Part shown: piece after piece, positions 1 to 64,000 of the stretch | Layout of the letters: every line of letters starts with the position of its first letter | Numbering within the stretch: the first letter of the stretch is position 1 | Assembly: GCA_016200915.1 (NCBI GenBank) | Contig: JACQDV010000023.1 | Coordinates: 1-64,000, forward strand | Reading direction: 5' to 3' | Source of the DNA: Sphingobacteriales bacterium | GTDB lineage: Bacteria; Bacteroidota; Bacteroidia; Chitinophagales; Chitinophagaceae | Length of the DNA: 64,000 bases | Position numbers and translations under genes: made by a program | The notes under the pieces: generated by a model | The model's input: the letters and a program-made list of their open reading frames with translations, nothing else | Databases searched by the model: none | What the model was told of the DNA's origin: nothing

Positions 1-2
1 AT

Positions 3-122
3 CTGGATGAGTTTTGTTACAGGTTTAACCGGTGCAATGCAGTAGAAAGAATTTTTCACAACATAACTGGAAGGATGATGTATCATCAGCCAGTAACTGT
101 TAATCAACTAAAAATGGAGTAG
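3..122 (+). mobile_element. C-terminal end of an IS1595-like transposase, cut by the window edge
   Basis: A frame open from the left edge ends at TAG 120-122 and encodes about 39 residues. It begins LDEFCYRFNR and contains ITGRMMYHQPVT. The LDEF-x-YRFNR stretch resembles the conserved C-terminal end of IS1595/ISXO2-type transposases, where a LDEFxFRFNRR motif is followed by a short variable tail. The usual second Arg of RFNRR is Cys here. Everything upstream lies outside the window, so intactness cannot be judged. No terminal inverted repeat is obvious in the 60 bases after the stop. The identification rests on this short motif only. Confidence 0.55.
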
Positions 123-183
123 CTAAATGCCTACTTCGATTAAATTATATGTCCGTAGTTCAAAACTCGTTTCTCACAGCTTC

Positions 184-216
184 AAAAAAAAGCCGCACCA
201 AACGAATTGATGCGGC
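184..216 (-). terminator. Intrinsic terminator of the rmlA-galE-transketolase operon
   Basis: Read on the minus strand, a 10-bp stem (GCCGCATCAA pairing with TTGGTGCGGC, one mismatch) closes a 5-nt loop and is followed by eight T residues. It lies 25 bp beyond the transketolase stop codon, the expected place for a rho-independent terminator of this minus-strand operon. Confidence 0.85.
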
Positions 217-240
217 AGATTTTTTCAACGGGTTTCAGAA

Positions 241-1203
241 TTAATGGGCTTTACGTGAAATCACCTTTTCAGCTGCTTCCACAATATTTGGTGCATCCAG
301 TCCGTACTTTGTTAAAAGTTGGGCAGGAGTGCCGCTTTCACCAAAGGTATCCTGTGTACCTACATATTCAATGGGAATAGGGAAATGTTTTGAGGCAACT
401 TGGGCAATAGCATCACCCAATCCGCCAATTATATTATGCTCTTCTGCTGTTACAGCACATTTTGTTTTTTTGATGGAATTTAAAACCGCTTCTTCATCTA
501 ATGGTTTAATGGTGTGAATGTTGATGACTTCCACACTAATTCCTTTTTCTTCCAGTAGTCTTCCTGCTTCAATAGCTTTCCATACCAGATGACCACAGGC
601 AAAGATGGTTACATCGTTTCCTTCGCTGAACTGTTGTGCTTTACCAATTACAAAATCTTCTTCATTGGTAAAGATGGGCCAAACCGGGCGGCCGAAACGT
701 AAGTAAACAGGTCCTTTGTAATCAGCAATAGCTTTGGTAGCGGCTTTGGTTTGATTATAATCACAGGGAACAATAACTGTCATACCCGGTAACATTTTCA
801 TCAGCCCAATATCTTCTAATATCTGGTGTGTAGCGCCGTCTTCACCCAATGTAAGACCGGCATGTGATGCACAAATTTTTACATTCTTACCACTATAAGC
901 TACACTCTGGCGAATCTGATCATAAACACGACCAGTTGAAAAGTTAGCGAAAGTAGTAGTGTAGGGGACTTTGCCTCCGATGGTTAAACCGGCTGCAATA
1001 CCAATCATATTTGCTTCGGCAATACCTACCTGTATAAAACGTTCGGGAAATTCTTTCATGAAACCGCCGAGTTTTAAGGAGCCGGCGAGATCGGCAGTAA
1101 GTGCCACTACATTGGGATTCTTTCTTCCCGCTTCCAATATGCCATCACCAAAACCACTGCGGGTATCTTTATTACCTGTAACCTGAATATCTTTTAAAGC
1201 CAT
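241..1203 (-). CDS. Transketolase, C-terminal subunit
   Basis: Second half of a split transketolase (320 aa): the pyrimidine-binding domain and the C-terminal domain of a thiamine-diphosphate enzyme of the non-oxidative pentose phosphate pathway, expected to work in the cytoplasm as an A2B2 enzyme. The cofactor-activating Glu is seen in VGIAEANMIG near residue 63, and the family motif SHAGLTLGEDGATHQ around 113-127. The length fits stand-alone C subunits. The N-terminal subunit, normally the next gene upstream, is not adjacent: the upstream neighbour is galE, and no N-half is found elsewhere in the window. A second Dxs-type partner is excluded because a full-length dxs is present at 20.8-22.7 kb. 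Confidence 0.93.
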   Translation of the reverse strand: MALKDIQVTGNKDTRSGFGDGILEAGRKNPNVVALTADLAGSLKLGGFMKEFPERFIQVGIAEANMIGIAAGLTIGGKVPYTTTFANFSTGRVYDQIRQSVAYSGKNVKICASHAGLTLGEDGATHQILEDIGLMKMLPGMTVIVPCDYNQTKAATKAIADYKGPVYLRFGRPVWPIFTNEEDFVIGKAQQFSEGNDVTIFACGHLVWKAIEAGRLLEEKGISVEVINIHTIKPLDEEAVLNSIKKTKCAVTAEEHNIIGGLGDAIAQVASKHFPIPIEYVGTQDTFGESGTPAQLLTKYGLDAPNIVEAAEKVISRKAH

Positions 1204-1282
1204 TAAGGGTTGATTGAAATTTGGCGCAAAGTAAAAGGAAAGTTGTGGTATTTGAACAGGGAGTTTTTAGGGTTTTATGCAC

Positions 1283-1311
1283 AACTGTCTGACGGTCTCC
1301 GTCTGACAGTT
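1283..1311. repeat. Hairpin overlapping the galE stop codon
   Basis: AACTGTC-T-GACGG, loop TCT, then CCGTC-T-GACAGTT: arms of 12 paired bases with one T-T mismatch. It overlaps the galE stop codon and sits between galE and the transketolase gene. No T-run follows on either strand, so it looks more like a REP-type palindrome or an mRNA-end-protecting hairpin than a strong terminator. Confidence 0.6.
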
Positions 1312-2365
1312 AGTTGTCCCCTGCTTTTTGATCTCCATACAGTGTCTCATCTTCTTCCAATCGCTGTTCCCAATCCCAGGCAGTACGCATCATGTCATCT
1401 AAAGAATATTTGAGTTGCCAGCCCAATTCTTTTTTGGCTTTATCATTATTGGCATAAATAGCAATTACATCACCGGCTCTTCTTTCTCCCATGGTATAGT
1501 TGAGTTTAACACCACTTACTTTTTCAAATGCTTTAATAGCTTCCAGCACCGTTACACCATTGCCTGTGCCGAGATTGAAAACTTCGCAGGCAGATTTATT
1601 TCTGTTTTCAATTAAATAATTTAACGCCAGCGTATGGGCATGAGCAATATCGCATACATGAATATAATCCCGCAGACAAGAACCATCTCTTGTTGGATAA
1701 TCGGTGCCATGCACCTGCATGCTTTTTAATTTACCAATAGCTGTTTGCGTAATTGCCGGCACCAGGTTAGCTGGCGTACCAATAGGCATTTCACCAATCC
1801 AGTTAGACGGATGAGCACCTACCGGGTTGAAGTAACGTAATAAAATTGCATGCGCATGAGAACTCTTAATAAATTCATTTACTATCTGCTCACCCATTTG
1901 TTTGGTATAACCATATGGAGAAGCAGCAGGTTTGGGTGGCGTAGTTTCTGTAACCGGTATTTCATCCGGATTACCATAAACAGTACAGGAAGAAGAAAAA
2001 ACAAAATAAGGAGTATCAAATTCCTCTACACACTTTAATAAATTGATGAGTGAATTGAGATTATTTTCGAAATACATCAAAGGGTTTTCTACAGATTCAC
2101 CCACTGATTTGTAGGCGGCAAAATGAATGATACCTTCAATATCATCATTCTCCATAAAGATGGCATGTGTATCATTGTAATCACATAAGTCAACTTTATA
2201 ATTCTTTATTTTTTTGTGAATGATCTTTTCTATTCCTTCTAATATTTTGGCAGAAGAACGGGAGTTGTTATCAACTGAAATTACTTCATAGCTATTCTCA
2301 ACCAGGTCCACAATTGTGTGTGAACCTATATAACCACATCCGCCGGTAACTAATATTTTACTCAT
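1310..2365 (-). CDS. galE: UDP-glucose 4-epimerase
   Basis: Interconverts UDP-glucose and UDP-galactose, or the N-acetyl forms, for surface polysaccharide synthesis. It is a cytoplasmic extended short-chain dehydrogenase of 351 aa, typical for GalE. The Rossmann glycine motif GGCGYIGSH is at residues 8-16, the serine region SSSCTVYG near 125, and the catalytic YGYTK (Tyr-x3-Lys) near 151. Downstream of rmlA with a 27-bp gap, it forms a nucleotide-sugar pair. Confidence 0.95.
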   Translation of the reverse strand: MSKILVTGGCGYIGSHTIVDLVENSYEVISVDNNSRSSAKILEGIEKIIHKKIKNYKVDLCDYNDTHAIFMENDDIEGIIHFAAYKSVGESVENPLMYFENNLNSLINLLKCVEEFDTPYFVFSSSCTVYGNPDEIPVTETTPPKPAASPYGYTKQMGEQIVNEFIKSSHAHAILLRYFNPVGAHPSNWIGEMPIGTPANLVPAITQTAIGKLKSMQVHGTDYPTRDGSCLRDYIHVCDIAHAHTLALNYLIENRNKSACEVFNLGTGNGVTVLEAIKAFEKVSGVKLNYTMGERRAGDVIAIYANNDKAKKELGWQLKYSLDDMMRTAWDWEQRLEEDETLYGDQKAGDN

Positions 2366-2370
2366 ACCCC

Positions 2371-2390
2371 CTGGCCCCCTGAAGGGGGAA
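2371..2390. repeat. C/G-rich intergenic hairpin
   Basis: CCCCCT-GA-AGGGGG forms a 6-bp perfect hairpin inside the 27-bp gap between rmlA and galE. It may act as a weak attenuator or an RNA-processing hairpin inside the operon. Confidence 0.5.
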
Positions 2391-2392
2391 TT

Positions 2393-3259
2393 TTATTGTT
2401 CAGAAATGATAGACATTAAATATTCGCCGTATCCGCTTTTCATTAAAGGTTTGGCCATTTCAATCAATTGCTCTTTATTGATAAAGCCTTTGCGGTAAGC
2501 GATCTCTTCAATGCAGGAAATTTTTATTCCCTGCCGTTGCTCAATAACCTGTACAAATTGTGATGCCTGCATTAAAGAATCAAAAGTACCGGTATCTAAC
2601 CAGGCGGTACCACGATCCAGCACAGCTACTTTTAGTTTTCCATTCTTCAAATATTCTTTGTTTACATCGGTAATTTCATATTCGCCTCTTGGGGAAGGTT
2701 TTAAATTCCTTGCTATTTCCACTACTGCATTATTATAAAAGTATAAACCCGGGACAGCATAATTGCTTTTTGGCTTAGCCGGTTTTTCTTCAATAGAAAT
2801 AGCAGTCATATTTTTATCAAATTCCACTACTCCGTATCTTTCGGGATCACTTACATGATAGGCATAGATAATACCGCCGTCAGGATTGGTATTTTGTTCC
2901 AATAATTTTCCCAAACCTGCACCATAAAAAATATTATCGCCCAATACTAAAGCCACACTATCATTACCAATAAAATCAGCTCCAATTACAAATGCTTGTG
3001 CTAATCCATTTGGTATAGCCTGTTCTGCGTAAGAAAAATTTAAGCCTAATTGTTTTCCATCACCAAACAATCTTTTAAAGTTTGGTAAATCATGCGGAGT
3101 GGAAATGATCAATATATCTTTTATACCCGCCATCATCAAAGTGCTAAGCGGGTAATAGATCATTGGCTTATCATAAATAGGCATTATTTGTTTGCTGATG
3201 GCAAATGTTATAGGATGTAACCGTGTACCTGATCCGCCGGCAAGGATAATTCCTTTCAT
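2393..3259 (-). CDS. rmlA: Glucose-1-phosphate thymidylyltransferase
   Basis: Makes dTDP-glucose from dTTP and glucose-1-phosphate, the first step of dTDP-rhamnose and related deoxysugar synthesis. At 288 aa it has family length. The nucleotide-binding signature GGSGTRLHP is at residues 8-16, followed by [18 protein letters not shown] and GEYEITDVN are the usual downstream motifs. No rmlB, rmlC or rmlD follows, so the rest of the pathway is encoded elsewhere. The next gene is galE. Confidence 0.95.
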
Positions 3260-3289
3260 ATTAGCATTAGAGTTTGGGCAAAGATGAAT

Positions 3290-3319
3290 AAAAAAAGCGG
3301 ATGAAAAACATCATCCGCT
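3290..3319 (-). terminator. Intrinsic terminator of the DUF47-pit operon
   Basis: On the minus strand AGCGGATGA pairs perfectly with TCATCCGCT (9 bp, 6-nt loop), followed by a run of T. It sits just past the pit stop codon and before rmlA, and so separates the two minus-strand operons. Confidence 0.85.
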
Positions 3320-3341
3320 CAATATATGTAGTGGTTAGCAA

Positions 3342-5051
3342 TTAAAGGAAAATAGAAACAATTTCAAAAATGATAGCAGCCAATATACCACTTACGGGGA
3401 TTGTCAATATCCAGGCCCAAAGTAAGTTGGTAGTAACACCCCAGCGAACAGCACTTAAACGTTTAGTGGCCCCTACACCAATGATTGAACCGGAAATAGT
3501 ATGTGTGGTAGAAACAGGTATTCCCATTTGCCCGGTAAAGAATAAAGTAAATGCTCCGGCAGTTTCCGCAGCTACGCCTTCAAGGGGAGTTACTTTAGTG
3601 ATTTTGGTACCCATGGTTTTTACAATCTTCCAGCCGCCACTCATAGTACCCAGGCCAATTGCAAAATAACAGCAAACAGGCACCCATGTTGGTAATTGTC
3701 CAAATTCCTGTATGGTGCCGCTGGCAATTAATGCAGCGCCAATAATACCCATAACTTTTTGAGCATCGCTCCCTCCGTGTCCAACACTAAATGCAGCGGA
3801 ACTGAACAACTGCAGTTTCTTGAACATATTAGCGACATTGTAAGCGGATGGGGTTTTTATTTTTTCAACATAGAGATATACCAGACAGAACATTACCGAG
3901 GTTAAGATAATGCCCCAAACAATAATTGAGTTATCAGCTTTTTCAATATCACCTTCAAATGATTTTACAATGCTGAATTTGCCTATTTTCTTTTTAACCT
4001 TTTCAACATTCTCCGGTTTGATGGGATAAATAGCGTTCATAGCAACAATGGTACTATCTAAGCTTGCTTCTTTTTTGAGATAATGTTTTAAAGGTTCCTT
4101 ATACTTTTCAGTAAGCTCTTTAGCTTTGTCATATTCTTTCTTTGCCTCAGCATCAGCGGGTGCATTTGATTCCAGTACAAGGTAATCGTTTGCATTACGG
4201 ACATCATCTTTCATTTTACTGACTTCAACGTCTTTTAACCAGCCTTCATTGTAAGATTTTTCAGCAATAGCTTTTGATCCCAGTTTATCGTAGTTTTCAA
4301 TTAAAGGTTTTATGTTGTTATAGATCCCTTCGCCCTTTTCTAATTTTTCCTTAGCAGTATTTAGTTTGGCAATAGCTGTACTGTCACCCGGCTTGGCTTT
4401 TGCACCTGCTTCAGCAGTCGCTACGTCTTTTTTGTATTTATCTACTTTTAAAAATTTCTCTAAGTTCTCATGCATTTTGTCGCTTTCAAACTTATCAAAC
4501 ATTAAAACGGTTAAAAAAGTAACAGCAGCAATAATGGCGATTCTTGCCCATACGTTCCGCATAATAGTAACCACGGTAATGAATATAGAAATGATCATAC
4601 CGATCAAAGGAGCGAGGAAGATGAAGAGAATGGTTTTAAGGATGGTATCGCTTTCAACAATCTTGCCCCAGGCAACACCCATACCTTTTAAGTTGATGGC
4701 ATGTGCAATAGCGGCACCGGCAAAACCACCGATCAATGTATGTGATGAAGAAGAGGGGATACCATACCACCATGTAAGCAAGTTCCAGAAAATAGCGGCA
4801 ATTAAACCAGCCAGTATTACCGGAAGTGTAATGAAATCTTTATTTACTGTTTTGCTGATAGAGTTGGCAACAGCATGATCTTTAAAAATCCAGAAGGCAA
4901 CAAAGTTGAAGATGGCTGCCCACAACACTGCCTGGAATGGCGTTAGTACTTTGGTTGATACAACGGTGGCGATAGAGTTGGCTGCATCATGAAATCCATT
5001 AATGTAGTCGAACAATAATGCCAGTATGATGATGATTACAAGTAATGTCAT
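3342..5051 (-). CDS. Pit-family inorganic phosphate transporter with a large internal insert
   Basis: Low-affinity phosphate permease of the inner membrane (PiT/PHO4 family). The N-terminal signature around residues 19-27 (GFHDAANSI) and its C-terminal repeat GHGGSDAQKVMG near residue 420 show the duplicated fold. Between the two halves, residues ~187-374 form a Lys/Glu/Ala-rich hydrophilic stretch with coiled-coil character, about 185 residues that a minimal bacterial Pit lacks. Transmembrane segments flank it on both sides, so it should form one large loop or soluble domain. It lies downstream of DUF47, a common pairing in which the DUF47 protein modulates the transporter. A terminator follows. 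Confidence 0.93.
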   Translation of the reverse strand: MTLLVIIIILALLFDYINGFHDAANSIATVVSTKVLTPFQAVLWAAIFNFVAFWIFKDHAVANSISKTVNKDFITLPVILAGLIAAIFWNLLTWWYGIPSSSSHTLIGGFAGAAIAHAINLKGMGVAWGKIVESDTILKTILFIFLAPLIGMIISIFITVVTIMRNVWARIAIIAAVTFLTVLMFDKFESDKMHENLEKFLKVDKYKKDVATAEAGAKAKPGDSTAIAKLNTAKEKLEKGEGIYNNIKPLIENYDKLGSKAIAEKSYNEGWLKDVEVSKMKDDVRNANDYLVLESNAPADAEAKKEYDKAKELTEKYKEPLKHYLKKEASLDSTIVAMNAIYPIKPENVEKVKKKIGKFSIVKSFEGDIEKADNSIIVWGIILTSVMFCLVYLYVEKIKTPSAYNVANMFKKLQLFSSAAFSVGHGGSDAQKVMGIIGAALIASGTIQEFGQLPTWVPVCCYFAIGLGTMSGGWKIVKTMGTKITKVTPLEGVAAETAGAFTLFFTGQMGIPVSTTHTISGSIIGVGATKRLSAVRWGVTTNLLWAWILTIPVSGILAAIIFEIVSIFL

Positions 5052-5146
5052 AAGAAGTTAATTTCTTAATTGCTGAATTGCTCAATTTCGCAATGTAGCC
5101 CTTAGTTTCATTGAGCAATTGCGTATTGAGTAATTGTCAAATTGTA

Positions 5147-5794
5147 TTAAGCGTATTTAACGATGATGGATTCAATTACATTCGCCGCATCTTCACACTT
5201 GTCAGTAACAATTTCCAGTACCTGGTAAATCTCTCTTTTCTTTATTACTTCTTTGGCATCTGGTTCAGTAGCGAATAAACGTTCAATACTCATATCAAAA
5301 ATATCATCACCCTGGTTTTCTATACTGTTGATGGCAACTAATGCATCAGTGATCTTGCGCATATTTTTCATATTGCGTAATTCAACTACGGCATTATGTA
5401 CCTGTTCGCAACCTACTGCAATAAGGTCAGCCATTTTTTGAATACCAATATCATTAGGGTTAACACGGTAGAAATTTATTTTCTTCGCTGAAGCTTGTAT
5501 ATAATCAGCAATATCGTCTAATGCTGTAGCGAGGTAGTGAATATCTTCCCTGTCAAAAGGAGTAATAAAGTTTTTACCGAGCTCAGTAAAAATTCTGTGT
5601 GTGTAATCATCGTTCTCATGTTCCATATCCTCAATCTCTTTAATAAGCTTACCTCTTTGTTCAAAATCAGGTTCGTTCACTACTTCTTTCAGTTTTTCTC
5701 CCATCTTTAATAATGTAGAAGCCACATCTTCAAACAACTGGTAAAACACTCTGTCTTTGGGTAAAAAAATTCTTAGAATTGAATTAATAGCCAT
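5147..5794 (-). CDS. DUF47 family (PhoU-like) Pit accessory protein
   Basis: All-helical cytoplasmic protein of 215 aa in the DUF47/PhoU-related family, usually encoded beside Pit and thought to regulate phosphate transport. The PhoU-like acidic, metal-ligand-rich segments EIEDMEHENDDYTH (near 71) and ENQGDDIFD (near 157) are visible. It is the first gene of a two-gene operon with pit (95-bp gap) and is transcribed divergently from a porin gene. The shared 129-bp intergenic region carries an 11-bp-periodic repeat array. Confidence 0.9.
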   Translation of the reverse strand: MAINSILRIFLPKDRVFYQLFEDVASTLLKMGEKLKEVVNEPDFEQRGKLIKEIEDMEHENDDYTHRIFTELGKNFITPFDREDIHYLATALDDIADYIQASAKKINFYRVNPNDIGIQKMADLIAVGCEQVHNAVVELRNMKNMRKITDALVAINSIENQGDDIFDMSIERLFATEPDAKEVIKKREIYQVLEIVTDKCEDAANVIESIIVKYA

Positions 5795-5857
5795 GGCTTA
5801 AAAATTTTGCGCAAAGATTATCTTTTTGAAGAGTATATATGACTGACTTGGAATTGG

Positions 5858-5903
5858 TAATAATTTCTTAACACAGGGGTAATAAAGAAATACTACACCT
5901 TTG
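5858..5903 (+). promoter_or_regulatory. Pho-box-like array and promoter of the first porin
   Basis: Four heptamers in strict 11-bp register: TAATAAT (5858), TAACACA (5869), TAATAAA (5880) and TACTACA (5891), separated by 4-bp spacers. A -7-like CACCTTTG ends at 5903. Direct 7-bp repeats with 4-bp spacers are the classical architecture of OmpR/PhoB-family binding sites. The assignment to PhoB is inference from this geometry and the phosphate-related neighbours. Confidence 0.5.
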
Positions 5904-5923
5904 CACCGCTTAAGGAAAACAAC

Positions 5924-7243
5924 ATGAAAGATCTTCCCCGCAAAGCTTTACTGGCTTTGACTTTGCTGCTTATATCAGCTGCTGCACAATCACAGTTTTT
6001 AATGGATATGATTGATACCTCCAAGGAGACAGGTAAGGGAATGCTGGCATTATACAGAAAATTTGACCGGATTAAGATTGGCGGTTATATACAGCCGGAA
6101 TTTCAGTTTGCTCAATCTAAAGGAGTAAAATCTTTTGAAGGAGGGGATTTTGCTCCGCAAGTAAATAACAGGTTTTTATTACGGCGAAGCAGGGTAAGAA
6201 TAGATTATGTGCATTTTGGTAATGAAGATAAGCCAGGGTTGGGTGTTCAAATAGCCTTTCAGTTTGATGCTAATGAAAGAGGTTTTACGGTGAGAGATGT
6301 ATGGGGCAGGATATTTGAAAACAAATGGAAACTTTTTTCTTTTACTACCGGCATGTTTGCAAGACCATTTGGTTACGAAGTTAACCTCAGCAGCAGTGAC
6401 AGAGAAAGTCCTGAACGGGGACGCATGAGCCAGCTGCATATGAAAAGTGAAAGAGACCTTGGAGCTATGATTAGTTTTGACGTAAGAAAAAAAGATCATT
6501 TACTTAAAAACCTGAAAATAGATGCGGGAATCTTTAATGGGCAGGGGATAGTTGCCAACGGAGAGTTTGATAATACAAAAGATTTTATTGGTCGTGTTTC
6601 AATAAAACCTGTTACTATAAAAAAAGGAGTTCAACTGTCTGCCGGAACCTCCCTGCTGTATGGTGGACTAAATAATAATACCAGGTACGTATTTACCACT
6701 AATGAAGCAGGCGGTGCAAAAAAAATAGAGAAGGATTCATCGATTACCAATGTTGGAAAAATTTCCCCAAGGCGTTACTATGGAGCCGATGTACAATTGA
6801 AAATTAAAAATGGCAGTAACCAGTTTACCGAACTAAGGGGCGAAGTATTAGCAGGCACACAAACTGGTACAGCCAACAGTGCTGAAACTCCCACAGCATT
6901 ATTATCCGGAACCGATGGTTTTTTCCAGCGCAGATTTAACGGAGCTTATTTTTATTTCCTTCAACATTTATTTTCCCGCAAACATCAACTGGTAATAAAG
7001 TACGACTGGTATGATCCCAATACTGAGGTAAAGGGAGATGAAATTGGTACAACTGGCAGCAATTTTACGGCAGCCGATATTAAATACACAACGCTTGGGC
7101 TTGGTTATAATAATTATATCAGTGATAATATTAAACTGACATTATATTATGCCATTGTTTGGAATGAAACCACACAACTGGCTGGTTATACCAATGATAT
7201 TAATGATAATGTGGTGACCTGCAGAGTTCAGTTTCGTTTTTAG
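5924..7243 (+). CDS. OprO/OprP-like phosphate-selective porin
   Basis: Outer membrane beta-barrel of 439 aa, related to the phosphate- or polyphosphate-selective porins. A signal peptide (residues ~1-23, ending AAAQSQ) is followed by KIGGYIQPEFQF, RRSRVRIDY and TGMFARPFGYE, the usual OprP-type barrel opening, and the chain ends on an aromatic (QFRF), as barrels do. It is divergent from DUF47-pit, so phosphate uptake across both membranes is encoded side by side. The leader carries GCTTAAGGAAAA just before the start, also present before the second porin gene at 13716. Confidence 0.85.
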   Translation: MKDLPRKALLALTLLLISAAAQSQFLMDMIDTSKETGKGMLALYRKFDRIKIGGYIQPEFQFAQSKGVKSFEGGDFAPQVNNRFLLRRSRVRIDYVHFGNEDKPGLGVQIAFQFDANERGFTVRDVWGRIFENKWKLFSFTTGMFARPFGYEVNLSSSDRESPERGRMSQLHMKSERDLGAMISFDVRKKDHLLKNLKIDAGIFNGQGIVANGEFDNTKDFIGRVSIKPVTIKKGVQLSAGTSLLYGGLNNNTRYVFTTNEAGGAKKIEKDSSITNVGKISPRRYYGADVQLKIKNGSNQFTELRGEVLAGTQTGTANSAETPTALLSGTDGFFQRRFNGAYFYFLQHLFSRKHQLVIKYDWYDPNTEVKGDEIGTTGSNFTAADIKYTTLGLGYNNYISDNIKLTLYYAIVWNETTQLAGYTNDINDNVVTCRVQFRF

Positions 7244-7282
7244 GTAGACAGTTTGATTAATAAGATAGTATATATTATGGGA

Positions 7283-7300
7283 TAACAACTGTTTAACAAG
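7283..7300 (+). promoter_or_regulatory. 11-bp-spaced direct repeat upstream of the RND operon
   Basis: TAACAAC (7283-7289), TGTT, TAACAAG (7294-7300): two heptamers one helical turn apart, matching the arrangement before the porin at 5924 and the TonB receptor at 15142. It lies 45 bp upstream of the first gene of the efflux operon. Only two copies are present, so it is weaker evidence than the other arrays. Confidence 0.4.
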
Positions 7301-7344
7301 AATAAAGTCTTTAAAAAAAGAATTTCGCACATTAATTTGATTGG

Positions 7345-7749
7345 ATGAGGTACCGGTTGTATTATATTTTATTTTCATCAGTATTGCTTATGCTGCTTTC
7401 AGCGGCAGGCGTTAATGCTTATGGAAGTAGTTATATTGATAGCAATAATGGTAATTCATTTGGCAGGCAATTTTCATGTAACAGCTATGGAGTAAAAAAA
7501 TCCAACGAATCGGTTGCTGTTCAGTACCTGAAAAATTCTATCCATTATCTTTCAAAGACAACTAAATCAGTTTCATCTGAACGGCTGAGACATAAAAAGG
7601 CGCATGAACGTTGTCTTGCTTCCCTGCAATACTTCCCGCAGGAAATAATATTCGTACAAGGAAGCCTGGTTATATCCATTCCTGCGTCTCCCTTATTGAA
7701 TAATATTGTTTTGCATTCTCTGCACAGAGGCCCTCCTGTACTTGCATAA
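7345..7749 (+). CDS. Small secreted protein leading the efflux operon
   Basis: Unrecognised 134-aa protein. An N-terminal hydrophobic segment (residues ~5-25, ending in VNAYG) looks like a signal peptide or anchor. The rest is basic and serine-rich, with a hydrophobic stretch IIFVQGSLVISIP and a C-terminal HSLHRGPPVLA. Short secreted proteins with a terminal His-rich or RGPP-like tail are seen ahead of TolC/RND genes in Bacteroidota; that link is recollection, not proof. A hairpin separates it from tolC, so it may be made in excess of the pump. Confidence 0.6.
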   Translation: MRYRLYYILFSSVLLMLLSAAGVNAYGSSYIDSNNGNSFGRQFSCNSYGVKKSNESVAVQYLKNSIHYLSKTTKSVSSERLRHKKAHERCLASLQYFPQEIIFVQGSLVISIPASPLLNNIVLHSLHRGPPVLA

Positions 7750-7760
7750 CTATTGTATTA

Positions 7761-7790
7761 GCTGACCTTTTCTGGTCAGCCTTTCATTTT
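7761..7790 (+). terminator. Terminator or attenuator hairpin between the small protein gene and tolC
   Basis: GCTGACC-TTTTCT-GGTCAGC: a 7-bp perfect stem followed by CTTTCATTTTTATTT, placed 12 bp after the stop of the small secreted protein and 24 bp before the TolC-like gene. The T-rich tail is interrupted, so partial termination within the operon is likely. Confidence 0.65.
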
Positions 7791-7813
7791 TATTTCTTCT
7801 ACAATATTTATTT

Positions 7814-9187
7814 ATGTATTTATTAAAGCGATTATGCTGTATTGCAGCATGTATTGGAATCGGTCAATTGCATGGACAAACTACGCTTACGCTGCATCAA
7901 TCTTTGGAAGCACTGAAACAGTATCATCCGGCTTTACAGGTTAAGCAATCATTGATCAATGCAGCTACAGCCTATATAAAAGAAATTAAAGACCAGCAGC
8001 TTCCTTCCTTTCAATTAATGGAACAGGTTGCTGCAGGAACTGACAACAGTTTGAATGGCTCTTATTTTCCTATGGGCATAGTACCATCTACTTCTGGTGG
8101 AAGAAGGGCAGAAAATATATCGAGTGTTGGTGTTAATAATTTTGTTGTGGGAAATCTGCAATGGGATTTTTACAATTTCGGCGGATACAAAGCAAATGAA
8201 GAATCCGCAGCAGCTGCATTAACTGTTCGGAAATCAGACCTCGATCAACAAACTTATTTTTTGCAGGTAGCTACTACAGCCGCCTATTTCAAAGTGTTGA
8301 AAAATGAGTTCCTGCTCAGGTATAGCATGGATGCATACGATCGGTTAAGCAATATAAAAAATGCGATTCATGCGTATGTGCAGAGCGGATTAAGACCGGG
8401 AGTGGATAGTTCTATTGCCAATGCTGAATTATCCAAGGCAAAGCTGAATATGCTGGATGCAACCAGGCAACTGGCAGCAGCTAAGAATGAATTGTCATTA
8501 TTGACGGGGCTTGATACGAGTATTATTAAAGCAGATACTTCAAATGCAGTACTGATTAATCAATGGCATATATTACAATCTTCTGATTCTATATTGAATC
8601 ATCCTTTACTCAGTTATTATCAATCTGTTTATAAAAATAATCTTGCTTATGAAAAAGTAATACGTAAGAGCAATCTGCCAAAATTATCATTACTCTCCGC
8701 CGCATGGATGCGTGGCTCCAGTATTGATGCAACAGATAAATTTAAGTCAGCCGATAATGCTTTTTCTTATAACCGGTATAACTACATGGCGGGTCTTGCC
8801 TTAACCTACAATTTATTTGAAGGAAAGAAAAGAACAGATAAACTGGTTGTGCAGCAATACCAGACAACTGCAGCATTACAGCAATACGATTTACAGAAAG
8901 ATCAGTTGGAATCAGTAAACAAAGAATCGGATATATATTTATCTGCTTCACTGAATAAACTGAACGAAATTCCTGTTCAGTTAAAAGCAGCTTTGGATGC
9001 ATATACTCAAAAGTTGGCCCTTTATAATTCAGGGCTTGCCAATATCATCGATTTGGTTAATGCCTATTATATTCTTAACCGTGCACAAATTGATGAAGTA
9101 ATGGTTAAGGATGAATACTGGCGGGCTATTTTTCAAAAAGCTTATGCAGCTAATCAGTTCAATCAACTACTATCAATTTTAAAATAA
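7814..9187 (+). CDS. TolC-family outer membrane efflux protein
   Basis: Outer membrane channel of a tripartite pump, 457 aa. Signal peptide ~1-22 (ending LHGQ). Two outer-membrane-factor repeats with long helices follow, recognisable from ALKQYHPALQVKQS near the N-terminus and the C-terminal repeat ending LVNAYYILNRAQIDEV. It is the first of three pump genes, 7 bp from the RND gene, in the order channel-pump-adaptor. Confidence 0.9.
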   Translation: MYLLKRLCCIAACIGIGQLHGQTTLTLHQSLEALKQYHPALQVKQSLINAATAYIKEIKDQQLPSFQLMEQVAAGTDNSLNGSYFPMGIVPSTSGGRRAENISSVGVNNFVVGNLQWDFYNFGGYKANEESAAAALTVRKSDLDQQTYFLQVATTAAYFKVLKNEFLLRYSMDAYDRLSNIKNAIHAYVQSGLRPGVDSSIANAELSKAKLNMLDATRQLAAAKNELSLLTGLDTSIIKADTSNAVLINQWHILQSSDSILNHPLLSYYQSVYKNNLAYEKVIRKSNLPKLSLLSAAWMRGSSIDATDKFKSADNAFSYNRYNYMAGLALTYNLFEGKKRTDKLVVQQYQTTAALQQYDLQKDQLESVNKESDIYLSASLNKLNEIPVQLKAALDAYTQKLALYNSGLANIIDLVNAYYILNRAQIDEVMVKDEYWRAIFQKAYAANQFNQLLSILK

Positions 9188-9194
9188 ATTATTA

Positions 9195-12100
9195 ATGTCT
9201 TTAGTTACATCAGCGTTAAAAAGACCCATTACTGTAATTGTATTAACCATTGGTATGTTGCTGTTTTCGGTAATGTCGGCAGTTAATATCCCCGTTGATA
9301 TTTTTCCCAAACTCAACTTGCCAACCATCTATGTGATAGAACCGTTTGGTGGCATGTCGGCTCAGCAGATGGAAGGTTTCTTCTCCACCCGTTTGCAGGA
9401 TCAGTTTTTATATGTAAACGGAGTTAAAAATATTTCCAGTAAAAACATACAGGAACTCACCCTTTTAAAACTCACTTTTTATGAAAATACTAATATGGCT
9501 GAAGCCTCGGCACAAGTGGCGTTACAGGTGAACAGGGCAATGAAGTTTTTCCCGCCGGGTGCATTACCACCGCAGGTAGTACGTTTTGATGCTTCTTCTT
9601 TGCCTGTGGGCGAATTAGTGTTCAGCAGCCCCAATAAAAGTTTGAAAGAGATATATGACTTAGCCACTACCCGCATACGACCCATGTTTGCAACGGTACC
9701 GGGCTTATCGGCACCGCCGCCTTTTGGAGCCAACTCAAGATCAGTAGTAGTAAATGTAGATCCGGATAAATTACGCAGCTACAATCTTACGCCTGACCAG
9801 GTGGTGGATGCCATTGCCAAAAATAATGTAATGGCTCCTTCCGGTAACCTGCGTATTAATAACACCATGTATTTAACCACCATCAATTCATTGGAAAAAA
9901 GGGTGCAGGAGTTTGAAGATATTCCTATTGTAACAAGCGGCAACGCTGCAGTTTTTATTCATGATGTTGGTAAAGTATCAGATGGTGCTGATGTTACAGT
10001 TGATTATGCTTTGGTAAATGGTAAACGTTCTGTTTATATACCGGTAGTAAAAACGGCTGATGCTTCCACCTGGGATGTGGTAAAGAATCTGAAAGCCAAA
10101 TTACCGGAGATGCAAAGTTTATTGCCGGATGATGTACTGGTAAAATACGAGTTTGATCAATCGGTATTTGTGATCAATGCTGTAAAAAGCTTAGTTACAG
10201 AGGCAGCATTAGGTGCCCTGCTTACCGGATTAATGGTGTTGCTTTTTCTTCGTGACCTGCGAAGCAGCCTGATCGTTGTAATTACTATTCCTGTTTCTGT
10301 TATCAGTTCGGTTTTGTTTTTGAGTCTGGCAGGTCAAACGATTAATATCATGACCTTAAGTGGGCTTGCTTTAGCAATCGGTATTTTAGTTGACCAGGCC
10401 ACCGTTACCATTGAAAACATACATCAGCATTTGGAAATGGCGAAGAATAAAAGACAAGCCATCTTTGATGCCTGTACTGAAATTGCTTTTCCCTTATTGC
10501 TTATCCTGCTTTGTATTCTGGCCGTATTCGCCCCATCCTTTGTAATGAATGGTATTCCTAAAGCAATGTTTCTGCCACTGTCATTAGCAATCGGTTTTGC
10601 TATGATCATTTCTTTTTTTGCTGCTCAAACATTAGTGCCCATACTGAGTAACTGGATGCTGAAAGAAGAACGGTATAAATACAAACATGGTTCACCACAT
10701 GCACATGCAGGGCTGGCGTTAGATGATAAAGAAGTAAAAGAAATCAATAAACATTTGGCTGCAGAAATAAAAGAGCCGCAGAAGAATGATTTTTTTGAAC
10801 GGTTCAAAATGAGTTATCTCAAACAGCTGAATGTGCTGATGAAGAGAAAATGGATGATCAGCGCTGTTTATTTTCTGCTGGTACTGGCAATAGCAGGAGT
10901 AAGTTTTGTTTTTATTGGAAAAGACCTGATGCCAAAAGTGAATGCCGGTCAGTTTCAATTGCGTATTAAAGAGCCGGATGGCACACGATTAGAACGAACA
11001 GAAGAAAAAGTACACCAGGTGCTTGGTCTTATTGACAGTGCGGTAGATGGTAACGTGGAGATCAGTTCTGCTTATGCAGGATTAATTCCCAGCAGTTACG
11101 GAACCAGTAACCTGTACATATTTAACAGCGGTACACATGAAGCTGTTTTGCAGGTAAAGCTGGATGAAAAATATAAAACAGATATAGATCAGCTAAAAGA
11201 TAAACTAAGGGAACTCATCAGTAATAAGTTCCCCGAAATGCATATATCATTTGAGCCTATTGATCTTACTGAAAAAATAATGAGCCAGGGAGCATCTACT
11301 CCAATAGAAGTAAGAGTGGCCGGTAAGGATATGAAGCAGATTGAAAAATATGCAGATGATGTTGTTTCAAAATTAAAAGCCATTTCTTTTTTAAGAGATG
11401 TTCAAATAGCGCAACCATTAAAATATCCTGTCATCAATATTACATTGGATCGTTTTAAAACTGCACAAATGGGATTGGATGTATATCAGGTTGCCCGTTC
11501 GGTTACTGATGCTACTTCATCCAGCAGGTTTACAGAAAAAAATCAATGGTTAGATGAAAATGCCGCTTACACTTACCAGGTACAGGTACAGGTGCCGGAG
11601 TATATGATGAATGAAGTAAGTGATCTGAAAGAAATACCAATAGTAAAAGGACAGCCAAGACCGGTACTTTCTGATGTAGCAAACTTTTCTATTGATACAT
11701 TACCGGCTGAATATGACCGTGCCGGACCGAGAAGATTTGTTACCGTTAGTGCCAATATTTATAAAAAAGATTTAGCAGCAGCAACTGATGCTGTACAAAA
11801 AGCAGTAAAGAGTTTGGGCCAACCACCCAAAGGAATGGTGGCAGAACTAAAAGGTACTTCCAGTTTACTGGTAGAAACATTAGGCAGTTTACAAAATGGG
11901 TTATTGGTAGCTATCATCGTAATCTTTTTATTACTCGCTGCTAATTATCAGTCATTCAAATTATCTTTTGTGGTGTTAACAACAGTACCGGCAGTTATTG
12001 TTGGTTCGTTGTTGATGTTGTTTCTAACAGGATCTACATTAAATCTCCAATCCTATATGGGCATGATCATGTCAACCGGTGTATCTGTTGCCAATGCTAT

Positions 12101-12416
12101 TTTGATAGTAACCAATGCTGAACGATTACGATTGGAATATAAAGATGCTACGAGAGCGGCAGTGGTAAGTGCATCCGTTCGGTTACGTCCTATATTAATG
12201 ACCAGTATGGCAATGATTGCCGGTATGATTCCAATGGCTACAGGCTTAGGTGAGGCAGGAGATCAAACAGCACCATTAGGAAGAGCTGTAATTGGCGGAT
12301 TGTTCTTTTCAACTTTTGCAGCATTACTGGTGCTTCCACTTGTGTACAGCATTGTTCAGCGAAAAGAAAAATTCGATTCCCCTTCTTTATTACCCGAAAC
12401 AATAAAATCAATTTGA
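9195..12416 (+). CDS. RND efflux pump, inner membrane subunit
   Basis: Proton-driven resistance-nodulation-division exporter of the AcrB/HAE-like superfamily (1073 aa). It begins ALKRPITVIVLTIG (TM1) and shows two halves, each with a large periplasmic loop. In TM4 the sequence is ILVDQATVTIEN near residues 397-408: the proton-relay Asp400 is kept, but the second Asp of the AcrB pair is Gln401, while the Glu of the heavy-metal type (Glu407) is present. The substrate therefore cannot be assigned; drug, lipid or metal are all possible. A cytoplasmic-side linker near residue 500 contains HGSPHAHAG, a His cluster. Confidence 0.9.
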   Translation: MSLVTSALKRPITVIVLTIGMLLFSVMSAVNIPVDIFPKLNLPTIYVIEPFGGMSAQQMEGFFSTRLQDQFLYVNGVKNISSKNIQELTLLKLTFYENTNMAEASAQVALQVNRAMKFFPPGALPPQVVRFDASSLPVGELVFSSPNKSLKEIYDLATTRIRPMFATVPGLSAPPPFGANSRSVVVNVDPDKLRSYNLTPDQVVDAIAKNNVMAPSGNLRINNTMYLTTINSLEKRVQEFEDIPIVTSGNAAVFIHDVGKVSDGADVTVDYALVNGKRSVYIPVVKTADASTWDVVKNLKAKLPEMQSLLPDDVLVKYEFDQSVFVINAVKSLVTEAALGALLTGLMVLLFLRDLRSSLIVVITIPVSVISSVLFLSLAGQTINIMTLSGLALAIGILVDQATVTIENIHQHLEMAKNKRQAIFDACTEIAFPLLLILLCILAVFAPSFVMNGIPKAMFLPLSLAIGFAMIISFFAAQTLVPILSNWMLKEERYKYKHGSPHAHAGLALDDKEVKEINKHLAAEIKEPQKNDFFERFKMSYLKQLNVLMKRKWMISAVYFLLVLAIAGVSFVFIGKDLMPKVNAGQFQLRIKEPDGTRLERTEEKVHQVLGLIDSAVDGNVEISSAYAGLIPSSYGTSNLYIFNSGTHEAVLQVKLDEKYKTDIDQLKDKLRELISNKFPEMHISFEPIDLTEKIMSQGASTPIEVRVAGKDMKQIEKYADDVVSKLKAISFLRDVQIAQPLKYPVINITLDRFKTAQMGLDVYQVARSVTDATSSSRFTEKNQWLDENAAYTYQVQVQVPEYMMNEVSDLKEIPIVKGQPRPVLSDVANFSIDTLPAEYDRAGPRRFVTVSANIYKKDLAAATDAVQKAVKSLGQPPKGMVAELKGTSSLLVETLGSLQNGLLVAIIVIFLLLAANYQSFKLSFVVLTTVPAVIVGSLLMLFLTGSTLNLQSYMGMIMSTGVSVANAILIVTNAERLRLEYKDATRAAVVSASVRLRPILMTSMAMIAGMIPMATGLGEAGDQTAPLGRAVIGGLFFSTFAALLVLPLVYSIVQRKEKFDSPSLLPETIKSI

Positions 12417-12420
12417 TAAA

Positions 12421-13512
12421 ATGATATTTATGAAACATATACTTATTCTTCTTTCATTCATTACTTTTTTTTATGCCTGTAATGAATCTGCAGCCGGCAA
12501 AAAAAAGGCAACTAAAACATCACCAAAGGAAAAGTTTTCTTTTTCTAACGTAATTAAAGGGTCATTGTCAGCCACACTGGCATTGCCCGGACAATTACAA
12601 CCATTTGAAATAGTACAGTTATATCCCAAAGTAAATGGCTTTGTAAAAAATGTATTAGTTGACAGGGGCACTGTAGTGAAAAAAGGGCAAGTGCTGTTGC
12701 AATTAGAAGCACCGGAAATACAGGAACAATATCTCGCTGCAAAGTCAAAAGCACAACAGGCAATGTCAATGTACTTTGCCAGTAAAGATAATTATGAAAG
12801 ATTATTAAGCACCAGCAAAACTCCGGGAACAGTTTCGCTACACGACCTGCAAATGGCGCAATCAAAAATGATGGCCGACAGTGCAGTTGCTGAAGCAGAA
12901 AAATCAACAGCCAATTCATTAAAAGCCACACAGGATTATTTAGTGGTAAGAGCTCCTTTTGATGGAGTGATTACAGAACGCAATGTTCATCCCGGTGCAT
13001 TGGTTGGGCCTAATATAAAAACAGATGATAAGCCAATGCTGGTACTGCAACAGGAAGCTAAACTACGGCTGGTGATTGAAGTGCCTGAAGTTTATACCAG
13101 CCAGTTAGCAGGCAAATCAACATTTAGTTTTTCTGTTAATTCATTACCCGGAAAACTTTTCCGGGGAACGTTGAGCCGTTCATCCGGTGCATTGAGTACA
13201 AAGCTCAGATCAGAAACTGCGGAGATTGATGTATTCAATGCTCAGCATCTTTTAAAGCCCGGCATGTACGCACAGGTATTACTTCCATTAAGTGGTAATG
13301 CAGAAGCATTGATTGTACCGCATGCTTCCATTGTAACTTCTACCGAAAGAAAATATGTGATTATGATTAAAGATGGTAAAACAAAATGGATAGATATTGC
13401 TGAAGGAAACATCCGCAACGACTCTGCCGAGATTTTTGGAAATCTTAAAGAAGGAGATGTAGTGCTTTCAAAAGCAACAGATGAGATAAAAGAAGGGGTG
13501 GATGTTAAATAA
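12421..13512 (+). CDS. RND periplasmic adaptor (membrane fusion) lipoprotein
   Basis: Links the RND pump to TolC. 363 aa with a lipoprotein signal ending in the lipobox FFYAC, giving Cys20 from this start or Cys17 if the second ATG at 12430 is used. The lipoyl/barrel-sandwich halves are VNGFVKNVLVDRGTVVKKGQ and LVVRAPFDGVITERNVHPGA, flanking a helical hairpin. The gene starts 4 bp after the RND stop, so it is in the same operon. It is the last pump gene, an order reversed from the common adaptor-pump-channel arrangement. Confidence 0.9.
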   Translation: MIFMKHILILLSFITFFYACNESAAGKKKATKTSPKEKFSFSNVIKGSLSATLALPGQLQPFEIVQLYPKVNGFVKNVLVDRGTVVKKGQVLLQLEAPEIQEQYLAAKSKAQQAMSMYFASKDNYERLLSTSKTPGTVSLHDLQMAQSKMMADSAVAEAEKSTANSLKATQDYLVVRAPFDGVITERNVHPGALVGPNIKTDDKPMLVLQQEAKLRLVIEVPEVYTSQLAGKSTFSFSVNSLPGKLFRGTLSRSSGALSTKLRSETAEIDVFNAQHLLKPGMYAQVLLPLSGNAEALIVPHASIVTSTERKYVIMIKDGKTKWIDIAEGNIRNDSAEIFGNLKEGDVVLSKATDEIKEGVDVK

Positions 13513-13645
13513 ATGGCCGTTGTTAACCACTATAGAGCCTGAAGTCTGAAACTTTTGATTTGGACAGGCCTGCTTACAAATGGTAATAAATTTTAAAGAG
13601 TTAAACCAGGTTGTAAGTGATTTTACAGGTAAGGAATAATTTCTT

Positions 13646-13688
13646 AATAAATAGTTGACTCTGTAATTAGAAGAGTCAACTATTTATT
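13646..13688 (+). terminator. Long perfect hairpin between the RND operon and the second porin
   Basis: AATAAATAGTTGACTCT (13646-13662), 9-nt loop, then its exact 17-base complement (13672-13688). Outside it AAGGAATAA and TTATTCCTT extend the pairing around a bulge. It lies 133 bp after the adaptor stop and 27 bp before the porin start, with no long T-run. It may end the pump mRNA or act as a leader structure for the porin. Confidence 0.6.
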
Positions 13689-13700
13689 ATTCCTTTACAG

Positions 13701-13715
13701 TGCTTAAGGAAAATC
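13701..13715 (+). promoter_or_regulatory. Leader motif shared by the porin genes
   Basis: TGCTTAAGGAAAATC directly precedes the ATG of the second porin. GCTTAAGGAAAA also precedes the first porin (5908-5919), and the full 15-mer occurs in inverted orientation at 18432-18446 after the TonB receptor. The AAGGA core may serve as a ribosome binding site, which would be unusual in this AT-rich, Shine-Dalgarno-poor genome. Confidence 0.45.
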
Positions 13716-15014
13716 ATGAACAATTCACTTCGCACAACCATACTGGTTGCTGCTACCTTGCTTGTAACGCAAAATTGCATCGCTCAGTTGATATTTAATT
13801 CCGACTCTGTTTACAGAACGGGCACCCCTAATTCAGGGCGAATATGGGGATATGCCTTTGGAGATTTCTATTACAAAAGTCATAGTGACTCATTCAGCAG
13901 AGGTAATGCTAATCAATACAGTGGCATTCCCAAAAACAGATCAGCCTTTCAGATAAGGAGGGTTTATATTGGGTATGATTATAATATTACAAAGAAATTT
14001 TCTGCAGAATTATTATTGGCTGCAGAAGATAATCTTCCTGCGGGCACACCACCGGGTTCCACCACGCCCAGCGGTGATTTGTTAGCAGATAATAAATTAA
14101 GCTTCTTTGTAAAATTGATTAACCTTCGATGGAAACAAATTTGGAAAGGAACGGATCTGGTGTTGGGACAAGTGGCTACTCCATCTTTTGTTACGCTTAC
14201 CGAAAAAGTATGGAGCTATCGTTCAATTGAACGAACGCTGATTGATATCCGTCGTACGCCATCGTATGATTTAGGTGTTGCATTGCAGGGTTTTTTTGAT
14301 CCGCTGAAAAAATATTACGGCTACAATCTTATGATAGGTAATGGCAGTACAGCCCGGCCGGAGAATGATGCATTCAAGTGGTTTTACGGCGATGTGTATG
14401 CATACTTGTTGAAAAAGAAAATGGTAGTTGATCTATATGCCGATTATGAAAGACTCAACTGGAGTACATTGTGGCATCATTCAAGACAAATGATTAAAGG
14501 GTTTATTGGCTATAACAGCATTGCTACCGAAGCAAAAGGAATGGATGCATCTAAAGGGTTTAGTGCCGGCGTTGAGTTTTTTGTCAATCATTTACAAAAA
14601 GATATTTTTGCTTCCAAAATAGCAGGCGGTGCCGATACCTTAAGTTCAAATGCCAGTGGGATTTCTTTATATGTTCACGGCGATATTATCAAAAGCAAGT
14701 TAAGGTATTTTGCAAGATTTGATGAATATAAACCCTTTGGTAAAACCCACAACGAACTGTACATAAAATATATTGGGAATACCAGTAACTATAATGATAA
14801 TTCTTTTGTTGGATCAACAGCAACAGGTGATGAAACATATACACAGCAGTTCGTAACTGCGGGAGTTGATTACATACCGGCAAAGAATATTCATTTCATT
14901 CCTAACTTTTGGTATAATCATTACTCCTCAAGAGCGGCAAATGCAACCAACCGGCAAGCTGGTGACTATGACCTCGTGTTTCGCATTACCTTTCATTACA
15001 TATTTGGGAAATAG
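13716..15014 (+). CDS. Outer membrane porin-like beta-barrel, second copy
   Basis: 432-aa secreted protein with a signal peptide (~1-23, ending NCIAQ) and alternating beta-strands ending RITFHYIFGK, consistent with a barrel. RSAFQIRRVYIGYDYNITKKF and LVLGQVATPSF are like OprO/P-type porins, though similarity to the copy at 5924 is modest. Its position between the efflux operon and the TonB receptor, and a leader motif shared with the first porin, suggest co-regulation. The substrate is not known. Confidence 0.75.
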   Translation: MNNSLRTTILVAATLLVTQNCIAQLIFNSDSVYRTGTPNSGRIWGYAFGDFYYKSHSDSFSRGNANQYSGIPKNRSAFQIRRVYIGYDYNITKKFSAELLLAAEDNLPAGTPPGSTTPSGDLLADNKLSFFVKLINLRWKQIWKGTDLVLGQVATPSFVTLTEKVWSYRSIERTLIDIRRTPSYDLGVALQGFFDPLKKYYGYNLMIGNGSTARPENDAFKWFYGDVYAYLLKKKMVVDLYADYERLNWSTLWHHSRQMIKGFIGYNSIATEAKGMDASKGFSAGVEFFVNHLQKDIFASKIAGGADTLSSNASGISLYVHGDIIKSKLRYFARFDEYKPFGKTHNELYIKYIGNTSNYNDNSFVGSTATGDETYTQQFVTAGVDYIPAKNIHFIPNFWYNHYSSRAANATNRQAGDYDLVFRITFHYIFGK

Positions 15015-15048
15015 CTGTTTGTCAACACACTTTTTCCGTCAATTCTGG

Positions 15049-15125
15049 TAACATTAAGTTAACATTAAAGAAACAATTCCTTCATTTCGCCGTAACATTA
15101 CCGCAACATTATCATAGTTCCTTTG
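15049..15125 (+). promoter_or_regulatory. Pho-box-like array upstream of the TonB receptor
   Basis: AACATTA occurs exactly at 15050, 15061, 15094 and 15105, and AACAATT lies at 15072, all on one 11-bp grid. A CCTTTG -7-like element ends at 15125, 17 bp before the ATG. The 7-bp repeat with 4-bp spacer is the architecture of PhoB-type boxes; the array ends where a -33 element would lie, consistent with activation by a bound regulator. The regulator identity is inference. Confidence 0.6.
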
Positions 15126-15141
15126 CGTCAAATTTCAGCAC

Positions 15142-18100
15142 ATGAAAAACTTTACTGCTAAAGGAACGTTGAACTTAATTCTTACATTTTTTTTCCTTGT
15201 TATTTCAGTTGGATTAAAAGCCCAGGAAACTACTGCTACATTGAGCGGAAATATCACCGATGAAAAGGGGCAATTTGTTATTGGCGCTTCAATTGTTGCT
15301 AAGTATGAACCAACCGGAAACACCGTACAAACTGTGAGTAACAAAAAAGGAATTTTTGTTATTACTAATCTTAAACCCGGTGGCCCTTACACTATTCGCA
15401 TTACTTATATCGGTTATAAAGAAGAAGTTTTAGAAAACATAAGTTTGAGTTTGGGTAATAACCCTGATGTAAACCTTGCTTTAAAACAAGATTCAAAACA
15501 ACTACAGGAAGTGGTAATTACCGGTAAAAAACTTCCTTCAACCGGCGGCACTAATATTGGTCGTGCACAATTAGCAACTTTACCTACATTGGGAAGAAGC
15601 ATTCAGGATTTCACCAGGTTAACTCCTCAGTCAAATAATAACTCCTTTGCAGGAACCAACTTCCGTTACAACAACTTTACGTTGGATGGTGCAGTTAATA
15701 ATGATGCAATTGGTTTTAGTAACTCTGCCGGTGGTGTTAGCGGTGGCGGCCAATCAGGAACAGCCGGTGCCGGTACACGTACTAATCCATATAGCTTAGA
15801 AGCGATACAGGAAGTACAGGTGCAACTAACTCCCTTTGATGTTAAGATCGGAAACTTTACCGGTGGTAGTGTGAATGCGGTAACTAAAAGCGGAAGCAAT
15901 ACGGTTCACGGTTCATTATATACTTATGGCCGTAACCAGGTGTTAACCGGAAAAAGTGTTGATGGAAAAAAATCATCTATCGGATCTGATTACTACGATT
16001 ACCAGGCAGGTGGAAGTTTGAGCGGTCCTATCATTAAGAATAAATTATTCTACTTTGTAAATGCTGAATTAACCCGCCGCCAGGAACCTACTTTCTATAA
16101 TGCAGGTGATCCTGGGTCTGCTATTACACTAAAAGAAGCACAGGACATCTCCAATTACCTGCAAACAAAATATGGATATGATGTGGGTTCTTATGGTGCT
16201 TATAAAATATTTACCAACAGTAATAAATTCTTTGGCAGACTTGATTGGAACGTATCTAATAAAAGTACATTAATGCTGCGAGGCATTTATACAGACGGAA
16301 GCGGTAATAACTTAGAACGTTCTTCTACCAACTTTCAGTTTTCTTCAGTTGACTTTACACAGCACACTAAAAACCTGAACCTGGTTGCTGAGTACAAAAC
16401 CCGTTTCAGTAATTTCCTCAACAATAATTTAATTGTAAGTTATATCAATGTACATGAGTACAGGGATTTCCCCGGCACATTGGCTCCGTTCATTGATATT
16501 GATAACGGAAGAATATGGGCCGGTACCTGGAGAGAGGCTTCTATCTATAACATGAAGCAGAAAACAATCGAGGTTAGTGATAACCTTACTTATACAAAAG
16601 GTATTCATAAAATAACTGTGGGTACACATAATGAATTTTATAACCTGAGCTATGGTTTTATCAACTCATGGAACGGCCGTTGGGAATATTCACGTGGTAT
16701 AAACAGTTTTCTTGCTGATAACCCAAGCCGTGTAAGAGGTGCATTTACATTAGATGGTAAAACACCTAACAACAGGGATTATTTATACAACAACCCACCT
16801 AATCCATTTAAAGTTGCTTTGTTAAGTGCCTATGCACAGGATGAAATTGCCGTTTCAAGAAATTTTAAAGTAACTCCAGGATTACGTGTTGATTATTCTG
16901 CTGTTGCTGATCAGCCAACGCTGGATCCTGCAGTGAACACTACTAAAGATTATGTATCTCCTAACCCAACTTATACACATACTCCTTTCAGCGAGTTAAA
17001 TAATAAATGGTTAGGTAAAGCTACTTTATCTCCACGTTTAGGATTTAACTATGATATCAATAGCAACCAGTCAGTGGTATTACGTGGTGGTACGGGAATA
17101 TTTACAGGACGTATGCCGTTTGCCTGGTTAGGTTATGCTTATACATTAAATGGAACAACTTATGGAAATATTGACTGGAACAGCATCGCTGCCGGTACTA
17201 CCGTTCCGTTAGCCATTAACCCGCTGGGATTAAAAGATACAGTAACTAAATACGGTGGTGCTTCCCGCAGTAATACAAGAGAAGTGGACTTAATTGATAA
17301 CAATTTCAAACTACCACGCATCTGGAGATCAAATCTGGCTTTGGATGTTAAGTTTGGAAACGGATATAAGATGACGTTTGATGCGTTATATACAAAAACA
17401 TTGTATGATGTGAAGTTTGAGCAGATAAACCTGAAAGATTCTGTTGCTTACTTCCCCACCGGACAGGCGGCCTCTGCCACACCAGTTTATGTGGGAGGAA
17501 AACTGAACAGCGTATTCTCTAATGCATTCTTCTTAACCAACACAACTGAAGGTTACCGTTATAACTTAACCTTCCAGATATCTAAAGTAACCAATAACAT
17601 TAAGGCGGGTTCACATTTACTGAACATTAACTGGAGTGCGGCTTATACTTATGGTATGAGTAAAGATATCAGCAATGGTATCCGTAACTCTTTCCAGAGT
17701 AACTATGAAGTGAACCCAAGCATTGTTCCTTCTAATTCTACATTATCTTATTCAAACTTTGATCTGCGTCATCGCATTGTGGGAATGTTTGGTACCAGTA
17801 TGATGTGGAATAAAAAGAACACTACCTCCTGGTCATTCTTCTACTCCGGACAGTCCGGTAGCCCGTACTCTTTGGTTTATCAATCAGCTCCGTTTGGTAA
17901 TGGTTCTAATGCTCCGTTACCTTATATACCAGTTAAGTTCTTAAACTTTACTGATATTAAAGATGCAGGTGGTAATGTTACTTACAGTGCAGCGCAGCAG
18001 ATAAATGATATGAATGCCTTTATTGATGGTGATAAATATCTGCGTACAAGAAGAGGCCAGTATGCTGAAAGAAATGGTTTACGTACACCATGGAATCATC

Positions 18101-18417
18101 AACTGGATATGAAATTAGTGCATGAGTTTAAGATGAAGAACAGTAATCATTCACTGCGCATCAGCTTAGATATCTTTAATGTGCTGAACTTACTGAACAA
18201 TGACTGGGGACATATCAACTTTGTCACCAACATCAACAACTACACAGTTAACTTCTTAAAGTTTGTTAAAGATGCCAATGGTAAAAATCCCGGTGCTCCT
18301 TCAACAGGATATACACCAACTTTCAACTTTGTAAAACCACTGGATGGACATTATTATACAGTTGATCCTATCAACTCACGTTGGCAGGGACAATTAGGAA
18401 TTCACTATACATTCTAA
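15142..18417 (+). CDS. TonB-dependent receptor with carboxypeptidase-regulatory N-domain (Oar-like)
   Basis: Large outer membrane receptor of 1091 aa. Signal peptide ~1-28 (ending LKAQ), then a CarboxypepD-regulatory-like domain (~30-120: ATLSGNITDEKGQFVIGASI), a plug domain (LQEVVITGKKLPSTGG to about 250), and a long beta-barrel ending in GIHYTF. Oar-like receptors of this type in Bacteroidota import or sense diverse nutrients. There is no SusD partner, so it is not a typical polysaccharide locus. The 11-bp-periodic array upstream and the neighbouring phosphate genes suggest phosphate-limited expression and possibly uptake of a phosphorylated compound; that is inference. Confidence 0.9.
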   Translation: MKNFTAKGTLNLILTFFFLVISVGLKAQETTATLSGNITDEKGQFVIGASIVAKYEPTGNTVQTVSNKKGIFVITNLKPGGPYTIRITYIGYKEEVLENISLSLGNNPDVNLALKQDSKQLQEVVITGKKLPSTGGTNIGRAQLATLPTLGRSIQDFTRLTPQSNNNSFAGTNFRYNNFTLDGAVNNDAIGFSNSAGGVSGGGQSGTAGAGTRTNPYSLEAIQEVQVQLTPFDVKIGNFTGGSVNAVTKSGSNTVHGSLYTYGRNQVLTGKSVDGKKSSIGSDYYDYQAGGSLSGPIIKNKLFYFVNAELTRRQEPTFYNAGDPGSAITLKEAQDISNYLQTKYGYDVGSYGAYKIFTNSNKFFGRLDWNVSNKSTLMLRGIYTDGSGNNLERSSTNFQFSSVDFTQHTKNLNLVAEYKTRFSNFLNNNLIVSYINVHEYRDFPGTLAPFIDIDNGRIWAGTWREASIYNMKQKTIEVSDNLTYTKGIHKITVGTHNEFYNLSYGFINSWNGRWEYSRGINSFLADNPSRVRGAFTLDGKTPNNRDYLYNNPPNPFKVALLSAYAQDEIAVSRNFKVTPGLRVDYSAVADQPTLDPAVNTTKDYVSPNPTYTHTPFSELNNKWLGKATLSPRLGFNYDINSNQSVVLRGGTGIFTGRMPFAWLGYAYTLNGTTYGNIDWNSIAAGTTVPLAINPLGLKDTVTKYGGASRSNTREVDLIDNNFKLPRIWRSNLALDVKFGNGYKMTFDALYTKTLYDVKFEQINLKDSVAYFPTGQAASATPVYVGGKLNSVFSNAFFLTNTTEGYRYNLTFQISKVTNNIKAGSHLLNINWSAAYTYGMSKDISNGIRNSFQSNYEVNPSIVPSNSTLSYSNFDLRHRIVGMFGTSMMWNKKNTTSWSFFYSGQSGSPYSLVYQSAPFGNGSNAPLPYIPVKFLNFTDIKDAGGNVTYSAAQQINDMNAFIDGDKYLRTRRGQYAERNGLRTPWNHQLDMKLVHEFKMKNSNHSLRISLDIFNVLNLLNNDWGHINFVTNINNYTVNFLKFVKDANGKNPGAPSTGYTPTFNFVKPLDGHYYTVDPINSRWQGQLGIHYTF

Positions 18418-18456
18418 ACTAAGTTTGTAAAGATTTTCCTTAAGCAAGAAACCTTG

Positions 18457-18481
18457 GCCCTGCAGCGATGCGGGGCTTTTT
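18457..18481 (+). terminator. Intrinsic terminator after the TonB receptor
   Basis: GCCCTGC-AGCGAT-GCGGGGC (7 bp with one G-T pair) followed by five T residues, 40 bp beyond the receptor stop. Confidence 0.8.
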
Positions 18482-18587
18482 AATATTATAGTTACATGAT
18501 TGATAAACGCTATTATCTACTATGCAAAGGATTTTAGATGGGCTATGCTATGTGTGTATTACATTCTTATAGACAAACCTATTTTAA

Positions 18588-18615
18588 TTTGATTTAGCAT
18601 AAAACACTAAATTTG
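18588..18615 (+). promoter_or_regulatory. Promoter of the first restriction-modification cassette
   Basis: TTTG (18588-18591), 16-bp spacer, TAAATTTG (18608-18615), a full match to the Bacteroidota -7 consensus TAnnTTTG. It lies 17 bp upstream of the TTG start of the methylase gene. Confidence 0.55.
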
Positions 18616-18632
18616 GATTAAAATTTTGGCAA

Positions 18633-19532
18633 TTGGAATCAGCTGTAAAAAATAACAATAAAAAAACCGCCGCACCAATTCTAAGGTTGGCAAAACCAAA
18701 GAAATTAATTGCATTTGGCTGGTACGGTGGTAAGTTTTCACACCTTGATTGGCTTTTGCCCTTATTACCTGATTGTTTACATTATTGTGAGCCCTTTGCC
18801 GGTTCAGGAGCAGTATTATTAAACAGAGAGCCTTCACCTGTTGAGACATATAACGATATTGATGGAGAAGTAGTAAATTTTTTTAAGGTATTAAGAGGAG
18901 AAAAAGATAAGCTCATTGAACAAATTGCATTGACACCATTTTCAAGAGAGGAATTTGCAATCGCTTGTGAATTAGACCCCGATTTATCACAAGTAGAAAG
19001 AGCAAGACGTTTTTATATAAGAGCAAGACAAGTTAGAACAGGTCTTGCCCAAACAGCATCAATTGGAAGATGGGCTAATTGTAAAAATACAAGCCGTTCT
19101 GGAATGAGTGGTGTTGTTAGCCGTTGGTTAGGCGGCGTTGAGCAGCTTGACTTTATTGCTGAAAGACTTTTACGAGTGCAAATTGAGAATAGACCAGCGA
19201 TTGATATAATTAAATTATACGACAGTAAAGAAACATTATTTTACTGTGACCCACCTTACATTCACGAAACTAGGGGAGACACAAAAGCCTATGGTTTTGA
19301 AATGAATGATAATCATCATCGGGAATTAGCAAAGACTTTAAACTCCATCGAGGGATTGGCAGCGATTTCGAACTATGAATGTGAATTAATGGAAGAACTA
19401 TATCCATCAAAAAAATGGAAAAAAGTTTTTAGCCCTGAAAAAACAATACATTCAACAAAAGATACGAGGCAGGAAGTGCTTTGGATTAATTACGATTTAC
19501 AAAAAGTATCAAAGATTTATTCCCTTTTTTAA
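18633..19532 (+). CDS. D12-class N6-adenine DNA methyltransferase
   Basis: Protective methylase of a type II restriction-modification pair (299 aa). Motif X is FGWYGGK (28-34), the SAM-binding motif I CEPFAGSGAV (52-61), YNDIDGEVVNFF follows, and the catalytic DPPY is at residues 206-209, all in the order of the DpnM/D12 class. It starts with TTG; no in-frame ATG precedes the motifs. The endonuclease gene begins at the next base after its stop. The recognition site cannot be read from sequence; D12 enzymes often, but not always, target GATC-like sites. Confidence 0.9.
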   Translation: MESAVKNNNKKTAAPILRLAKPKKLIAFGWYGGKFSHLDWLLPLLPDCLHYCEPFAGSGAVLLNREPSPVETYNDIDGEVVNFFKVLRGEKDKLIEQIALTPFSREEFAIACELDPDLSQVERARRFYIRARQVRTGLAQTASIGRWANCKNTSRSGMSGVVSRWLGGVEQLDFIAERLLRVQIENRPAIDIIKLYDSKETLFYCDPPYIHETRGDTKAYGFEMNDNHHRELAKTLNSIEGLAAISNYECELMEELYPSKKWKKVFSPEKTIHSTKDTRQEVLWINYDLQKVSKIYSLF

Positions 19533-20663
19533 ATGAGCAAAACATCACCTGCCGAAATTTTAGAAAAACACTATCAACTTGCACTAAAAAACATTGGGAG
19601 CAGTTCAATAAAATCTGACGACTTAAGAAAGCGGATAGAGTTTATTTGTCGCTGTAACGCAAACAAAGCACCCATCCGTTTCCTAATGTCATGCTTACTT
19701 GCAAAAATTGACGACCCAAAAGTTGATATAAGAAAACCATACACTGAAATTGACGGAAAGAATACTTTCTCTGGTAGGTTCTACGATGAACGTTATGTTG
19801 AGGCAATGGTTCACAAATACAAGTTACCCTGCAATCCGACAACAGCTTATTTAACACCTGCATTCAGAAATCTTGACCGAGTTCTTACAACAGACCTTGC
19901 ACTTGTTGGCAGACCAAGAGAAGTATATGAATACGCTTTAAAAATTCTTGACACTGTCCATCGTAAAAAAGAAACCCCACAAAACTTATTGCAAGAAATA
20001 ATCCGCTTTTTACTTATCATAAAGGCAGAGGACGAAAACCCTATGCAACAACTTCTTGCAGACTTAAAACAGGCTGATGATGTTTTACCTCTTTCCTCTG
20101 AAGAAATAGTTACGCTACTAATACAACACCTTAGTTCTACAAATTCCAGCCGGCTTCCTGTTTTAATCGTAGCTGCTGCGTATGAAGCGGTAAATGTAAA
20201 GTTAGGAGAAGTTGGTTTGCCACTTCAAGCCCATAACGCTGCTGACAAACAAACTGGCTCAATTGGCGATGTTGAAATTACACTTGCTAACGATGATAAA
20301 ATTGTTACTTGTTATGAAATGAAAGATAAACGAGTAACCAAAAATGATATTGATGTAGCAGTTCAAAAAATATCAAAAGCTAAAAACAAACTGGACAATT
20401 ACATTTTCATCACAACAGACATAATTGAGCCAGATGTTTCAGAATATGCAAAAAGCCTTTATGACAAAACAGGTGTTGAGTTTGCTATACTTGATTGCAT
20501 TGGTTTTATCAGGCACTACTTACACTTTTTTCATAGACACAGAAACTTGTTCTTAAATGCATATCAGGCGTTGGTTTTGGCAGAACCGACAAGTTCGATT
20601 TCTCAACCATTGAAAGAAGTTCTTCTTGTTTTAAGACGAGCAGCAGAAGCAGACAAAAGATAA
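19533..20663 (+). CDS. Restriction endonuclease, SacI family
   Basis: 376-aa nuclease partner of the methylase directly upstream (stop and start abut). The N-terminal region with DIRKPYTEIDGKNTFSGR and YDERYVE, followed by NPTTAYLTPAFRN and GRPREVYEYAL, is what I associate with the SacI-type endonuclease family. A PD-(D/E)xK core is visible as GDVEIT (Asp246) and YEMKDK (Glu262-x-Lys264). SacI itself cuts GAGCTC, but that specificity should not be assumed: the partner here is an adenine methylase of the D12 class. Family assignment is from memory of motifs. Confidence 0.75.
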   Translation: MSKTSPAEILEKHYQLALKNIGSSSIKSDDLRKRIEFICRCNANKAPIRFLMSCLLAKIDDPKVDIRKPYTEIDGKNTFSGRFYDERYVEAMVHKYKLPCNPTTAYLTPAFRNLDRVLTTDLALVGRPREVYEYALKILDTVHRKKETPQNLLQEIIRFLLIIKAEDENPMQQLLADLKQADDVLPLSSEEIVTLLIQHLSSTNSSRLPVLIVAAAYEAVNVKLGEVGLPLQAHNAADKQTGSIGDVEITLANDDKIVTCYEMKDKRVTKNDIDVAVQKISKAKNKLDNYIFITTDIIEPDVSEYAKSLYDKTGVEFAILDCIGFIRHYLHFFHRHRNLFLNAYQALVLAEPTSSISQPLKEVLLVLRRAAEADKR

Positions 20664-20670
20664 ATTCATT

Positions 20671-20763
20671 TTATCTTAAAAAGAAGGTAAAACCTAACTG
20701 TGAATATTCATTACTGTCATGCAATACCATGTATGGGAAGAAAGCAACTAAAAACTGATTATT
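20671..20763 (-). pseudogene. Possible relic of an outer membrane protein gene
   Basis: A 30-codon open segment between two in-frame stops on the minus strand reads NNQFLVAFFPYMVLHDSNEY and ends QLGFTFFLR. The alternating aromatic pattern and aromatic-rich end resemble the last two strands of a beta-barrel. It lies between the endonuclease and dxs, where an insertion of the restriction cassette could have removed the rest of a gene. It is too short to be certain. Confidence 0.35.
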
Positions 20764-20782
20764 TTAAAGTATTAAGAAAGGA

Positions 20783-22714
20783 TTATCCAAAGTTTTGAAC
20801 AACCACTTTATCTTTCATCATTTCCCTCACAGCATTAGCAATAGCCTGCGCATCATAGCCACATTCACGATGTAATTCCTTTGGTGTACCATGCTCAACA
20901 ATTTTATCAGGGATACCCAACATTTTTATTTCAGCTTTATATCTGTTGGCAACCATAAATTCAGCAACAGCACTTCCAAAACCACCAACAATTGTTCCGT
21001 CCTCTACTGTAATAATTTTATCAAACTTGCCGAACACTTCATGCAGTAATGCTTCATCTAATGGTTTTACAAAACGCATATCATAATGTGCCGGGTTTAA
21101 TCCATCATTCTTTAATTCACGGATAGCGGCCGCAGCAAAATTTCCCGGATGACCAAAAGAAAGAATAGCTACTTCTTCTCCGTCTTTTAACTTTCTGCCT
21201 GTACCAATCTTTATTTCTTTCATTTCCGTTCTCCATTCCGGCATCACCCCTTCACCTCTTGGATAGCGAATAACGATGGGCAGTTCCAGCGAATCTAATT
21301 GAGAAGTGTACATCAAATTCCTCAATTCACTTTCATTCATCGGCGCACTTACAATCATGTTAGGTATGCAACGCATGTAAGGAATATCATAAGCTCCATG
21401 ATGTGTTGGGCCATCATCACCCACTAAACCAGCCCTGTCCAAACAAAAAACTACGGGTAATTTTTGTATTGCCACATCATGCACTACCTGGTCATAGGCT
21501 CTTTGCATGAAGGATGAATAAATATTACAATACACTTTTAATCCTTGCGTAGCCATGCCAGCACTTACTGTAACTGCATGTTGCTCACAAATGCCCACGT
21601 CAATTGCACGGTCAGGCATCTTGTCCATCATAATTTTTAAAGAAGAACCACTAGGCATGGCCGGAGTAATACCCATTATCTTGTCATTCTTCTCAGCCAA
21701 TTCTAAAATGGTATGTCCAAATACATCCTGGTATTTGGATGGCTGGGGAATGTCAAATTTCTTTTTATAAATCTCACCGGTTATTTTATCAAACAAACCG
21801 GGTGCATGCCATTTAGTTTGATCCTGTTCTGCCAATGCATAACCTTTACCTTTTACAGTAACGATATGCAGAATTTTTGGTCCCGGTATTTTCTTTAAAT
21901 CTTTTAAGGTGTCAACCAGCTTAGTAATGTTATGTCCATCTATTGGACCGAAGTAACGCAGCTTTAATGCCTCAAATAAATTACTGCTGCTGCTTACCAT
22001 GCTCTTCATTCCATCGGTTAACTTATGAGCCATCGCTCTTGAAAAGTTTTTACCAACCGGAAGTTTGCCCAGCAGATTCCATACATCATCTTTCACTTTG
22101 TTGTAAGTAGGTGAAGTAGTGATGTCAGTCAAATATTCTTTAAGAGCACCCACATTAGGGTCAATGCTCATGCAGTTATCATTCAAAATGATCAGCACAT
22201 CACTATCAGCTACACCGGCATGATTCATTGCTTCGAAAGCCATACCGGCTGTCATAGCACCATCACCAATTACAGCAATTGATTTACGATCTGTTTCTCC
22301 TTTGTGTTTAGCAGCAATGGCCATACCCAATGCAGCAGAAATAGATGTTGAAGAGTGGCCAACACCAAATGTGTCGTATTCACTTTCGCTTCGTTTGGGG
22401 AAACCGCTTAAGCCTTTGTATTTGCGATTAGTTGGGAATTTATCACGGCGGCCGGTTAATATTTTATGTCCGTATGCCTGGTGACCTACATCCCACACCA
22501 ACTGATCATATGGAGTATTGTAAACATGGTGTAAAGCCACAGTTAATTCCACCACACCTAAGCTGGCGCCAAAGTGGCCACCATGCACACTTACCACATC
22601 AATGATATACTGACGAAGTTCATTGCAGAGTTGATGTAACTGCTCTGGTTTCAGGGCCTTCATATCGGCCGGAGAGCTGATGGTACTTAAAAGTTTGCCG
22701 GGTTTTATTTCCAT
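20783..22714 (-). CDS. dxs: 1-Deoxy-D-xylulose-5-phosphate synthase
   Basis: First enzyme of the MEP isoprenoid pathway: condenses pyruvate and glyceraldehyde-3-phosphate using thiamine diphosphate. 643 aa from the chosen start, the usual length. GHQAYGHKILTGR and the GDGAMTAGMAFEAMNHAG...NDNCMSI thiamine/Mg motif are in the N-half; GICEQHAVTVSAGMA carries the cofactor-activating Glu; DRAGLVGDDGPTHHGAYD follows. I start at ATG 22714 (MEIKPGKLL) because the ten residues of a longer frame from 22744 are not family-like. It is transcribed alone, next to the first restriction cassette. Confidence 0.95.
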   Translation of the reverse strand: MEIKPGKLLSTISSPADMKALKPEQLHQLCNELRQYIIDVVSVHGGHFGASLGVVELTVALHHVYNTPYDQLVWDVGHQAYGHKILTGRRDKFPTNRKYKGLSGFPKRSESEYDTFGVGHSSTSISAALGMAIAAKHKGETDRKSIAVIGDGAMTAGMAFEAMNHAGVADSDVLIILNDNCMSIDPNVGALKEYLTDITTSPTYNKVKDDVWNLLGKLPVGKNFSRAMAHKLTDGMKSMVSSSSNLFEALKLRYFGPIDGHNITKLVDTLKDLKKIPGPKILHIVTVKGKGYALAEQDQTKWHAPGLFDKITGEIYKKKFDIPQPSKYQDVFGHTILELAEKNDKIMGITPAMPSGSSLKIMMDKMPDRAIDVGICEQHAVTVSAGMATQGLKVYCNIYSSFMQRAYDQVVHDVAIQKLPVVFCLDRAGLVGDDGPTHHGAYDIPYMRCIPNMIVSAPMNESELRNLMYTSQLDSLELPIVIRYPRGEGVMPEWRTEMKEIKIGTGRKLKDGEEVAILSFGHPGNFAAAAIRELKNDGLNPAHYDMRFVKPLDEALLHEVFGKFDKIITVEDGTIVGGFGSAVAEFMVANRYKAEIKMLGIPDKIVEHGTPKELHRECGYDAQAIANAVREMMKDKVVVQNFG

Positions 22715-22856
22715 GGTTCTGTTAGTGCTGCGAAAATAATACAATTACCCTTTTGAAGGGTGTGAAATAGTCAACAGGAGTGTTAACAATGCTCAGGTGC
22801 TAAAGTTTAGATATAAGTAAAAATTCAAAAGTAATAAGTAAAAAGCTCAACAAATA

Positions 22857-22988
22857 GTGTATCAGTTTCAAAATTTATCCGATGTATTGTCTGATTTCAC
22901 GCCAAGAAACAAAGGAAATAAGCCGCAAAAAAACCCTGGCGTCTTTGCTCCTTGTATTCCTTTGCGTGAAAAATTCAAACTGATACAC
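22857..22988. repeat. 132-bp palindromic intergenic element
   Basis: The ends are exact 12-bp inverted repeats, GTGTATCAGTTT (22857-22868) and AAACTGATACAC (22977-22988). Inside, TTCACGCC-AAG...AAAGGAA faces TTCCTTTGCGTGAA. The interior contains the GGCGTCTTTGC/CTTTGCGTGAA words also found at 40526-40602. This suggests a MITE-like or REP-like mobile palindrome. Confidence 0.6.
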
Positions 22989-23214
22989 TACCGCTCAACA
23001 GAATTACTGAACGATGAAAGTATTGTGACACAACAGGCGATGCTATTGGCACTGAAGCCTGTATAAAAAAATCATCTTTTAAGCACCATTTGGTCAATTG
23101 CTAATCTTTATTGAAATTGTGTGGCTGCCTGTGTTTTGGGGCATTTTACCCCAGCCATTTACACCCAATATTTGCCTTTAATAAATTTAGCCTTAAGCAG
23201 GGTTTTAATTAAAG

Positions 23215-23222
23215 TAGATTTG
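23215..23222 (+). promoter_or_regulatory. -7 element upstream of the LytS-type kinase
   Basis: TAGATTTG fully matches TAnnTTTG and lies 9 bp before the ATG, so the transcript would be nearly leaderless. No clear -33 TTTG is seen at the right spacing. Confidence 0.45.
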
Positions 23223-23231
23223 TAGTTGCCT

Positions 23232-24284
23232 ATGTCAGTTTTATCAAATGTTTCGAAGTACTGGTGGTGCCAGATCATAGGATGGGGTGCCAATGCTGCC
23301 GTTTCCCTGTTTTTTGCATGGACATACAGGGATAGCGTTACCCCTGAGTTTGTGCAAAGGGTGATGATAGTAGTGGGGCTGGGTTTAATACTTACTCACC
23401 TGATGCGGGAACTGATCATCCGCTTAAAAGTTTTACAAAAGAACTTTGATAAACAGGTTATTTATTTTATTTCCATCACTATTGGTTTTGCTACTCTCTA
23501 TTCCTTTTTTATGCTCATATGCTGGCGGGAACTGAACCTGTTTGAGGGAAGAGAGAAAAATTATTCTTTATTAAGACTAATGATTGGTGGTACGTTCAAT
23601 TCATTTATCACTTTACTGGTGTGGAATCTTATTTACTTCATGTATCACTATGTGGAGAAGAACCGGACTGAACAGTTTGATAAATTAAGAATGGAAGCGC
23701 TGATCAAAGAGCTGGAATTAAAAACCATCAAGAGTCACATCAATCCGCATTTTATTTTTAATTCGTTAAACAGTATCCGAGCACTGGTGGATGAAAATCC
23801 TGGTCGTGCAAGAACAGCAATTACTGAGTTGAGTAATATTTTGCGCAGCAGCATGCAGGCAGAGAAATTAGAAACGGTTCCATTAGAAAAAGAACTGGCT
23901 ATCGTAAAAGATTACCTTGCTTTGGAGCAAATGCGTTTTGAAGAAAGACTCCGTATCAACTTTGATATTGATGAAGATACTTTAGACCAGCCTATACCTC
24001 CGATGATGCTGCAAACGCTGGTGGAGAATGCTATTAAGCATGGCATCAGCAAACAGGTGAATGGTGGTGAAATAAAAATTACATCAGATTTTGTGGGTGA
24101 TCACCATGAGATCATTATCCGTAATACGGGAAGATTAAATGGTCACCGTAATGAAGATGGTTTTGGATTGCAAAGCACACAGGACCGGTTGAGCCTTATG
24201 TATGGTAATAAAGCCAGTTTCCAGATAACCGATATTGATCACAACGCCGTAGAAGCAAAACTGATAATGCCAATTGAATCATAA
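23232..24284 (+). CDS. LytS/YehU-type sensor histidine kinase
   Basis: Membrane sensor of a LytTR two-component system (350 aa). Four hydrophobic segments occupy about residues 10-140, followed by a short coiled region and the His_kinase domain with the phospho-acceptor in KSHINPHFIFNSLNSIR near residue 176. The ATPase N-box is PPMMLQTLVENAIKHG and the G-box GFGLQSTQDRL. I chose ATG 23232 (MSVLSN) over an upstream TTG. The regulator gene follows after 22 bp. The ligand is unknown. Confidence 0.92.
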   Translation: MSVLSNVSKYWWCQIIGWGANAAVSLFFAWTYRDSVTPEFVQRVMIVVGLGLILTHLMRELIIRLKVLQKNFDKQVIYFISITIGFATLYSFFMLICWRELNLFEGREKNYSLLRLMIGGTFNSFITLLVWNLIYFMYHYVEKNRTEQFDKLRMEALIKELELKTIKSHINPHFIFNSLNSIRALVDENPGRARTAITELSNILRSSMQAEKLETVPLEKELAIVKDYLALEQMRFEERLRINFDIDEDTLDQPIPPMMLQTLVENAIKHGISKQVNGGEIKITSDFVGDHHEIIIRNTGRLNGHRNEDGFGLQSTQDRLSLMYGNKASFQITDIDHNAVEAKLIMPIES

Positions 24285-24306
24285 CTTTTCTCAAAATATA
24301 AACGAC

Positions 24307-25053
24307 ATGAGCAAAAGAGCCATTATAATTGACGATGAACGCTTAGCCCGAAATGAATTAAAAAAATTGTTGCAGGATTATCCTGATGTGGAAGTGATTG
24401 ATGAAGCTGCCAATGTTGATGAAGGATTGGAAAAGATCAGTTCTCAAAATCCTGATTTGATCTTCCTGGATATTCAAATGCCGGGCAAGACTGGTTTTGA
24501 TTTGCTGAGTGAATTAGATAAATCACCTCAAGTGATCTTTACTACTGCCTATGATGAATATGCGTTAAAAGCTTTTGAAGTAAATGCACTGGATTATTTA
24601 CTCAAACCGATTGAACCAAAGCGTTTGGCAGATGCTATTCATAAATTAGAAACATTAGATGAAAGAGAAACGAATGGACATCCTGTTGATTCCAGTGGTG
24701 CAGTAAATCGTGGATTGCTTACTGAAGCTGACCAGGTGTTTGTAAAAGATGGAGAACGTTGCTGGTTTGTTCGCCTGGGTGAAATCCGTTTGTTTGAAAG
24801 TGTGGGTAATTATGCCAAAGTTTTCTTTGGCCCAAACAAACCACTCATATTAAAATCACTCAATGCATTGGAAGAAAGATTAGATGAAAAAACATTCTTC
24901 CGTGCCAACAGAAAGCATATTGTAAACCTGCGCATGATTGAAAAAGTAGAACCTTACTTTAATGGAGGTCTATTACTGGAAATAAAAGGCGGTGAAAAGA
25001 TTGAAGTAAGCAGGAGACAGGCGGTGAAGTTCAAAGAGATGATGAGTCTGTAG
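24307..25053 (+). CDS. LytTR-family response regulator
   Basis: Cytoplasmic DNA-binding partner of the upstream kinase (248 aa). The receiver domain contains IIDDERLARNEL with the acidic pocket and the phospho-acceptor Asp in LIFLDIQMPGKTG near residue 57, then TAYDEYALKAFEVNALDYLLKP. A LytTR domain fills the C-terminal ~110 residues (VKDGERCWFVRLGEI, FRANRKHIVNLRMIEKVEP). I take the ATG giving MSKRAIIIDDE; a start 33 bp upstream would overlap the kinase gene. Targets are not evident; LytTR sites are not obvious nearby. Confidence 0.93.
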   Translation: MSKRAIIIDDERLARNELKKLLQDYPDVEVIDEAANVDEGLEKISSQNPDLIFLDIQMPGKTGFDLLSELDKSPQVIFTTAYDEYALKAFEVNALDYLLKPIEPKRLADAIHKLETLDERETNGHPVDSSGAVNRGLLTEADQVFVKDGERCWFVRLGEIRLFESVGNYAKVFFGPNKPLILKSLNALEERLDEKTFFRANRKHIVNLRMIEKVEPYFNGGLLLEIKGGEKIEVSRRQAVKFKEMMSL

Positions 25054-25119
25054 ATAGTTGATAATTTAACATTCGGTATCCGGCAACTAGTAACCAGAAA
25101 CACAGCAACAAGAATATAA

Positions 25120-26412
25120 ATGAGAAAACTGTTATTACTGGGGTTATTGTTATCAATAACCTCTTTTTTATTTAGTCAGCGTATCAGTAAGTTCATCAAT
25201 GCAAAAAAAGTAAAGCGGATAGAGGAAGTATTAGCTGCTGATGATATGCAGGGAAGAAAAGCCTTTACACCGGCAGCAGAAAAAGCCGCCGGCTTTATTG
25301 CAGGAGAATTTAAAAAAGCAGGCTTGCAAACGTATAAGGGAAACAATTCTTTTTTACAGGAGTTTGCAATGATTCAACCAAAATTCATCAGTGCTAATGC
25401 AATAGTAGATGGAGAAAGTTTTTCTGAGCAAAAAATATTTGTAGTTACTACACAAGCTTCATTAAAAGTAACTGATCAAAGCGGTTATGGGAAAGCTTCT
25501 ATAAAAAAAGGAAATAACCTTACAGCAGTTGCCCGTGAATTAATTGGCAGAAAAGAAAATTTAATTGTTACCGTTGATACAAGTTTTGCCTCAAATCTTT
25601 CAAGACTGGGATCTTTGAAACGTAATTTGTTTCAAACAGGGAAGAGTGTAATTTTTTTACTGACGGATAAAGAGCCCACAACTTTTTCAATAGAAGCAAA
25701 ACATGAGATACAGGAATCAAAACTGATGAATGTGGTAGGTGTGTTGCCTGGTAAGTCATTGAAAAACGAATATGTGATCTTCTCCGGTCATTATGATCAT
25801 CTGGGAATTGGCAGGCCTAATCAGGAGCAGGATTCTATTTTCAATGGTGCCAATGATGATGCGGCAGGAGTAACTGCTGTAATTATGCTGGCAAGATATT
25901 TTGTTAAGAAAATGAATAATCAACGTACGCTGATTTTTACTGCACTCACTGCAGAAGAGGCTGGTGGTTATGGTGCTAATTATTTTTCAAAACAATTTGA
26001 TCCTGCTGAAGTGATTGCCATGTTCAATATTGAAATGATTGGTACTGAAAGTAAGTGGGGAACAAATTCAGCTTACATCACCGGTTATGAAAAAACGAAC
26101 ATGGGTGAAATACTGCAAAAGAATTTAAATGGAAGTAAGTTCAGTTTTCATCCCGATCCTTATCCTGAACAAAAATTATTCTATCGTTCAGATAATGCTA
26201 CCCTGGCAAGATTAGGAGTTCCTGCACATACCATCACTACTTCAAAAATGGACAGCGAAAAATATTATCATACACAGGATGATGAAATTGAAACGCTGGA
26301 TATAAAGAATATGGCAGAGATCATTAAAGCCATTGCTTTAAGCAGCCGATCCATCATCAGCGGAGAAGATACACCAACAAGGGTAGCAGCGGATAAACTG
26401 GAGAATAGATGA
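25120..26412 (+). CDS. Secreted M28-family aminopeptidase
   Basis: Zinc peptidase of 430 aa with a signal peptide (~1-19, ending FLFSQ). The metal ligands of the M28 fold are visible: FSGHYDHLG (His224, Asp226), NGANDDAAG (Asp246/247), LTAEEAGG (catalytic Glu pair near 279-280), FNIEMIG near 305, and the last His in YYHTQDD. The N-terminal part before residue 200 may include a PA-like substrate-access domain. Probably periplasmic or outer-surface, degrading peptides. It stands alone after the LytTR pair. Confidence 0.9.
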   Translation: MRKLLLLGLLLSITSFLFSQRISKFINAKKVKRIEEVLAADDMQGRKAFTPAAEKAAGFIAGEFKKAGLQTYKGNNSFLQEFAMIQPKFISANAIVDGESFSEQKIFVVTTQASLKVTDQSGYGKASIKKGNNLTAVARELIGRKENLIVTVDTSFASNLSRLGSLKRNLFQTGKSVIFLLTDKEPTTFSIEAKHEIQESKLMNVVGVLPGKSLKNEYVIFSGHYDHLGIGRPNQEQDSIFNGANDDAAGVTAVIMLARYFVKKMNNQRTLIFTALTAEEAGGYGANYFSKQFDPAEVIAMFNIEMIGTESKWGTNSAYITGYEKTNMGEILQKNLNGSKFSFHPDPYPEQKLFYRSDNATLARLGVPAHTITTSKMDSEKYYHTQDDEIETLDIKNMAEIIKAIALSSRSIISGEDTPTRVAADKLENR

Positions 26413-26524
26413 AATTAAAAAACTGAATTAATACTGTTTGATAAAGAGGAATTAGTAATTTGGGATTTAGAAGTGATGGTTGAAATTAAAAATTTGTGTA
26501 CGTAAGCTATCAGCGGATGTATTC

Positions 26525-26555
26525 AACCACAAACTACAAACCATAAACCACAAAC
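26525..26555 (-). repeat. GTTTGTGG-type low-complexity repeat, copy 1
   Basis: AACCACAAACTACAAACC and onward to 26555; on the minus strand this reads as degenerate GTTTGTGGTTTATGG units. Related tracts are at 39466-39498, 46635-46666 and 53637-53669, always between genes. Confidence 0.6.
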
Positions 26556-26562
26556 TTCTTTT

Positions 26563-27024
26563 ATGGAACTTTCCATTAATATACCTGCCTTGCTGTTTCC
26601 CGGAATTACTTTACTGATGCTGGCTTATACCAACCGTTTTTTGGCGTTGGCTTCACTCATCCGCAAATTGCATGAGCAATACTTTAAACATCACGATAAA
26701 CAAAATATCATTAATCAAATCCGTAATCTTCGCTTACGATTGCATCTGATCCGTTACATGCAGGCTTTTGGGGTGTTAAGTTTTTTGTTATGCATGATTT
26801 GCATGTATCTCATCTTCCGCGGATATGATAATGGAGCTCATTATATTTTTGCCGCCAGTATCATTAGCTTAATTATATCATTGGTTATTTCATTGATAGA
26901 AATACTCAAAAGCACTTATGCACTTGAACTGGAGTTAAGTGATGTGGAAGAAATTGCCCAGAGCAATGTATTTAAAGAACTTTGGAAGAAAGAAGATGAC
27001 GAAGAAGAGGAGCAACGGCTTTAA
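26563..27024 (+). CDS. DUF2721 family membrane protein
   Basis: 153-aa inner membrane protein. Three hydrophobic segments (about 8-30, 69-88, 97-120) and the conserved LIRKLHEQY and RLRLHLIRYMQAF stretches match DUF2721. The C-terminus is acidic. Function is unknown for the family. Its TAA stop overlaps the stop of the convergent DUF983 gene within a shared TTAA. Confidence 0.85.
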   Translation: MELSINIPALLFPGITLLMLAYTNRFLALASLIRKLHEQYFKHHDKQNIINQIRNLRLRLHLIRYMQAFGVLSFLLCMICMYLIFRGYDNGAHYIFAASIISLIISLVISLIEILKSTYALELELSDVEEIAQSNVFKELWKKEDDEEEEQRL

Positions 27025-27455
27025 TGATGAAAGTCCTGTCTTGCTTCACTCTTATCATAATCATCACTATACCGTACAAAGAAATACAGGTACATCGTCC
27101 GGCTGAACCTCATGAGCCATGGTTGAATAAGTATTAAGAAGACAGAGTTAATTCCCAGCCACCACAAAATAGAGTTGTCCATAAAGGTTACATGAAACAA
27201 AACAACAGAAGCAATAAATGTTGCTACGGAAATAGCAACGGTTAATGCATAGCTTACATAGCCGGTGCCGTACCAAAAACCAACTTCAGGTTCCATTTTT
27301 TGTCCGCATACCGGGCAGTCCTCTGGCATATCCAGTGTATGTTTTAAATTATAAGCACTATGATCATTGAACATACTTCCTCTTCTGCAGCGGGGACATT
27401 TAAGGGTGAGCATACTCCACAGGTAATTCGGTCTTGGTTTCTTGCTGTTTGCCAT
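27021..27455 (-). CDS. DUF983 family membrane protein
   Basis: 144-aa protein with two CxxC zinc-knuckle pairs (CPRCRRGSMF at ~20-29 and CPVCGQKM near 46) and two C-terminal transmembrane segments, as in DUF983. The motif GFWYGTGYVSYA is the family hallmark. Function is unknown. A strong -7 element lies just upstream. Confidence 0.88.
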   Translation of the reverse strand: MANSKKPRPNYLWSMLTLKCPRCRRGSMFNDHSAYNLKHTLDMPEDCPVCGQKMEPEVGFWYGTGYVSYALTVAISVATFIASVVLFHVTFMDNSILWWLGINSVFLILIQPWLMRFSRTMYLYFFVRYSDDYDKSEARQDFHH

Positions 27456-27471
27456 TTATTTGATTTGGCCG

Positions 27472-27479
27472 CAAAGATA
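27472..27479 (-). promoter_or_regulatory. -7 promoter element of the DUF983 gene
   Basis: On the minus strand TATCTTTG, a perfect TAnnTTTG match, 16 bp upstream of the ATG. Confidence 0.55.
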
Positions 27480-27576
27480 AGCGTATGTATGGTGTACAAA
27501 AATTATACATCATAAACACAATATTCATTTATGCATCTGATATCTTACCCATTTTGAAGGTAGTGCTTCTCTGTCG

Positions 27577-28161
27577 TTATTGGAAAAGCTTCAAAGTTTT
27601 TCTGTCTCTTTCAATATGTTCTCCCATTAAATTTGAAATGTCAACTACTGCACCATGCTCAATGAAAACTTCATAAAATTTCAAATAATTGTCACCCCAA
27701 TAAACCATAGCACAAGCCATTGGAGCCCCTTTACCAACATCCTGTCCGTTTTCAAGAAAGCGAAGCCTGGTGTCATACAAAAAACAGATTGCTCTTGCTT
27801 TAGTAAATACATATTTTTTCCAATGACCAGTATTTGCTGCAACCGGCACAAGTGCTAAAACTTCTGAACCGTATTCGTCATAGGCATGAGCACACCTTGC
27901 TAACCAATTTTTAATTGTTGTTCCCATTTCTTTGTCAATGCCATAAGGAGGATTAACGAAAATGGTAGGATAATTCCATGTTTCTTTTAAGCCGTCATGC
28001 TTAGGTAGCCGATATTCTACTTCGGCATTAACTATTGAATATTCATTTGAACATGGGTCAAGATGAATTTTGCCTCTTAAAACCTTCTTTACAGCTTTTA
28101 CATATTTGTGAGGTGTGCCCCAACTTTGACTTAGCGTATTGATATTTCTTCCTGCACTCAT
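27577..28161 (-). CDS. Phage-type DNA N6-adenine methyltransferase (Dam family)
   Basis: 194-aa methylase of the small phage Dam type. SWGTPHKYVKAV near the N-terminus, LDPCSN (34-39), and catalytic NPPYG (70-74) are the characteristic motifs. It overlaps by 4 bp (ATGA) the upstream gene, a putative restriction nuclease, so the two form a restriction-modification cassette rather than a prophage remnant; no other phage gene is nearby. The recognition site is unknown. Confidence 0.85.
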   Translation of the reverse strand: MSAGRNINTLSQSWGTPHKYVKAVKKVLRGKIHLDPCSNEYSIVNAEVEYRLPKHDGLKETWNYPTIFVNPPYGIDKEMGTTIKNWLARCAHAYDEYGSEVLALVPVAANTGHWKKYVFTKARAICFLYDTRLRFLENGQDVGKGAPMACAMVYWGDNYLKFYEVFIEHGAVVDISNLMGEHIERDRKTLKLFQ

Positions 28162-29342
28162 ACTAATATTTCTTTCCAGTTTTTCTTATTAAGTTCTGAA
28201 AGTTCGTCTTTTAAAGTTACTAATTCCTTGCCTTTCGGAGAAATCACTTTAAACCAGCCTTCAATGGCTGTAATGTTCTTACTAAAGAAGTCAAGCAAAA
28301 TGCGGTCTGCGTCTAAATTCATTTGAACTTTTGTAAACTGATTTTTCTTTTTGTCTTGTGTGTAGCTTGATAGAAATGCCTGCTTTACTGGCTCAAACTC
28401 TTCTGATGGATTGAGGAGTAATGATTCAATGAATTTAGAAAGCCCCTCATCCGTAAGAAATAGTAACCAGTCATAAGATTGAGCCAAAACCATTAGTTCC
28501 TTTTGAAAATTCTCATCGCTGAAATCAAAAGCTCCTTCTTTATTTTTCTTTATCCAATTTCCATGATTACTAACAACACCAACGGTTAATATAAACCTTC
28601 TTAGTAATTCAGGTTCGTTTGAATAAACTACATCTTCCATTAGTTCAATGTACGGTTTAATCAAAGGTGTATTATCACTTTTATAAATAATGCCATACAA
28701 CTCGCCAGATTCGTTTCTTATTTTCTGTAAGGAAGATGCTGTCCTTGCAACATAAGCTCCTTGTTTTGCTTTTTCAATTGTTTGGGGCCCTTTGCTCATG
28801 CCTTCTTCCACTCCAACTCTTTTACATTCAAAAATTGCATACGCTTTTGGCATTTGCTCATAAATATGTAATTCGATTTGATCATTGTCATGTTTGTTTT
28901 CTTTAATGCTGCAAAGAAGATATAAATTGTCAGACTTCGTCATTGTATAAGCATTACGCAGAACACCTTCTTTGCTTAGCAATCCGGAAACGAATTTGTT
29001 TTTGTAACCAGAAATGTCAAAAACTTGTTCTTTTTCAAGAGCTTTTTTGATAACATTAGCCGTGATAGTCCTACTGCTTTTATCAATTTTCAATATGTGC
29101 TCTCGTATTACCGGATGAAGTGAAAATTCTACATTGTGAGTTATTGCCGGGTTTCCATATTCTTCCAGTCCTCTTTCAATTGAAGTTTGGTGATTAAATC
29201 CCCATGTTTTTAATAAGTAGTAGGTTATGATTTCTATAAAAGTTCCTAATGCTCTGCCTGCGGCTTTTTTGGGGTCTTTTGTATGACTGAAGATTTCGTC
29301 TGCTAATACTTTTTGAAGTTTGTCGATCGATTCGTATGCCAT
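28158..29342 (-). CDS. Putative type II restriction endonuclease
   Basis: 394-aa protein of a family I do not recognise. A PD-(D/E)xK-like core is suggested by the helix GTFIEIITYYLLKTWGF (Glu37) and the hydrophobic strand AYAIFECKRV with Glu172-x-Lys174. The C-terminal 200 residues are helical, with ILTVGVVSNHGNWI and SYDWLLFLTDEGL. Overlapping the Dam-type methylase by 4 bp supports the role of cognate nuclease. Codon use and AT content look slightly different from housekeeping neighbours, as for the other cassette. Alternatives are a DNA-binding or regulatory partner of the methylase. Confidence 0.65.
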   Translation of the reverse strand: MAYESIDKLQKVLADEIFSHTKDPKKAAGRALGTFIEIITYYLLKTWGFNHQTSIERGLEEYGNPAITHNVEFSLHPVIREHILKIDKSSRTITANVIKKALEKEQVFDISGYKNKFVSGLLSKEGVLRNAYTMTKSDNLYLLCSIKENKHDNDQIELHIYEQMPKAYAIFECKRVGVEEGMSKGPQTIEKAKQGAYVARTASSLQKIRNESGELYGIIYKSDNTPLIKPYIELMEDVVYSNEPELLRRFILTVGVVSNHGNWIKKNKEGAFDFSDENFQKELMVLAQSYDWLLFLTDEGLSKFIESLLLNPSEEFEPVKQAFLSSYTQDKKKNQFTKVQMNLDADRILLDFFSKNITAIEGWFKVISPKGKELVTLKDELSELNKKNWKEILV

Positions 29343-29423
29343 TGAAATTATTTGGTTTGGTAAAGATAGCTTTTTTGAGTTTTAGGGTGTGTCCAATAAC
29401 ATTACCACCAACATCATACCTCA

Positions 29424-31265
29424 TTACGCTACCTGCATCTTCTTCCGTTCACCAATTTGCTGACGCCACATCGCATAATACAATCCTTTTTCAGCCAATA
29501 AACTTTCATGATTGCCTGTTTCAACCACTTCACCCTGTTCCAATACATAAATACGATTGGCATGCATGATGGTTGATAAACGATGGGCAATTAAAATAGT
29601 GATTTGATTTTGCTGCGATGAAACTTCACGGATGGTAGTGGTTATTTCTTCTTCAGTTAATGAATCCAGTGCTGAAGTAGCTTCATCAAATATCAACAAC
29701 TTGGGTTTGCGTAATAAAGCTCTCGCAATAGACAAGCGTTGTTTTTCACCGCCACTCAATTTCAATCCTCCTTCACCAATCATCGTATCCAACCCTTTCT
29801 CAGCTCTTGACAATAAATTATTGCAGGAAGCCTTATCCAACACATCTCTCAGGTCATCTTCTGTAGCATCGGGATTTACGAACATCAAATTCTCTTTTAT
29901 TGTTCCTGCAAATAATTGTGTATCCTGTGTTACAAAACCGATCTGGTTACGCAGGTCATTAAAATTAATTTCGTTTTCATCTAACTGGTTGTATAAGATT
30001 TTTCCTTCCTGTGGACGGTACAAACCCACTAACAGTTTCATCAATGTTGATTTTCCTGAACCAGATGGTCCTACAAAGGCAATGGTTTCTCCCGACTTAA
30101 CATCAAAGCTGATTCCGTCAATTGCTTTTTGATTGGCTGTTTGATGTTTAAAAGCAACTTTATCAAAACGAAGTGTTTCAATATTTCCCAGGTGTTTTGG
30201 TTGGGCAGCTTCAGGCTCGGGAGCCTTTTGCATTAAATTATGAAAGTTGTTTAATGATGCTTCAGCTTCCCTGTAAACAATAATAATATTGCCAATTTCC
30301 TGTAGTGGCCCAAAAATGAAGAAAGAATAAAACATTAGTGTCATTAGCTGACCGGGTGTAATGTTTTGTTTAAACACCAGCCAAAGCAGCATAAAAATGA
30401 TGACCTGTCTTAAAGCATTTACAAATGTTCCCTGTATAAAACTTAATGTGCGGATGCTTTTTACTTTCTTTAATTCAAGTCCGAGAATTTTATAAGTATT
30501 GTTGTTTAACCGGTTAATTTCCTGGTGTGTTAATCCAAGACTTTTTACTAATTCAATATTTCTTAAACTTTCAGTAGTGCTACCGGCCAGTGCAGTAGTT
30601 TCCTTCACAATTTTTTTCTGTATCGTTTTTATTTTCTTGCTGAGCACACCCGTTAATAATGTCAATAATAAAATGCCTCCAAAATAAACAGGCATAATAG
30701 ACCAATGCAGAGAGAAAGAATACACAGATACAAAAATGACACCTACTAACAATCCGAAAAGTACATTGATAAATGAGATAATGAATTTTTCTGTATCAGT
30801 TCGGACTTTAGTTAAGATTGATAATGTTTCACCGCTTCGCTGGTCTTCAAACTCCTGATATGGTAAACGCATAGAATGCTTTAATCCATCTGTAAAAATT
30901 CTTGCTCCGAATTTCTGAACGATCACATTGCCAAAATAATCCTGGAATGCTTTGGCAATTCTTGATACCATTGCTACACCAACGAGAATACCAACAAAAC
31001 CCAGCACACCCCATATAAATTCAGACGCACTTCTTGTTCCACCGGAAGGAACAAAAACTTTTTGTTTCACTACTTTTCCTAAAGCACCAATGGTTTCTTT
31101 CAGTTGATAATCGCCTTTTTCAAATGGGTGGGTTGCATACATATCAAACATCTTCCCAAAGAAAAATGGATCAAGCATAGAAAACACCTGGTTGATCGCA
31201 GCCAGTACCAACGCCAGTATCACTAACCATTTATATGGCTTAATATAAGTGAGCAGAATTTTCAT
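29424..31265 (-). CDS. ABC exporter, fused permease-ATPase
   Basis: MsbA-like half-transporter of 613 aa that would work as a homodimer in the inner membrane. Six transmembrane helices fill residues ~15-330, with an extra periplasmic segment near 40-75. The nucleotide-binding domain shows Walker A GPSGSGKST (near 403), the Q-loop in VTQDTQLF, signature LSGGEKQRL, Walker B LLIFDEATSALD and switch IAHRLST. Exported substrate unknown: lipid, peptide or drug. Transcribed alone, divergent from the purine operon. Confidence 0.92.
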   Translation of the reverse strand: MKILLTYIKPYKWLVILALVLAAINQVFSMLDPFFFGKMFDMYATHPFEKGDYQLKETIGALGKVVKQKVFVPSGGTRSASEFIWGVLGFVGILVGVAMVSRIAKAFQDYFGNVIVQKFGARIFTDGLKHSMRLPYQEFEDQRSGETLSILTKVRTDTEKFIISFINVLFGLLVGVIFVSVYSFSLHWSIMPVYFGGILLLTLLTGVLSKKIKTIQKKIVKETTALAGSTTESLRNIELVKSLGLTHQEINRLNNNTYKILGLELKKVKSIRTLSFIQGTFVNALRQVIIFMLLWLVFKQNITPGQLMTLMFYSFFIFGPLQEIGNIIIVYREAEASLNNFHNLMQKAPEPEAAQPKHLGNIETLRFDKVAFKHQTANQKAIDGISFDVKSGETIAFVGPSGSGKSTLMKLLVGLYRPQEGKILYNQLDENEINFNDLRNQIGFVTQDTQLFAGTIKENLMFVNPDATEDDLRDVLDKASCNNLLSRAEKGLDTMIGEGGLKLSGGEKQRLSIARALLRKPKLLIFDEATSALDSLTEEEITTTIREVSSQQNQITILIAHRLSTIMHANRIYVLEQGEVVETGNHESLLAEKGLYYAMWRQQIGERKKMQVA

Positions 31266-31344
31266 AAATCTATAGTTGAAATGTTTCTTTCAGCAAAAAC
31301 AATACAAGTTCGGTAAAACTGACAAGATTACGTGTTGTGACATT

Positions 31345-31364
31345 AAAGGCAGAAAAATGCCTTT
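31345..31364. promoter_or_regulatory. Inverted repeat upstream of the purine operon promoter
   Basis: AAAGGCA-GAAAAA-TGCCTTT: 7-bp perfect arms, with GACA and TGTC continuing the pairing outside an internal loop. It ends 8 bp before the -33 element, so it could be an operator for a purine- or nitrogen-responsive regulator. The ABC transporter gene reads away on the other strand, so it is not a terminator of either flanking gene. Confidence 0.4.
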
Positions 31365-31371
31365 CAGTGTC

Positions 31372-31400
31372 TTGTTATAAATACAGATAATGTATCTTTA
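31372..31400 (+). promoter_or_regulatory. Promoter of the purine degradation operon
   Basis: TTG (31372-31374), 18-bp spacer, TATCTTTA (31393-31400): seven of eight positions of TAnnTTTG context with the expected spacing. The start ATG of the deaminase follows after a 54-bp leader. Confidence 0.55.
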
Positions 31401-31454
31401 ATAGTTGACTCTTTTCAGTTTTTGTCAGAGCTTTTTTTAAAGGACCAACCATAC

Positions 31455-31931
31455 ATGAACGATTTGAACAAACAATTTATGCAGGAAGCCATCCGTCTTT
31501 CTGTTGCTAATGTGCAGGAGAACAAAGGCGGCCCTTTTGGTGCCGTGGTGGTAAAAGATGGAAGGATCATTGCCCGTGGCGCCAATTGCGTAACATCCCA
31601 TAATGACCCTACTGCTCATGCTGAAGTAGTAGCTATCCGTAAAGCCTGTAAACTGTTGAATACATTTCAGCTTACCGGTTGTGAAATTTATGCCAGTTGC
31701 GAACCTTGTCCTATGTGTCTCGCAGCTATCTACTGGGCCAGACCGGATAAATTATATTATGCCAACAGTAAGGAAGATGCAGCAGCCATAGAGTTTGATG
31801 ATAATTTTATTTACGAAGAAATAGCTAAGCCGGTTAAAGAAAGAAAATTATTTACCCAACAAATCATGCGGGATGAAGCATTGGAAGCTTTTGAAAAATG
31901 GAAAACCAGTGTAAACAAAATTGAGTATTGA
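31455..31931 (+). CDS. guaD: Nucleoside/guanine deaminase
   Basis: Zinc deaminase of the cytidine/guanine deaminase fold (158 aa), expected to turn guanine into xanthine. Zinc ligands and the catalytic Glu are in AHAEVVA and CEPCPMCLAAIYW. I use ATG 31455 (MNDLNKQF); an 11-codon TTG extension is not family-like. First gene of the urate operon, and its stop overlaps the next start (TGATG), so it would supply substrate for xanthine dehydrogenase. A different deaminase specificity cannot be excluded. Confidence 0.85.
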   Translation: MNDLNKQFMQEAIRLSVANVQENKGGPFGAVVVKDGRIIARGANCVTSHNDPTAHAEVVAIRKACKLLNTFQLTGCEIYASCEPCPMCLAAIYWARPDKLYYANSKEDAAAIEFDDNFIYEEIAKPVKERKLFTQQIMRDEALEAFEKWKTSVNKIEY

Positions 31932-33340
31932 TGATTCAGTTTATATTAAATGAACAATTAATAAAAACACCATTACCGCCGGGCAGTACGGTGCTTGATT
32001 TTGTGCGTTATCAAAAACGATTGATGGGTACAAAGATTGGTTGCCGTGAAGGTGATTGTGGTGCCTGTACTCTATTGGTTGGAGATTTTGAAAATGATAA
32101 ACTTGTTTACCGCTCTATGACGAGTTGCCTGATGCCGCTCATTAATGCGCAGGGCAAACACATTGTTACGGTAGAAGGTATTAATATGAAAACACTTTCA
32201 CCTGTACAACAGGCGATGATGGATACCAATGGAACACAATGTGGTTTTTGTACAATTGGTTTTGTGATGAGTTTTACCGGTTTTGTTTTGCATGAAGAAA
32301 ATAAAGAGTATCAAAAAGCAGTAGAATGTGTGGATGGAAATATTTGCCGCTGCACCGGTTATAAATCTATTGAAAGAGCTGCAGCCGTTATTTCAGAAAA
32401 GGTAAATGATAAGCCTGCTGATTCAACGATTGACTGGTTAGTGAAAAACGAATTTATTCCTGCATACTTTACTGATATTAAAACAAGATTGCTGGCCTTA
32501 CAAAACAGTTTACAATCAAATGGCAGAGCAACGGATGGTTTAACTATTGGTGGCGGTACTGATTTGAATGTGCAGAAACATCAGATAGTAAAAAAATCAG
32601 CATTAAATAATGTATTTGATTCCAAATCACTGAAAGGAATTCGTATCGGGAATAATCAATGCATTATTGGTGCTTCGGTAACAGTTACTGAGTGTAGTGA
32701 ATCAAAATTGATGCAGGATATTTTTCCAAATCTTGATAAGCATATTAAATTAGTTTCCTCCACTCCCATTCGCAATATGGCTACACTGGCCGGAAATTTA
32801 GTGAATGCTTCACCTATTGGTGATATAACGGTTTTCCTGCTGGCACTGGATGCTGCTGTTGTGCTGAATAATAAAAATAGCAGCAGAACTATTAAGCTGA
32901 AAGATTTTTATAAAGGATATAAACAATTAGATAAAGCAGCAGACGAAATCATTACACAAATACTATTTGATGTACCATCGGCTAATGCTGTTTTTAATTT
33001 TGAAAAAGTTTGCAAACGAACTTATTTAGATATTGCTTCCGTAAACGCAGCCGGTTTGATTCAATTAGATGAAAAAGGAGATATTGAAGAACTGCATTTG
33101 TCGGCAGGTGGTGTTGCTCCTTATCCAAAATACTTATCCAACACTATTGCGTTCCTGAAAGGGAAGAAACCAACTTCATCTGTATTAAAAGAAGCCATAC
33201 AAGTGATGAATGATGAAATAACTCCCATTAGTGATGCAAGGGGAACAGCAGATTATAAGCGTCTTTTATTAAGACAATTATTCCTGGCTCATTTTGCCAA
33301 TATTGAAGAAACTGTATTGAACGATTTGCTTATTCACTAA
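31931..33340 (+). CDS. xdhA: Xanthine dehydrogenase small subunit (2Fe-2S and FAD)
   Basis: 469 aa. The N-terminal ferredoxin-like cluster ligands are in GCREGDCGACTLL, the second cluster in CGFCTIGF and CRCTGYKS, and the FAD-binding domain carries IGGGTDLNV (~215) and TLAGNLVNASPIGD (~290). With XdhB it oxidises hypoxanthine and xanthine to urate in the cytoplasm. Translationally coupled to the deaminase through TGATG, and followed 15 bp later by xdhB, whose frame is the same as this one after the TAA. Confidence 0.95.
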   Translation: MIQFILNEQLIKTPLPPGSTVLDFVRYQKRLMGTKIGCREGDCGACTLLVGDFENDKLVYRSMTSCLMPLINAQGKHIVTVEGINMKTLSPVQQAMMDTNGTQCGFCTIGFVMSFTGFVLHEENKEYQKAVECVDGNICRCTGYKSIERAAAVISEKVNDKPADSTIDWLVKNEFIPAYFTDIKTRLLALQNSLQSNGRATDGLTIGGGTDLNVQKHQIVKKSALNNVFDSKSLKGIRIGNNQCIIGASVTVTECSESKLMQDIFPNLDKHIKLVSSTPIRNMATLAGNLVNASPIGDITVFLLALDAAVVLNNKNSSRTIKLKDFYKGYKQLDKAADEIITQILFDVPSANAVFNFEKVCKRTYLDIASVNAAGLIQLDEKGDIEELHLSAGGVAPYPKYLSNTIAFLKGKKPTSSVLKEAIQVMNDEITPISDARGTADYKRLLLRQLFLAHFANIEETVLNDLLIH

Positions 33341-33355
33341 ATCCGTTTTGAAAAA

Positions 33356-35659
33356 TTGATTACTGATAAAAAAATATCATCAACAACAAAACCCGCCACT
33401 TCTTTTGGTAATGTGGATACACCCAATCATGTTACGGGTAAATCTGTTTATGTAGATGATATTCCCGGAATGGAAGGCATGTTGTTCCTGAAAATTTTTG
33501 ATGCAACCATTGCTCATGGTAAAATAAAAAGCATTGATTACACTGAAGCAGCACAGGAAGAAGGTGTAGTGAAGATATTCTCATACAAGGATGTTCCCGG
33601 AGAAAACCAGATTGGCGGTATTATTCCTGATGAACCATTGCTGGCAGATACCGAAGTGCATTTCATGGGTCAACCAATTTTAATTGTAGCCGCAGAAAAC
33701 GAAGATGCAGCAGAAGAAGCATTGAAGAAAATCAAAATCGAATATGAACCATTACCGGTAATCACCAATCCAAGAGAAGCTTTTGCCAAAGGAAAATTAT
33801 TATCTCCTTCACGGAAATTTGTTTTGGGCAATAGTGAAGAAGCATTCAAACAATGCAAATACATTTTTGAAGGAATAACAGAAAGTAATGGACAGGAACA
33901 TTTGTATTTAGAAACGCAGGGAGCTTATGCTGTTCCCACTGAACATAACAGTGTAAAAGTTTATTCATCTACACAAGGACCAACAGCTGTGCAAAGAACG
34001 ACTGCAAGGGTGCTGGGTGTTGGGATGAATCAGGTGGAAGTAGATGTGACAAGATTGGGTGGTGGTTTTGGTGGTAAAGAAGACCAGGCATCAACCTGGG
34101 CAGCAATGGCGGCAATGGTAGCATGGATAATGAAGCGTCCGGCAAAATGTGTATTGCATCGTATGGAAGATATGCGGATGACGGGCAAACGTAATCCATA
34201 CAGCAGCGATTTTAAAATTGGATTAGATGCCCATTACAATATTTTAGCGTACGAAGCCACCTTTCATCAAAATGGTGGTGCGGCTGCAGATTTATCTCCG
34301 GCAATTTTAGAAAGAACATTATTCCATTGCACCAACAGTTATTTTATTCCCAATGTAACAGCTACGGCACATTCCTGTAAAACAAATTTACCCCCTAATA
34401 CTGCGTTTCGAGGTTTTGGTGGTCCGCAGGGAATGTTTGTGATTGAAGCGGCAATTGATTATGCTGCTAAACAATTAGGAATAGAAGCAGCCATTATTCA
34501 GCGGAAGAATTTGGTGAAAGATGGAAGTGAATTTCCATACGGACAAATTGTAGAAAACAGTGAAGCTGCTAAATGCTGGGATGAAGTAACAGCTAAATAT
34601 GATATAAAAAAATTGAGAGCAGAGATTGATGCATTCAATCGGCAAAATAAATTTTTTAAGAAAGGACTTTCCTTAATGCCGGTTTGTTTTGGTATTTCTT
34701 TTACCAATACGATGATGAACAATGCCCGTGCATTAGTGCATGTATATTCAGATGGGAGTGTAGGTGTGAGTACCGGTGCAGTCGAAATGGGACAGGGAGT
34801 GAATTCAAAGATGATACAGGTAGCTGCGAGAGCATTGGGTATTCATGTTGATAAAATAAAATTAGAAAGTACCAATACTTCGAGAGTAGCAAATACTTCT
34901 CCTTCTGCGGCCAGTGCGACTGCCGACCTCAATGGTAAAGCTGTATTAGATGCCTGTATTCAAATCAATGAACGCTTACATGCATTTATAAAAACGTTGA
35001 GTGGAAATAAGAATGATAAAGTGGAGATAAAGGATGAAATTGTTTATATCAACAATCAACCATCTGAATACAACTGGAAACAAATTATACAGCAGGCTTT
35101 CTTTAAACGAATTAACCTGAGTGCAAAAGGTCATTATGCTACACCGGTGATCCATTATGATAAAATAAAAGAAAAAGGTCATCCATTTGCTTATCATGTT
35201 TATGGTACAGCTATCACTATTGTAACGGTGGATTGTTTAAGAGGAACCTACGAACTGGATGCGGTGCATGTGGTGCATGATGCAGGGTTAAGTATCAATC
35301 CTTCTGTTGATTTGGGGCAATGTGAAGGTGGCATTGTACAAGGTATCGGCTGGATGACAATGGAAGAAGTAGTTTATAATGAGAATGGTAAGTTATTGTC
35401 AAACGCTTTATCAACTTATAAAATTCCCGACATCTATTCTGTTCCCAAACAATTAGATGTTCAGTTTTTAGAAACCAACAATGATAACCTCGCTGTATTA
35501 AAATCAAAAGCTGTAGGTGAACCACCATTGATGTATGGCATCGGTGCTTATTTTGCTGTTCGGAATGCAGTGCTGACATTTAATCCAACATCATCTATTA
35601 CTTACAACGCACCTATTACACCTGAAAAAGTTTTAATGGGTTTATACAGCAAATCCTAA
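33356..35659 (+). CDS. xdhB: Xanthine dehydrogenase molybdopterin subunit
   Basis: 767-aa molybdenum subunit. Residues that match the known active site are present: Glu in GGGFGGKEDQ, Arg in AFRGFGGPQG, and the catalytic base Glu in VGEPPLMYG near the C-terminus; MGQGVNSKM is also typical. No ATG is available before the conserved region, so TTG at 33356 is taken as the start. Needs XdhC, encoded at the end of the operon, for sulfurated cofactor insertion. Confidence 0.95.
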   Translation: MITDKKISSTTKPATSFGNVDTPNHVTGKSVYVDDIPGMEGMLFLKIFDATIAHGKIKSIDYTEAAQEEGVVKIFSYKDVPGENQIGGIIPDEPLLADTEVHFMGQPILIVAAENEDAAEEALKKIKIEYEPLPVITNPREAFAKGKLLSPSRKFVLGNSEEAFKQCKYIFEGITESNGQEHLYLETQGAYAVPTEHNSVKVYSSTQGPTAVQRTTARVLGVGMNQVEVDVTRLGGGFGGKEDQASTWAAMAAMVAWIMKRPAKCVLHRMEDMRMTGKRNPYSSDFKIGLDAHYNILAYEATFHQNGGAAADLSPAILERTLFHCTNSYFIPNVTATAHSCKTNLPPNTAFRGFGGPQGMFVIEAAIDYAAKQLGIEAAIIQRKNLVKDGSEFPYGQIVENSEAAKCWDEVTAKYDIKKLRAEIDAFNRQNKFFKKGLSLMPVCFGISFTNTMMNNARALVHVYSDGSVGVSTGAVEMGQGVNSKMIQVAARALGIHVDKIKLESTNTSRVANTSPSAASATADLNGKAVLDACIQINERLHAFIKTLSGNKNDKVEIKDEIVYINNQPSEYNWKQIIQQAFFKRINLSAKGHYATPVIHYDKIKEKGHPFAYHVYGTAITIVTVDCLRGTYELDAVHVVHDAGLSINPSVDLGQCEGGIVQGIGWMTMEEVVYNENGKLLSNALSTYKIPDIYSVPKQLDVQFLETNNDNLAVLKSKAVGEPPLMYGIGAYFAVRNAVLTFNPTSSITYNAPITPEKVLMGLYSKS

Positions 35660-35723
35660 ACCCTGACGGCGGTTGCAAACCCCGTCAGCGGTTTAACAAC
35701 GGTTTATTAAAAAGATAATTGAT

Positions 35724-37052
35724 TTGAATACTACCAAAACTATATACAGTCGCCGCTGCTGGGTTGATAATAAACTTCAACCCGCTACTATTTCCATTAA
35801 AGATGGAATTATAAGTAGCATTTTATTTGATAAATCAACTGATGCAAAAAATTATGGCGATACCATCATCATGCCCGGAGTAATTGATGTGCATGTACAC
35901 ATTAACGAACCGGGCCGGACAGAATGGGAAGGTTTTGATACGGCTACTAAAGCTGCAGTTGCAGGAGGAACAACAACCGTGGTGGATATGCCACTTAATT
36001 CCAGTCCGGTTACAGTAACGCTTGAAGATTTTAATAAGAAGCTTAAAGCATCCAACGGAAAATTAAATTGCAATGTTGGTTTTTATGCAGGATTAATTCC
36101 CGGTAACAGTCAGAACTTGGAAGCAATGATAAAAGCAGGAGTGCTGGGTGTAAAATGTTTCTTATTGCATTCCGGAATTGATGAATTTCCCAATGTAACA
36201 AGAGAAGACCTGGAAAAAGCAATGCCCATACTGGCAAAATATAATATTGCTTTGCTGGCACATTGCGAATTGATAAAAGAAGAACATCAAACATCTTTTG
36301 CTGATAATCCAACCAGTTATCAGCATTATCTGTCAAGCAGACCAAAGAAATGGGAGAATGATGCGATTGATATGATGATTGAGCTGAGTGAGAAATATGA
36401 CTGCCCTGTTCATATTGTGCATGTATCTTCTGCAGAAGCATTAAGCAGTATTGAAAAGGCGAAACAAAAAGGATTAAAGGTAACAGCTGAAACTTGTGCT
36501 CAGTATATTTTATTTAATGCAGAAGCTATTCCGGATGCACAGTGTATTTATAAATGTGCCCCGCCCATTCGTGAAAAAACAAATAATGATTTGTTGAAGC
36601 AGGCATTGAAAAGTGGTGTACTCGATTTTATTACTACTGATCATTCACCGGCACCACCATCGGTAAAAGAATTAGAGAGCGGTAACTTATTAAAAGCATG
36701 GGGTGGTATTGCAGGTATTCAGTTTCTTTTATCAGCATCATGGACAGCAATGAAAGAAACGATGAGTATAGAAAAATTTATTCCATTAGTAACATCACAT
36801 CCTGCTGAATTTATAAAGGCGAATAAGAAAGGCGCAATTCAACCAGGTGCGGATGCTGACCTTGTTTGCTGGAACCCGGATGAACAATTTTTGATAACAG
36901 AAGAATCAGTATTGTTTCGTCATAAAATAAGTCCTTATATTGGCAGATTACTTTATGGTGTAGTGAAGGAAACCATAGTGAATGGTGAAACTGTTTTTGC
37001 AAACAATCAGATACAACAATTAAATAAAGGAAAATGGCTGTTAGCACAGTAA
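35724..37052 (+). CDS. allB: Allantoinase
   Basis: Opens the hydantoin ring of allantoin to give allantoate; a cytoplasmic binuclear-metal amidohydrolase of 442 aa. Metal ligands: DVHVHINEPG (HxH near 54), the carboxylated Lys in GVKCFLLHSG near 144, LLAHCEL, HIVHVSSAEA and Asp in TTDHSPAPP. It starts at a TTG, as does xdhB. It overlaps the allantoicase gene by 19 bp. Its place in the urate operon favours allantoinase over dihydroorotase; a separate dihydroorotase is at 46.7-48.0 kb. Confidence 0.93.
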   Translation: MNTTKTIYSRRCWVDNKLQPATISIKDGIISSILFDKSTDAKNYGDTIIMPGVIDVHVHINEPGRTEWEGFDTATKAAVAGGTTTVVDMPLNSSPVTVTLEDFNKKLKASNGKLNCNVGFYAGLIPGNSQNLEAMIKAGVLGVKCFLLHSGIDEFPNVTREDLEKAMPILAKYNIALLAHCELIKEEHQTSFADNPTSYQHYLSSRPKKWENDAIDMMIELSEKYDCPVHIVHVSSAEALSSIEKAKQKGLKVTAETCAQYILFNAEAIPDAQCIYKCAPPIREKTNNDLLKQALKSGVLDFITTDHSPAPPSVKELESGNLLKAWGGIAGIQFLLSASWTAMKETMSIEKFIPLVTSHPAEFIKANKKGAIQPGADADLVCWNPDEQFLITEESVLFRHKISPYIGRLLYGVVKETIVNGETVFANNQIQQLNKGKWLLAQ

Positions 37053-38056
37053 AAGAAATTATTAAAGAAGCTCCGGCATTTACAAATCTTACCGATTTAG
37101 CGGCAGAAAGATTAGGAGGAAAAGTTTTATATGCCACCGATGATTTTTTTGCAGAGAAAGAAAATCTCATCAAACCCGGTCGTGGAATTTTTATCACTGA
37201 TAAATACACCGACAGAGGTAAGTGGATGGATGGATGGGAAAGCCGTCGTAAAAGAACTCCCGGTCATGACTGGTGCATCGTTCAATTAGCTACCAGCGGT
37301 AAGATTGTTGGCTTTGATATTGATACCAATTTCTTTTTGGGTAATCATCCGCCACATGCTTCTATTGAGGCAGCTAATATTAAAGATGCATCTGCTATTA
37401 CTGATTGGGAAAAAGTTGAGTGGAAAGAAATATTGCACAAGTCTCCATTAGACCCGGGCTCACAAAATTTTTACGAGAGTAACAGCAACGAGATATTTAC
37501 TCATCTGCGTTTACATATTTATCCCGATGGTGGTGTGGCAAGATTAAAAGTATATGGAGAAGTATTTAAACAATGGGAACAGGTAACTGCTGATGAAGTG
37601 ATTGATTTAGCTGCAGCAATCAATGGAGCAAAATCTATTGCCTGCAATGATATGTTCTTTAGCTCTATGCAAAATTTAATCATGCCCGGCAGAGGAGTAA
37701 ACATGGGCGATGGCTGGGAAACCAAACGCAACCGTACTCCCAATAACCGAGATTGGGTGATCGTTCAATTAGCTACAGAAGGATTTATTAAGAACATTGT
37801 GGTAGATACAGCTCATTTCAAAGGCAACTATCCTGATAGTTGTTCCATTGAAGCCTGTGCAGGTAATAATGATGCAGATGTTATTACTGATAAGGTGAAA
37901 TGGCAAACTATATTATCAAACAAGAAACTCAGTGCAGATTTCATTCATGAATTTGCCAGTGAGTTAAGCGATAAAAGCTTTACATATGTAAGGCTCAATA
38001 TTTTTCCTGATGGCGGTATAAGCCGTTTACGTTTATTTGGAACTAAAAAGAGTTAA
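37034..38056 (+). CDS. alc: Allantoicase
   Basis: Hydrolyses allantoate to ureidoglycolate and urea. 340 aa made of two related jelly-roll repeats: DGWESRRKRTPGHDWCIVQL (first, near 70) and DGWETKRNRTPNNRDWVIVQ (second, near 235), each followed by a DIDTN or VDTAH strand. Overlaps allB, so translation is probably coupled. No ureidoglycolate lyase or urease gene is in the window, so the fate of the products lies elsewhere or with the lyase-like gene at 40706. Confidence 0.93.
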   Translation: MAVSTVKEIIKEAPAFTNLTDLAAERLGGKVLYATDDFFAEKENLIKPGRGIFITDKYTDRGKWMDGWESRRKRTPGHDWCIVQLATSGKIVGFDIDTNFFLGNHPPHASIEAANIKDASAITDWEKVEWKEILHKSPLDPGSQNFYESNSNEIFTHLRLHIYPDGGVARLKVYGEVFKQWEQVTADEVIDLAAAINGAKSIACNDMFFSSMQNLIMPGRGVNMGDGWETKRNRTPNNRDWVIVQLATEGFIKNIVVDTAHFKGNYPDSCSIEACAGNNDADVITDKVKWQTILSNKKLSADFIHEFASELSDKSFTYVRLNIFPDGGISRLRLFGTKKS

Positions 38057-38061
38057 GGCTA

Positions 38062-39465
38062 ATGCTGGTATTTTCTGTTTATGCTTTATTAGGTGGTATT
38101 TTATTGATGCTGGTGGTTATTTCGCACCAGCTTCCTGTTATTATTAAGAAGAAAGAAGCGGAGGATGATGAACATCAGTTGGAACGTTTGCATGATGCAC
38201 AAAACTATGTGTATGCTTCCCTGCTGCTTGTTATCATTTCCATTCTTGCCTGGACTTACTATGCGGTGAAAGGAACTGTGTGGGAAAGTCATTTGATGGA
38301 ATGGTTGAACATAGTAGTTCGTGTAATGCATATAACATTTGGAATTGCGTGGATTGGAGCTTCTTTCTATTTTGTTTTTTTAGAAAACGCATTAAACAGA
38401 ACGGAAAATGTGAGAGATGAATTAGCCGGTAATTTATGGGCAGTACATGGTGGTGGTTTTTATTATTTGGAAAAATATAAAATCGCACCCAAACAAATTC
38501 CAAAACACTTGCACTGGTTTAAATATGAAGCATACTTTACCTGGCTCAGCGGATTTTGTTTGTTATTCATCGTTTATTACTTCAATGCTTCTGCATTACT
38601 GATTGATAAGAATGTACTGAATATTTCTCCGTGGCAGGGAATTGGTATCGGCGTAGGTTCTTTTATTCTTGCCTGGATTATTTACGACCAGTTGTGTAAA
38701 TCACCATTGATAAAGAATGCAGCATTGTTTGCGTTGATAGGCTTTGCTATTCTTTCTGGCTTTGCGTATTTCTATTCGCATGTATTCAGCGCAAGAGCAG
38801 CTTATATACATTTCGGTGCGATGATTGGCGGATTGATGGTGGCCAATGTATTCTTTGTAATCATTCCTTCACAAAAGGCAATGGTGAAGGCCGCCAAGGA
38901 AAACAAACCACTAAATCCCCAGTTGGGTAAGAATGCATTGGCCCGTTCATTGCATAATAACTATTTCACTTTACCTGTTTTGTTTGTGATGGTGAGCAAT
39001 CACTTTCCCAGCACATTTGGTTATAAATATCCATGGCTTACACTTATCATTATCTCGTTGGGTGCAGCTGGTATCAAACATTATCTTAACTTAAGAGAGA
39101 AAAAGCAGCAGAGTGTTTGGGTATTTCCCATTTCGGCAATAGTGTTATTGGCTGCAGCCTTTATATCCGCACCATCTAAAAACCCTAATGAATGTAAAAG
39201 CGAAGTAAGTTTTGCAGAAGTGAATGCAATAGTACAACAACGCTGTGTTGCCTGTCATTCATCGAGGCCAACAGATGATGTATATAAACTTGCACCCAAT
39301 GGTGTGATGTATGATACTCCCGAAGATATAGTAAAGAAAAAAGATTTAATTATGCAGCGGGTAGTAATAACGAAAACAATGCCGCAGAATAATAAAACGA
39401 ATATTACAGAAGAAGAACGGAATATTATCCGTTGCTGGATTGAACAGGGAGCGAAGGTGAAGTGA
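38062..39465 (+). CDS. puuD: Urate hydroxylase PuuD with C-terminal cytochrome c domain
   Basis: Membrane-bound urate oxidation to 5-hydroxyisourate, used instead of soluble uricase. 467 aa: about eight to nine transmembrane helices over residues 1-375 with conserved heme-ligand-like His residues (HGGGFYY, HYLNL), then a c-type cytochrome domain with CVACHSS near 395. Electrons would go to the respiratory chain rather than to oxygen directly, without making peroxide. Starts 5 bp after allantoicase. Confidence 0.92.
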   Translation: MLVFSVYALLGGILLMLVVISHQLPVIIKKKEAEDDEHQLERLHDAQNYVYASLLLVIISILAWTYYAVKGTVWESHLMEWLNIVVRVMHITFGIAWIGASFYFVFLENALNRTENVRDELAGNLWAVHGGGFYYLEKYKIAPKQIPKHLHWFKYEAYFTWLSGFCLLFIVYYFNASALLIDKNVLNISPWQGIGIGVGSFILAWIIYDQLCKSPLIKNAALFALIGFAILSGFAYFYSHVFSARAAYIHFGAMIGGLMVANVFFVIIPSQKAMVKAAKENKPLNPQLGKNALARSLHNNYFTLPVLFVMVSNHFPSTFGYKYPWLTLIIISLGAAGIKHYLNLREKKQQSVWVFPISAIVLLAAAFISAPSKNPNECKSEVSFAEVNAIVQQRCVACHSSRPTDDVYKLAPNGVMYDTPEDIVKKKDLIMQRVVITKTMPQNNKTNITEEERNIIRCWIEQGAKVK

Positions 39466-39498
39466 GTTTGTGGTTTATAGTTTGTGGTTTGTAGTTTG
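39466..39498 (+). repeat. GTTTGTGG-type low-complexity repeat, copy 2
   Basis: GTTTGTGGTTTATAGTTTG continuing to 39498; directly follows the puuD stop. Same family as 26525-26555, 46635-46666 and 53637-53669. Confidence 0.6.
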
Positions 39499-39554
39499 AT
39501 TGACCGATTGTTGAATTGTTAGATGAAGTTTAATATTCTTAGACCCCCTGACAC

Positions 39555-39620
39555 ATGTTCCATAGGAACATATCGTGGGTAGATAAAATAAAAATGATTT
39601 GCAGCGTTCCGTAGGAACGC
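39555..39620. repeat. Pair of GTTCC-NNN-GGAAC hairpins
   Basis: ATGTTCC-ATA-GGAACAT (39555-39571) and GCGTTCC-GTA-GGAACGC (39604-39620), each with 7-bp perfect arms and a 3-nt loop, 49 bp apart centre to centre. The flanks share TCGTG(G/A) words. They lie in the puuD-OHCU decarboxylase gap, inside the operon, as a dispersed palindromic repeat would. Confidence 0.6.
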
Positions 39621-39685
39621 CTCGTGATGATGAGATTGTTGAGTGCCGGAATTAATCAAAATGGTTGACAATTGAAAATTATTAT

Positions 39686-40525
39686 ATGAATCTAAATGAG
39701 TTTAATAAGTTAGATAAACAATCTGCAACTAAAGAGTTGTTTGCCTGCTGTGGTTCTTCCAGATGGGTAGAATTGCTGATGCAGCATTTCCCGTTTGCAT
39801 CGGAGAAAGAACTGGTGAGTAAAGCAACAGCTATTTGGTATGATGAATGCAATGAGGCTGATTGGAAAGAATCATTTACTCATCATCCAAAGATTGGTGA
39901 TGTAAAAAGTTTAGAACAAAAGTTTGCCGGTAAGGAACAGGCTGGTGTGGCTGTTGCATCTTCTGAAACTATTCAATCAATAGCTAAGGCCAATACAGAC
40001 TATGAAAGTAAAAATGATTTCATCTTTATTGTATGTGCTACCGGTAAATCAGCTGATGAAATGCTTCGTTTGCTAAATGACCGATTAGCTAATTCATCAG
40101 CTGATGAACTGAGAGTGGCTATGGGTGAACAACATAAGATTACGTTGATACGTTTCAAAAAAATGCTGCCGGATGCTGACTGGCAATGGATGAAGGTAAG
40201 TCAGCTCACCACGCATGTATTAGATACTTCTGTTGGAAAACCGGGAAAAGATATAACCATTCAATTGAAACATGCCAACGATGAAATCATATCACAAGGA
40301 GTGACGAATGCTGATGGAAGAATACCTGACTTGTTACCTTCTGAAAAATACTTAGTACCCGGCAATTATAAAATGGTATTTGATACTGCTAATTATTTTA
40401 AAGCAAATAATACAAAAGGCTTTTACCCGGAAGTGGAGATACAGTTTACTGTATTTGACGATAGCCATTATCATGTTCCGTTGCTGATTAATCCTTATGG
40501 ATACTCCACCTACCGTGGAAGTTAG
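39686..40525 (+). CDS. Fused OHCU decarboxylase and 5-hydroxyisourate hydrolase
   Basis: Bifunctional enzyme (279 aa) that turns 5-hydroxyisourate into S-allantoin. Residues ~1-165 are the helical 2-oxo-4-hydroxy-4-carboxy-5-ureidoimidazoline decarboxylase (SRWVELLMQHFP, HHPKIGDVKSL, VAMGEQHKITLIRF). Residues ~175-279 are the transthyretin-like hydrolase (LTTHVLDTSVGKPGKDI, TNADGRIPDLL, C-terminal STYRGS, the diagnostic YRGS end). The order of domains is reverse to the reaction order. Start ATG 39686 (MNLNEF) is chosen over a TTG extension. Confidence 0.94.
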   Translation: MNLNEFNKLDKQSATKELFACCGSSRWVELLMQHFPFASEKELVSKATAIWYDECNEADWKESFTHHPKIGDVKSLEQKFAGKEQAGVAVASSETIQSIAKANTDYESKNDFIFIVCATGKSADEMLRLLNDRLANSSADELRVAMGEQHKITLIRFKKMLPDADWQWMKVSQLTTHVLDTSVGKPGKDITIQLKHANDEIISQGVTNADGRIPDLLPSEKYLVPGNYKMVFDTANYFKANNTKGFYPEVEIQFTVFDDSHYHVPLLINPYGYSTYRGS

Positions 40526-40602
40526 TTTCACGTAAAGGTGCTAAGGAGCAAAGGCACAAAGAAATACACTACGCCTTATTTTCTTTGCGTCTTTGCGGGA
40601 AA
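40526..40602. repeat. CGCAAAG-type imperfect palindrome
   Basis: TTTCACGTAAAGGTGCTAAG on the left faces CTTTGCGTCTTTGCGGGAAA on the right. The words match those in the palindromic element at 22857-22988. Starts right after the OHCU decarboxylase stop. Confidence 0.55.
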
Positions 40603-40637
40603 TAAAAGGCTGAACAGGGAAATAAATGTTGAAGTGT

Positions 40638-40656
40638 GTCCCGCCTGAGGCGGGAC
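40638..40656. repeat. GTCCCGCC hairpin
   Basis: GTCCCGCC-TGA-GGCGGGAC: 8-bp perfect stem with 3-nt loop, strongly GC-rich against the AT-rich background, 50 bp before the lyase-like gene. No T-run follows, so read-through is expected. Confidence 0.6.
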
Positions 40657-40705
40657 CAATGCAGCTGATAGAAGAATTAAACGAAGACTACATAAAAAAT
40701 AAACT

Positions 40706-42046
40706 ATGAGTTTTTCTATTCCTACCAGTAAGAAAGAGCAATTATTTGGAAAACTGAGTGATGCCAATACGATTTTTCAAAAAATTTACCCTGGTGACAG
40801 AACAGAACGTCAGCCGGTGCATACCTTGTATGGCGGGGCTAATTTGTTTAAATATGATGCGGCGAAAGCATTAGGTGAAAGAGCATTGGAAATATTTGAA
40901 ATGTATGCACCTGATCCAATAACATTTGGAAATATTTTTGGATTAGACACAAAAACAGATTTCAGTTCCCGTATTTATAATAAAGTAATCGCTAAGTTGA
41001 AAGCAGAAGCGATTGAAGATTTTCGTATCGATTTTGAAGATGGTTATGGTAACCGCAGCAACGAAGAAGAAGATGAAACCGCAGTGACAGCAGCAAAAGA
41101 AGTGGCGAAGGGAATAAAAAAAAGTTCATTGTCCCCATTTATTGGCATACGTATTAAACCTTTTACCGAGGAGATGAGAGAAAGAGGATTACGTACACTG
41201 GATATTTTTATAACAACGTTGATTGGAGAAACAGGTGGAAAGCTGCCTGAAAATTTTGTGGTGATGTTACCTAAAGTAACTATTCCTGAACAACCTGCTA
41301 CGCTTGCCGGTTTCTTTGATATTCTGGAAGAAGAATTAAAATTAGAAAAAGGTGTGCTGAAGATGGAGATGATGGTGGAAACCACTCAATCCATTATGGC
41401 GATTGATGGAACTAATCCATTATACAAATTTATTAAAGCAAGTAATGGTCGTTGTATTGCTATGCATTTTGGAACGTATGATTATACAGCCTCCTGCAGC
41501 ATTACGGCGAGATACCAGGAAATGGATCATCCTGTTTGCGATTTTGCTCATCATATGACAAAAGTTGCATTGGCTCATACTGGTATCTGGTTGAGTGATG
41601 GTGCTACGAATACAATGCCAATAGGTCCGCACCGTGGTGATAATTTAACAGCTGTACAATTAGAAGAAAACAAACAGGTAGTTCATCGTGCATGGAAAAA
41701 AGGATATGATCATATCCGTCATTCGCTGTGGAATGGTTTTTACCAGGGATGGGATTTAAATCCGGCGCAGTTCCCCATGCGTTATACAGCGGTGTTTGCT
41801 TTCTTCCTCGAAAGTTATGATGATGCCGTAGAGCGATTGAAAACTTTTGTTGAGAAAGCTGCAAGAGCCACATTGATTGGTGATGTGTTTGATGATGCGG
41901 CTACAGGACAGGGCTTGCTCAACTATTTCTTAAGAGCACTGAACAGCGGTGCTATCACAGAAGAGGAGGTGTTGGCAACCGGTTTAACATTAGAAGAAAT
42001 TCGTAGACGTTCTTTCAAAAAAATACTGGAGAACAGAAAGAAATAA
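40706..42046 (+). CDS. HpcH/citrate-lyase-like enzyme of the urate operon
   Basis: 446-aa TIM-barrel protein of the citrate lyase/HpcH-HpaI aldolase/malate synthase superfamily, similar to DUF6986-type proteins that I recall from urate clusters of actinobacteria (annotated there loosely as phosphoenolpyruvate kinase). Likely metal and phosphate/acid ligands: RIDFEDGYGNRS (~112), GIRIKPFTEE, EMMVETTQS (Glu near 229), MHFGTYDYTAS and PIGPHRGDN. Between allantoin genes and xdhC with a 3-bp gap to xdhC. A condensation or cleavage using glyoxylate, the end product of ureide breakdown, is a hypothesis only. Confidence 0.7.
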   Translation: MSFSIPTSKKEQLFGKLSDANTIFQKIYPGDRTERQPVHTLYGGANLFKYDAAKALGERALEIFEMYAPDPITFGNIFGLDTKTDFSSRIYNKVIAKLKAEAIEDFRIDFEDGYGNRSNEEEDETAVTAAKEVAKGIKKSSLSPFIGIRIKPFTEEMRERGLRTLDIFITTLIGETGGKLPENFVVMLPKVTIPEQPATLAGFFDILEEELKLEKGVLKMEMMVETTQSIMAIDGTNPLYKFIKASNGRCIAMHFGTYDYTASCSITARYQEMDHPVCDFAHHMTKVALAHTGIWLSDGATNTMPIGPHRGDNLTAVQLEENKQVVHRAWKKGYDHIRHSLWNGFYQGWDLNPAQFPMRYTAVFAFFLESYDDAVERLKTFVEKAARATLIGDVFDDAATGQGLLNYFLRALNSGAITEEEVLATGLTLEEIRRRSFKKILENRKK

Positions 42047-42049
42047 ACA

Positions 42050-43012
42050 GTGAGCATCTGGGAATTTATATACGACAAAATAAAAGCATCATCACCGGTG
42101 ATGCTTTTATGCGTTTTAGAAAGTAAGGGAAGTTCACCAGGAAGACAAGGTTTTAAAATGGCTGTTTCGGGTGATGGAGATTTTACCGGAACGATTGGTG
42201 GTGGTATTATGGAATTTAAACTGGTAGAGAAAGCAAAATCTTTGCTGAATAAAAAGGAGACGAATGTTTCTGTAGTTCATCAGTTTCATGATAAAGAACA
42301 TGCGGCTAATCAGTCGGGAATGATTTGCTCGGGCAGCCAGGTAATTGCTTTTGTTCCTTTGAATGAATCGCAGTTAACGTTACTTGATGAAATCAAACAG
42401 TATAGTGAAAGTCATGAATATAGTTTTCAACTTTCTCCGGCGGGTTTATCATTGACAAATACTGCTCAATCTTTTTATGAGTATGAAAATGATAATAGCT
42501 GGCAGTATGCTGAACCATTTCGGCAGCAGCAGGTAATACATATTATTGGTGGAGGACATGTGAGTCTGGCTTTGAGCGAACAAATGAAATGGCTGGGTTT
42601 TTATGTAAAAGTTTATGATGACCGGACTGAATTAAATACACTGGAACAAAATTCTTTTGCTGATGAAAAGCTGCTGGTGGAATATGAAGAAATTTCAGAC
42701 AGGTTAGTAATTGGGCTATATGATTTTGTTGTTATCATGACGATTGGATACCGAACCGATAAAATTGTTTTAAAACAACTACTGGATAGAAATATTTATT
42801 ACCTCGGCATGCTGGGCAGTGAAAATAAAATTAAAGCAATGTTTACTGAGTTGATAAAAGAAGGGATTAATGAAGAGCAGCTTAAAAAAATATTTACTCC
42901 TATTGGTATTAATATTTTTAGCCAAACAACTAAGGAGATAGCCGTGAGTATTGCTGCTGAAATAATTAAAGAGAAAAATAAATTTCTTCCTACGGGAAGA
43001 AAGAAAGATTGA
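42050..43012 (+). CDS. xdhC: XdhC-family xanthine dehydrogenase maturation factor
   Basis: 320 aa. Binds molybdenum cofactor and helps its sulfuration and insertion into XdhB. XdhC/CoxI domain motifs: VLESKGSSPGRQGFKM (~20), GTIGGGIMEFKLVEKA, then a Rossmann-like C-terminal domain HIIGGGHVSLALSEQM (~165) and YYLGMLGSENKI. Uses GTG as start, 3 bp after the lyase-like gene. Last gene of the operon; its stop codon abuts that of the convergent yifB, leaving no room for a terminator. Confidence 0.92.
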   Translation: MSIWEFIYDKIKASSPVMLLCVLESKGSSPGRQGFKMAVSGDGDFTGTIGGGIMEFKLVEKAKSLLNKKETNVSVVHQFHDKEHAANQSGMICSGSQVIAFVPLNESQLTLLDEIKQYSESHEYSFQLSPAGLSLTNTAQSFYEYENDNSWQYAEPFRQQQVIHIIGGGHVSLALSEQMKWLGFYVKVYDDRTELNTLEQNSFADEKLLVEYEEISDRLVIGLYDFVVIMTIGYRTDKIVLKQLLDRNIYYLGMLGSENKIKAMFTELIKEGINEEQLKKIFTPIGINIFSQTTKEIAVSIAAEIIKEKNKFLPTGRKKD

Positions 43013-44557
43013 TTACCCGGCCCATCCTTCCCTGTCCAAACTTCTGTAATGAATGGCTTCCGCTAAATGCTCAGGTTTGATGTCTTCACTGCCTGCTAAA
43101 TCAGCAATGGTTCTGCTTACTTTTAAGATACGGTCATAAGCTCTTGCAGAAAGATTGAGTTTATCCATCGCTGCTTTTAATAAATTTTGTCCAACAATAC
43201 TGATAACGCAAACTTCTTTTAGCTGGCTGCTGCTCATTTGAGCATTACTGTACACGCCAGGAGAATCTTTATAGCGTTCAGCCTGTATATCTCTTGCCTT
43301 TATCACTCTTTCTCTGATTGATTCTGATTTTTCAGATGTTTGTTGTTTGGATAATTCTGAAAAAGGAACCGGTGTTACTTCCACATGCAAATCAATCCGG
43401 TCTAGCAACGGGCCGGATATTTTGTTGAGATATTTCTGAATGGTGCCTGGTGCACAGGTGCATTCTTTATCGGGATGATTATAGAAACCACAGGGACATG
43501 GATTCATAGATGCTATCAGCATAAACGATGAGGGAAAATCAATCGCCACTTTTGCACGACTGATTGTTACTCTTCTTTCCTCCATCGGTTGACGCATTAC
43601 TTCCAGTACTGTTCTTTTAAACTCAGGCAATTCATCTAAGAACAACACACCATTATGTGCCAATGAAATTTCACCGGGTTGTGGTATGCCACCGCCACCC
43701 ACTAAAGCCACATCACTAATTGTATGATGCGGACTGCGGAAAGGCCGTTTCGATATTAAGGTTGCATTCTCCGGTAATTTGCCGGCTACACTGTGAATTT
43801 TGGTTGTTTCCAATGCTTCATGCAAAGTGAGTGGTGGTAAGATGGTGGGCAACCGTTTTGCCAGCATTGTTTTACCGGCGCCGGGTGGACCGATTAATAT
43901 AGCATTATGTCCACCGGCTGCAGCAATTTCTAATGCCCGTTTAATATTTTCCTGTCCTTTTACTTCACTGAAATCAAATTCAAACTGGTATTGCGAGTGA
44001 TAAAATTCATCTCTTGTATCAATAATAGTTGGTTGAAGCGAAGAAGGGTTTTTAAAAAACTCAATCACTTCATTGATGTGCGAAACGCCGTAAACCTTTA
44101 CATTGTTGACAATGGCTGCTTCTCTTGCATTTTCTTTAGGAACAATCAATCCTTTAAAACCTTCTTTGCGGGCCTGTATGGCAATGGGCAATGCACCTTT
44201 GATGGGACGAATGGTTCCATCCAAACTCAGTTCACCCATGATAATGTATTCATGAATAGGTGCATCTTCCGGCAATTGTTCCGCTGCGGCAATGATGCCG
44301 ATGGCCATTGGTAAATCAAAAGCGGAGCCTGATTTTTTTATATCGGCCGGGGCGAGGTTGACAACAATTTTAGTTCTGGGAAAATAAAGATTATTGGTTT
44401 TGATGGCAGATTCAATCCGCTGGAAACTTTCTTTTACAGCATTATCCGGCAGCCCTACTAAAAAATATTTTAGTTCACCGCTGCTTACATTTACCTCAAT
44501 AGTGATGGTAATAGCATCCACTCCATAAACTGCACTGCCGTAGGTTTTAACTAACAT
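43013..44557 (-). CDS. YifB/ComM-family Mg-chelatase-like AAA+ ATPase
   Basis: 514 aa. An N-terminal Lon-protease-like fold domain (~20-140), an AAA+ Mg-chelatase domain with Walker A IGPPGAGKTML (near 219) and Walker B VLFLDELPEF, a zinc-finger-like CPCGFYNHPDKECTC, and a C-terminal Mg_chelatase_C domain. ComM is a hexameric branch-migration helicase acting in natural transformation; yifB orthologues are widespread. Length and motifs are intact. Confidence 0.93.
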   Translation of the reverse strand: MLVKTYGSAVYGVDAITITIEVNVSSGELKYFLVGLPDNAVKESFQRIESAIKTNNLYFPRTKIVVNLAPADIKKSGSAFDLPMAIGIIAAAEQLPEDAPIHEYIIMGELSLDGTIRPIKGALPIAIQARKEGFKGLIVPKENAREAAIVNNVKVYGVSHINEVIEFFKNPSSLQPTIIDTRDEFYHSQYQFEFDFSEVKGQENIKRALEIAAAGGHNAILIGPPGAGKTMLAKRLPTILPPLTLHEALETTKIHSVAGKLPENATLISKRPFRSPHHTISDVALVGGGGIPQPGEISLAHNGVLFLDELPEFKRTVLEVMRQPMEERRVTISRAKVAIDFPSSFMLIASMNPCPCGFYNHPDKECTCAPGTIQKYLNKISGPLLDRIDLHVEVTPVPFSELSKQQTSEKSESIRERVIKARDIQAERYKDSPGVYSNAQMSSSQLKEVCVISIVGQNLLKAAMDKLNLSARAYDRILKVSRTIADLAGSEDIKPEHLAEAIHYRSLDREGWAG

Positions 44558-44633
44558 GAAGAGAAGTTGAAAGGTTTACTGGTTGTAAAGTTGTAATGGA
44601 AAATTAGAGAAATTATTTTACTTAGTGTTTTAA

Positions 44634-44957
44634 TTATTTAACCAGCATTACCTCAATGGTGAGTTTTACCAGCCTGATTGTATTATTATCAATTTTACCA
44701 ATTCTGTTCGCCAGTCTTTTTTTATCAATAGTCTTAATTTGGTCCAGAGCTATCATTCCGGATTTTCCTGATAAAGTACATTTAATTCTTGAGGGATAGT
44801 TGCGCATAGTAGTAGTTAAAGGGGCAATGATAACGGTGCCAATATTCTCATTCATTTCGTTTGGGGAAATAACCAGGCATGGTCTTGTCTTTTTCATCTC
44901 CCTGCCAATGGTTGGGTCAAGATTAACCCAGTAAACATCATATTGTTTTATTTCCAT
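44634..44957 (-). CDS. mazF: MazF/PemK-family endoribonuclease toxin
   Basis: 107-aa growth-inhibiting mRNA interferase. KQYDVYWVNLDPTIGREMKKTRPCLVIS is the family N-terminus with the Arg of the active site, then VIIAPLTTT and ALDQIKTIDKKRL. The start overlaps the antitoxin end by 10 bp, as expected for a coupled pair. Confidence 0.93.
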   Translation of the reverse strand: MEIKQYDVYWVNLDPTIGREMKKTRPCLVISPNEMNENIGTVIIAPLTTTMRNYPSRIKCTLSGKSGMIALDQIKTIDKKRLANRIGKIDNNTIRLVKLTIEVMLVK

Positions 44958-45208
44958 TGGTCAAAGTTTTCATCTTTAAACACATCCGGTATAAGTAATT
45001 TATCATCGTTGTTTTTAGCCATTTTTTTAAAAGCTTTATCCCAGCCTCTCCTGGGTTTTGGCTGATTACTTTTTAACAGTATCCCGTTTTCATCGGCTTC
45101 CACCTGTATCATGTCGTTGTCACTTTCAAGGGTTTTTAAATACCTGAGTGGAATAACAATTCCTTTTGAATTACCAATCTTTCTGAGTTTTAAAGAGAAT
45201 GTTTCCAT
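44948..45208 (-). CDS. mazE: MazE/AbrB-family antitoxin
   Basis: 86 aa. SpoVT/AbrB swapped-hairpin DNA-binding domain (KLRKIGNSKGIVIPLRYL, ~5-25), then an acidic C-terminal tail (DVFKDENFDQW) that would wrap the toxin. An inverted repeat with 12-bp perfect arms lies 26 bp upstream of the start and overlaps the likely promoter, indicating autorepression by the MazEF complex. Confidence 0.9.
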   Translation of the reverse strand: METFSLKLRKIGNSKGIVIPLRYLKTLESDNDMIQVEADENGILLKSNQPKPRRGWDKAFKKMAKNNDDKLLIPDVFKDENFDQWK

Positions 45209-45233
45209 TTTCCAAATGTTTTGATAAAGCTAC

Positions 45234-45261
45234 AAAATGTTATAACAAATTATAACATTTT
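45234..45261 (-). promoter_or_regulatory. mazEF operator/promoter palindrome
   Basis: AAAATGTTATAA-CAAA-TTATAACATTTT: perfect 12-bp arms and a 4-bp centre. On the minus strand the centre reads TATAATTTG, an overlapping -7/-10-like sequence, so bound repressor would block the promoter. Confidence 0.75.
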
Positions 45262-45275
45262 TTTCGTTTCAGAGT

Positions 45276-45314
45276 AACAGGTATCAGGCCACTTTTAGTG
45301 GCCTGATACCTGTT
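45276..45314. repeat. 17-bp perfect palindrome between mazEF and the MutS-like gene
   Basis: AACAGGTATCAGGCCAC, loop TTTTA, then its exact complement. It overlaps the stop codon of the MutS-like gene. It has no adjacent T-run but may end that transcript or be a bidirectional barrier. Confidence 0.7.
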
Positions 45315-46629
45315 AGAGTTTCTCCAGCAACTCCACCACCTTCTCCCTTTTCAAAATCAAATAGCCCAAACGGTCGTTACTGATGCCGTCTTTTAACTGG
45401 TAACTGAATTTTAATTGTTCACCTTCTGTACTGGTTTCAAAATATTTAAACTGTATGTTGGGATATGTTTTTAAGGCATCACCAATTTCATATAAGTGAG
45501 TGGAAAGAATAAATAATGAATTGCTGATTTTGAGCAAGCCTTTTATAACAGCCGTACTGCAGTTCATGGCATCCTGTATGTTGGTACCTTTAAATATTTC
45601 ATCAATGAGCACCAGCCATTTTCTCCCATCGTTTATTTTTATCACCGTGTTTTTGATGCGCTGCACTTCGTTATAAAAATAACTTTCACCTTTTATGATA
45701 TTGTCCACCACATTAATATTGCTGAAGATGCCGTCAAACAAAGTAAGATGCATTTCTTGTGCTGGAACACCCATTCCCAAATGTGCTAAATAAACAGCCA
45801 CACCAACAGCTTTGATGAAAGTACTTTTGCCGGCCATATTAGCGCCGGTTAAAAAAACAAAGTTGGCTTCCTTATTCATCTCCACATCATATGCCACTGG
45901 TACGGGCAACAGGATATGATATAATTTTTTTGCATTGATATTCGGATGCGGGTAATCTTCAAACACCGGAAAACTTAAATGGTAATGCTGTACGGATTTT
46001 GCCATGCTGTGATAGGCATCCAGCTGATAATAAATATCAATTAACTGGAAAGAAGCATTCTTAAAATCATGGCGCAGATAATTGCCTAACTCCAGCAAAT
46101 GCCCGATATCAATCTTTTCAATATCATTAGCAGTAAGTAACAGTTGTATTCTTTCTCTTTGGATAGAATGTCTTGCTCTGCCAAGCATATTTTTTAATAA
46201 AGGCGGACAATCATCTGTATCCATTGCATCTGTCAGTTGATTTATTCCTTTTATAAAATCAGCAAAGTGCTTAACAGAATATTTTACTAATGAATAATCA
46301 GGCCCGTGAAACCATTTGTAAAAAGTAGCATTGATAGGAGAGTGACCTTGCGGAATGGTATCAATCAAGGATTCAAAAAATTTCTCCATCACCATTAATG
46401 TTCCATTGGTGATGATGGTGGGCCAATGCTCAATATGCTTCAGTAAATGTTTGATGGTGTCCTGTGTGGCGATGATTCTTTTGATGTCGTGGTAAGGTTG
46501 CTGCATTAGTTGTTTCAGCTGGTCACGGCCGCCAAAAGTGGTGGTGAAATTCAGTTTATGAAAAACAGAATATTCTTCTTCCGGATTGAAGATGGAGAGG
46601 TCGTAATAACTGGTTTTGTCTAATTCCAT
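45313..46629 (-). CDS. Short MutS-family ATPase lacking mismatch-recognition domains
   Basis: 438 aa. A MutS core/clamp-like helical region (~1-245) and a MutS ATPase domain with Walker A LTGANMAGKSTF (near 263), NVVDNIIKGESYFYNEV, Walker B WLVLIDEIFKGTN and STHLYEIG. Domains I and II of full MutS are absent and there is no Smr nuclease domain as in MutS2. Such short MutS-like proteins are common in Bacteroidota; role unknown, possibly recombination or structure-specific DNA binding. It probably forms an operon with the upstream dihydroorotase (37-bp gap). Confidence 0.85.
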   Translation of the reverse strand: MELDKTSYYDLSIFNPEEEYSVFHKLNFTTTFGGRDQLKQLMQQPYHDIKRIIATQDTIKHLLKHIEHWPTIITNGTLMVMEKFFESLIDTIPQGHSPINATFYKWFHGPDYSLVKYSVKHFADFIKGINQLTDAMDTDDCPPLLKNMLGRARHSIQRERIQLLLTANDIEKIDIGHLLELGNYLRHDFKNASFQLIDIYYQLDAYHSMAKSVQHYHLSFPVFEDYPHPNINAKKLYHILLPVPVAYDVEMNKEANFVFLTGANMAGKSTFIKAVGVAVYLAHLGMGVPAQEMHLTLFDGIFSNINVVDNIIKGESYFYNEVQRIKNTVIKINDGRKWLVLIDEIFKGTNIQDAMNCSTAVIKGLLKISNSLFILSTHLYEIGDALKTYPNIQFKYFETSTEGEQLKFSYQLKDGISNDRLGYLILKREKVVELLEKL

Positions 46630-46634
46630 TAATA

Positions 46635-46666
46635 GTTTGTGGTTTGTTGTTTTTGGTTTGTGGTTA
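46635..46666 (+). repeat. GTTTGTGG-type low-complexity repeat, copy 3
   Basis: GTTTGTGGTTTGTTGTTTT to TTTGTGGTTATT; fills the gap between dihydroorotase and the MutS-like gene and ends at the dihydroorotase stop. Confidence 0.6.
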
Positions 46667-48007
46667 TTAGCGGTTGAATTTTAACCGCTGTCCCATATTA
46701 GATTCATCAAAACCATTTTGTCCATAAACTAAATGCCCGTTTACAAAAGTATGCGTAATAGTGCCCGGCAATTTCATTCCCTCCAAGGGACTCCAGCCAC
46801 ATTTATATAAAATATTTTCTTTGCTTATTGTCATTTGCTGGTTCATATCAACTATCGCCAGGTCTGCAAAATAGCCTTCTCTTATATAACCCCGTTCAGC
46901 AATATCAAAACAATCAGCTACTGCATGGCTCATCTTTTCGGCAATCTTCTCCAATGAAATTCTTCCCTGTTTATGATGATGGAGCATGAGTTGTAATGGA
47001 TGTTGCACCAGTGGCAAACCTGCATGTGCATGTTCATACGGTGGTTCCTTTTCGTTAAGCAAATGTGGCGCATGGTCAGTAGCAATTACATCAATGCGGT
47101 CATCCAACAAAGCCTTCCATATTGCTTCCCGGTTGTGTGGGGCTTTAATAGCCGGATTACATTTTATCTTATAACCCAACTGTTCATAATCATCACTGCT
47201 GAAAGTAAGATGATGCACACAGGCTTCAGCAGTAATACGTTTATCTTTTAACGGAATTAAATTGGTAAAGAGCTGTAATTCTTTTTCTGTTGAAATATGC
47301 AGAATGTGTAAACGGCTGTTATACTTTTTGGCAAACTGAATAGCAACCAATGATGATTCAAAACATCCTTCCTCATTTCTTACCAAAGGATGGTCAGCAG
47401 GAGAGAGTTCGCCTTTTTCATTTTTGAGCCGCTGATAATTTGCTTTAATAATCTTTTCATCTTCGCAATGCGTGGCAATCAATACTTCGCTTTCACGAAA
47501 AACTTTATCAAGGGTGAGGTAATTATCTACCAGCATATTGCCGGTGCTGGCACCCATAAATATTTTTACTCCGCAAATATCTTTTTTCAGTTCATTTACT
47601 TTTAAAACTTCGGCTGCATTATCATTACTCGTTCCCATAAAGAAAGAGTAATTGGCTAAGGAAGTTTGTGATGCAATCCGGTATTTGTCTTCCAGCAATT
47701 CAATCGTTAATGCATTGGGAATGGTATTGGGCATTTCCATAAACGAAGTAACACCACCAGCCACAGCTGCTTTCGCTTCGGTATAGATGGTTGCTTTATG
47801 TGTTAATCCGGGTTCACGAAAATGCACCTGGTCATCTATCACACCGGGAAACAAATATTTTCCTTCGCCATTAATTTCTGTTGTCAATAAATCGGTGCTG
47901 ATGTCGCCGGCAATTTTTTCAATCCGCCCATGTTTAATCAATACATCATTAACACTAATTCTGCCCTCGTTTACAACTTGTATATTGCGAATCACATAAT
48001 TTTGCAT
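46667..48007 (-). CDS. pyrC: Dihydroorotase
   Basis: 446-aa amidohydrolase of pyrimidine synthesis (N-carbamoyl-aspartate to dihydroorotate). Start ATG 48007 (MQNYVIRN) preferred over an 11-codon extension. Ligand motifs: the strand-1 motif reads DDQVHFREPG, so the first His of the usual HxH is Gln60 while His62 remains; carboxylated Lys in GVKIFMGAST, ATHCEDE, LHILHIST and Asp in ATDHAPH are present. I recall the same DQVHF variant from other Bacteroidota, so it is probably a lineage trait rather than damage. Confidence 0.88.
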   Translation of the reverse strand: MQNYVIRNIQVVNEGRISVNDVLIKHGRIEKIAGDISTDLLTTEINGEGKYLFPGVIDDQVHFREPGLTHKATIYTEAKAAVAGGVTSFMEMPNTIPNALTIELLEDKYRIASQTSLANYSFFMGTSNDNAAEVLKVNELKKDICGVKIFMGASTGNMLVDNYLTLDKVFRESEVLIATHCEDEKIIKANYQRLKNEKGELSPADHPLVRNEEGCFESSLVAIQFAKKYNSRLHILHISTEKELQLFTNLIPLKDKRITAEACVHHLTFSSDDYEQLGYKIKCNPAIKAPHNREAIWKALLDDRIDVIATDHAPHLLNEKEPPYEHAHAGLPLVQHPLQLMLHHHKQGRISLEKIAEKMSHAVADCFDIAERGYIREGYFADLAIVDMNQQMTISKENILYKCGWSPLEGMKLPGTITHTFVNGHLVYGQNGFDESNMGQRLKFNR

Positions 48008-48044
48008 AACTTGAATTTGTAATCTAATACCTAAAAACAATCTA

Positions 48045-49751
48045 ATGCAATTTAAAGAAAGGCTCCTTATAACGGCTGCACTCTGTCTGCCTGTTTTTGT
48101 TTTTTCTCAAAGCACCTATTTTTCGCCGGCGTCCAAACACAATCATTTCATTGACCGCATGGAAATATTGCAGGGAAAAGTGGTTGATCAGAACTTTTCT
48201 ACTAACAAACCATATAACCGGAAGTTTGCCGGTGATCTGGCATTGGCGTTTGATTCATTAACAAAGGCTGGTACTATCAAACTCAGTAGGCAGGATGCTT
48301 ATAACCTTAATAGCTTTTATGCTAATAACAGCGAATGGTATAATGGTGATGAAACTGCTTTTCAAAGCAAGAAGCCATTTTTAAAAAGTTTATACACCAG
48401 CAAGGCTAATTTCTATGAACATAAGGATAAAGATTTTTTTGTGGCGATAAACCCGGTGTTTCAATACCAGTTTATGGCGGCCAGTGGTGATATAAAAAAT
48501 TTATTCATCAATAGCAGGGGCGCCAGTGTAAGGGCAAGGATTGGCAATAAGATTGGAGCTTATTTAACAGTGTATGATAACCAGGAACGTGGCCCGCAAT
48601 TTTTCAGAAATTGGGTAGATACTTTCCGTGCTGTGCCCGGAGCTAATTTTTACAAAGTATTTAAAACAACTGGTGTTGATTATTTTGATGGCAGAGGTGG
48701 TATTACTTTCCCGGCAACAAAGTTTATTGATGTAACACTGGCCTATGATAAAAATTTTATTGGCAATGGTTACCGCAGTTTATTCCTCAGTGATTGGGGC
48801 GGTAATTATTTTTTCCTGAAGCTGAATACCAAAATATGGAAGTTCAATTATCAAAATATTTTTGCTGAACTCAACCCGAAGTTTATCAAAACAGGTGATT
48901 ATTTGTTACCCAAGAAATATGCAGCCATGCATCACCTCAGCATCAATCTTAAAAAATGGCTGAATGTTGGTTTGTTTGAAAGTGTAATATTTGGCAGGAA
49001 AGACCATTTTGAGCTTGGTTATTTAAATCCATTGATTTTATACAGAGTCATTGAAGGAAATATCGGCAGTCCTGATAACATAATGCTTGGTTTTGATTTT
49101 AAAGCCAATGCTGCTAAGCAATTTCAGTTCTATGGTCAGTTGCTGATTGATGAATTAAACTTTAAAGAGCTGAGAAAAGACAAAACATGGTGGGGCAATA
49201 AATTTGGCTTCCAGTTAGGTGGTAAATATATCAATGCCTTTAATGTGCCTAACCTGGATTTGCAGGGTGAAATCAATATTGTAAGGCCATTTACTTATTC
49301 GCACTATTCTGATCCTGTACAATATGATTTTCCAATTGCTAATTATACTCATTATAATCAACCGCTGGCTCATCCGCTGGGAGCTAATTTTAGAGAAGTA
49401 ATTGGTATTGCCCGCTGGCAACCGATCAGCAAATTATTTTTAACAGGCAGAATCATTTTTGCCCGGCAGGGACTTGATAGCTCATCCACCAGCAGAAATT
49501 TTGGAAGCAATATTTTCCGAGCCAATAGCGACCTTACTATTTTTTACGGTTACAAAATTGGTAGTGGGTTAAAAGCAAACCTGCTCAATGCATCTTTTGC
49601 AGCTTCCTACGAAGTAAAGGAGAATGTATTTTTTGATATTTCGGTTTTATTAAGAAACTTTGACGCACCAAACCCACTCGTATCCAAAAACACTACCGTT
49701 GTTAGTGCCGGGGTAAGAGTGAACCTTGTCCGGAGAGACTACGATTTTTAA
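48045..49751 (+). CDS. RemB/Wzi-like outer membrane barrel protein
   Basis: 568 aa with a signal peptide (~1-22, ending FVFSQ). The mid-region RASVRARIGNKIGAYLTVYDNQERGPQF and the barrel strands through DISVLLRNFDAP match the capsule assembly Wzi / gliding motility RemB group. RemB is a surface adhesin-associated protein in Flavobacterium; a polysaccharide-anchoring role is the alternative. It begins 37 bp from the divergent dihydroorotase and its end is 16 bp before the S9 peptidase. Confidence 0.78.
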   Translation: MQFKERLLITAALCLPVFVFSQSTYFSPASKHNHFIDRMEILQGKVVDQNFSTNKPYNRKFAGDLALAFDSLTKAGTIKLSRQDAYNLNSFYANNSEWYNGDETAFQSKKPFLKSLYTSKANFYEHKDKDFFVAINPVFQYQFMAASGDIKNLFINSRGASVRARIGNKIGAYLTVYDNQERGPQFFRNWVDTFRAVPGANFYKVFKTTGVDYFDGRGGITFPATKFIDVTLAYDKNFIGNGYRSLFLSDWGGNYFFLKLNTKIWKFNYQNIFAELNPKFIKTGDYLLPKKYAAMHHLSINLKKWLNVGLFESVIFGRKDHFELGYLNPLILYRVIEGNIGSPDNIMLGFDFKANAAKQFQFYGQLLIDELNFKELRKDKTWWGNKFGFQLGGKYINAFNVPNLDLQGEINIVRPFTYSHYSDPVQYDFPIANYTHYNQPLAHPLGANFREVIGIARWQPISKLFLTGRIIFARQGLDSSSTSRNFGSNIFRANSDLTIFYGYKIGSGLKANLLNASFAASYEVKENVFFDISVLLRNFDAPNPLVSKNTTVVSAGVRVNLVRRDYDF

Positions 49752-49767
49752 AGTAAACCGGAAACAA

Positions 49768-52026
49768 ATGAAATGCTATTTACGATTACCATCCGTAGCC
49801 GGGTGCGTATTGCTATTTTTATCTCTCCAGCAGGCCTCCGCTCAAAAAAGAACAGAGAAACTTCCACTAAATTTAGAATCCATATGGGGTGGTTATTTTG
49901 ATGAACAGCAACTCGTGGTTCATCCCATGAACACACAGGAAAAAATCGCTTTTATTTATGCTGATAAAAATTCCAGTAATGAATTAATTCTGTCGCTTGA
50001 TTTTACAACAGGGCGGTTGGTTGATACATTATTTACCAACCAGGTAGTTCCAAAAGGAGATTCAGTTCCGGTAACATTTACATTTTTTGAAGACTTTGAA
50101 TTATCTCCTAATGATTCACTGGTGCTGATTAAAGCACAGGCTCAGCCATTGTTCCGTATTTCAGGTAAAGAAGCCTGTTATGTTTGGAACCGCAATAAAA
50201 AAATATTGAGAGCAGTTACGGTTGATGGTAAAGTGAGTTATATAAGTTTTTCACCTGATTCAAAAAAGCTGGCGTATATACTGAATAATAATTTATATGT
50301 AAAGGACATGGAAACTGATGCAGTAATAGCTATAACCAGTGATGGAAGTATGGATAATATTACCTACGGATGCGCCGATGCGTTATATGAAAATGGTTTT
50401 GGATTGCGAAAGATGTATAGCTGGAGTGAGGATGGAAAAAATATTGTTTTCACCCGTATTAATGAACTCCCGGTAAAGAATTATCCTATTACTTATTACG
50501 ACAAGAATTATCCGGATGTGTATGGACAACGATATCCCAAAGCCGGGGAGGCCATTCCGCAGGTGGAAGTTTTTTTATATAATTTTCCGTTTAAACTGCT
50601 TACTAAATTAGATGTGGGTGTTAATCCTAATCAATATATTACCGGAATTAACTGGAGCCCCGATGGTAAGTCTGTTTTAATTCAGCGGTTAAATCGTCCG
50701 CAAAACTTTTTGGAAATATTACAGGCAAATATTAAGAACGGAAATACAAAAACGATTTACAGCGAAACAAAACCGGATTATGTAAAACTGTTTCCGGATA
50801 ATTTATTCTGCATTAAAAGCCGCAATTCATTTTTATGGCAAACCGAAAAGAATGGATGGAGCCATATTTATGAATTTTCTATGGATTCACTAAAGATGAA
50901 ACAAGTAACCACAGGTGATTGGGAAGTGCAGAAAATAAAAGGGGTAGATGAAGAAAATAGTTTTATTTATTATATGAGCAATGAACCATCACCACGGGGA
51001 AGCAGTTTGTACCGTATTAAATATGATGGTACCCAAAGAAGAAGGTTGACGGATAAAAATGGCTGGCATGAAACATTATTGGCTAATACCAAACGATATT
51101 TTCTCGATATCTACAGTAATCTGAATAATCCCACCATATACCAGATGTACTCAACCAGGGAACAAAAATTATATCAGCCATTAATTGAAAATAAAGAACT
51201 GAAAAACCGGTTAAGTCAGTACAAAATTCCTGAAGTTGATTTCTTCACCTTTAAATCTTCCGATGATAAGCTGCTGTATGGATATTTTATTCGTCCACTA
51301 AACGCAGAAGGGGCAAAACATCCTTTGCTGATTTATAACTATGGTTCACCCGAATTGCAGGGAGTAACAGACAGGTGGAATGATAAAGTATTAATGAGCT
51401 TAAAATACCTGGCATCTCAGGGCTATTATGTTGCCTGTATTGACACCCGCGGCACACCTGGAAAAGGAGAGATTTATAGGAAGGTGAATTATAAAAAAAT
51501 TGGTGATTCAGAATTGGATGATTTAATGCAAGCAAAGAAATTCATCATCCGTTCAATGAATGCTAATGTAGATTCAGCCAAAGTAGCAGTGATGGGCTGG
51601 AGTTATGGGGGATATATCAGCACACTGGCTGCTACTAAATATGCTTCTGGCTTTGCAGCAGCCATCGCCATTGCACCTGTTACCAACTGGCGTTTATATG
51701 AAAATATTTTTGCTGAACGCTATATGACCATGCCCAGCGAAAACCCGGATGGTTATTTGAATAATGCACCGGTGAATTTTGTAAACAACTACAAAGGTGG
51801 TTTATTATTAGTACACGGTACTGCTGATGATAATGTGCATTTGCAAAATAGTATGGTACTGAGCAGGGAACTGGTGAATGCCAACAAACAATTTGATCAA
51901 TATTACTTAACTGACAGAGGGCACCTGTTAAATGATAATGTAAACAACATTACCCGCCTCAATCTTTTTATAAAAATCAGGAATTTTTTGAACAACCAGT
52001 TAGGGGTAGGGAATAATCAGAAATAA
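49768..52026 (+). CDS. S9-family dipeptidyl peptidase (DPP IV-like)
   Basis: 752-aa secreted serine peptidase. Signal peptide ~1-26 (ending QQASAQ), an eight-bladed propeller domain (DPPIV_N, ~50-500), and a C-terminal alpha/beta hydrolase with nucleophile Ser in GWSYGGY, Asp in GTADDNVH and His in DRGHLL. Start ATG 49768 (MKCYLRL) gives the signal sequence; a longer frame overlaps the previous gene. Likely cleaves X-Pro or X-Ala dipeptides in the periplasm. Confidence 0.92.
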   Translation: MKCYLRLPSVAGCVLLFLSLQQASAQKRTEKLPLNLESIWGGYFDEQQLVVHPMNTQEKIAFIYADKNSSNELILSLDFTTGRLVDTLFTNQVVPKGDSVPVTFTFFEDFELSPNDSLVLIKAQAQPLFRISGKEACYVWNRNKKILRAVTVDGKVSYISFSPDSKKLAYILNNNLYVKDMETDAVIAITSDGSMDNITYGCADALYENGFGLRKMYSWSEDGKNIVFTRINELPVKNYPITYYDKNYPDVYGQRYPKAGEAIPQVEVFLYNFPFKLLTKLDVGVNPNQYITGINWSPDGKSVLIQRLNRPQNFLEILQANIKNGNTKTIYSETKPDYVKLFPDNLFCIKSRNSFLWQTEKNGWSHIYEFSMDSLKMKQVTTGDWEVQKIKGVDEENSFIYYMSNEPSPRGSSLYRIKYDGTQRRRLTDKNGWHETLLANTKRYFLDIYSNLNNPTIYQMYSTREQKLYQPLIENKELKNRLSQYKIPEVDFFTFKSSDDKLLYGYFIRPLNAEGAKHPLLIYNYGSPELQGVTDRWNDKVLMSLKYLASQGYYVACIDTRGTPGKGEIYRKVNYKKIGDSELDDLMQAKKFIIRSMNANVDSAKVAVMGWSYGGYISTLAATKYASGFAAAIAIAPVTNWRLYENIFAERYMTMPSENPDGYLNNAPVNFVNNYKGGLLLVHGTADDNVHLQNSMVLSRELVNANKQFDQYYLTDRGHLLNDNVNNITRLNLFIKIRNFLNNQLGVGNNQK

Positions 52027-52172
52027 GAAATAGTGGGGGTAATATAAAAAAATAAAGGCCGGATAGAAATCCAGCCCGCTTTAAAATCCAATATCCTATG
52101 AAAAACCGAGAACAAGATAGTCATTCGGTTTAGAAAAGTGGCATGTTTTTGAGATTTTTTTTTGCACCTTAT

Positions 52173-52889
52173 TTAGCCCTCTAAATGAATGCTAAAAACG
52201 ATCATCCGGGACTGGAGCCGGTCTAATACATTAGAATATTTAAGATTTACGTCCCGGCTATGAATATTATTAAAACCATTGCTGATCTTAATTTCAGGGG
52301 AAAAAATGAAGCTTTTAAAGTAGAAATTAAAGCCAATTCCGCCCTCAAAACCATAGTCGCTTGCTTTAAGTTTTACCAGGTCTTCGGCACGCCGGGCAGT
52401 GGAATTGCTGGCCATATCGTAATCATATTTAAGTCCTGCCATCATATAAACCCTGAAATTATCAATCCGGTCGCTTTTAAATTTTACCTGAATGGGCAAA
52501 GACATCAGGATTGACTCAATATTTTTAGTAGGGTTAGGAATATCAAGCGGCCCATCGTAACGGGTTACGTAGCGAATGGTTTTGGAGGCAAAAATTAATT
52601 GTGGATTTACTCTCACTTCAAAACGGTTGCTTAAATGAGCTGTAGCTAACAAGCCTAAACCAAAGCCACCGGCATTGCGTGGTTCCGATACCATTATCGT
52701 ATCACTCTGTAAGAATTGCGGATGATGAGAAGCATGTAAATAAGATGAATTATAAGAGAGGGTGATTCCAAAATAGTAAGGCTTTAAATCATGATCCGGA
52801 AGATTAAGTTCTCTTTGAGCAATAGAACTTTTAACCATCAATAATAAAACACCCGCAGCAATTACTTGCTTCCGCAATAAATGGAACAT
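52173..52889 (-). CDS. porT: PorT-family type IX secretion protein
   Basis: 238-aa outer membrane beta-barrel. Signal peptide ~1-25 (MFHLLRKQ... ending SIAQ), then YYFGITLSYNSSYL, the family N-terminus, and strands ending MIVFSIHLEG. PorT is a component or assembly factor of the type IX secretion and gliding apparatus. Its position directly after ubiE is conserved in many Bacteroidota. I take the ATG at 52889 because it gives a good signal peptide; it still overlaps the ubiE stop by 28 bp. An upstream ATG at 52913 is the alternative. Confidence 0.85.
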   Translation of the reverse strand: MFHLLRKQVIAAGVLLLMVKSSIAQRELNLPDHDLKPYYFGITLSYNSSYLHASHHPQFLQSDTIMVSEPRNAGGFGLGLLATAHLSNRFEVRVNPQLIFASKTIRYVTRYDGPLDIPNPTKNIESILMSLPIQVKFKSDRIDNFRVYMMAGLKYDYDMASNSTARRAEDLVKLKASDYGFEGGIGFNFYFKSFIFSPEIKISNGFNNIHSRDVNLKYSNVLDRLQSRMIVFSIHLEG

Positions 52890-53608
52890 ATTCCTAAACT
52901 CAGCTTTTTGCATGATGTATAACTGTACCCCTGTTTATTTAAAATCTCAACAAACGCATCGCCTTCGGGGAAAGCCTGTATGGAATTATTAAGGTAGCTG
53001 TAAGCTTCTTTGTTTTTTGAGAACATTTTACCAAACTGCGGCGCCACAATCTTCATATAAATATTGTAGAACCGGCTAAACCATTTGGTTTTTGGTTTGG
53101 AAAACTCAAGCACCACCAGTTTACCTCCGGGTTTCAACACACGTCTTATCTCGTTTAGGCCCTTTTCCAGGTTTTCAAAATTGCGTACCCCAAAGGCTAC
53201 GGTCACTGCATCAAACGAATTATCAGGAAAATTTATTGTTTCACTATCCCCTTTTTGAAGAATGATTTTATCCCCCAAACCCTGCTTATCAATCTTTTGC
53301 CTGCCTATCTCCAGCATCTTTTCCGATATATCAATACCAATTATTTTTTCGGCGTTAAGGAGTTTTATTTCAAGCAACGCCATATCAGCCGTACCGGTAG
53401 CAACATCTAATATTTGTTGGGGGTTTATATCTTTTAATTGACTGATGGCTTTTTTGCGCCAGTTGATATCTGTGCCGGCAGATAGAAAACGGTTTAAAAA
53501 GTCGTAACGAAAAGCGATGGAATCAAACATTTTAGCCACCTGCTCTTTTTTTGTTTCTGCTGATGTTTGAAACGGAACTACTTTATTGTGTAAATATTTT
53601 TCGCTCAT
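52862..53608 (-). CDS. menG: Demethylmenaquinone methyltransferase
   Basis: UbiE/MenG methyltransferase (248 aa), last step of menaquinone synthesis using SAM. FDSIAFRYDFLNRFLSAG (N-terminal UbiE signature), SAM motif I DVATGTADMALL, and VTVAFGVRNFENLEKGL (second signature) are visible. The C-terminal tail SYTSCKKLSLGICSIYCGSK is typical. A perfect -7 element (TAACTTTG) lies 7 bp upstream of the ATG. Overlaps porT, suggesting co-transcription. Confidence 0.95.
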   Translation of the reverse strand: MSEKYLHNKVVPFQTSAETKKEQVAKMFDSIAFRYDFLNRFLSAGTDINWRKKAISQLKDINPQQILDVATGTADMALLEIKLLNAEKIIGIDISEKMLEIGRQKIDKQGLGDKIILQKGDSETINFPDNSFDAVTVAFGVRNFENLEKGLNEIRRVLKPGGKLVVLEFSKPKTKWFSRFYNIYMKIVAPQFGKMFSKNKEAYSYLNNSIQAFPEGDAFVEILNKQGYSYTSCKKLSLGICSIYCGSK

Positions 53609-53615
53609 AGAGCCG

Positions 53616-53623
53616 CAAAGTTA
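53616..53623 (-). promoter_or_regulatory. -7 promoter element of menG-porT
   Basis: TAACTTTG on the minus strand, exact match to TAnnTTTG, just upstream of the ATG. Confidence 0.5.
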
Positions 53624-53636
53624 GGTGAGTTTTTTA

Positions 53637-53700
53637 TTTGTGGTTTGTAGTTTATGGTTTGTGGTTTCAAAAGTTCAACAGGTTCAAAAAGTTCAACAAG
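53637..53700. repeat. GTTTGTGG-type repeat copy 4 followed by GTTCAACA repeats
   Basis: ATTTGTGGTTTGTAGTTTA to 53669, then two AAGTTCAACA units (AAAAGTTCAACAGGTTC and AAAAAGTTCAACAAG). A third low-complexity word, CCAACTGGAAACTGCCAAC, follows near 53723. All lie between menG and engB. Confidence 0.6.
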
Positions 53701-53767
53701 TTTTTACTTGTATTGCTATCCTGCCAACTGGAAACTGCCAACTTGTTTTCAGCGTATCTTGCAGCCC

Positions 53768-54406
53768 ATGATAATTAAATCTGCTACGTACATCATCAGC
53801 AGCCCGGATTATACAAAATGCCCCAAACCGGATAAACCGGAGTTTGCTTTTATTGGCCGGAGTAATGTGGGCAAATCATCGGTAATTAACCTGCTTTGTG
53901 ATAACGATAAGCTTGCTAAAACTTCCGGCACGCCCGGTAAGACCCAACTCATCAATCATTTTTTAATTAAAACGGGCGATGAAAAAAATACTTCTTCAGA
54001 AACAGGTACCTGGTATTTAGTGGACTTGCCTGGCTATGGTTTTGCCAAAGTATCTCAAAGCAGCCGGAGGAGATGGGAGCAGATGATTGAAAATTATTTG
54101 CGCAAAAGAGAAACACTTACCCATGTTTTTGTACTGATAGATTCAAGACATAAACCACAAAAGCTCGATTTGGAATTTATCAAGCAATTGGGTAAATGGG
54201 AAATTCCCTTCTCATTAATATTTACCAAGTCAGATAAATCAACACAAAAAGAAGTGGCTGCTAATGTAAAAGCATTTTTAAATGCCATGCGAAAGACCTG
54301 GCAGTTTTTACCGCAGCATTTTGTTACCAGTGCAGTGAAGAAAACAGGAAGAAAAGAAATACTGAAATTTATTGATGATTGTAATAAACAAGTATTAAAA
54401 AATTAA
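53768..54406 (+). CDS. engB: Ribosome-assembly GTPase EngB (YihA/YsxC)
   Basis: 212-aa essential GTPase of large-subunit assembly. G1 GRSNVGKSS (near 28), G2/switch GTPGKTQ, G3 DLPGYGFAKVS, G4 TKSDK, G5 TSAVKKTGR. Start ATG 53768 (MIIKSATYI) follows the repeat region; the longer in-frame extension translates repeats and is not family-like. The next gene starts 3 bp downstream. Confidence 0.95.
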   Translation: MIIKSATYIISSPDYTKCPKPDKPEFAFIGRSNVGKSSVINLLCDNDKLAKTSGTPGKTQLINHFLIKTGDEKNTSSETGTWYLVDLPGYGFAKVSQSSRRRWEQMIENYLRKRETLTHVFVLIDSRHKPQKLDLEFIKQLGKWEIPFSLIFTKSDKSTQKEVAANVKAFLNAMRKTWQFLPQHFVTSAVKKTGRKEILKFIDDCNKQVLKN

Positions 54407-54408
54407 TC

Positions 54409-54636
54409 ATGAGCAATAACAATTTGAACGAGAAAGAGGCTTATATGGCGATGCTTTATTTTTTAGAGGAATATAACAGAAGAGGTAGGTCAGATGAAAT
54501 AGAAATCTTGTTGGGTAGTATGGATTTTTATATCTGGGCTGATAATACGCCAAATGATCCTGCTATGTGGCCGGATTTGTTATCAGCTGTTGAAAAGGTG
54601 AAAGCGAATAAAAATGACATACCCTTTTTAAAATAA
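54409..54636 (+). CDS. Small acidic protein downstream of engB
   Basis: 75 aa, not recognised. Conserved-looking features are YFLEEYNRRGRSDEIEILLGSMDFY and NDPAMWPDLLSAVEKV, with a strongly acidic, Trp-containing helical profile. No signal or membrane segment. The spacing of 2 bp after engB suggests co-translation. The LGSM...PNDPAMW pattern reminds me of short immunity-like or regulatory proteins, but I cannot name a family with confidence. Confidence 0.65.
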   Translation: MSNNNLNEKEAYMAMLYFLEEYNRRGRSDEIEILLGSMDFYIWADNTPNDPAMWPDLLSAVEKVKANKNDIPFLK

Positions 54637-54660
54637 AAAACTCCGCCCAGTTGAGCGGAG
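54634..54660 (-). terminator. Intrinsic terminator of the OmpR-type regulator gene
   Basis: CTCCGC-8 nt-GCGGAG stem, followed on the minus strand by six T residues. It lies 30 bp beyond the regulator stop and overlaps the end of the convergent small gene, so it may serve both. Confidence 0.7.
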
Positions 54661-54690
54661 TAATATCATGATGAAATAAGAAAACTCTGT

Positions 54691-55389
54691 TTATTCAGGA
54701 ACCACCAGCCTGAAACCATTACCGTGAATATTCACAATTTCAATGGTACCATCTTCTTTCAAATATTTACGCAGTTTGGCAATGTACACATCCATACTTC
54801 TTCCGTTAAAATAAGTATCGCTGCCCCAAATGCGTTTTAGTGCCTGTTCTCTTGGCAACAAATCATTTTTAAATTCGGCCAGCATCTTCAGCAATTCATT
54901 CTCTTTGGGAGAAAGCGTTTGTGTTTTACCATCAACCGTTAATTCTCTCAGTTTGGGATTGAAATGATATTTGCCCAGATCAAATTCAATTGTTTCGCTG
55001 GCTCTGTTCATTTCCTCGTTACGTTTGAGTATGGCTTTTATCTTCAGTAACAATACTTCGCTGTCAAATGGCTTGGTGATGTAATCATCCGCACCGAGTT
55101 TGTAACCACTGATGATATCTTCCTTCATCGTTTTTGCAGAAAGAAAGAATAAAGGAATATCAGGATCTACATCACGAATTTCTTCGCCCAATGTAAATCC
55201 GTCCATGTTGGGCATCATTACATCGAGCAGGCACAGCTCAAACTTTTCACGGCGAAAAGCTGCGAGGCCAAGTATGCCGTCTCTTTCGAGTGTTACATCA
55301 TAATCGTTTAGCTCAAGATAATTCTTCAAAACCATGCCTAAGTTTTGGTCATCTTCTACCAATAATATTTTGGGTTTAGTTCCTTCCAT
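54691..55389 (-). CDS. OmpR/PhoB-family response regulator (RprY-like)
   Basis: 232 aa. Receiver domain with ILLVEDDQNLG, phospho-acceptor Asp in LCLLDVMMPNMDG (near 57) and KPFDSEVLLLK; C-terminal winged helix with LSPKENELLKML and YIAKLRKYLKEDGTIEIVNIHGNGFRL. Closest in style to RprY of Bacteroides. No kinase gene is adjacent. Members of this family bind 11-bp-spaced direct repeats like those near 5.9, 7.3 and 15.1 kb, but there is no evidence that this one does. Confidence 0.9.
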   Translation of the reverse strand: MEGTKPKILLVEDDQNLGMVLKNYLELNDYDVTLERDGILGLAAFRREKFELCLLDVMMPNMDGFTLGEEIRDVDPDIPLFFLSAKTMKEDIISGYKLGADDYITKPFDSEVLLLKIKAILKRNEEMNRASETIEFDLGKYHFNPKLRELTVDGKTQTLSPKENELLKMLAEFKNDLLPREQALKRIWGSDTYFNGRSMDVYIAKLRKYLKEDGTIEIVNIHGNGFRLVVPE

Positions 55390-55526
55390 AATTTTTTGTT
55401 TAATTGTTAAGCAAATAAAATTAATACATTCCTCCTTATTAAAATACCGTGCCTAATTTTTTGTTAAAGACTCACAGATGCTTTTTTACAGAAACTTTTA
55501 ATTTTGCTGTTCTCAAATCATGAATT

Positions 55527-55898
55527 ATGCGCATCACTCCAGATAACCGGTTAAAAAAATTAGTGGTCATTGGCGACCGTGTGCTCATTAAACCCAGCAA
55601 ACCCGATGAACGTACGGCAAGCGGATTGTACCTGCCACCGGGTGTACACGAAAAAGAGAAAGTACAGCAGGGCTATGTCATCAAAACCGGGCCGGGATAT
55701 GCTATCCCCATGCCGGTAGATAATGAGCCATGGAAGAGCGAAGAAGAACAGGTGAAATATGTTCCGCTACAGGCAAAAGAAGGAGACCTCGCTATTTTTT
55801 TAGTAAGTGGCGCCACCGAAGTAATGTATGAAGGCGATAAATATTTTATTGTTCCGCAGGGTGCCATACTGATGCTGGAAAGAGAAGAAGATTTGTAA
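55527..55898 (+). CDS. GroES-like co-chaperone, stand-alone
   Basis: 123 aa with the chaperonin-10 fold: VVIGDRVLIKPSKPDERTASGLYLPPG, mobile-loop-like VQQGYVIKTGPG, and GDLAIFLVSGATEVMYEGDKYFIVPQG. It is about 25-30 residues longer than GroES (extra segment IPMPVDNEPWKSEEEQVKYVPL) and is not followed by groEL. It may be a specialised or paralogous Cpn10 used with a chaperonin elsewhere. Confidence 0.85.
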   Translation: MRITPDNRLKKLVVIGDRVLIKPSKPDERTASGLYLPPGVHEKEKVQQGYVIKTGPGYAIPMPVDNEPWKSEEEQVKYVPLQAKEGDLAIFLVSGATEVMYEGDKYFIVPQGAILMLEREEDL

Positions 55899-55996
55899 AT
55901 TTTTACCGGGAAAGTTTATGTAACGTCAGTATTATCCGCAATGCTTTTTGTTTTTATAAAACCGAATTACTTAACTTTCCCCTCAAAACTTTTTTT

Positions 55997-57547
55997 ATGG
56001 CTGCTAACAAAGACGCTTTTGTTCAATTAGTAAAAAACGGTTATACATTCAAAGGTGAAAACTTTCGCATCGGTACAGCTGTGCTTAATGGGGAAGTATT
56101 GGCAGGCAGTGATATTTTTCTTCCGCTAAAAACAATGAATCGCCATGGGTTGATTGCAGGCGCCACTGGTACAGGTAAAACAAAAACATTACAGGTAATG
56201 GCAGAAGGGTTAAGCGATGCCAGTGTACCTGTATTAATGATGGATATAAAAGGCGACCTGAGTGGCATTGCAGCAGCCGGAACGGAAAATGATAAAATAA
56301 AAGAACGTCTCAGCAAGATTGGCGGTGGTTATAAACCAAGTGCTTTTCCTGTTGAATTAATGACACTGAGTGATCAGAAGGGAGTCAGGATGAGGGCAAC
56401 CGTAAGTGAATTTGGCCCTATTTTAATTTCTAAGATTTTAGGATTGAACGATACGCAGGAAGGCCTGGTGGCGATGATCTTTAAATATTGTGATGATAAT
56501 AAAATGCCGTTGCTCGACTTAAAAGATTTTGTGAAGGTATTGCAGTATGTAAGCAATGAAGGCAAAGCAGAAATAGAAAAAGAATATGGAAAAATTGCCA
56601 CCACTTCAACCGGAACAGTTTTAAGAAAAGTAGTGGAGCTTCAGCAACAGGGAGCAGATATATTTTTTGGTGAACCATCTTTTGAAGTGGATGATTTAAT
56701 GAAGATAGCTGATGATGGAAGAGGGATGATTAATATACTCCGGGTAACGGATATGCAGAATCGTCCTAAACTGTTTTCAACATTCATGCTTCAACTGCTG
56801 GCAGAATTATATGCTACTTTACCGGAAGCCGGCGATATTGACAAGCCCAAACTGATATTGTTTATTGATGAAGCACATTTAGTTTTCCAGGAAGCAACGG
56901 AAGCTTTATTGCAGCAGATAGAAACAGTAATTAAACTGATTCGTTCAAAAGGAGTAGGCATTTTCTTTTGTACACAAAATCCGCAGGATGTTCCTGCGAG
57001 TGTGTTAGCACAATTAGGTTTGAAAGTACAACATGCATTAAGAGCTTTCACCGCAGCTGACAGAAAGACGATTAAAGAGGCCGCACAAAACTATCCTGAA
57101 ACAGAATATTATGATGTGGATGAACTGCTCACTCAATTAGGAATTGGCGAAGCATTCATTACCATGCTCAATGAAAAAGGCATTCCAACTCCACTGGTAC
57201 ATACTATGCTGGTTCCGCCAGGAAGCCGTATGGATATTTTAAGTGACAGTGAGATTGATGCTTTGGTAAGTAAATCCAAATTAGTTAGTAAGTATGCAGA
57301 AGCAGTTGATGAAAAAAGTGCTTATGAAATTTTGACTGATAAGCTCAATGATGCAGCCGATAAACAAAAACAGGAGGAAGATCAAAAAGAAGACAATAAA
57401 AAATCTTCGCAGGAAAAAGGTTTCTTTGATAATCCGGTGGTGAAGCAGGTAGGACGAACAGCCGCTTCAGTTATTACCCGTAGTTTATTAGGTGCTTTAG
57501 GATTGGGCGGACGGAGCAGTAGCCGTAAAAAAAGTGGTTGGCTATAG
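55997..57547 (+). CDS. HerA-like DUF853 ATPase (YjgR type)
   Basis: 516 aa. Walker A GATGTGKTKT (near 53) preceded by RHGLIAG, Walker B LILFIDEAHLVF (near 288), FFCTQNPQDVP sensor and a C-terminal Lys/Ser-rich tail containing GGRSSSRKKSGW. Family of HerA-type helicase-like ATPases of unknown role in bacteria. No nuclease (NurA) or defence partner adjacent, so a housekeeping function is more likely than a defence one. Confidence 0.88.
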   Translation: MAANKDAFVQLVKNGYTFKGENFRIGTAVLNGEVLAGSDIFLPLKTMNRHGLIAGATGTGKTKTLQVMAEGLSDASVPVLMMDIKGDLSGIAAAGTENDKIKERLSKIGGGYKPSAFPVELMTLSDQKGVRMRATVSEFGPILISKILGLNDTQEGLVAMIFKYCDDNKMPLLDLKDFVKVLQYVSNEGKAEIEKEYGKIATTSTGTVLRKVVELQQQGADIFFGEPSFEVDDLMKIADDGRGMINILRVTDMQNRPKLFSTFMLQLLAELYATLPEAGDIDKPKLILFIDEAHLVFQEATEALLQQIETVIKLIRSKGVGIFFCTQNPQDVPASVLAQLGLKVQHALRAFTAADRKTIKEAAQNYPETEYYDVDELLTQLGIGEAFITMLNEKGIPTPLVHTMLVPPGSRMDILSDSEIDALVSKSKLVSKYAEAVDEKSAYEILTDKLNDAADKQKQEEDQKEDNKKSSQEKGFFDNPVVKQVGRTAASVITRSLLGALGLGGRSSSRKKSGWL

Positions 57548-57603
57548 TTGTTATTGACTTACTAACAATGATGTTTAACTCTGTTTCTTGTTTTTAGTAA
57601 TAG

Positions 57604-57611
57604 TAGATTTG
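57604..57611 (+). promoter_or_regulatory. -7 promoter element of the PAP2 gene
   Basis: TAGATTTG, exact TAnnTTTG match, 14 bp before the ATG; spacing to a weak upstream TTG is not ideal. Confidence 0.45.
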
Positions 57612-57625
57612 CCAAAAATTCAGGA

Positions 57626-58498
57626 ATGACAAAAGTATTTCTCTGGCTCATTTGTTTGCTGGCGACTTCCAATCTCTTTTCACAAGAAGACAGTGTTGTA
57701 TATTATTTTGCTAAACCAAAGCCATTTGCTTTTGTCACCAATGTTCCCGGCGAAGTAGTGCAAATGGTGAAATGGCCATTTCAAAAAAAGCATCTTAAAT
57801 CTACCGCTATATTAGCTGGTTCAACAGCTGTGTTAATTGCATTGGATCAAAATATTTATAATGGAGTAAGACATGCGGCAGACCAGGCAGGTTTACATCC
57901 CGAAGAAAAAAATAATGTTATTTGGGCAGTTAAAACCGGCAGCAAAGAAACAGTTATTTTAAAGTTGCCGGGAAATTTGAATACTGCTTTTTATATGTTG
58001 GGTGAAGGAATGCCCACTATTTTAATTGCGGGTGGCATGTGGCTGCAGGGAAAAATTAATCATAATTACCGCTCCTTGCAAACGGCCAGCGATTTGACAG
58101 AATCATTTATAACACTGGGGTTAACTACACAACTTACCAAATGGGCTACAGGAAGAGAAAATCCAATATTAGCAACGCAGAGAAATGGAGCATGGCGGCC
58201 CTTTGTTTCTTTTAGTGATTTTCAAAATAATAAACCTAAGTATGATGCTTTTCCATCAGGACATTTGGCTACAATGATGGCCACAGTAACAATATTGGCC
58301 AATAATTACCCGGAGAAAAAATGGATTAAACCGGTTGGGTATTCACTAATGGCTTTAACAAGTTTAGCGACAGTTAATAACGGAGTTCATTGGCTTAGCG
58401 ATATTCCTATGGGAATTGCAATGGGCTATATATCCGGAAAAATTATTACGGATCGTCACAAGAAAAAAATTCCACGCACCAACCCGTTACTGAATTAA
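57626..58498 (+). CDS. PAP2-superfamily membrane phosphatase
   Basis: 290 aa with signal/anchor ~1-19 (ending LFSQ). Three phosphatase motifs: KWATGRENP (C1, with Arg-x-x-Pro spacing close to the KxxxxxxRP form), PSGHLATMMA (C2), and NGVHWLSDIPMG (C3, catalytic His and Asp). Likely an undecaprenyl- or phospholipid-phosphate phosphatase facing the periplasm. Followed by an LTA-synthase-type gene after 55 bp, so the pair may act on envelope phospholipids. Confidence 0.85.
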   Translation: MTKVFLWLICLLATSNLFSQEDSVVYYFAKPKPFAFVTNVPGEVVQMVKWPFQKKHLKSTAILAGSTAVLIALDQNIYNGVRHAADQAGLHPEEKNNVIWAVKTGSKETVILKLPGNLNTAFYMLGEGMPTILIAGGMWLQGKINHNYRSLQTASDLTESFITLGLTTQLTKWATGRENPILATQRNGAWRPFVSFSDFQNNKPKYDAFPSGHLATMMATVTILANNYPEKKWIKPVGYSLMALTSLATVNNGVHWLSDIPMGIAMGYISGKIITDRHKKKIPRTNPLLN

Positions 58499-58553
58499 AT
58501 TATCATTCCTAAGTTACGGAGAACTAACTTTGTTGTTTTGTTATAACAGCAAT

Positions 58554-60494
58554 ATGATCAAAAGGTTTTTGCAAAAATTATATGCGCATCGTTTTGGCCC
58601 TGTTGCATTAATGGTGGTACTGGTTTGCGTCATCAGTTTAATTACAAGAGTTGTTTTATTAATCCGTTCTTTTCCCGAACTGGATTTAAATCTTTTGCAA
58701 TGGGTTGGAATTTTTTTAGTTGGATTTTTTTATGATTTGATAGTTGCTTTCTATGCTGCTATTCCGCTAATACTGTATTGCTGGTTTGTACCCGGGTTTA
58801 TTTACAATCACCGCTGGCATCGGTTTATGTTGTATGGATTGTTTGGGTTGATCATCTTCCTTTTACTATTCAACGCAGCGGCAGAATGGTTTTTCTGGGA
58901 TGAGTTTACGGTAAGGTATAATTTTATTGCTGTGGATTATCTCGTTTACACAACAGAGGTGATTGGAAACATACAGGAGTCTTATCCTTTTCTTCCGTAT
59001 TTATTAGGTGCATTGCTCATTGTGGCTATTGTGCTGGTTCGATACCTGAGACATAATATCAAATCATCGCAGCGTTCGGGAATGCGGTTTGTAAAAAGAA
59101 CCCGGGTTGCTTTATTGTTACTGGCTATTCCTGCTCTCAGCTGGTTTTTTGTCAGTAATGGGGTAAAAAATTTTTCCACTAACAGCTATGTAAAGGAATT
59201 ATCCGGAAATGGCTTATATGAATTTGGCGCTGCTTTCTGGAATAATGAATTAGATTATAACCGTTTTTATGTAACCGAAAAAGACGAAGATGCTTTTAGA
59301 AAAGTAAAACAGTTAATTCTTCAACCGGGAGAAAAATATATCAGCAATGATATTTACAATATTACAAGAACTGTAACGCCTGATAGTGCAGAAAAGAAAA
59401 TGAACGTGGTGCTGATTAGTGTGGAAAGCCTGAGTGGAAGTTTTTTAAAATATTTTGGCAATACACAAAACATCACGCCTGTACTGGATTCATTAATTCC
59501 CTACGGATTGTTCTTTTCTAACTTTTATGCCAACGGAACAAGAACTGTGAGAGGATTGGAAGCATTATCAGCTGCCTTGCCACCCACACCGGGACAATCA
59601 ACCGTACGCCGCCCCAACAATGAAGATATGTTTACATTAGGCAGTGTGTTTAAGAACAAAGGATATGATGTGAAGTTTATTTATGGCGGCAATAGTTTTT
59701 TTGACAACATGGGTTATTTCTTTGGTCATAATAATTATGAAGTAATTGACCAGGATAATATTCCCAAACCGCCCAAGGATTCATTGTATCATGAAACGGT
59801 TTGGGGTGTGGCGGATGAATATTTATTTACCAAAGCAATAGGAGAGATGGATAAAGCAAATGCAGCCGGTAAATTATTTTTTCATCATGTGATGACGGTT
59901 TCTAATCATCGTCCCTATACTTATCCCAAAGGACGAATTGATATTGATCCGGAAAAACAAGTAAGGGAAGGAGCTGTTAAATATTCTGATTATTGTATTG
60001 GTAAGTTTTTAAAAGAAGCTAAACAAAGACCGTGGTTTAATAATACCATCTTTGTTATTGTGGCCGACCATTGTGCGAAAGTTGCTGGTAAAACAGAGAT
60101 ACCAGTTAACAATTATCATATTCCCTGTTTAATTTATGGGCCATCCATCATTCAACCAAAAATTGAAAGCCGTTTAACATCACAAATTGATTTAGCACCA
60201 ACATTATTGGGCTTAATGAATGTGTCGTATGAAAGTAAATTCTTTGGTTTTGATATTAACAAAGTAAAGCCAGGTGACGAAAGAAATTTTCTGTGTACTT
60301 ACCAGTTAATAGCTTATGTAAAAAATAATAAGATGGTACTGATGAGCCCGGTGAAGAAAGTGGAAATGTATTCGGTAAATTTTACTGATGGCAGCTCAAA
60401 AAAAATTCCATTGGAAGATTCGTTGGTGAAAGAAGCAGTGGCGTATTATCAAAGTGCCAGTTATCTTTTTAAAAATAAATTGTATAAAAAGTAA
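58554..60494 (+). CDS. LTA-synthase-family alkaline phosphatase/sulfatase-like protein
   Basis: 646 aa. Five transmembrane segments over residues ~1-210, then a periplasmic sulfatase-fold domain. NVVLISVESLSG and GTRTVRGLEAL (with the candidate Thr nucleophile), VIVADHCAK (metal ligands) and FHHVMTVSNHRPY match LtaS/OpgB-like enzymes. In Gram-negative bacteria these transfer glycerol phosphate or phosphoethanolamine onto envelope glycans or lipids. Start ATG 58554 (MIKRF) over a TTG eight codons upstream. Substrate unknown. Confidence 0.88.
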   Translation: MIKRFLQKLYAHRFGPVALMVVLVCVISLITRVVLLIRSFPELDLNLLQWVGIFLVGFFYDLIVAFYAAIPLILYCWFVPGFIYNHRWHRFMLYGLFGLIIFLLLFNAAAEWFFWDEFTVRYNFIAVDYLVYTTEVIGNIQESYPFLPYLLGALLIVAIVLVRYLRHNIKSSQRSGMRFVKRTRVALLLLAIPALSWFFVSNGVKNFSTNSYVKELSGNGLYEFGAAFWNNELDYNRFYVTEKDEDAFRKVKQLILQPGEKYISNDIYNITRTVTPDSAEKKMNVVLISVESLSGSFLKYFGNTQNITPVLDSLIPYGLFFSNFYANGTRTVRGLEALSAALPPTPGQSTVRRPNNEDMFTLGSVFKNKGYDVKFIYGGNSFFDNMGYFFGHNNYEVIDQDNIPKPPKDSLYHETVWGVADEYLFTKAIGEMDKANAAGKLFFHHVMTVSNHRPYTYPKGRIDIDPEKQVREGAVKYSDYCIGKFLKEAKQRPWFNNTIFVIVADHCAKVAGKTEIPVNNYHIPCLIYGPSIIQPKIESRLTSQIDLAPTLLGLMNVSYESKFFGFDINKVKPGDERNFLCTYQLIAYVKNNKMVLMSPVKKVEMYSVNFTDGSSKKIPLEDSLVKEAVAYYQSASYLFKNKLYKK

Positions 60495-60609
60495 AGTATA
60501 GTGTTAACCGCTTAATAACATCTGCTTTGTATTTGCTTAACACCGGTATAAAATAGCTGCTACTACCTTTATAGCCGCTTCTTTTTAGTCGGTTTAGGGT
60601 TATGTTAAT

Positions 60610-60637
60610 AGCTCCGTGACGAACGGAGCTTTTTTTA
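60610..60637 (+). terminator. Intrinsic terminator downstream of the LTA-synthase-type gene
   Basis: AGCTCCGT-GACGA-ACGGAGCT (8-bp perfect stem) followed by seven T residues. It is 115 bp after the stop codon; a TACCTTTA -7-like sequence at 60564 lies between, so it could alternatively end a short independent transcript. Confidence 0.85.
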
Positions 60638-60647
60638 TGATTATGTA

Positions 60648-61307
60648 TTACCGTATTTTTTTTAATACTTTTATTATCACAGTACCCGTTTTTCCTGCAT
60701 CCTCGTATTCCTGATTAAGTTTGAGGTCTCCTAACTTTCTAAACCCCGAAAGCAATGGCAGTTCCTGGGCATTAAATATGGAAGAAATGCTGGTAAGAGG
60801 TACTATTTCACGTTCGCCTTCTTTTAGAGTAGAATCACATGAGCCGGTTACTGTCCTTGTAAATCCCTCTGATGTAGTATCTGTGAAATGGATATATCCT
60901 CCACGATGATCATAATAAATTTGCAGTTCTGTCTTAACTGGTCCATAACCGGATACCTTAATCGTACACCAATCATCTCCATCTCCTGTTTTTTGTGCAG
61001 CCCAGAACTCCATATTGATACTAAGGTGCAGTATGCCCGTATAAGTAATGTCTTCATCGGCAGTACCATTCTCGTTGCCCTCAAGTGTTCCTATCAGGCT
61101 AACAGTACCTCTCTTTCGTGAAGGAACAGAACTGGTATCTCCATAAGGATACACCTCTCCGGCAAAATTGAACCGCACCTCGTAAGCGGAAAGACCGATA
61201 GCTTTTGAATGATCATTAATGACCGGGAAAGATTTTTTATTTTCTTTAATAGCACCAGAAAGAAATAATGGTGCTATCAGAACAAAAAATGATTTGTAAT
61301 ACTTCAT
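60648..61307 (-). CDS. Secreted protein of unknown function
   Basis: 219 aa with a signal peptide (~1-18, ending LSGAI). The remainder is beta-strand-rich (VRFNFAGEVYPYG, GTVSLIGTLEG, DDWCTIKVSGYGP, GGYIHFTDTT) with two Cys in the mature part. No family recognised. Last gene of a minus-strand run with the paralogous pair at 61320 and 62479 (12-bp gap), so probably exported with them. Confidence 0.7.
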   Translation of the reverse strand: MKYYKSFFVLIAPLFLSGAIKENKKSFPVINDHSKAIGLSAYEVRFNFAGEVYPYGDTSSVPSRKRGTVSLIGTLEGNENGTADEDITYTGILHLSINMEFWAAQKTGDGDDWCTIKVSGYGPVKTELQIYYDHRGGYIHFTDTTSEGFTRTVTGSCDSTLKEGEREIVPLTSISSIFNAQELPLLSGFRKLGDLKLNQEYEDAGKTGTVIIKVLKKIR

Positions 61308-61319
61308 TTGAAATGATTT

Positions 61320-62471
61320 TTATTTATCGATCATAGCCTGCAATTTTTCCATTGGAAAATCATCTTCTATGATCTTCTTAAAATCCATGCTCCATTTGGT
61401 CTGCTCGCTCCAGCTTAATTCAAGAACAAAAAATTGCGGAACATATTTAGGCAAATCGGTCCGGAAATAATTTGGATTCTCCGTAGCAAGCATGCAACCG
61501 CCTTCCGACTCCGGTAGAAAAACCGGTCCTTCAAACATGAGTAGTGGATCAATACGTACAACAGCCGCTGAATCCAGGAGACCTTTTTTTTTTGTTTCTT
61601 CTAATTCATCCTGGAGTTTTTTTATTGCATCATTTTTTGCTTTTTTGTTCCGGGCATTTTGATCATCAAATTCTTTTTGAGGAGGACGAACTTGGGCCGG
61701 CAATTCTTCATTGATCACTATAAGTTTTTTCTCAAGTTCATCATAATACCTTGTAACGTACCGGATAGCTCTATCCAGAAATTGTTTTCTTGTAATTGGT
61801 ATGTAAGGCAACATTCCGTCGCGACTGATCAATACAAAATGTGAAGAAACCAAATTTGCATTAATACCCCCAACGTCAGTCATCAGGTCACAACCCTTCC
61901 ACTTTCCTGCTGCAAACATCTTTCTCTTGATCGGTCTGCCCTCGATCCTCCATTCATCACCGCTGGCATAATTCTCATTCAAAATGTCCAGTCTGTTCGA
62001 AAAGATATAAATGCCGCCACTGCTGGCTTCGGGATACATATTCATGATCTCGTTTTGTTTACCGGTACATATCCATGGGGATAAACCACAAGTGTAGCTG
62101 TAACTATAGACAGGGTTGATCCTGGTTTTTGTTTCATCCGGATCACGATCATTTACCGGTATATATTTAACCTCATCCGCAAATGATGTTTTGGTAAAGC
62201 CCTCGCCGAACCAACCGGCATCTGAACCCATGGGTTGGGGATAAAGTCGCCAGACAAGATCATGAATTGCATTCAGGCGCTTTATTATGTCATCACGGGA
62301 AACATTCGTGTTGAGTGTAGCTATTCTAACGTCAGGCATCAGCCATTTGCCCTTGTAACTATTAAGGAACTCATCTGTACAGGGAACCAAAATATTTAAT
62401 TTGGGAAAGTGAGGGTTCTGTGCCGATGAATGAATGGAGAAAAGAAGAAGTATGATGAGTTGTTTTTTCAT
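61320..62471 (-). CDS. Secreted protein of unknown function, paralogue A
   Basis: 383 aa, signal peptide ~1-17 (ending SSAQ). Shares with the upstream gene the order VPC, YPxPM, NEIM, RIEGRPIK, KWKGxD, LPYIPITRKQFLDRAI, a Lys/Glu-rich coiled coil (~250-285), TENPNYF, DLPKYVPQ and C-terminal FPMEKLQAMIDK. It has several extra Cys (CGLSPWIC). No catalytic motif is apparent. I take ATG 62471; a start 18 bases earlier would overlap the neighbour further. Confidence 0.75.
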   Translation of the reverse strand: MKKQLIILLLFSIHSSAQNPHFPKLNILVPCTDEFLNSYKGKWLMPDVRIATLNTNVSRDDIIKRLNAIHDLVWRLYPQPMGSDAGWFGEGFTKTSFADEVKYIPVNDRDPDETKTRINPVYSYSYTCGLSPWICTGKQNEIMNMYPEASSGGIYIFSNRLDILNENYASGDEWRIEGRPIKRKMFAAGKWKGCDLMTDVGGINANLVSSHFVLISRDGMLPYIPITRKQFLDRAIRYVTRYYDELEKKLIVINEELPAQVRPPQKEFDDQNARNKKAKNDAIKKLQDELEETKKKGLLDSAAVVRIDPLLMFEGPVFLPESEGGCMLATENPNYFRTDLPKYVPQFFVLELSWSEQTKWSMDFKKIIEDDFPMEKLQAMIDK

Positions 62472-62478
62472 AAACAAT

Positions 62479-63597
62479 TTATTTATCAATCATCGCCTGC
62501 AATTTTTCAATGGGAAAATCTTCATTATAAAGTTTGTAAGGATTTAATGAGGGATCAGGGCCGTCCTTTGCATTCCACATTCTATAGATGATCAATTGCG
62601 GTATGTATTTAGGCAGATCTTTTTTGAAGTAAACAGGATTTTCTGTCACTAACATTCTGCCTCCTGCTTCAGATGTAGTAAAGATGGGCTCAGAGTATAT
62701 AAAAAGACCCTGAACAATTGCGGGTGTATCGAGTAAACCGGCTTTTGTTGTTGCCACCAGTTCATCCTGATAATATTTAATGATATCATCCCTTTGTTTC
62801 TGCTGTTGTTTTATGTTTTCATCCTTTTGTTTTTTATCCATCAAGGCCGCTACTTCATCGTATGCTTTTATACCGTTATCATAATATCTTTGCCATGAGG
62901 CAATACTTCTGTCAAGATATTGTTTCCTGGTAACAGGAATGTATGGCAATATTCCTTCGCGGTGTAGCAAAATCAAAACCTCGCTGCTGCCACTTTCCGG
63001 AGAATACACATCATACCCTTTCCATTTTTTTTCCCAAAGTACCGGCATCATTTTTATTGGTCTTCCATCTATTCTCATATCCTCTTTGTACATATTGTCA
63101 GTTATTGGTGTAAAAAAAGGATCCAGGCTATTTATCTGAACTTTTATATCCGTTCCATCCTCGCCGCCACGGCCCAACATTATTTCATTGGGCTCCCTGC
63201 CGCAGTGATAGGCACAAAATTTAACACGAAACCCAAAGTAAATACCTGAAGCCCCATTAACATAAGAATACTTTGGGCCATAAGCAGAGCTTTCAATTTT
63301 TAGTTGAGTAGCAAAATTATTATCGTATGCAAAAAAATACTGGTCGGCATCAAATGCCATTGGTGACGGATAGATGTTATTGACCAGTTTTTGGATCACA
63401 GTAAGCCTGTTGAGGAGTTCTTGTTGTTGTTTAGAAACAGTTGCATTAAAATCCCTGCGTACCGGCATCCACACACCCGGTGTATTTAGAAGTAATTCTT
63501 TATTGCAAGGGACTGTTGTCTTCACGAAACGTCCCTGACTAAATGCAAACAGGCAGTTGAAAAAAAGAAGAGTGAGTATGGTGATTTGTTTTTTCAC
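62479..63597 (-). CDS. Secreted protein of unknown function, paralogue B
   Basis: 372 aa, signal peptide ~1-20 (ending AFSQ). Tandem paralogue of the next gene: TVPCNKELL, YPSPM, CAYHCGREPNEIM, RIDGRPIK, KWKGYD, GILPYIPVTRKQYLDRSI, helical charged segment (~255-285), TENPVYFKKDLPKYIPQ and FPIEKLQAMIDK. The pairing LPYIPVTRKQ plus a DLPKY-PQ segment defines an apparent lineage family. A structural or carbohydrate-related surface role is possible but unsupported. Confidence 0.75.
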   Translation of the reverse strand: MKKQITILTLLFFNCLFAFSQGRFVKTTVPCNKELLLNTPGVWMPVRRDFNATVSKQQQELLNRLTVIQKLVNNIYPSPMAFDADQYFFAYDNNFATQLKIESSAYGPKYSYVNGASGIYFGFRVKFCAYHCGREPNEIMLGRGGEDGTDIKVQINSLDPFFTPITDNMYKEDMRIDGRPIKMMPVLWEKKWKGYDVYSPESGSSEVLILLHREGILPYIPVTRKQYLDRSIASWQRYYDNGIKAYDEVAALMDKKQKDENIKQQQKQRDDIIKYYQDELVATTKAGLLDTPAIVQGLFIYSEPIFTTSEAGGRMLVTENPVYFKKDLPKYIPQLIIYRMWNAKDGPDPSLNPYKLYNEDFPIEKLQAMIDK

Positions 63598-63625
63598 TGA
63601 TTTTTTTCTTATGAGTCTTTAATTA

Positions 63626-63988
63626 TTAATGATGACCTGATAACAATCCTTTCATTTCAGAGTGAAAACCTGAGGTGACGCCAATTTTTACTTCAGCGCT
63701 TAACACATCTACAGCCGGATAGCTTCCAAAAGCAATTTTGCCTGCACTCTCCGTGTGTATAGTGATCATTTCTTCCATTTGATGAGGAGTTGTAAATCCC
63801 AATTCAGATTTTACGCCTGCCGTGGCGCCAAAATCAGAAACACCTTCATTGCCCCATTCAATAAAAACTCCTGACTCTAATTTTACTTCAGCTGTTACAG
63901 GGCCAAGCGATTTTGTGCCTAAGCTTTTTGAAATGCCAATGTCAGCATGGCCTTTTATAATATTTCCGGTATTTAAATTTTCCTCCAT
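63626..63988 (-). CDS. Acidic, Gly/Val-rich protein or C-terminal fragment, unknown
   Basis: 120 aa from the last ATG; the frame stays open to the window edge, so this may be the C-terminal part of a larger protein. AGGGGAG 3 bases before the ATG could be a real ribosome binding site. The chain consists of repeated beta-strands (PVTAEVKLESGVFIEW, GATAGVKSELGF, SAEVKIGVTSGF) and ends SGHH. First visible gene of the operon containing paralogues A and B. Confidence 0.5.
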   Translation of the reverse strand: MEENLNTGNIIKGHADIGISKSLGTKSLGPVTAEVKLESGVFIEWGNEGVSDFGATAGVKSELGFTTPHQMEEMITIHTESAGKIAFGSYPAVDVLSAEVKIGVTSGFHSEMKGLLSGHH

Positions 63989-64000
63989 TTCTCCCCTTAT

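Follow-up and report, generated by a model that had tools for sequence, protein, structure and literature searches.

A probable multi-unit Pho box upstream of a TonB-dependent receptor gene in Chitinophagaceae

The window analyzed here, 64,000 nucleotides of contig JACQDV010000023.1 from a Chitinophagaceae genome (assembly GCA_016200915.1), encodes an Oar-like TonB-dependent receptor of 1091 aa on the forward strand at 15142..18417, the putative controlled gene of this study. The receptor is assigned to PF25183, PF13620, and PF13715, and its matches to PF25183 and to PF13620, a carboxypeptidase-regulatory-like N-terminal domain, were both over cut-off, while no match to the PF07715 plug was found. 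An AlphaFold model built with 17 homologues (pLDDT 65, pTM 0.62) was poor in the plug region and contained long stretches with a pLDDT below 50 after the N-terminal domain; this model, of moderate confidence, matched the TonB-dependent receptors FusA, PfeA, SusC, and RagA. Directly upstream lies a porin-like gene on the same strand (13716..15014), here called porin_A. Directly behind the receptor, the genes for a D12-class adenine methyltransferase (PF02086) and then a restriction endonuclease of the SacI-like type (PF09566) occupy 18633-20663.

A second array (GGTAATAATTTCTTAACACAGGGGTAATA; 5856..5884, forward strand) lies further upstream in the window, between a divergent DUF47-Pit gene pair and a second porin-like gene, porin_B (5924..7243, forward strand). 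The pair comprises a PhoU_div (DUF47) gene (5147..5794, reverse strand; PF01865) and, beside it, a Pit phosphate permease (3342..5051, reverse strand), which is the genome's only PF01384 match. The region separating porin_B and Pit from the porin_A-receptor pair (7814-13512) encodes OEP, an AcrB-type RND pump, and membrane-fusion proteins, and an inverted repeat (AATAGTTGACTC ... GAGTCAACTATT), seen by eye in the gap between these efflux genes and porin_A (13650-13684), is perhaps a terminator. The first-pass annotation had placed the receptor next to porin and Pit genes. Its adjacency to a porin-like gene holds; Pit, however, is 10 kb away behind the efflux cluster, although the DUF47-Pit pair does border the 5856 array. 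Neither of the window's two porin-like genes had a match to PF07396 or to any other Pfam family. A low-confidence fold model of porin_B (pLDDT 54) resembled general porins, with OprP at rank 37 and OprO at rank 45, and profile comparison with PDB sequences returned nothing meaningful on the identity of the porins.

The array that concerns us occupies the 127-bp gap between the end of porin_A at 15014 and the start of the receptor gene at 15142. The AACATTA heptamers reported at 15050, 15061, 15094, and 15105, and AACAATT at 15072, were all confirmed, and their offsets of 11, 11, 22, and 11 bp place them on a single 11-bp grid (15050-15111). Read as TAACATT-type cores on the forward strand, they span 15049 to 15110 in six successive slots of 11 bp; slot 4 is degenerate, giving five units in six slots. 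Units 1 (15049..15055, its 11-mer starting at 15047), 2 (15060..15066), and 5 (15093..15099) all read TAACATT, with unit scores of 14.1, 12.4, and 13.7, respectively. Unit 3 (15071..15077, AAACAAT) is weak with a score of 2.5, slot 4 (15082..15088, TCATTTC) scores -6.3, and the promoter-nearest unit 6 (15104..15110, CAACATT) scores 3.5. The array's direct repeats, about 7 bp each, recur with an 11-bp period, the form that characterizes a Pho box.

Single AACATTA heptamers are not rare: the window contains 31, where 22.7 would be expected. However, 200 dinucleotide shuffles of the window never produced three of them on one 11-bp grid within six slots, and the exact arrangement AACATTA-N4-AACATTA has only two matches in the 4.5-Mb genome, both inside the array. 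When up to two mismatches were allowed, this pair gave 158 matches compared to 176 in the reversed control, and because it showed no genome-wide enrichment at this tolerance, the pair was rejected as too weak to predict sites on its own. A looser three-unit pattern, run on the same genome with three mismatches, was likewise uninformative (5 matches and 5 in the reversed control), and only the receptor and 5856 sites were convincing. With a scoring matrix trained without the window and without its nearest relative, the top three-unit site in the 64 kb was 15047 (29.0) and the next independent site was 5856 (22.9), compared to a best score of 20.1 over 60 shuffled windows. At the two-unit criterion, porin_A in the window had no array of its own.

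We then analyzed the DNA upstream of orthologous receptors. The search for related loci yielded 68, of which 56 with upstream DNA and a receptor identity of 61-92% were used together with the window. The 12 loci left out were L037, L053, and L078, which had no usable upstream DNA, and L090-L094 and L096-L099, which belong to other families with 35-38% identity and, all but L090, were viewed separately. In the 57 receptor upstreams (11.4 kb), the forward strand contained TAACA 191 times and the reverse strand 34 times, against a background of 2362 occurrences in 1.67 Mb on both strands. Pairs of TAACA were separated by 11 bp in 59 cases, by 22 bp in 41, and by 33 bp in 21, compared to one pair at 10 bp and two at 12 bp. 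The unit derived from these upstreams is GGTAACATTNN, in which some G and C positions are conserved. The array is kept before orthologous receptors across Chitinophagaceae: at least two units were present in 46 of the 56 upstreams evaluated and three units in 38, while 10 had fewer than two. Among the other upstreams of the same loci, two units were found in 27 of 598 and three in 8 of 598; one case in each of these counts is a mis-assigned L046 receptor. The receptor upstreams evaluated were 56 of the 57. Nineteen of the remaining 26 precede genes of a phosphate-type set (porin_B, 5; other TonB-receptor genes, 5; PhoB-like regulator, 4; PlcP-like, 3; PAP2, 2), and seven precede other genes. 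A two-unit box was also seen at a small gene just 3' of the receptor in four loci (L046:7240, L047:11396, L048:11363, and L068:11390), and the two of these genes that were scanned carry a GNAT acetyltransferase domain.

The comparison with the nearest relative (L057, whose receptor is 92% identical) separates cores from spacers. In the printed alignment the five good cores showed 0 differences in 35 bases, whereas 4 of 7 bases differed in the degenerate slot and 9 of 20 in the spacers, so that slot 4 is the only core to have changed. A comparison with L102 was out of register by one base and was left out. The suggestion that the number of sites is unusual was not borne out: at least five in-phase units were present in 9 of the 57 orthologous upstreams, the window included, and the array is thus at the upper end in length but not exceptional. 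Outside the family, two Flavobacteriaceae homologues had four TTAA cores sharing one 11-bp phase (reached in 0 of 1000 shuffles for either sequence), a core picked after viewing these two sequences, and no array was found before six Saprospiraceae receptor homologues, some of which have uncertain start codons.

From the receptor upstreams we built a degenerate three-unit pattern and searched 98 genomes of the family with it. The pattern gave 23 matches with one mismatch, compared to 0 for the reversed pattern, and 76 compared to 4 with two mismatches. After matches that overlapped or lay within about 60 bp of each other had been merged, the 76 corresponded to 63 sites, the window's own and 62 others, which were fetched; their first downstream genes were assigned by BLAST to reference proteins, L301 and L302 being two sites at one gene. 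Genes of the Pho type lay behind 44 of the 62 sites. Because the pattern was derived from the upstreams of the window's receptor family, sites before that family are not independent evidence; without them, the proportion was 33 of 51. The first gene belonged to a second TonB-receptor family at 20 sites, at 17 of which a lipoprotein gene followed, and to the window's receptor family at 11. It was porin_A at seven sites, in six of which PstS came next, and the window's porin_A is 46-52% identical to the first genes of these seven loci. Further first genes were a lipoprotein (2 sites), porin_B (1), PhoB followed by PhoR (1, L300), and PAP2 (1, a weak assignment at 27% identity), and at the L322 site a different porin with PF07396 was accompanied by a PBP-like protein, PstB, and PhoU. 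Thus, matches to the motif concentrate at phosphate-type genes. The remaining 18 sites lacked such a gene: 11 lay before other genes, and at 7, including three at contig ends, the next 350 bp contained no reading frame. These 18 exceed the roughly 4 chance sites expected from the reversed control.

A complete pst-phoU operon was that of L314, in which the array is followed by porin_A, PstS, PstC, PstA, PstB, and PhoU. All five Pst/PhoU genes of this operon passed their NCBIfam cut-offs (PstS by TIGR00975), and PstB and PhoU were likewise confirmed in L288 and L322. TIGR02136 was dropped as a marker of PstS, as it was over cut-off in only 1 of 60 genomes. Among the porins of these operons, the L314 porin_A homologue scored 17.3 bits for PF07396 (cut-off 20.9) and the L322 porin 40.0 bits. 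The commonest array-led operon in the family consists of a TonB receptor of about 930-950 aa and then a lipoprotein-like protein of about 380-540 aa; in such operons of the L289-L347 set (e.g. L308, L330, and L335), the two lipoprotein-like proteins that were scanned had no Pfam match over cut-off. In another genome (G007), two genes for proteins of about 2300 aa (L297 and L298) are array-led but have no TTTG at the 18-bp distance, and the protein of L297 carries Ig-like Big_2 domains.

PlcP, which phosphate depletion induces in F. johnsoniae, had been picked in advance as a test gene. As PlcP-like we counted genes that encode a phosphoesterase of the calcineurin-like type (PF00149, PF12850) and adjoin a glycosyltransferase gene (PF13528), so that the name rests on domain and neighbor, and analyzed the best 30 loci from 60 genomes for these genes and likewise for phoB; of the plcP-like loci, L237 was dropped for its short length. 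The three-unit score exceeded 95% of the shuffle null in 25 of the 29 plcP-like upstreams and 99% in 20 of them, compared to 4 of 29 above the 95% level on the reverse strand. In the genome of the window, the plcP-like gene has an array of its own (L142:5025), a one-mismatch match of the AACATTA pair with more units on the same grid. For the best 30 phoB-orthologue upstreams, no clear array was detected, with 11 of 30 above the 95% null compared to 9 of 30 on the reverse strand, and these counts lend no support to autoregulation of phoB as a general rule. Matches were seen at individual phoB genes, namely that of L300 from the pattern search and, with two units, those in four loci. In the window's genome, a three-unit site (15.7) was also seen just behind the phoR-like gene and before a small reading frame (L142:950-982).

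The receptor itself also neighbors such genes. In the Ferruginibacter-type loci L042, L052, L073, and L095, phoBR-type and plcP-like genes lie within 10 kb of the receptor, which has behind it the glycosyltransferase, the PlcP-like gene, a histidine kinase, and the PhoB-like regulator. Over the 56 loci, many of which are incomplete, the neighbors counted were a glycosyltransferase in 12, a PlcP-like gene in 11, PhoR in 9, PhoB in 8, DUF47 in 8, and porin_B in 5.

The position of the array relative to the promoter was conserved as well. Downstream of the last unit, a TTTG at 15122..15125 on the forward strand, 18 bp after the start of that unit, is the probable core of the -7 element; here we assume that Bacteroidota promoters have a -7 element of the form TAnnTTTG. 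A distance of 18 bp between the start of the last unit and TTTG variants was the commonest, occurring in 24 of 53 receptor upstreams. At the fetched sites, a TTTG or TTTC at 18 bp was present in 28 of the 44 of Pho type, compared to 1 of the 18 others and 0.8% of shuffled tails. At the 5856 site the distance deviates, being 20 bp from the last good unit. PHO boxes of E. coli replace the -35 region and stand before a sigma-70 -10 box, whereas the array described here precedes a TTTG element. Given the position of the array and this promoter layout, activation by PhoB is the natural reading.

To relate the array to a regulator, we considered the six OmpR-type regulators of the genome, two of which were scanned against the PhoB model TIGR02154 (cut-off 296.2). 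The regulator on contig C33 had TIGR02154 as its best match, with 232.5 bits and thus under the cut-off, and is the candidate PhoB; the OmpR-type regulator inside the window reached 143.3 bits, also under the cut-off. The candidate kinase matched PnpS best and then PhoR, both under cut-off. This candidate PhoB/PhoR pair lies at about 40.8-42.6 kb of C33, and the receptor is on a different contig. The window's regulator (54691-55389) is RprY-like, with 289 bits against a cut-off of 370. No match to PstC was found in this genome, while all control genomes were positive, and its one PF12849 protein scored 51.2 bits compared to the TIGR02136 cut-off of 206.6.

One of the closest known counterparts of the array is the PHO box of E. 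coli, made up of 11-nt direct repeats with seven conserved and four less conserved bases, which PhoB binds head to tail and which is present in multiple copies at some promoters (PMC4415409). The two differ in their cores, CTGTCAT in E. coli and GGTAACATT here, and in the up to five to six in-phase units that here stand before a receptor gene. Among the matches listed from the open-licence PMC literature, we found no sequence-defined Pho box for these Bacteroidota. The nearest published motif among them is that of Riemerella anatipestifer PhoP from DAP-seq, in which TTTAACA are the most conserved bases (PMC9603813). That regulator is up-regulated in phosphate starvation, the promoter of a TonB receptor was among its EMSA targets, and its 583 peaks included 50 candidate targets that were differentially expressed; the motif is termed ArcA-like, and the passages that present it describe no 11-bp array, direct repeat, or phosphate regulon (PMC9603813). 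In Bacteroides fragilis, PhoB binds the pst promoter by EMSA, and the text on this binding gives no binding sequence (PMC3547664). In marine heterotrophs, plcP frequently shares an operon with a glycosyltransferase gene and Pho boxes are predicted upstream of it, and PlcP homologues also occur in Bacteroidetes (PMC4796936); the main-text passages on these boxes contain no Bacteroidota consensus.

Phosphate depletion in F. johnsoniae induces PlcP (log2 8.59), PhoB, lipoproteins, several TonB transporters, and the glycosyltransferase of the phoBR cluster (PMC8115612). OprP of that cluster (log2 -1.3) and PhoR showed no significant induction, and the cluster's glycosyltransferase is pf04101 whereas the one here is PF13528 (PMC8115612). 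Among the induced genes is an orphan TonB transporter with pf13620, Fjoh_3841 (log2 7.69; PMC8115612), which resembles the window's receptor in its PF13620 domain and TonB class, the two features on which we compare them. By analogy, the lipoprotein-like proteins of the L289-L347 operons may be counterparts of the phosphate-induced lipoproteins of F. johnsoniae. Promoter, motif, and Pho box are each mentioned zero times in the consulted portions of that study (PMC8115612).

In the respects that computation can address, namely the unit and its period, the distance to the promoter, conservation, and the genes it precedes, the array qualifies as a Pho box array. Period, spacing, conservation, and targets largely support the proposal of the first-pass annotation that the 7-bp repeat with a 4-bp spacer is a PhoB-type operator, here in its Bacteroidota form. 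Equal frequency of the motif before unrelated genes, or its absence upstream of the orthologous receptor, had been named in advance as outcomes that would speak against this proposal, and neither was observed. Judged from the sequence, it is very probable that the regulator responding to phosphate shortage docks at the array, with PhoB as the putative binder and its binding presumably activating. When phosphate is short, a PhoR-type kinase would phosphorylate a PhoB-type response regulator, for which the pair on C33 is the candidate. PhoB would then cover 15049 to 15110, its molecules arranged head to tail along one face of the DNA with one per 11-bp GGTAACATTNN unit. The unit nearest the promoter ends about one turn upstream of the TTTG of the putative -7 element, at the usual place of the -33 element, and bound PhoB would recruit RNA polymerase and so switch on the TonB receptor. 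We consider it highly likely that the array is a multi-unit Pho box through which PhoB would switch on this gene. The receptor, in turn, would import a phosphorus-containing compound or otherwise serve in phosphate starvation.

Three other explanations were weighed. The array could be the operator of another OmpR-family regulator, for instance an RprY-like one or one for envelope stress, that controls outer-membrane proteins generally, with phosphate genes as only part of its targets. The predominance of outer-membrane proteins among array-led genes fits such a regulator, as do the presence of six OmpR-type regulators in the genome, one of them RprY-like and inside the window, and the finding that the array is not the rule upstream of phoB. 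However, it would then be hard to account for arrays at a complete pst-phoU operon and at two more operons with PstB and PhoU, at plcP-like genes, and at a phoB-phoR operon (L300), or for a receptor that repeatedly adjoins phoBR and plcP-like genes, and we regard this explanation as unlikely. Much less probable still is a structural promoter feature, such as phased A/T tracts or a UP-like element, that would raise basal transcription without being an operator. Phasing at 11 bp with A/T-rich cores would presumably bend DNA too, but the core favors one strand (191 to 34) and has a specific sequence in which G and C positions are conserved, and it is the spacers that vary while the cores do not. 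Finally, an origin of the array by chance or by slippage of repeats in A/T-rich intergenic DNA, for which only the commonness of AACATTA by itself could speak, can practically be dismissed given the absence of three-on-grid arrangements from all 200 shuffles and the conservation of the array across genera despite diverged spacers.

The reading of the array as a multi-unit Pho box bears on how the family acquires phosphorus. Tentatively, and with more doubt than confidence, the phosphate regulon of Chitinophagaceae could consist mainly of energized outer-membrane import, with array-led promoters driving TonB receptors that a surface lipoprotein may or may not accompany, and in genomes that have Pit only, such as the present one with its lack of a PstC match, these receptors might be the high-affinity step of phosphate or organophosphorus uptake. 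More generally, GGTAACATTNN every 11 bp, with the last unit most often starting 18 bp before TTTG, is a readable operator code by which phosphate would control genes in a large set of Bacteroidota. Known phosphate genes of relatives carry this code too, which ties the importer of the window to phosphorus supply. The code also marks several outer-membrane receptors without a known ligand as phosphorus-related, and therefore narrows the search for their ligands. Altogether, the operator code makes a candidate phosphate regulon readable from genomes.
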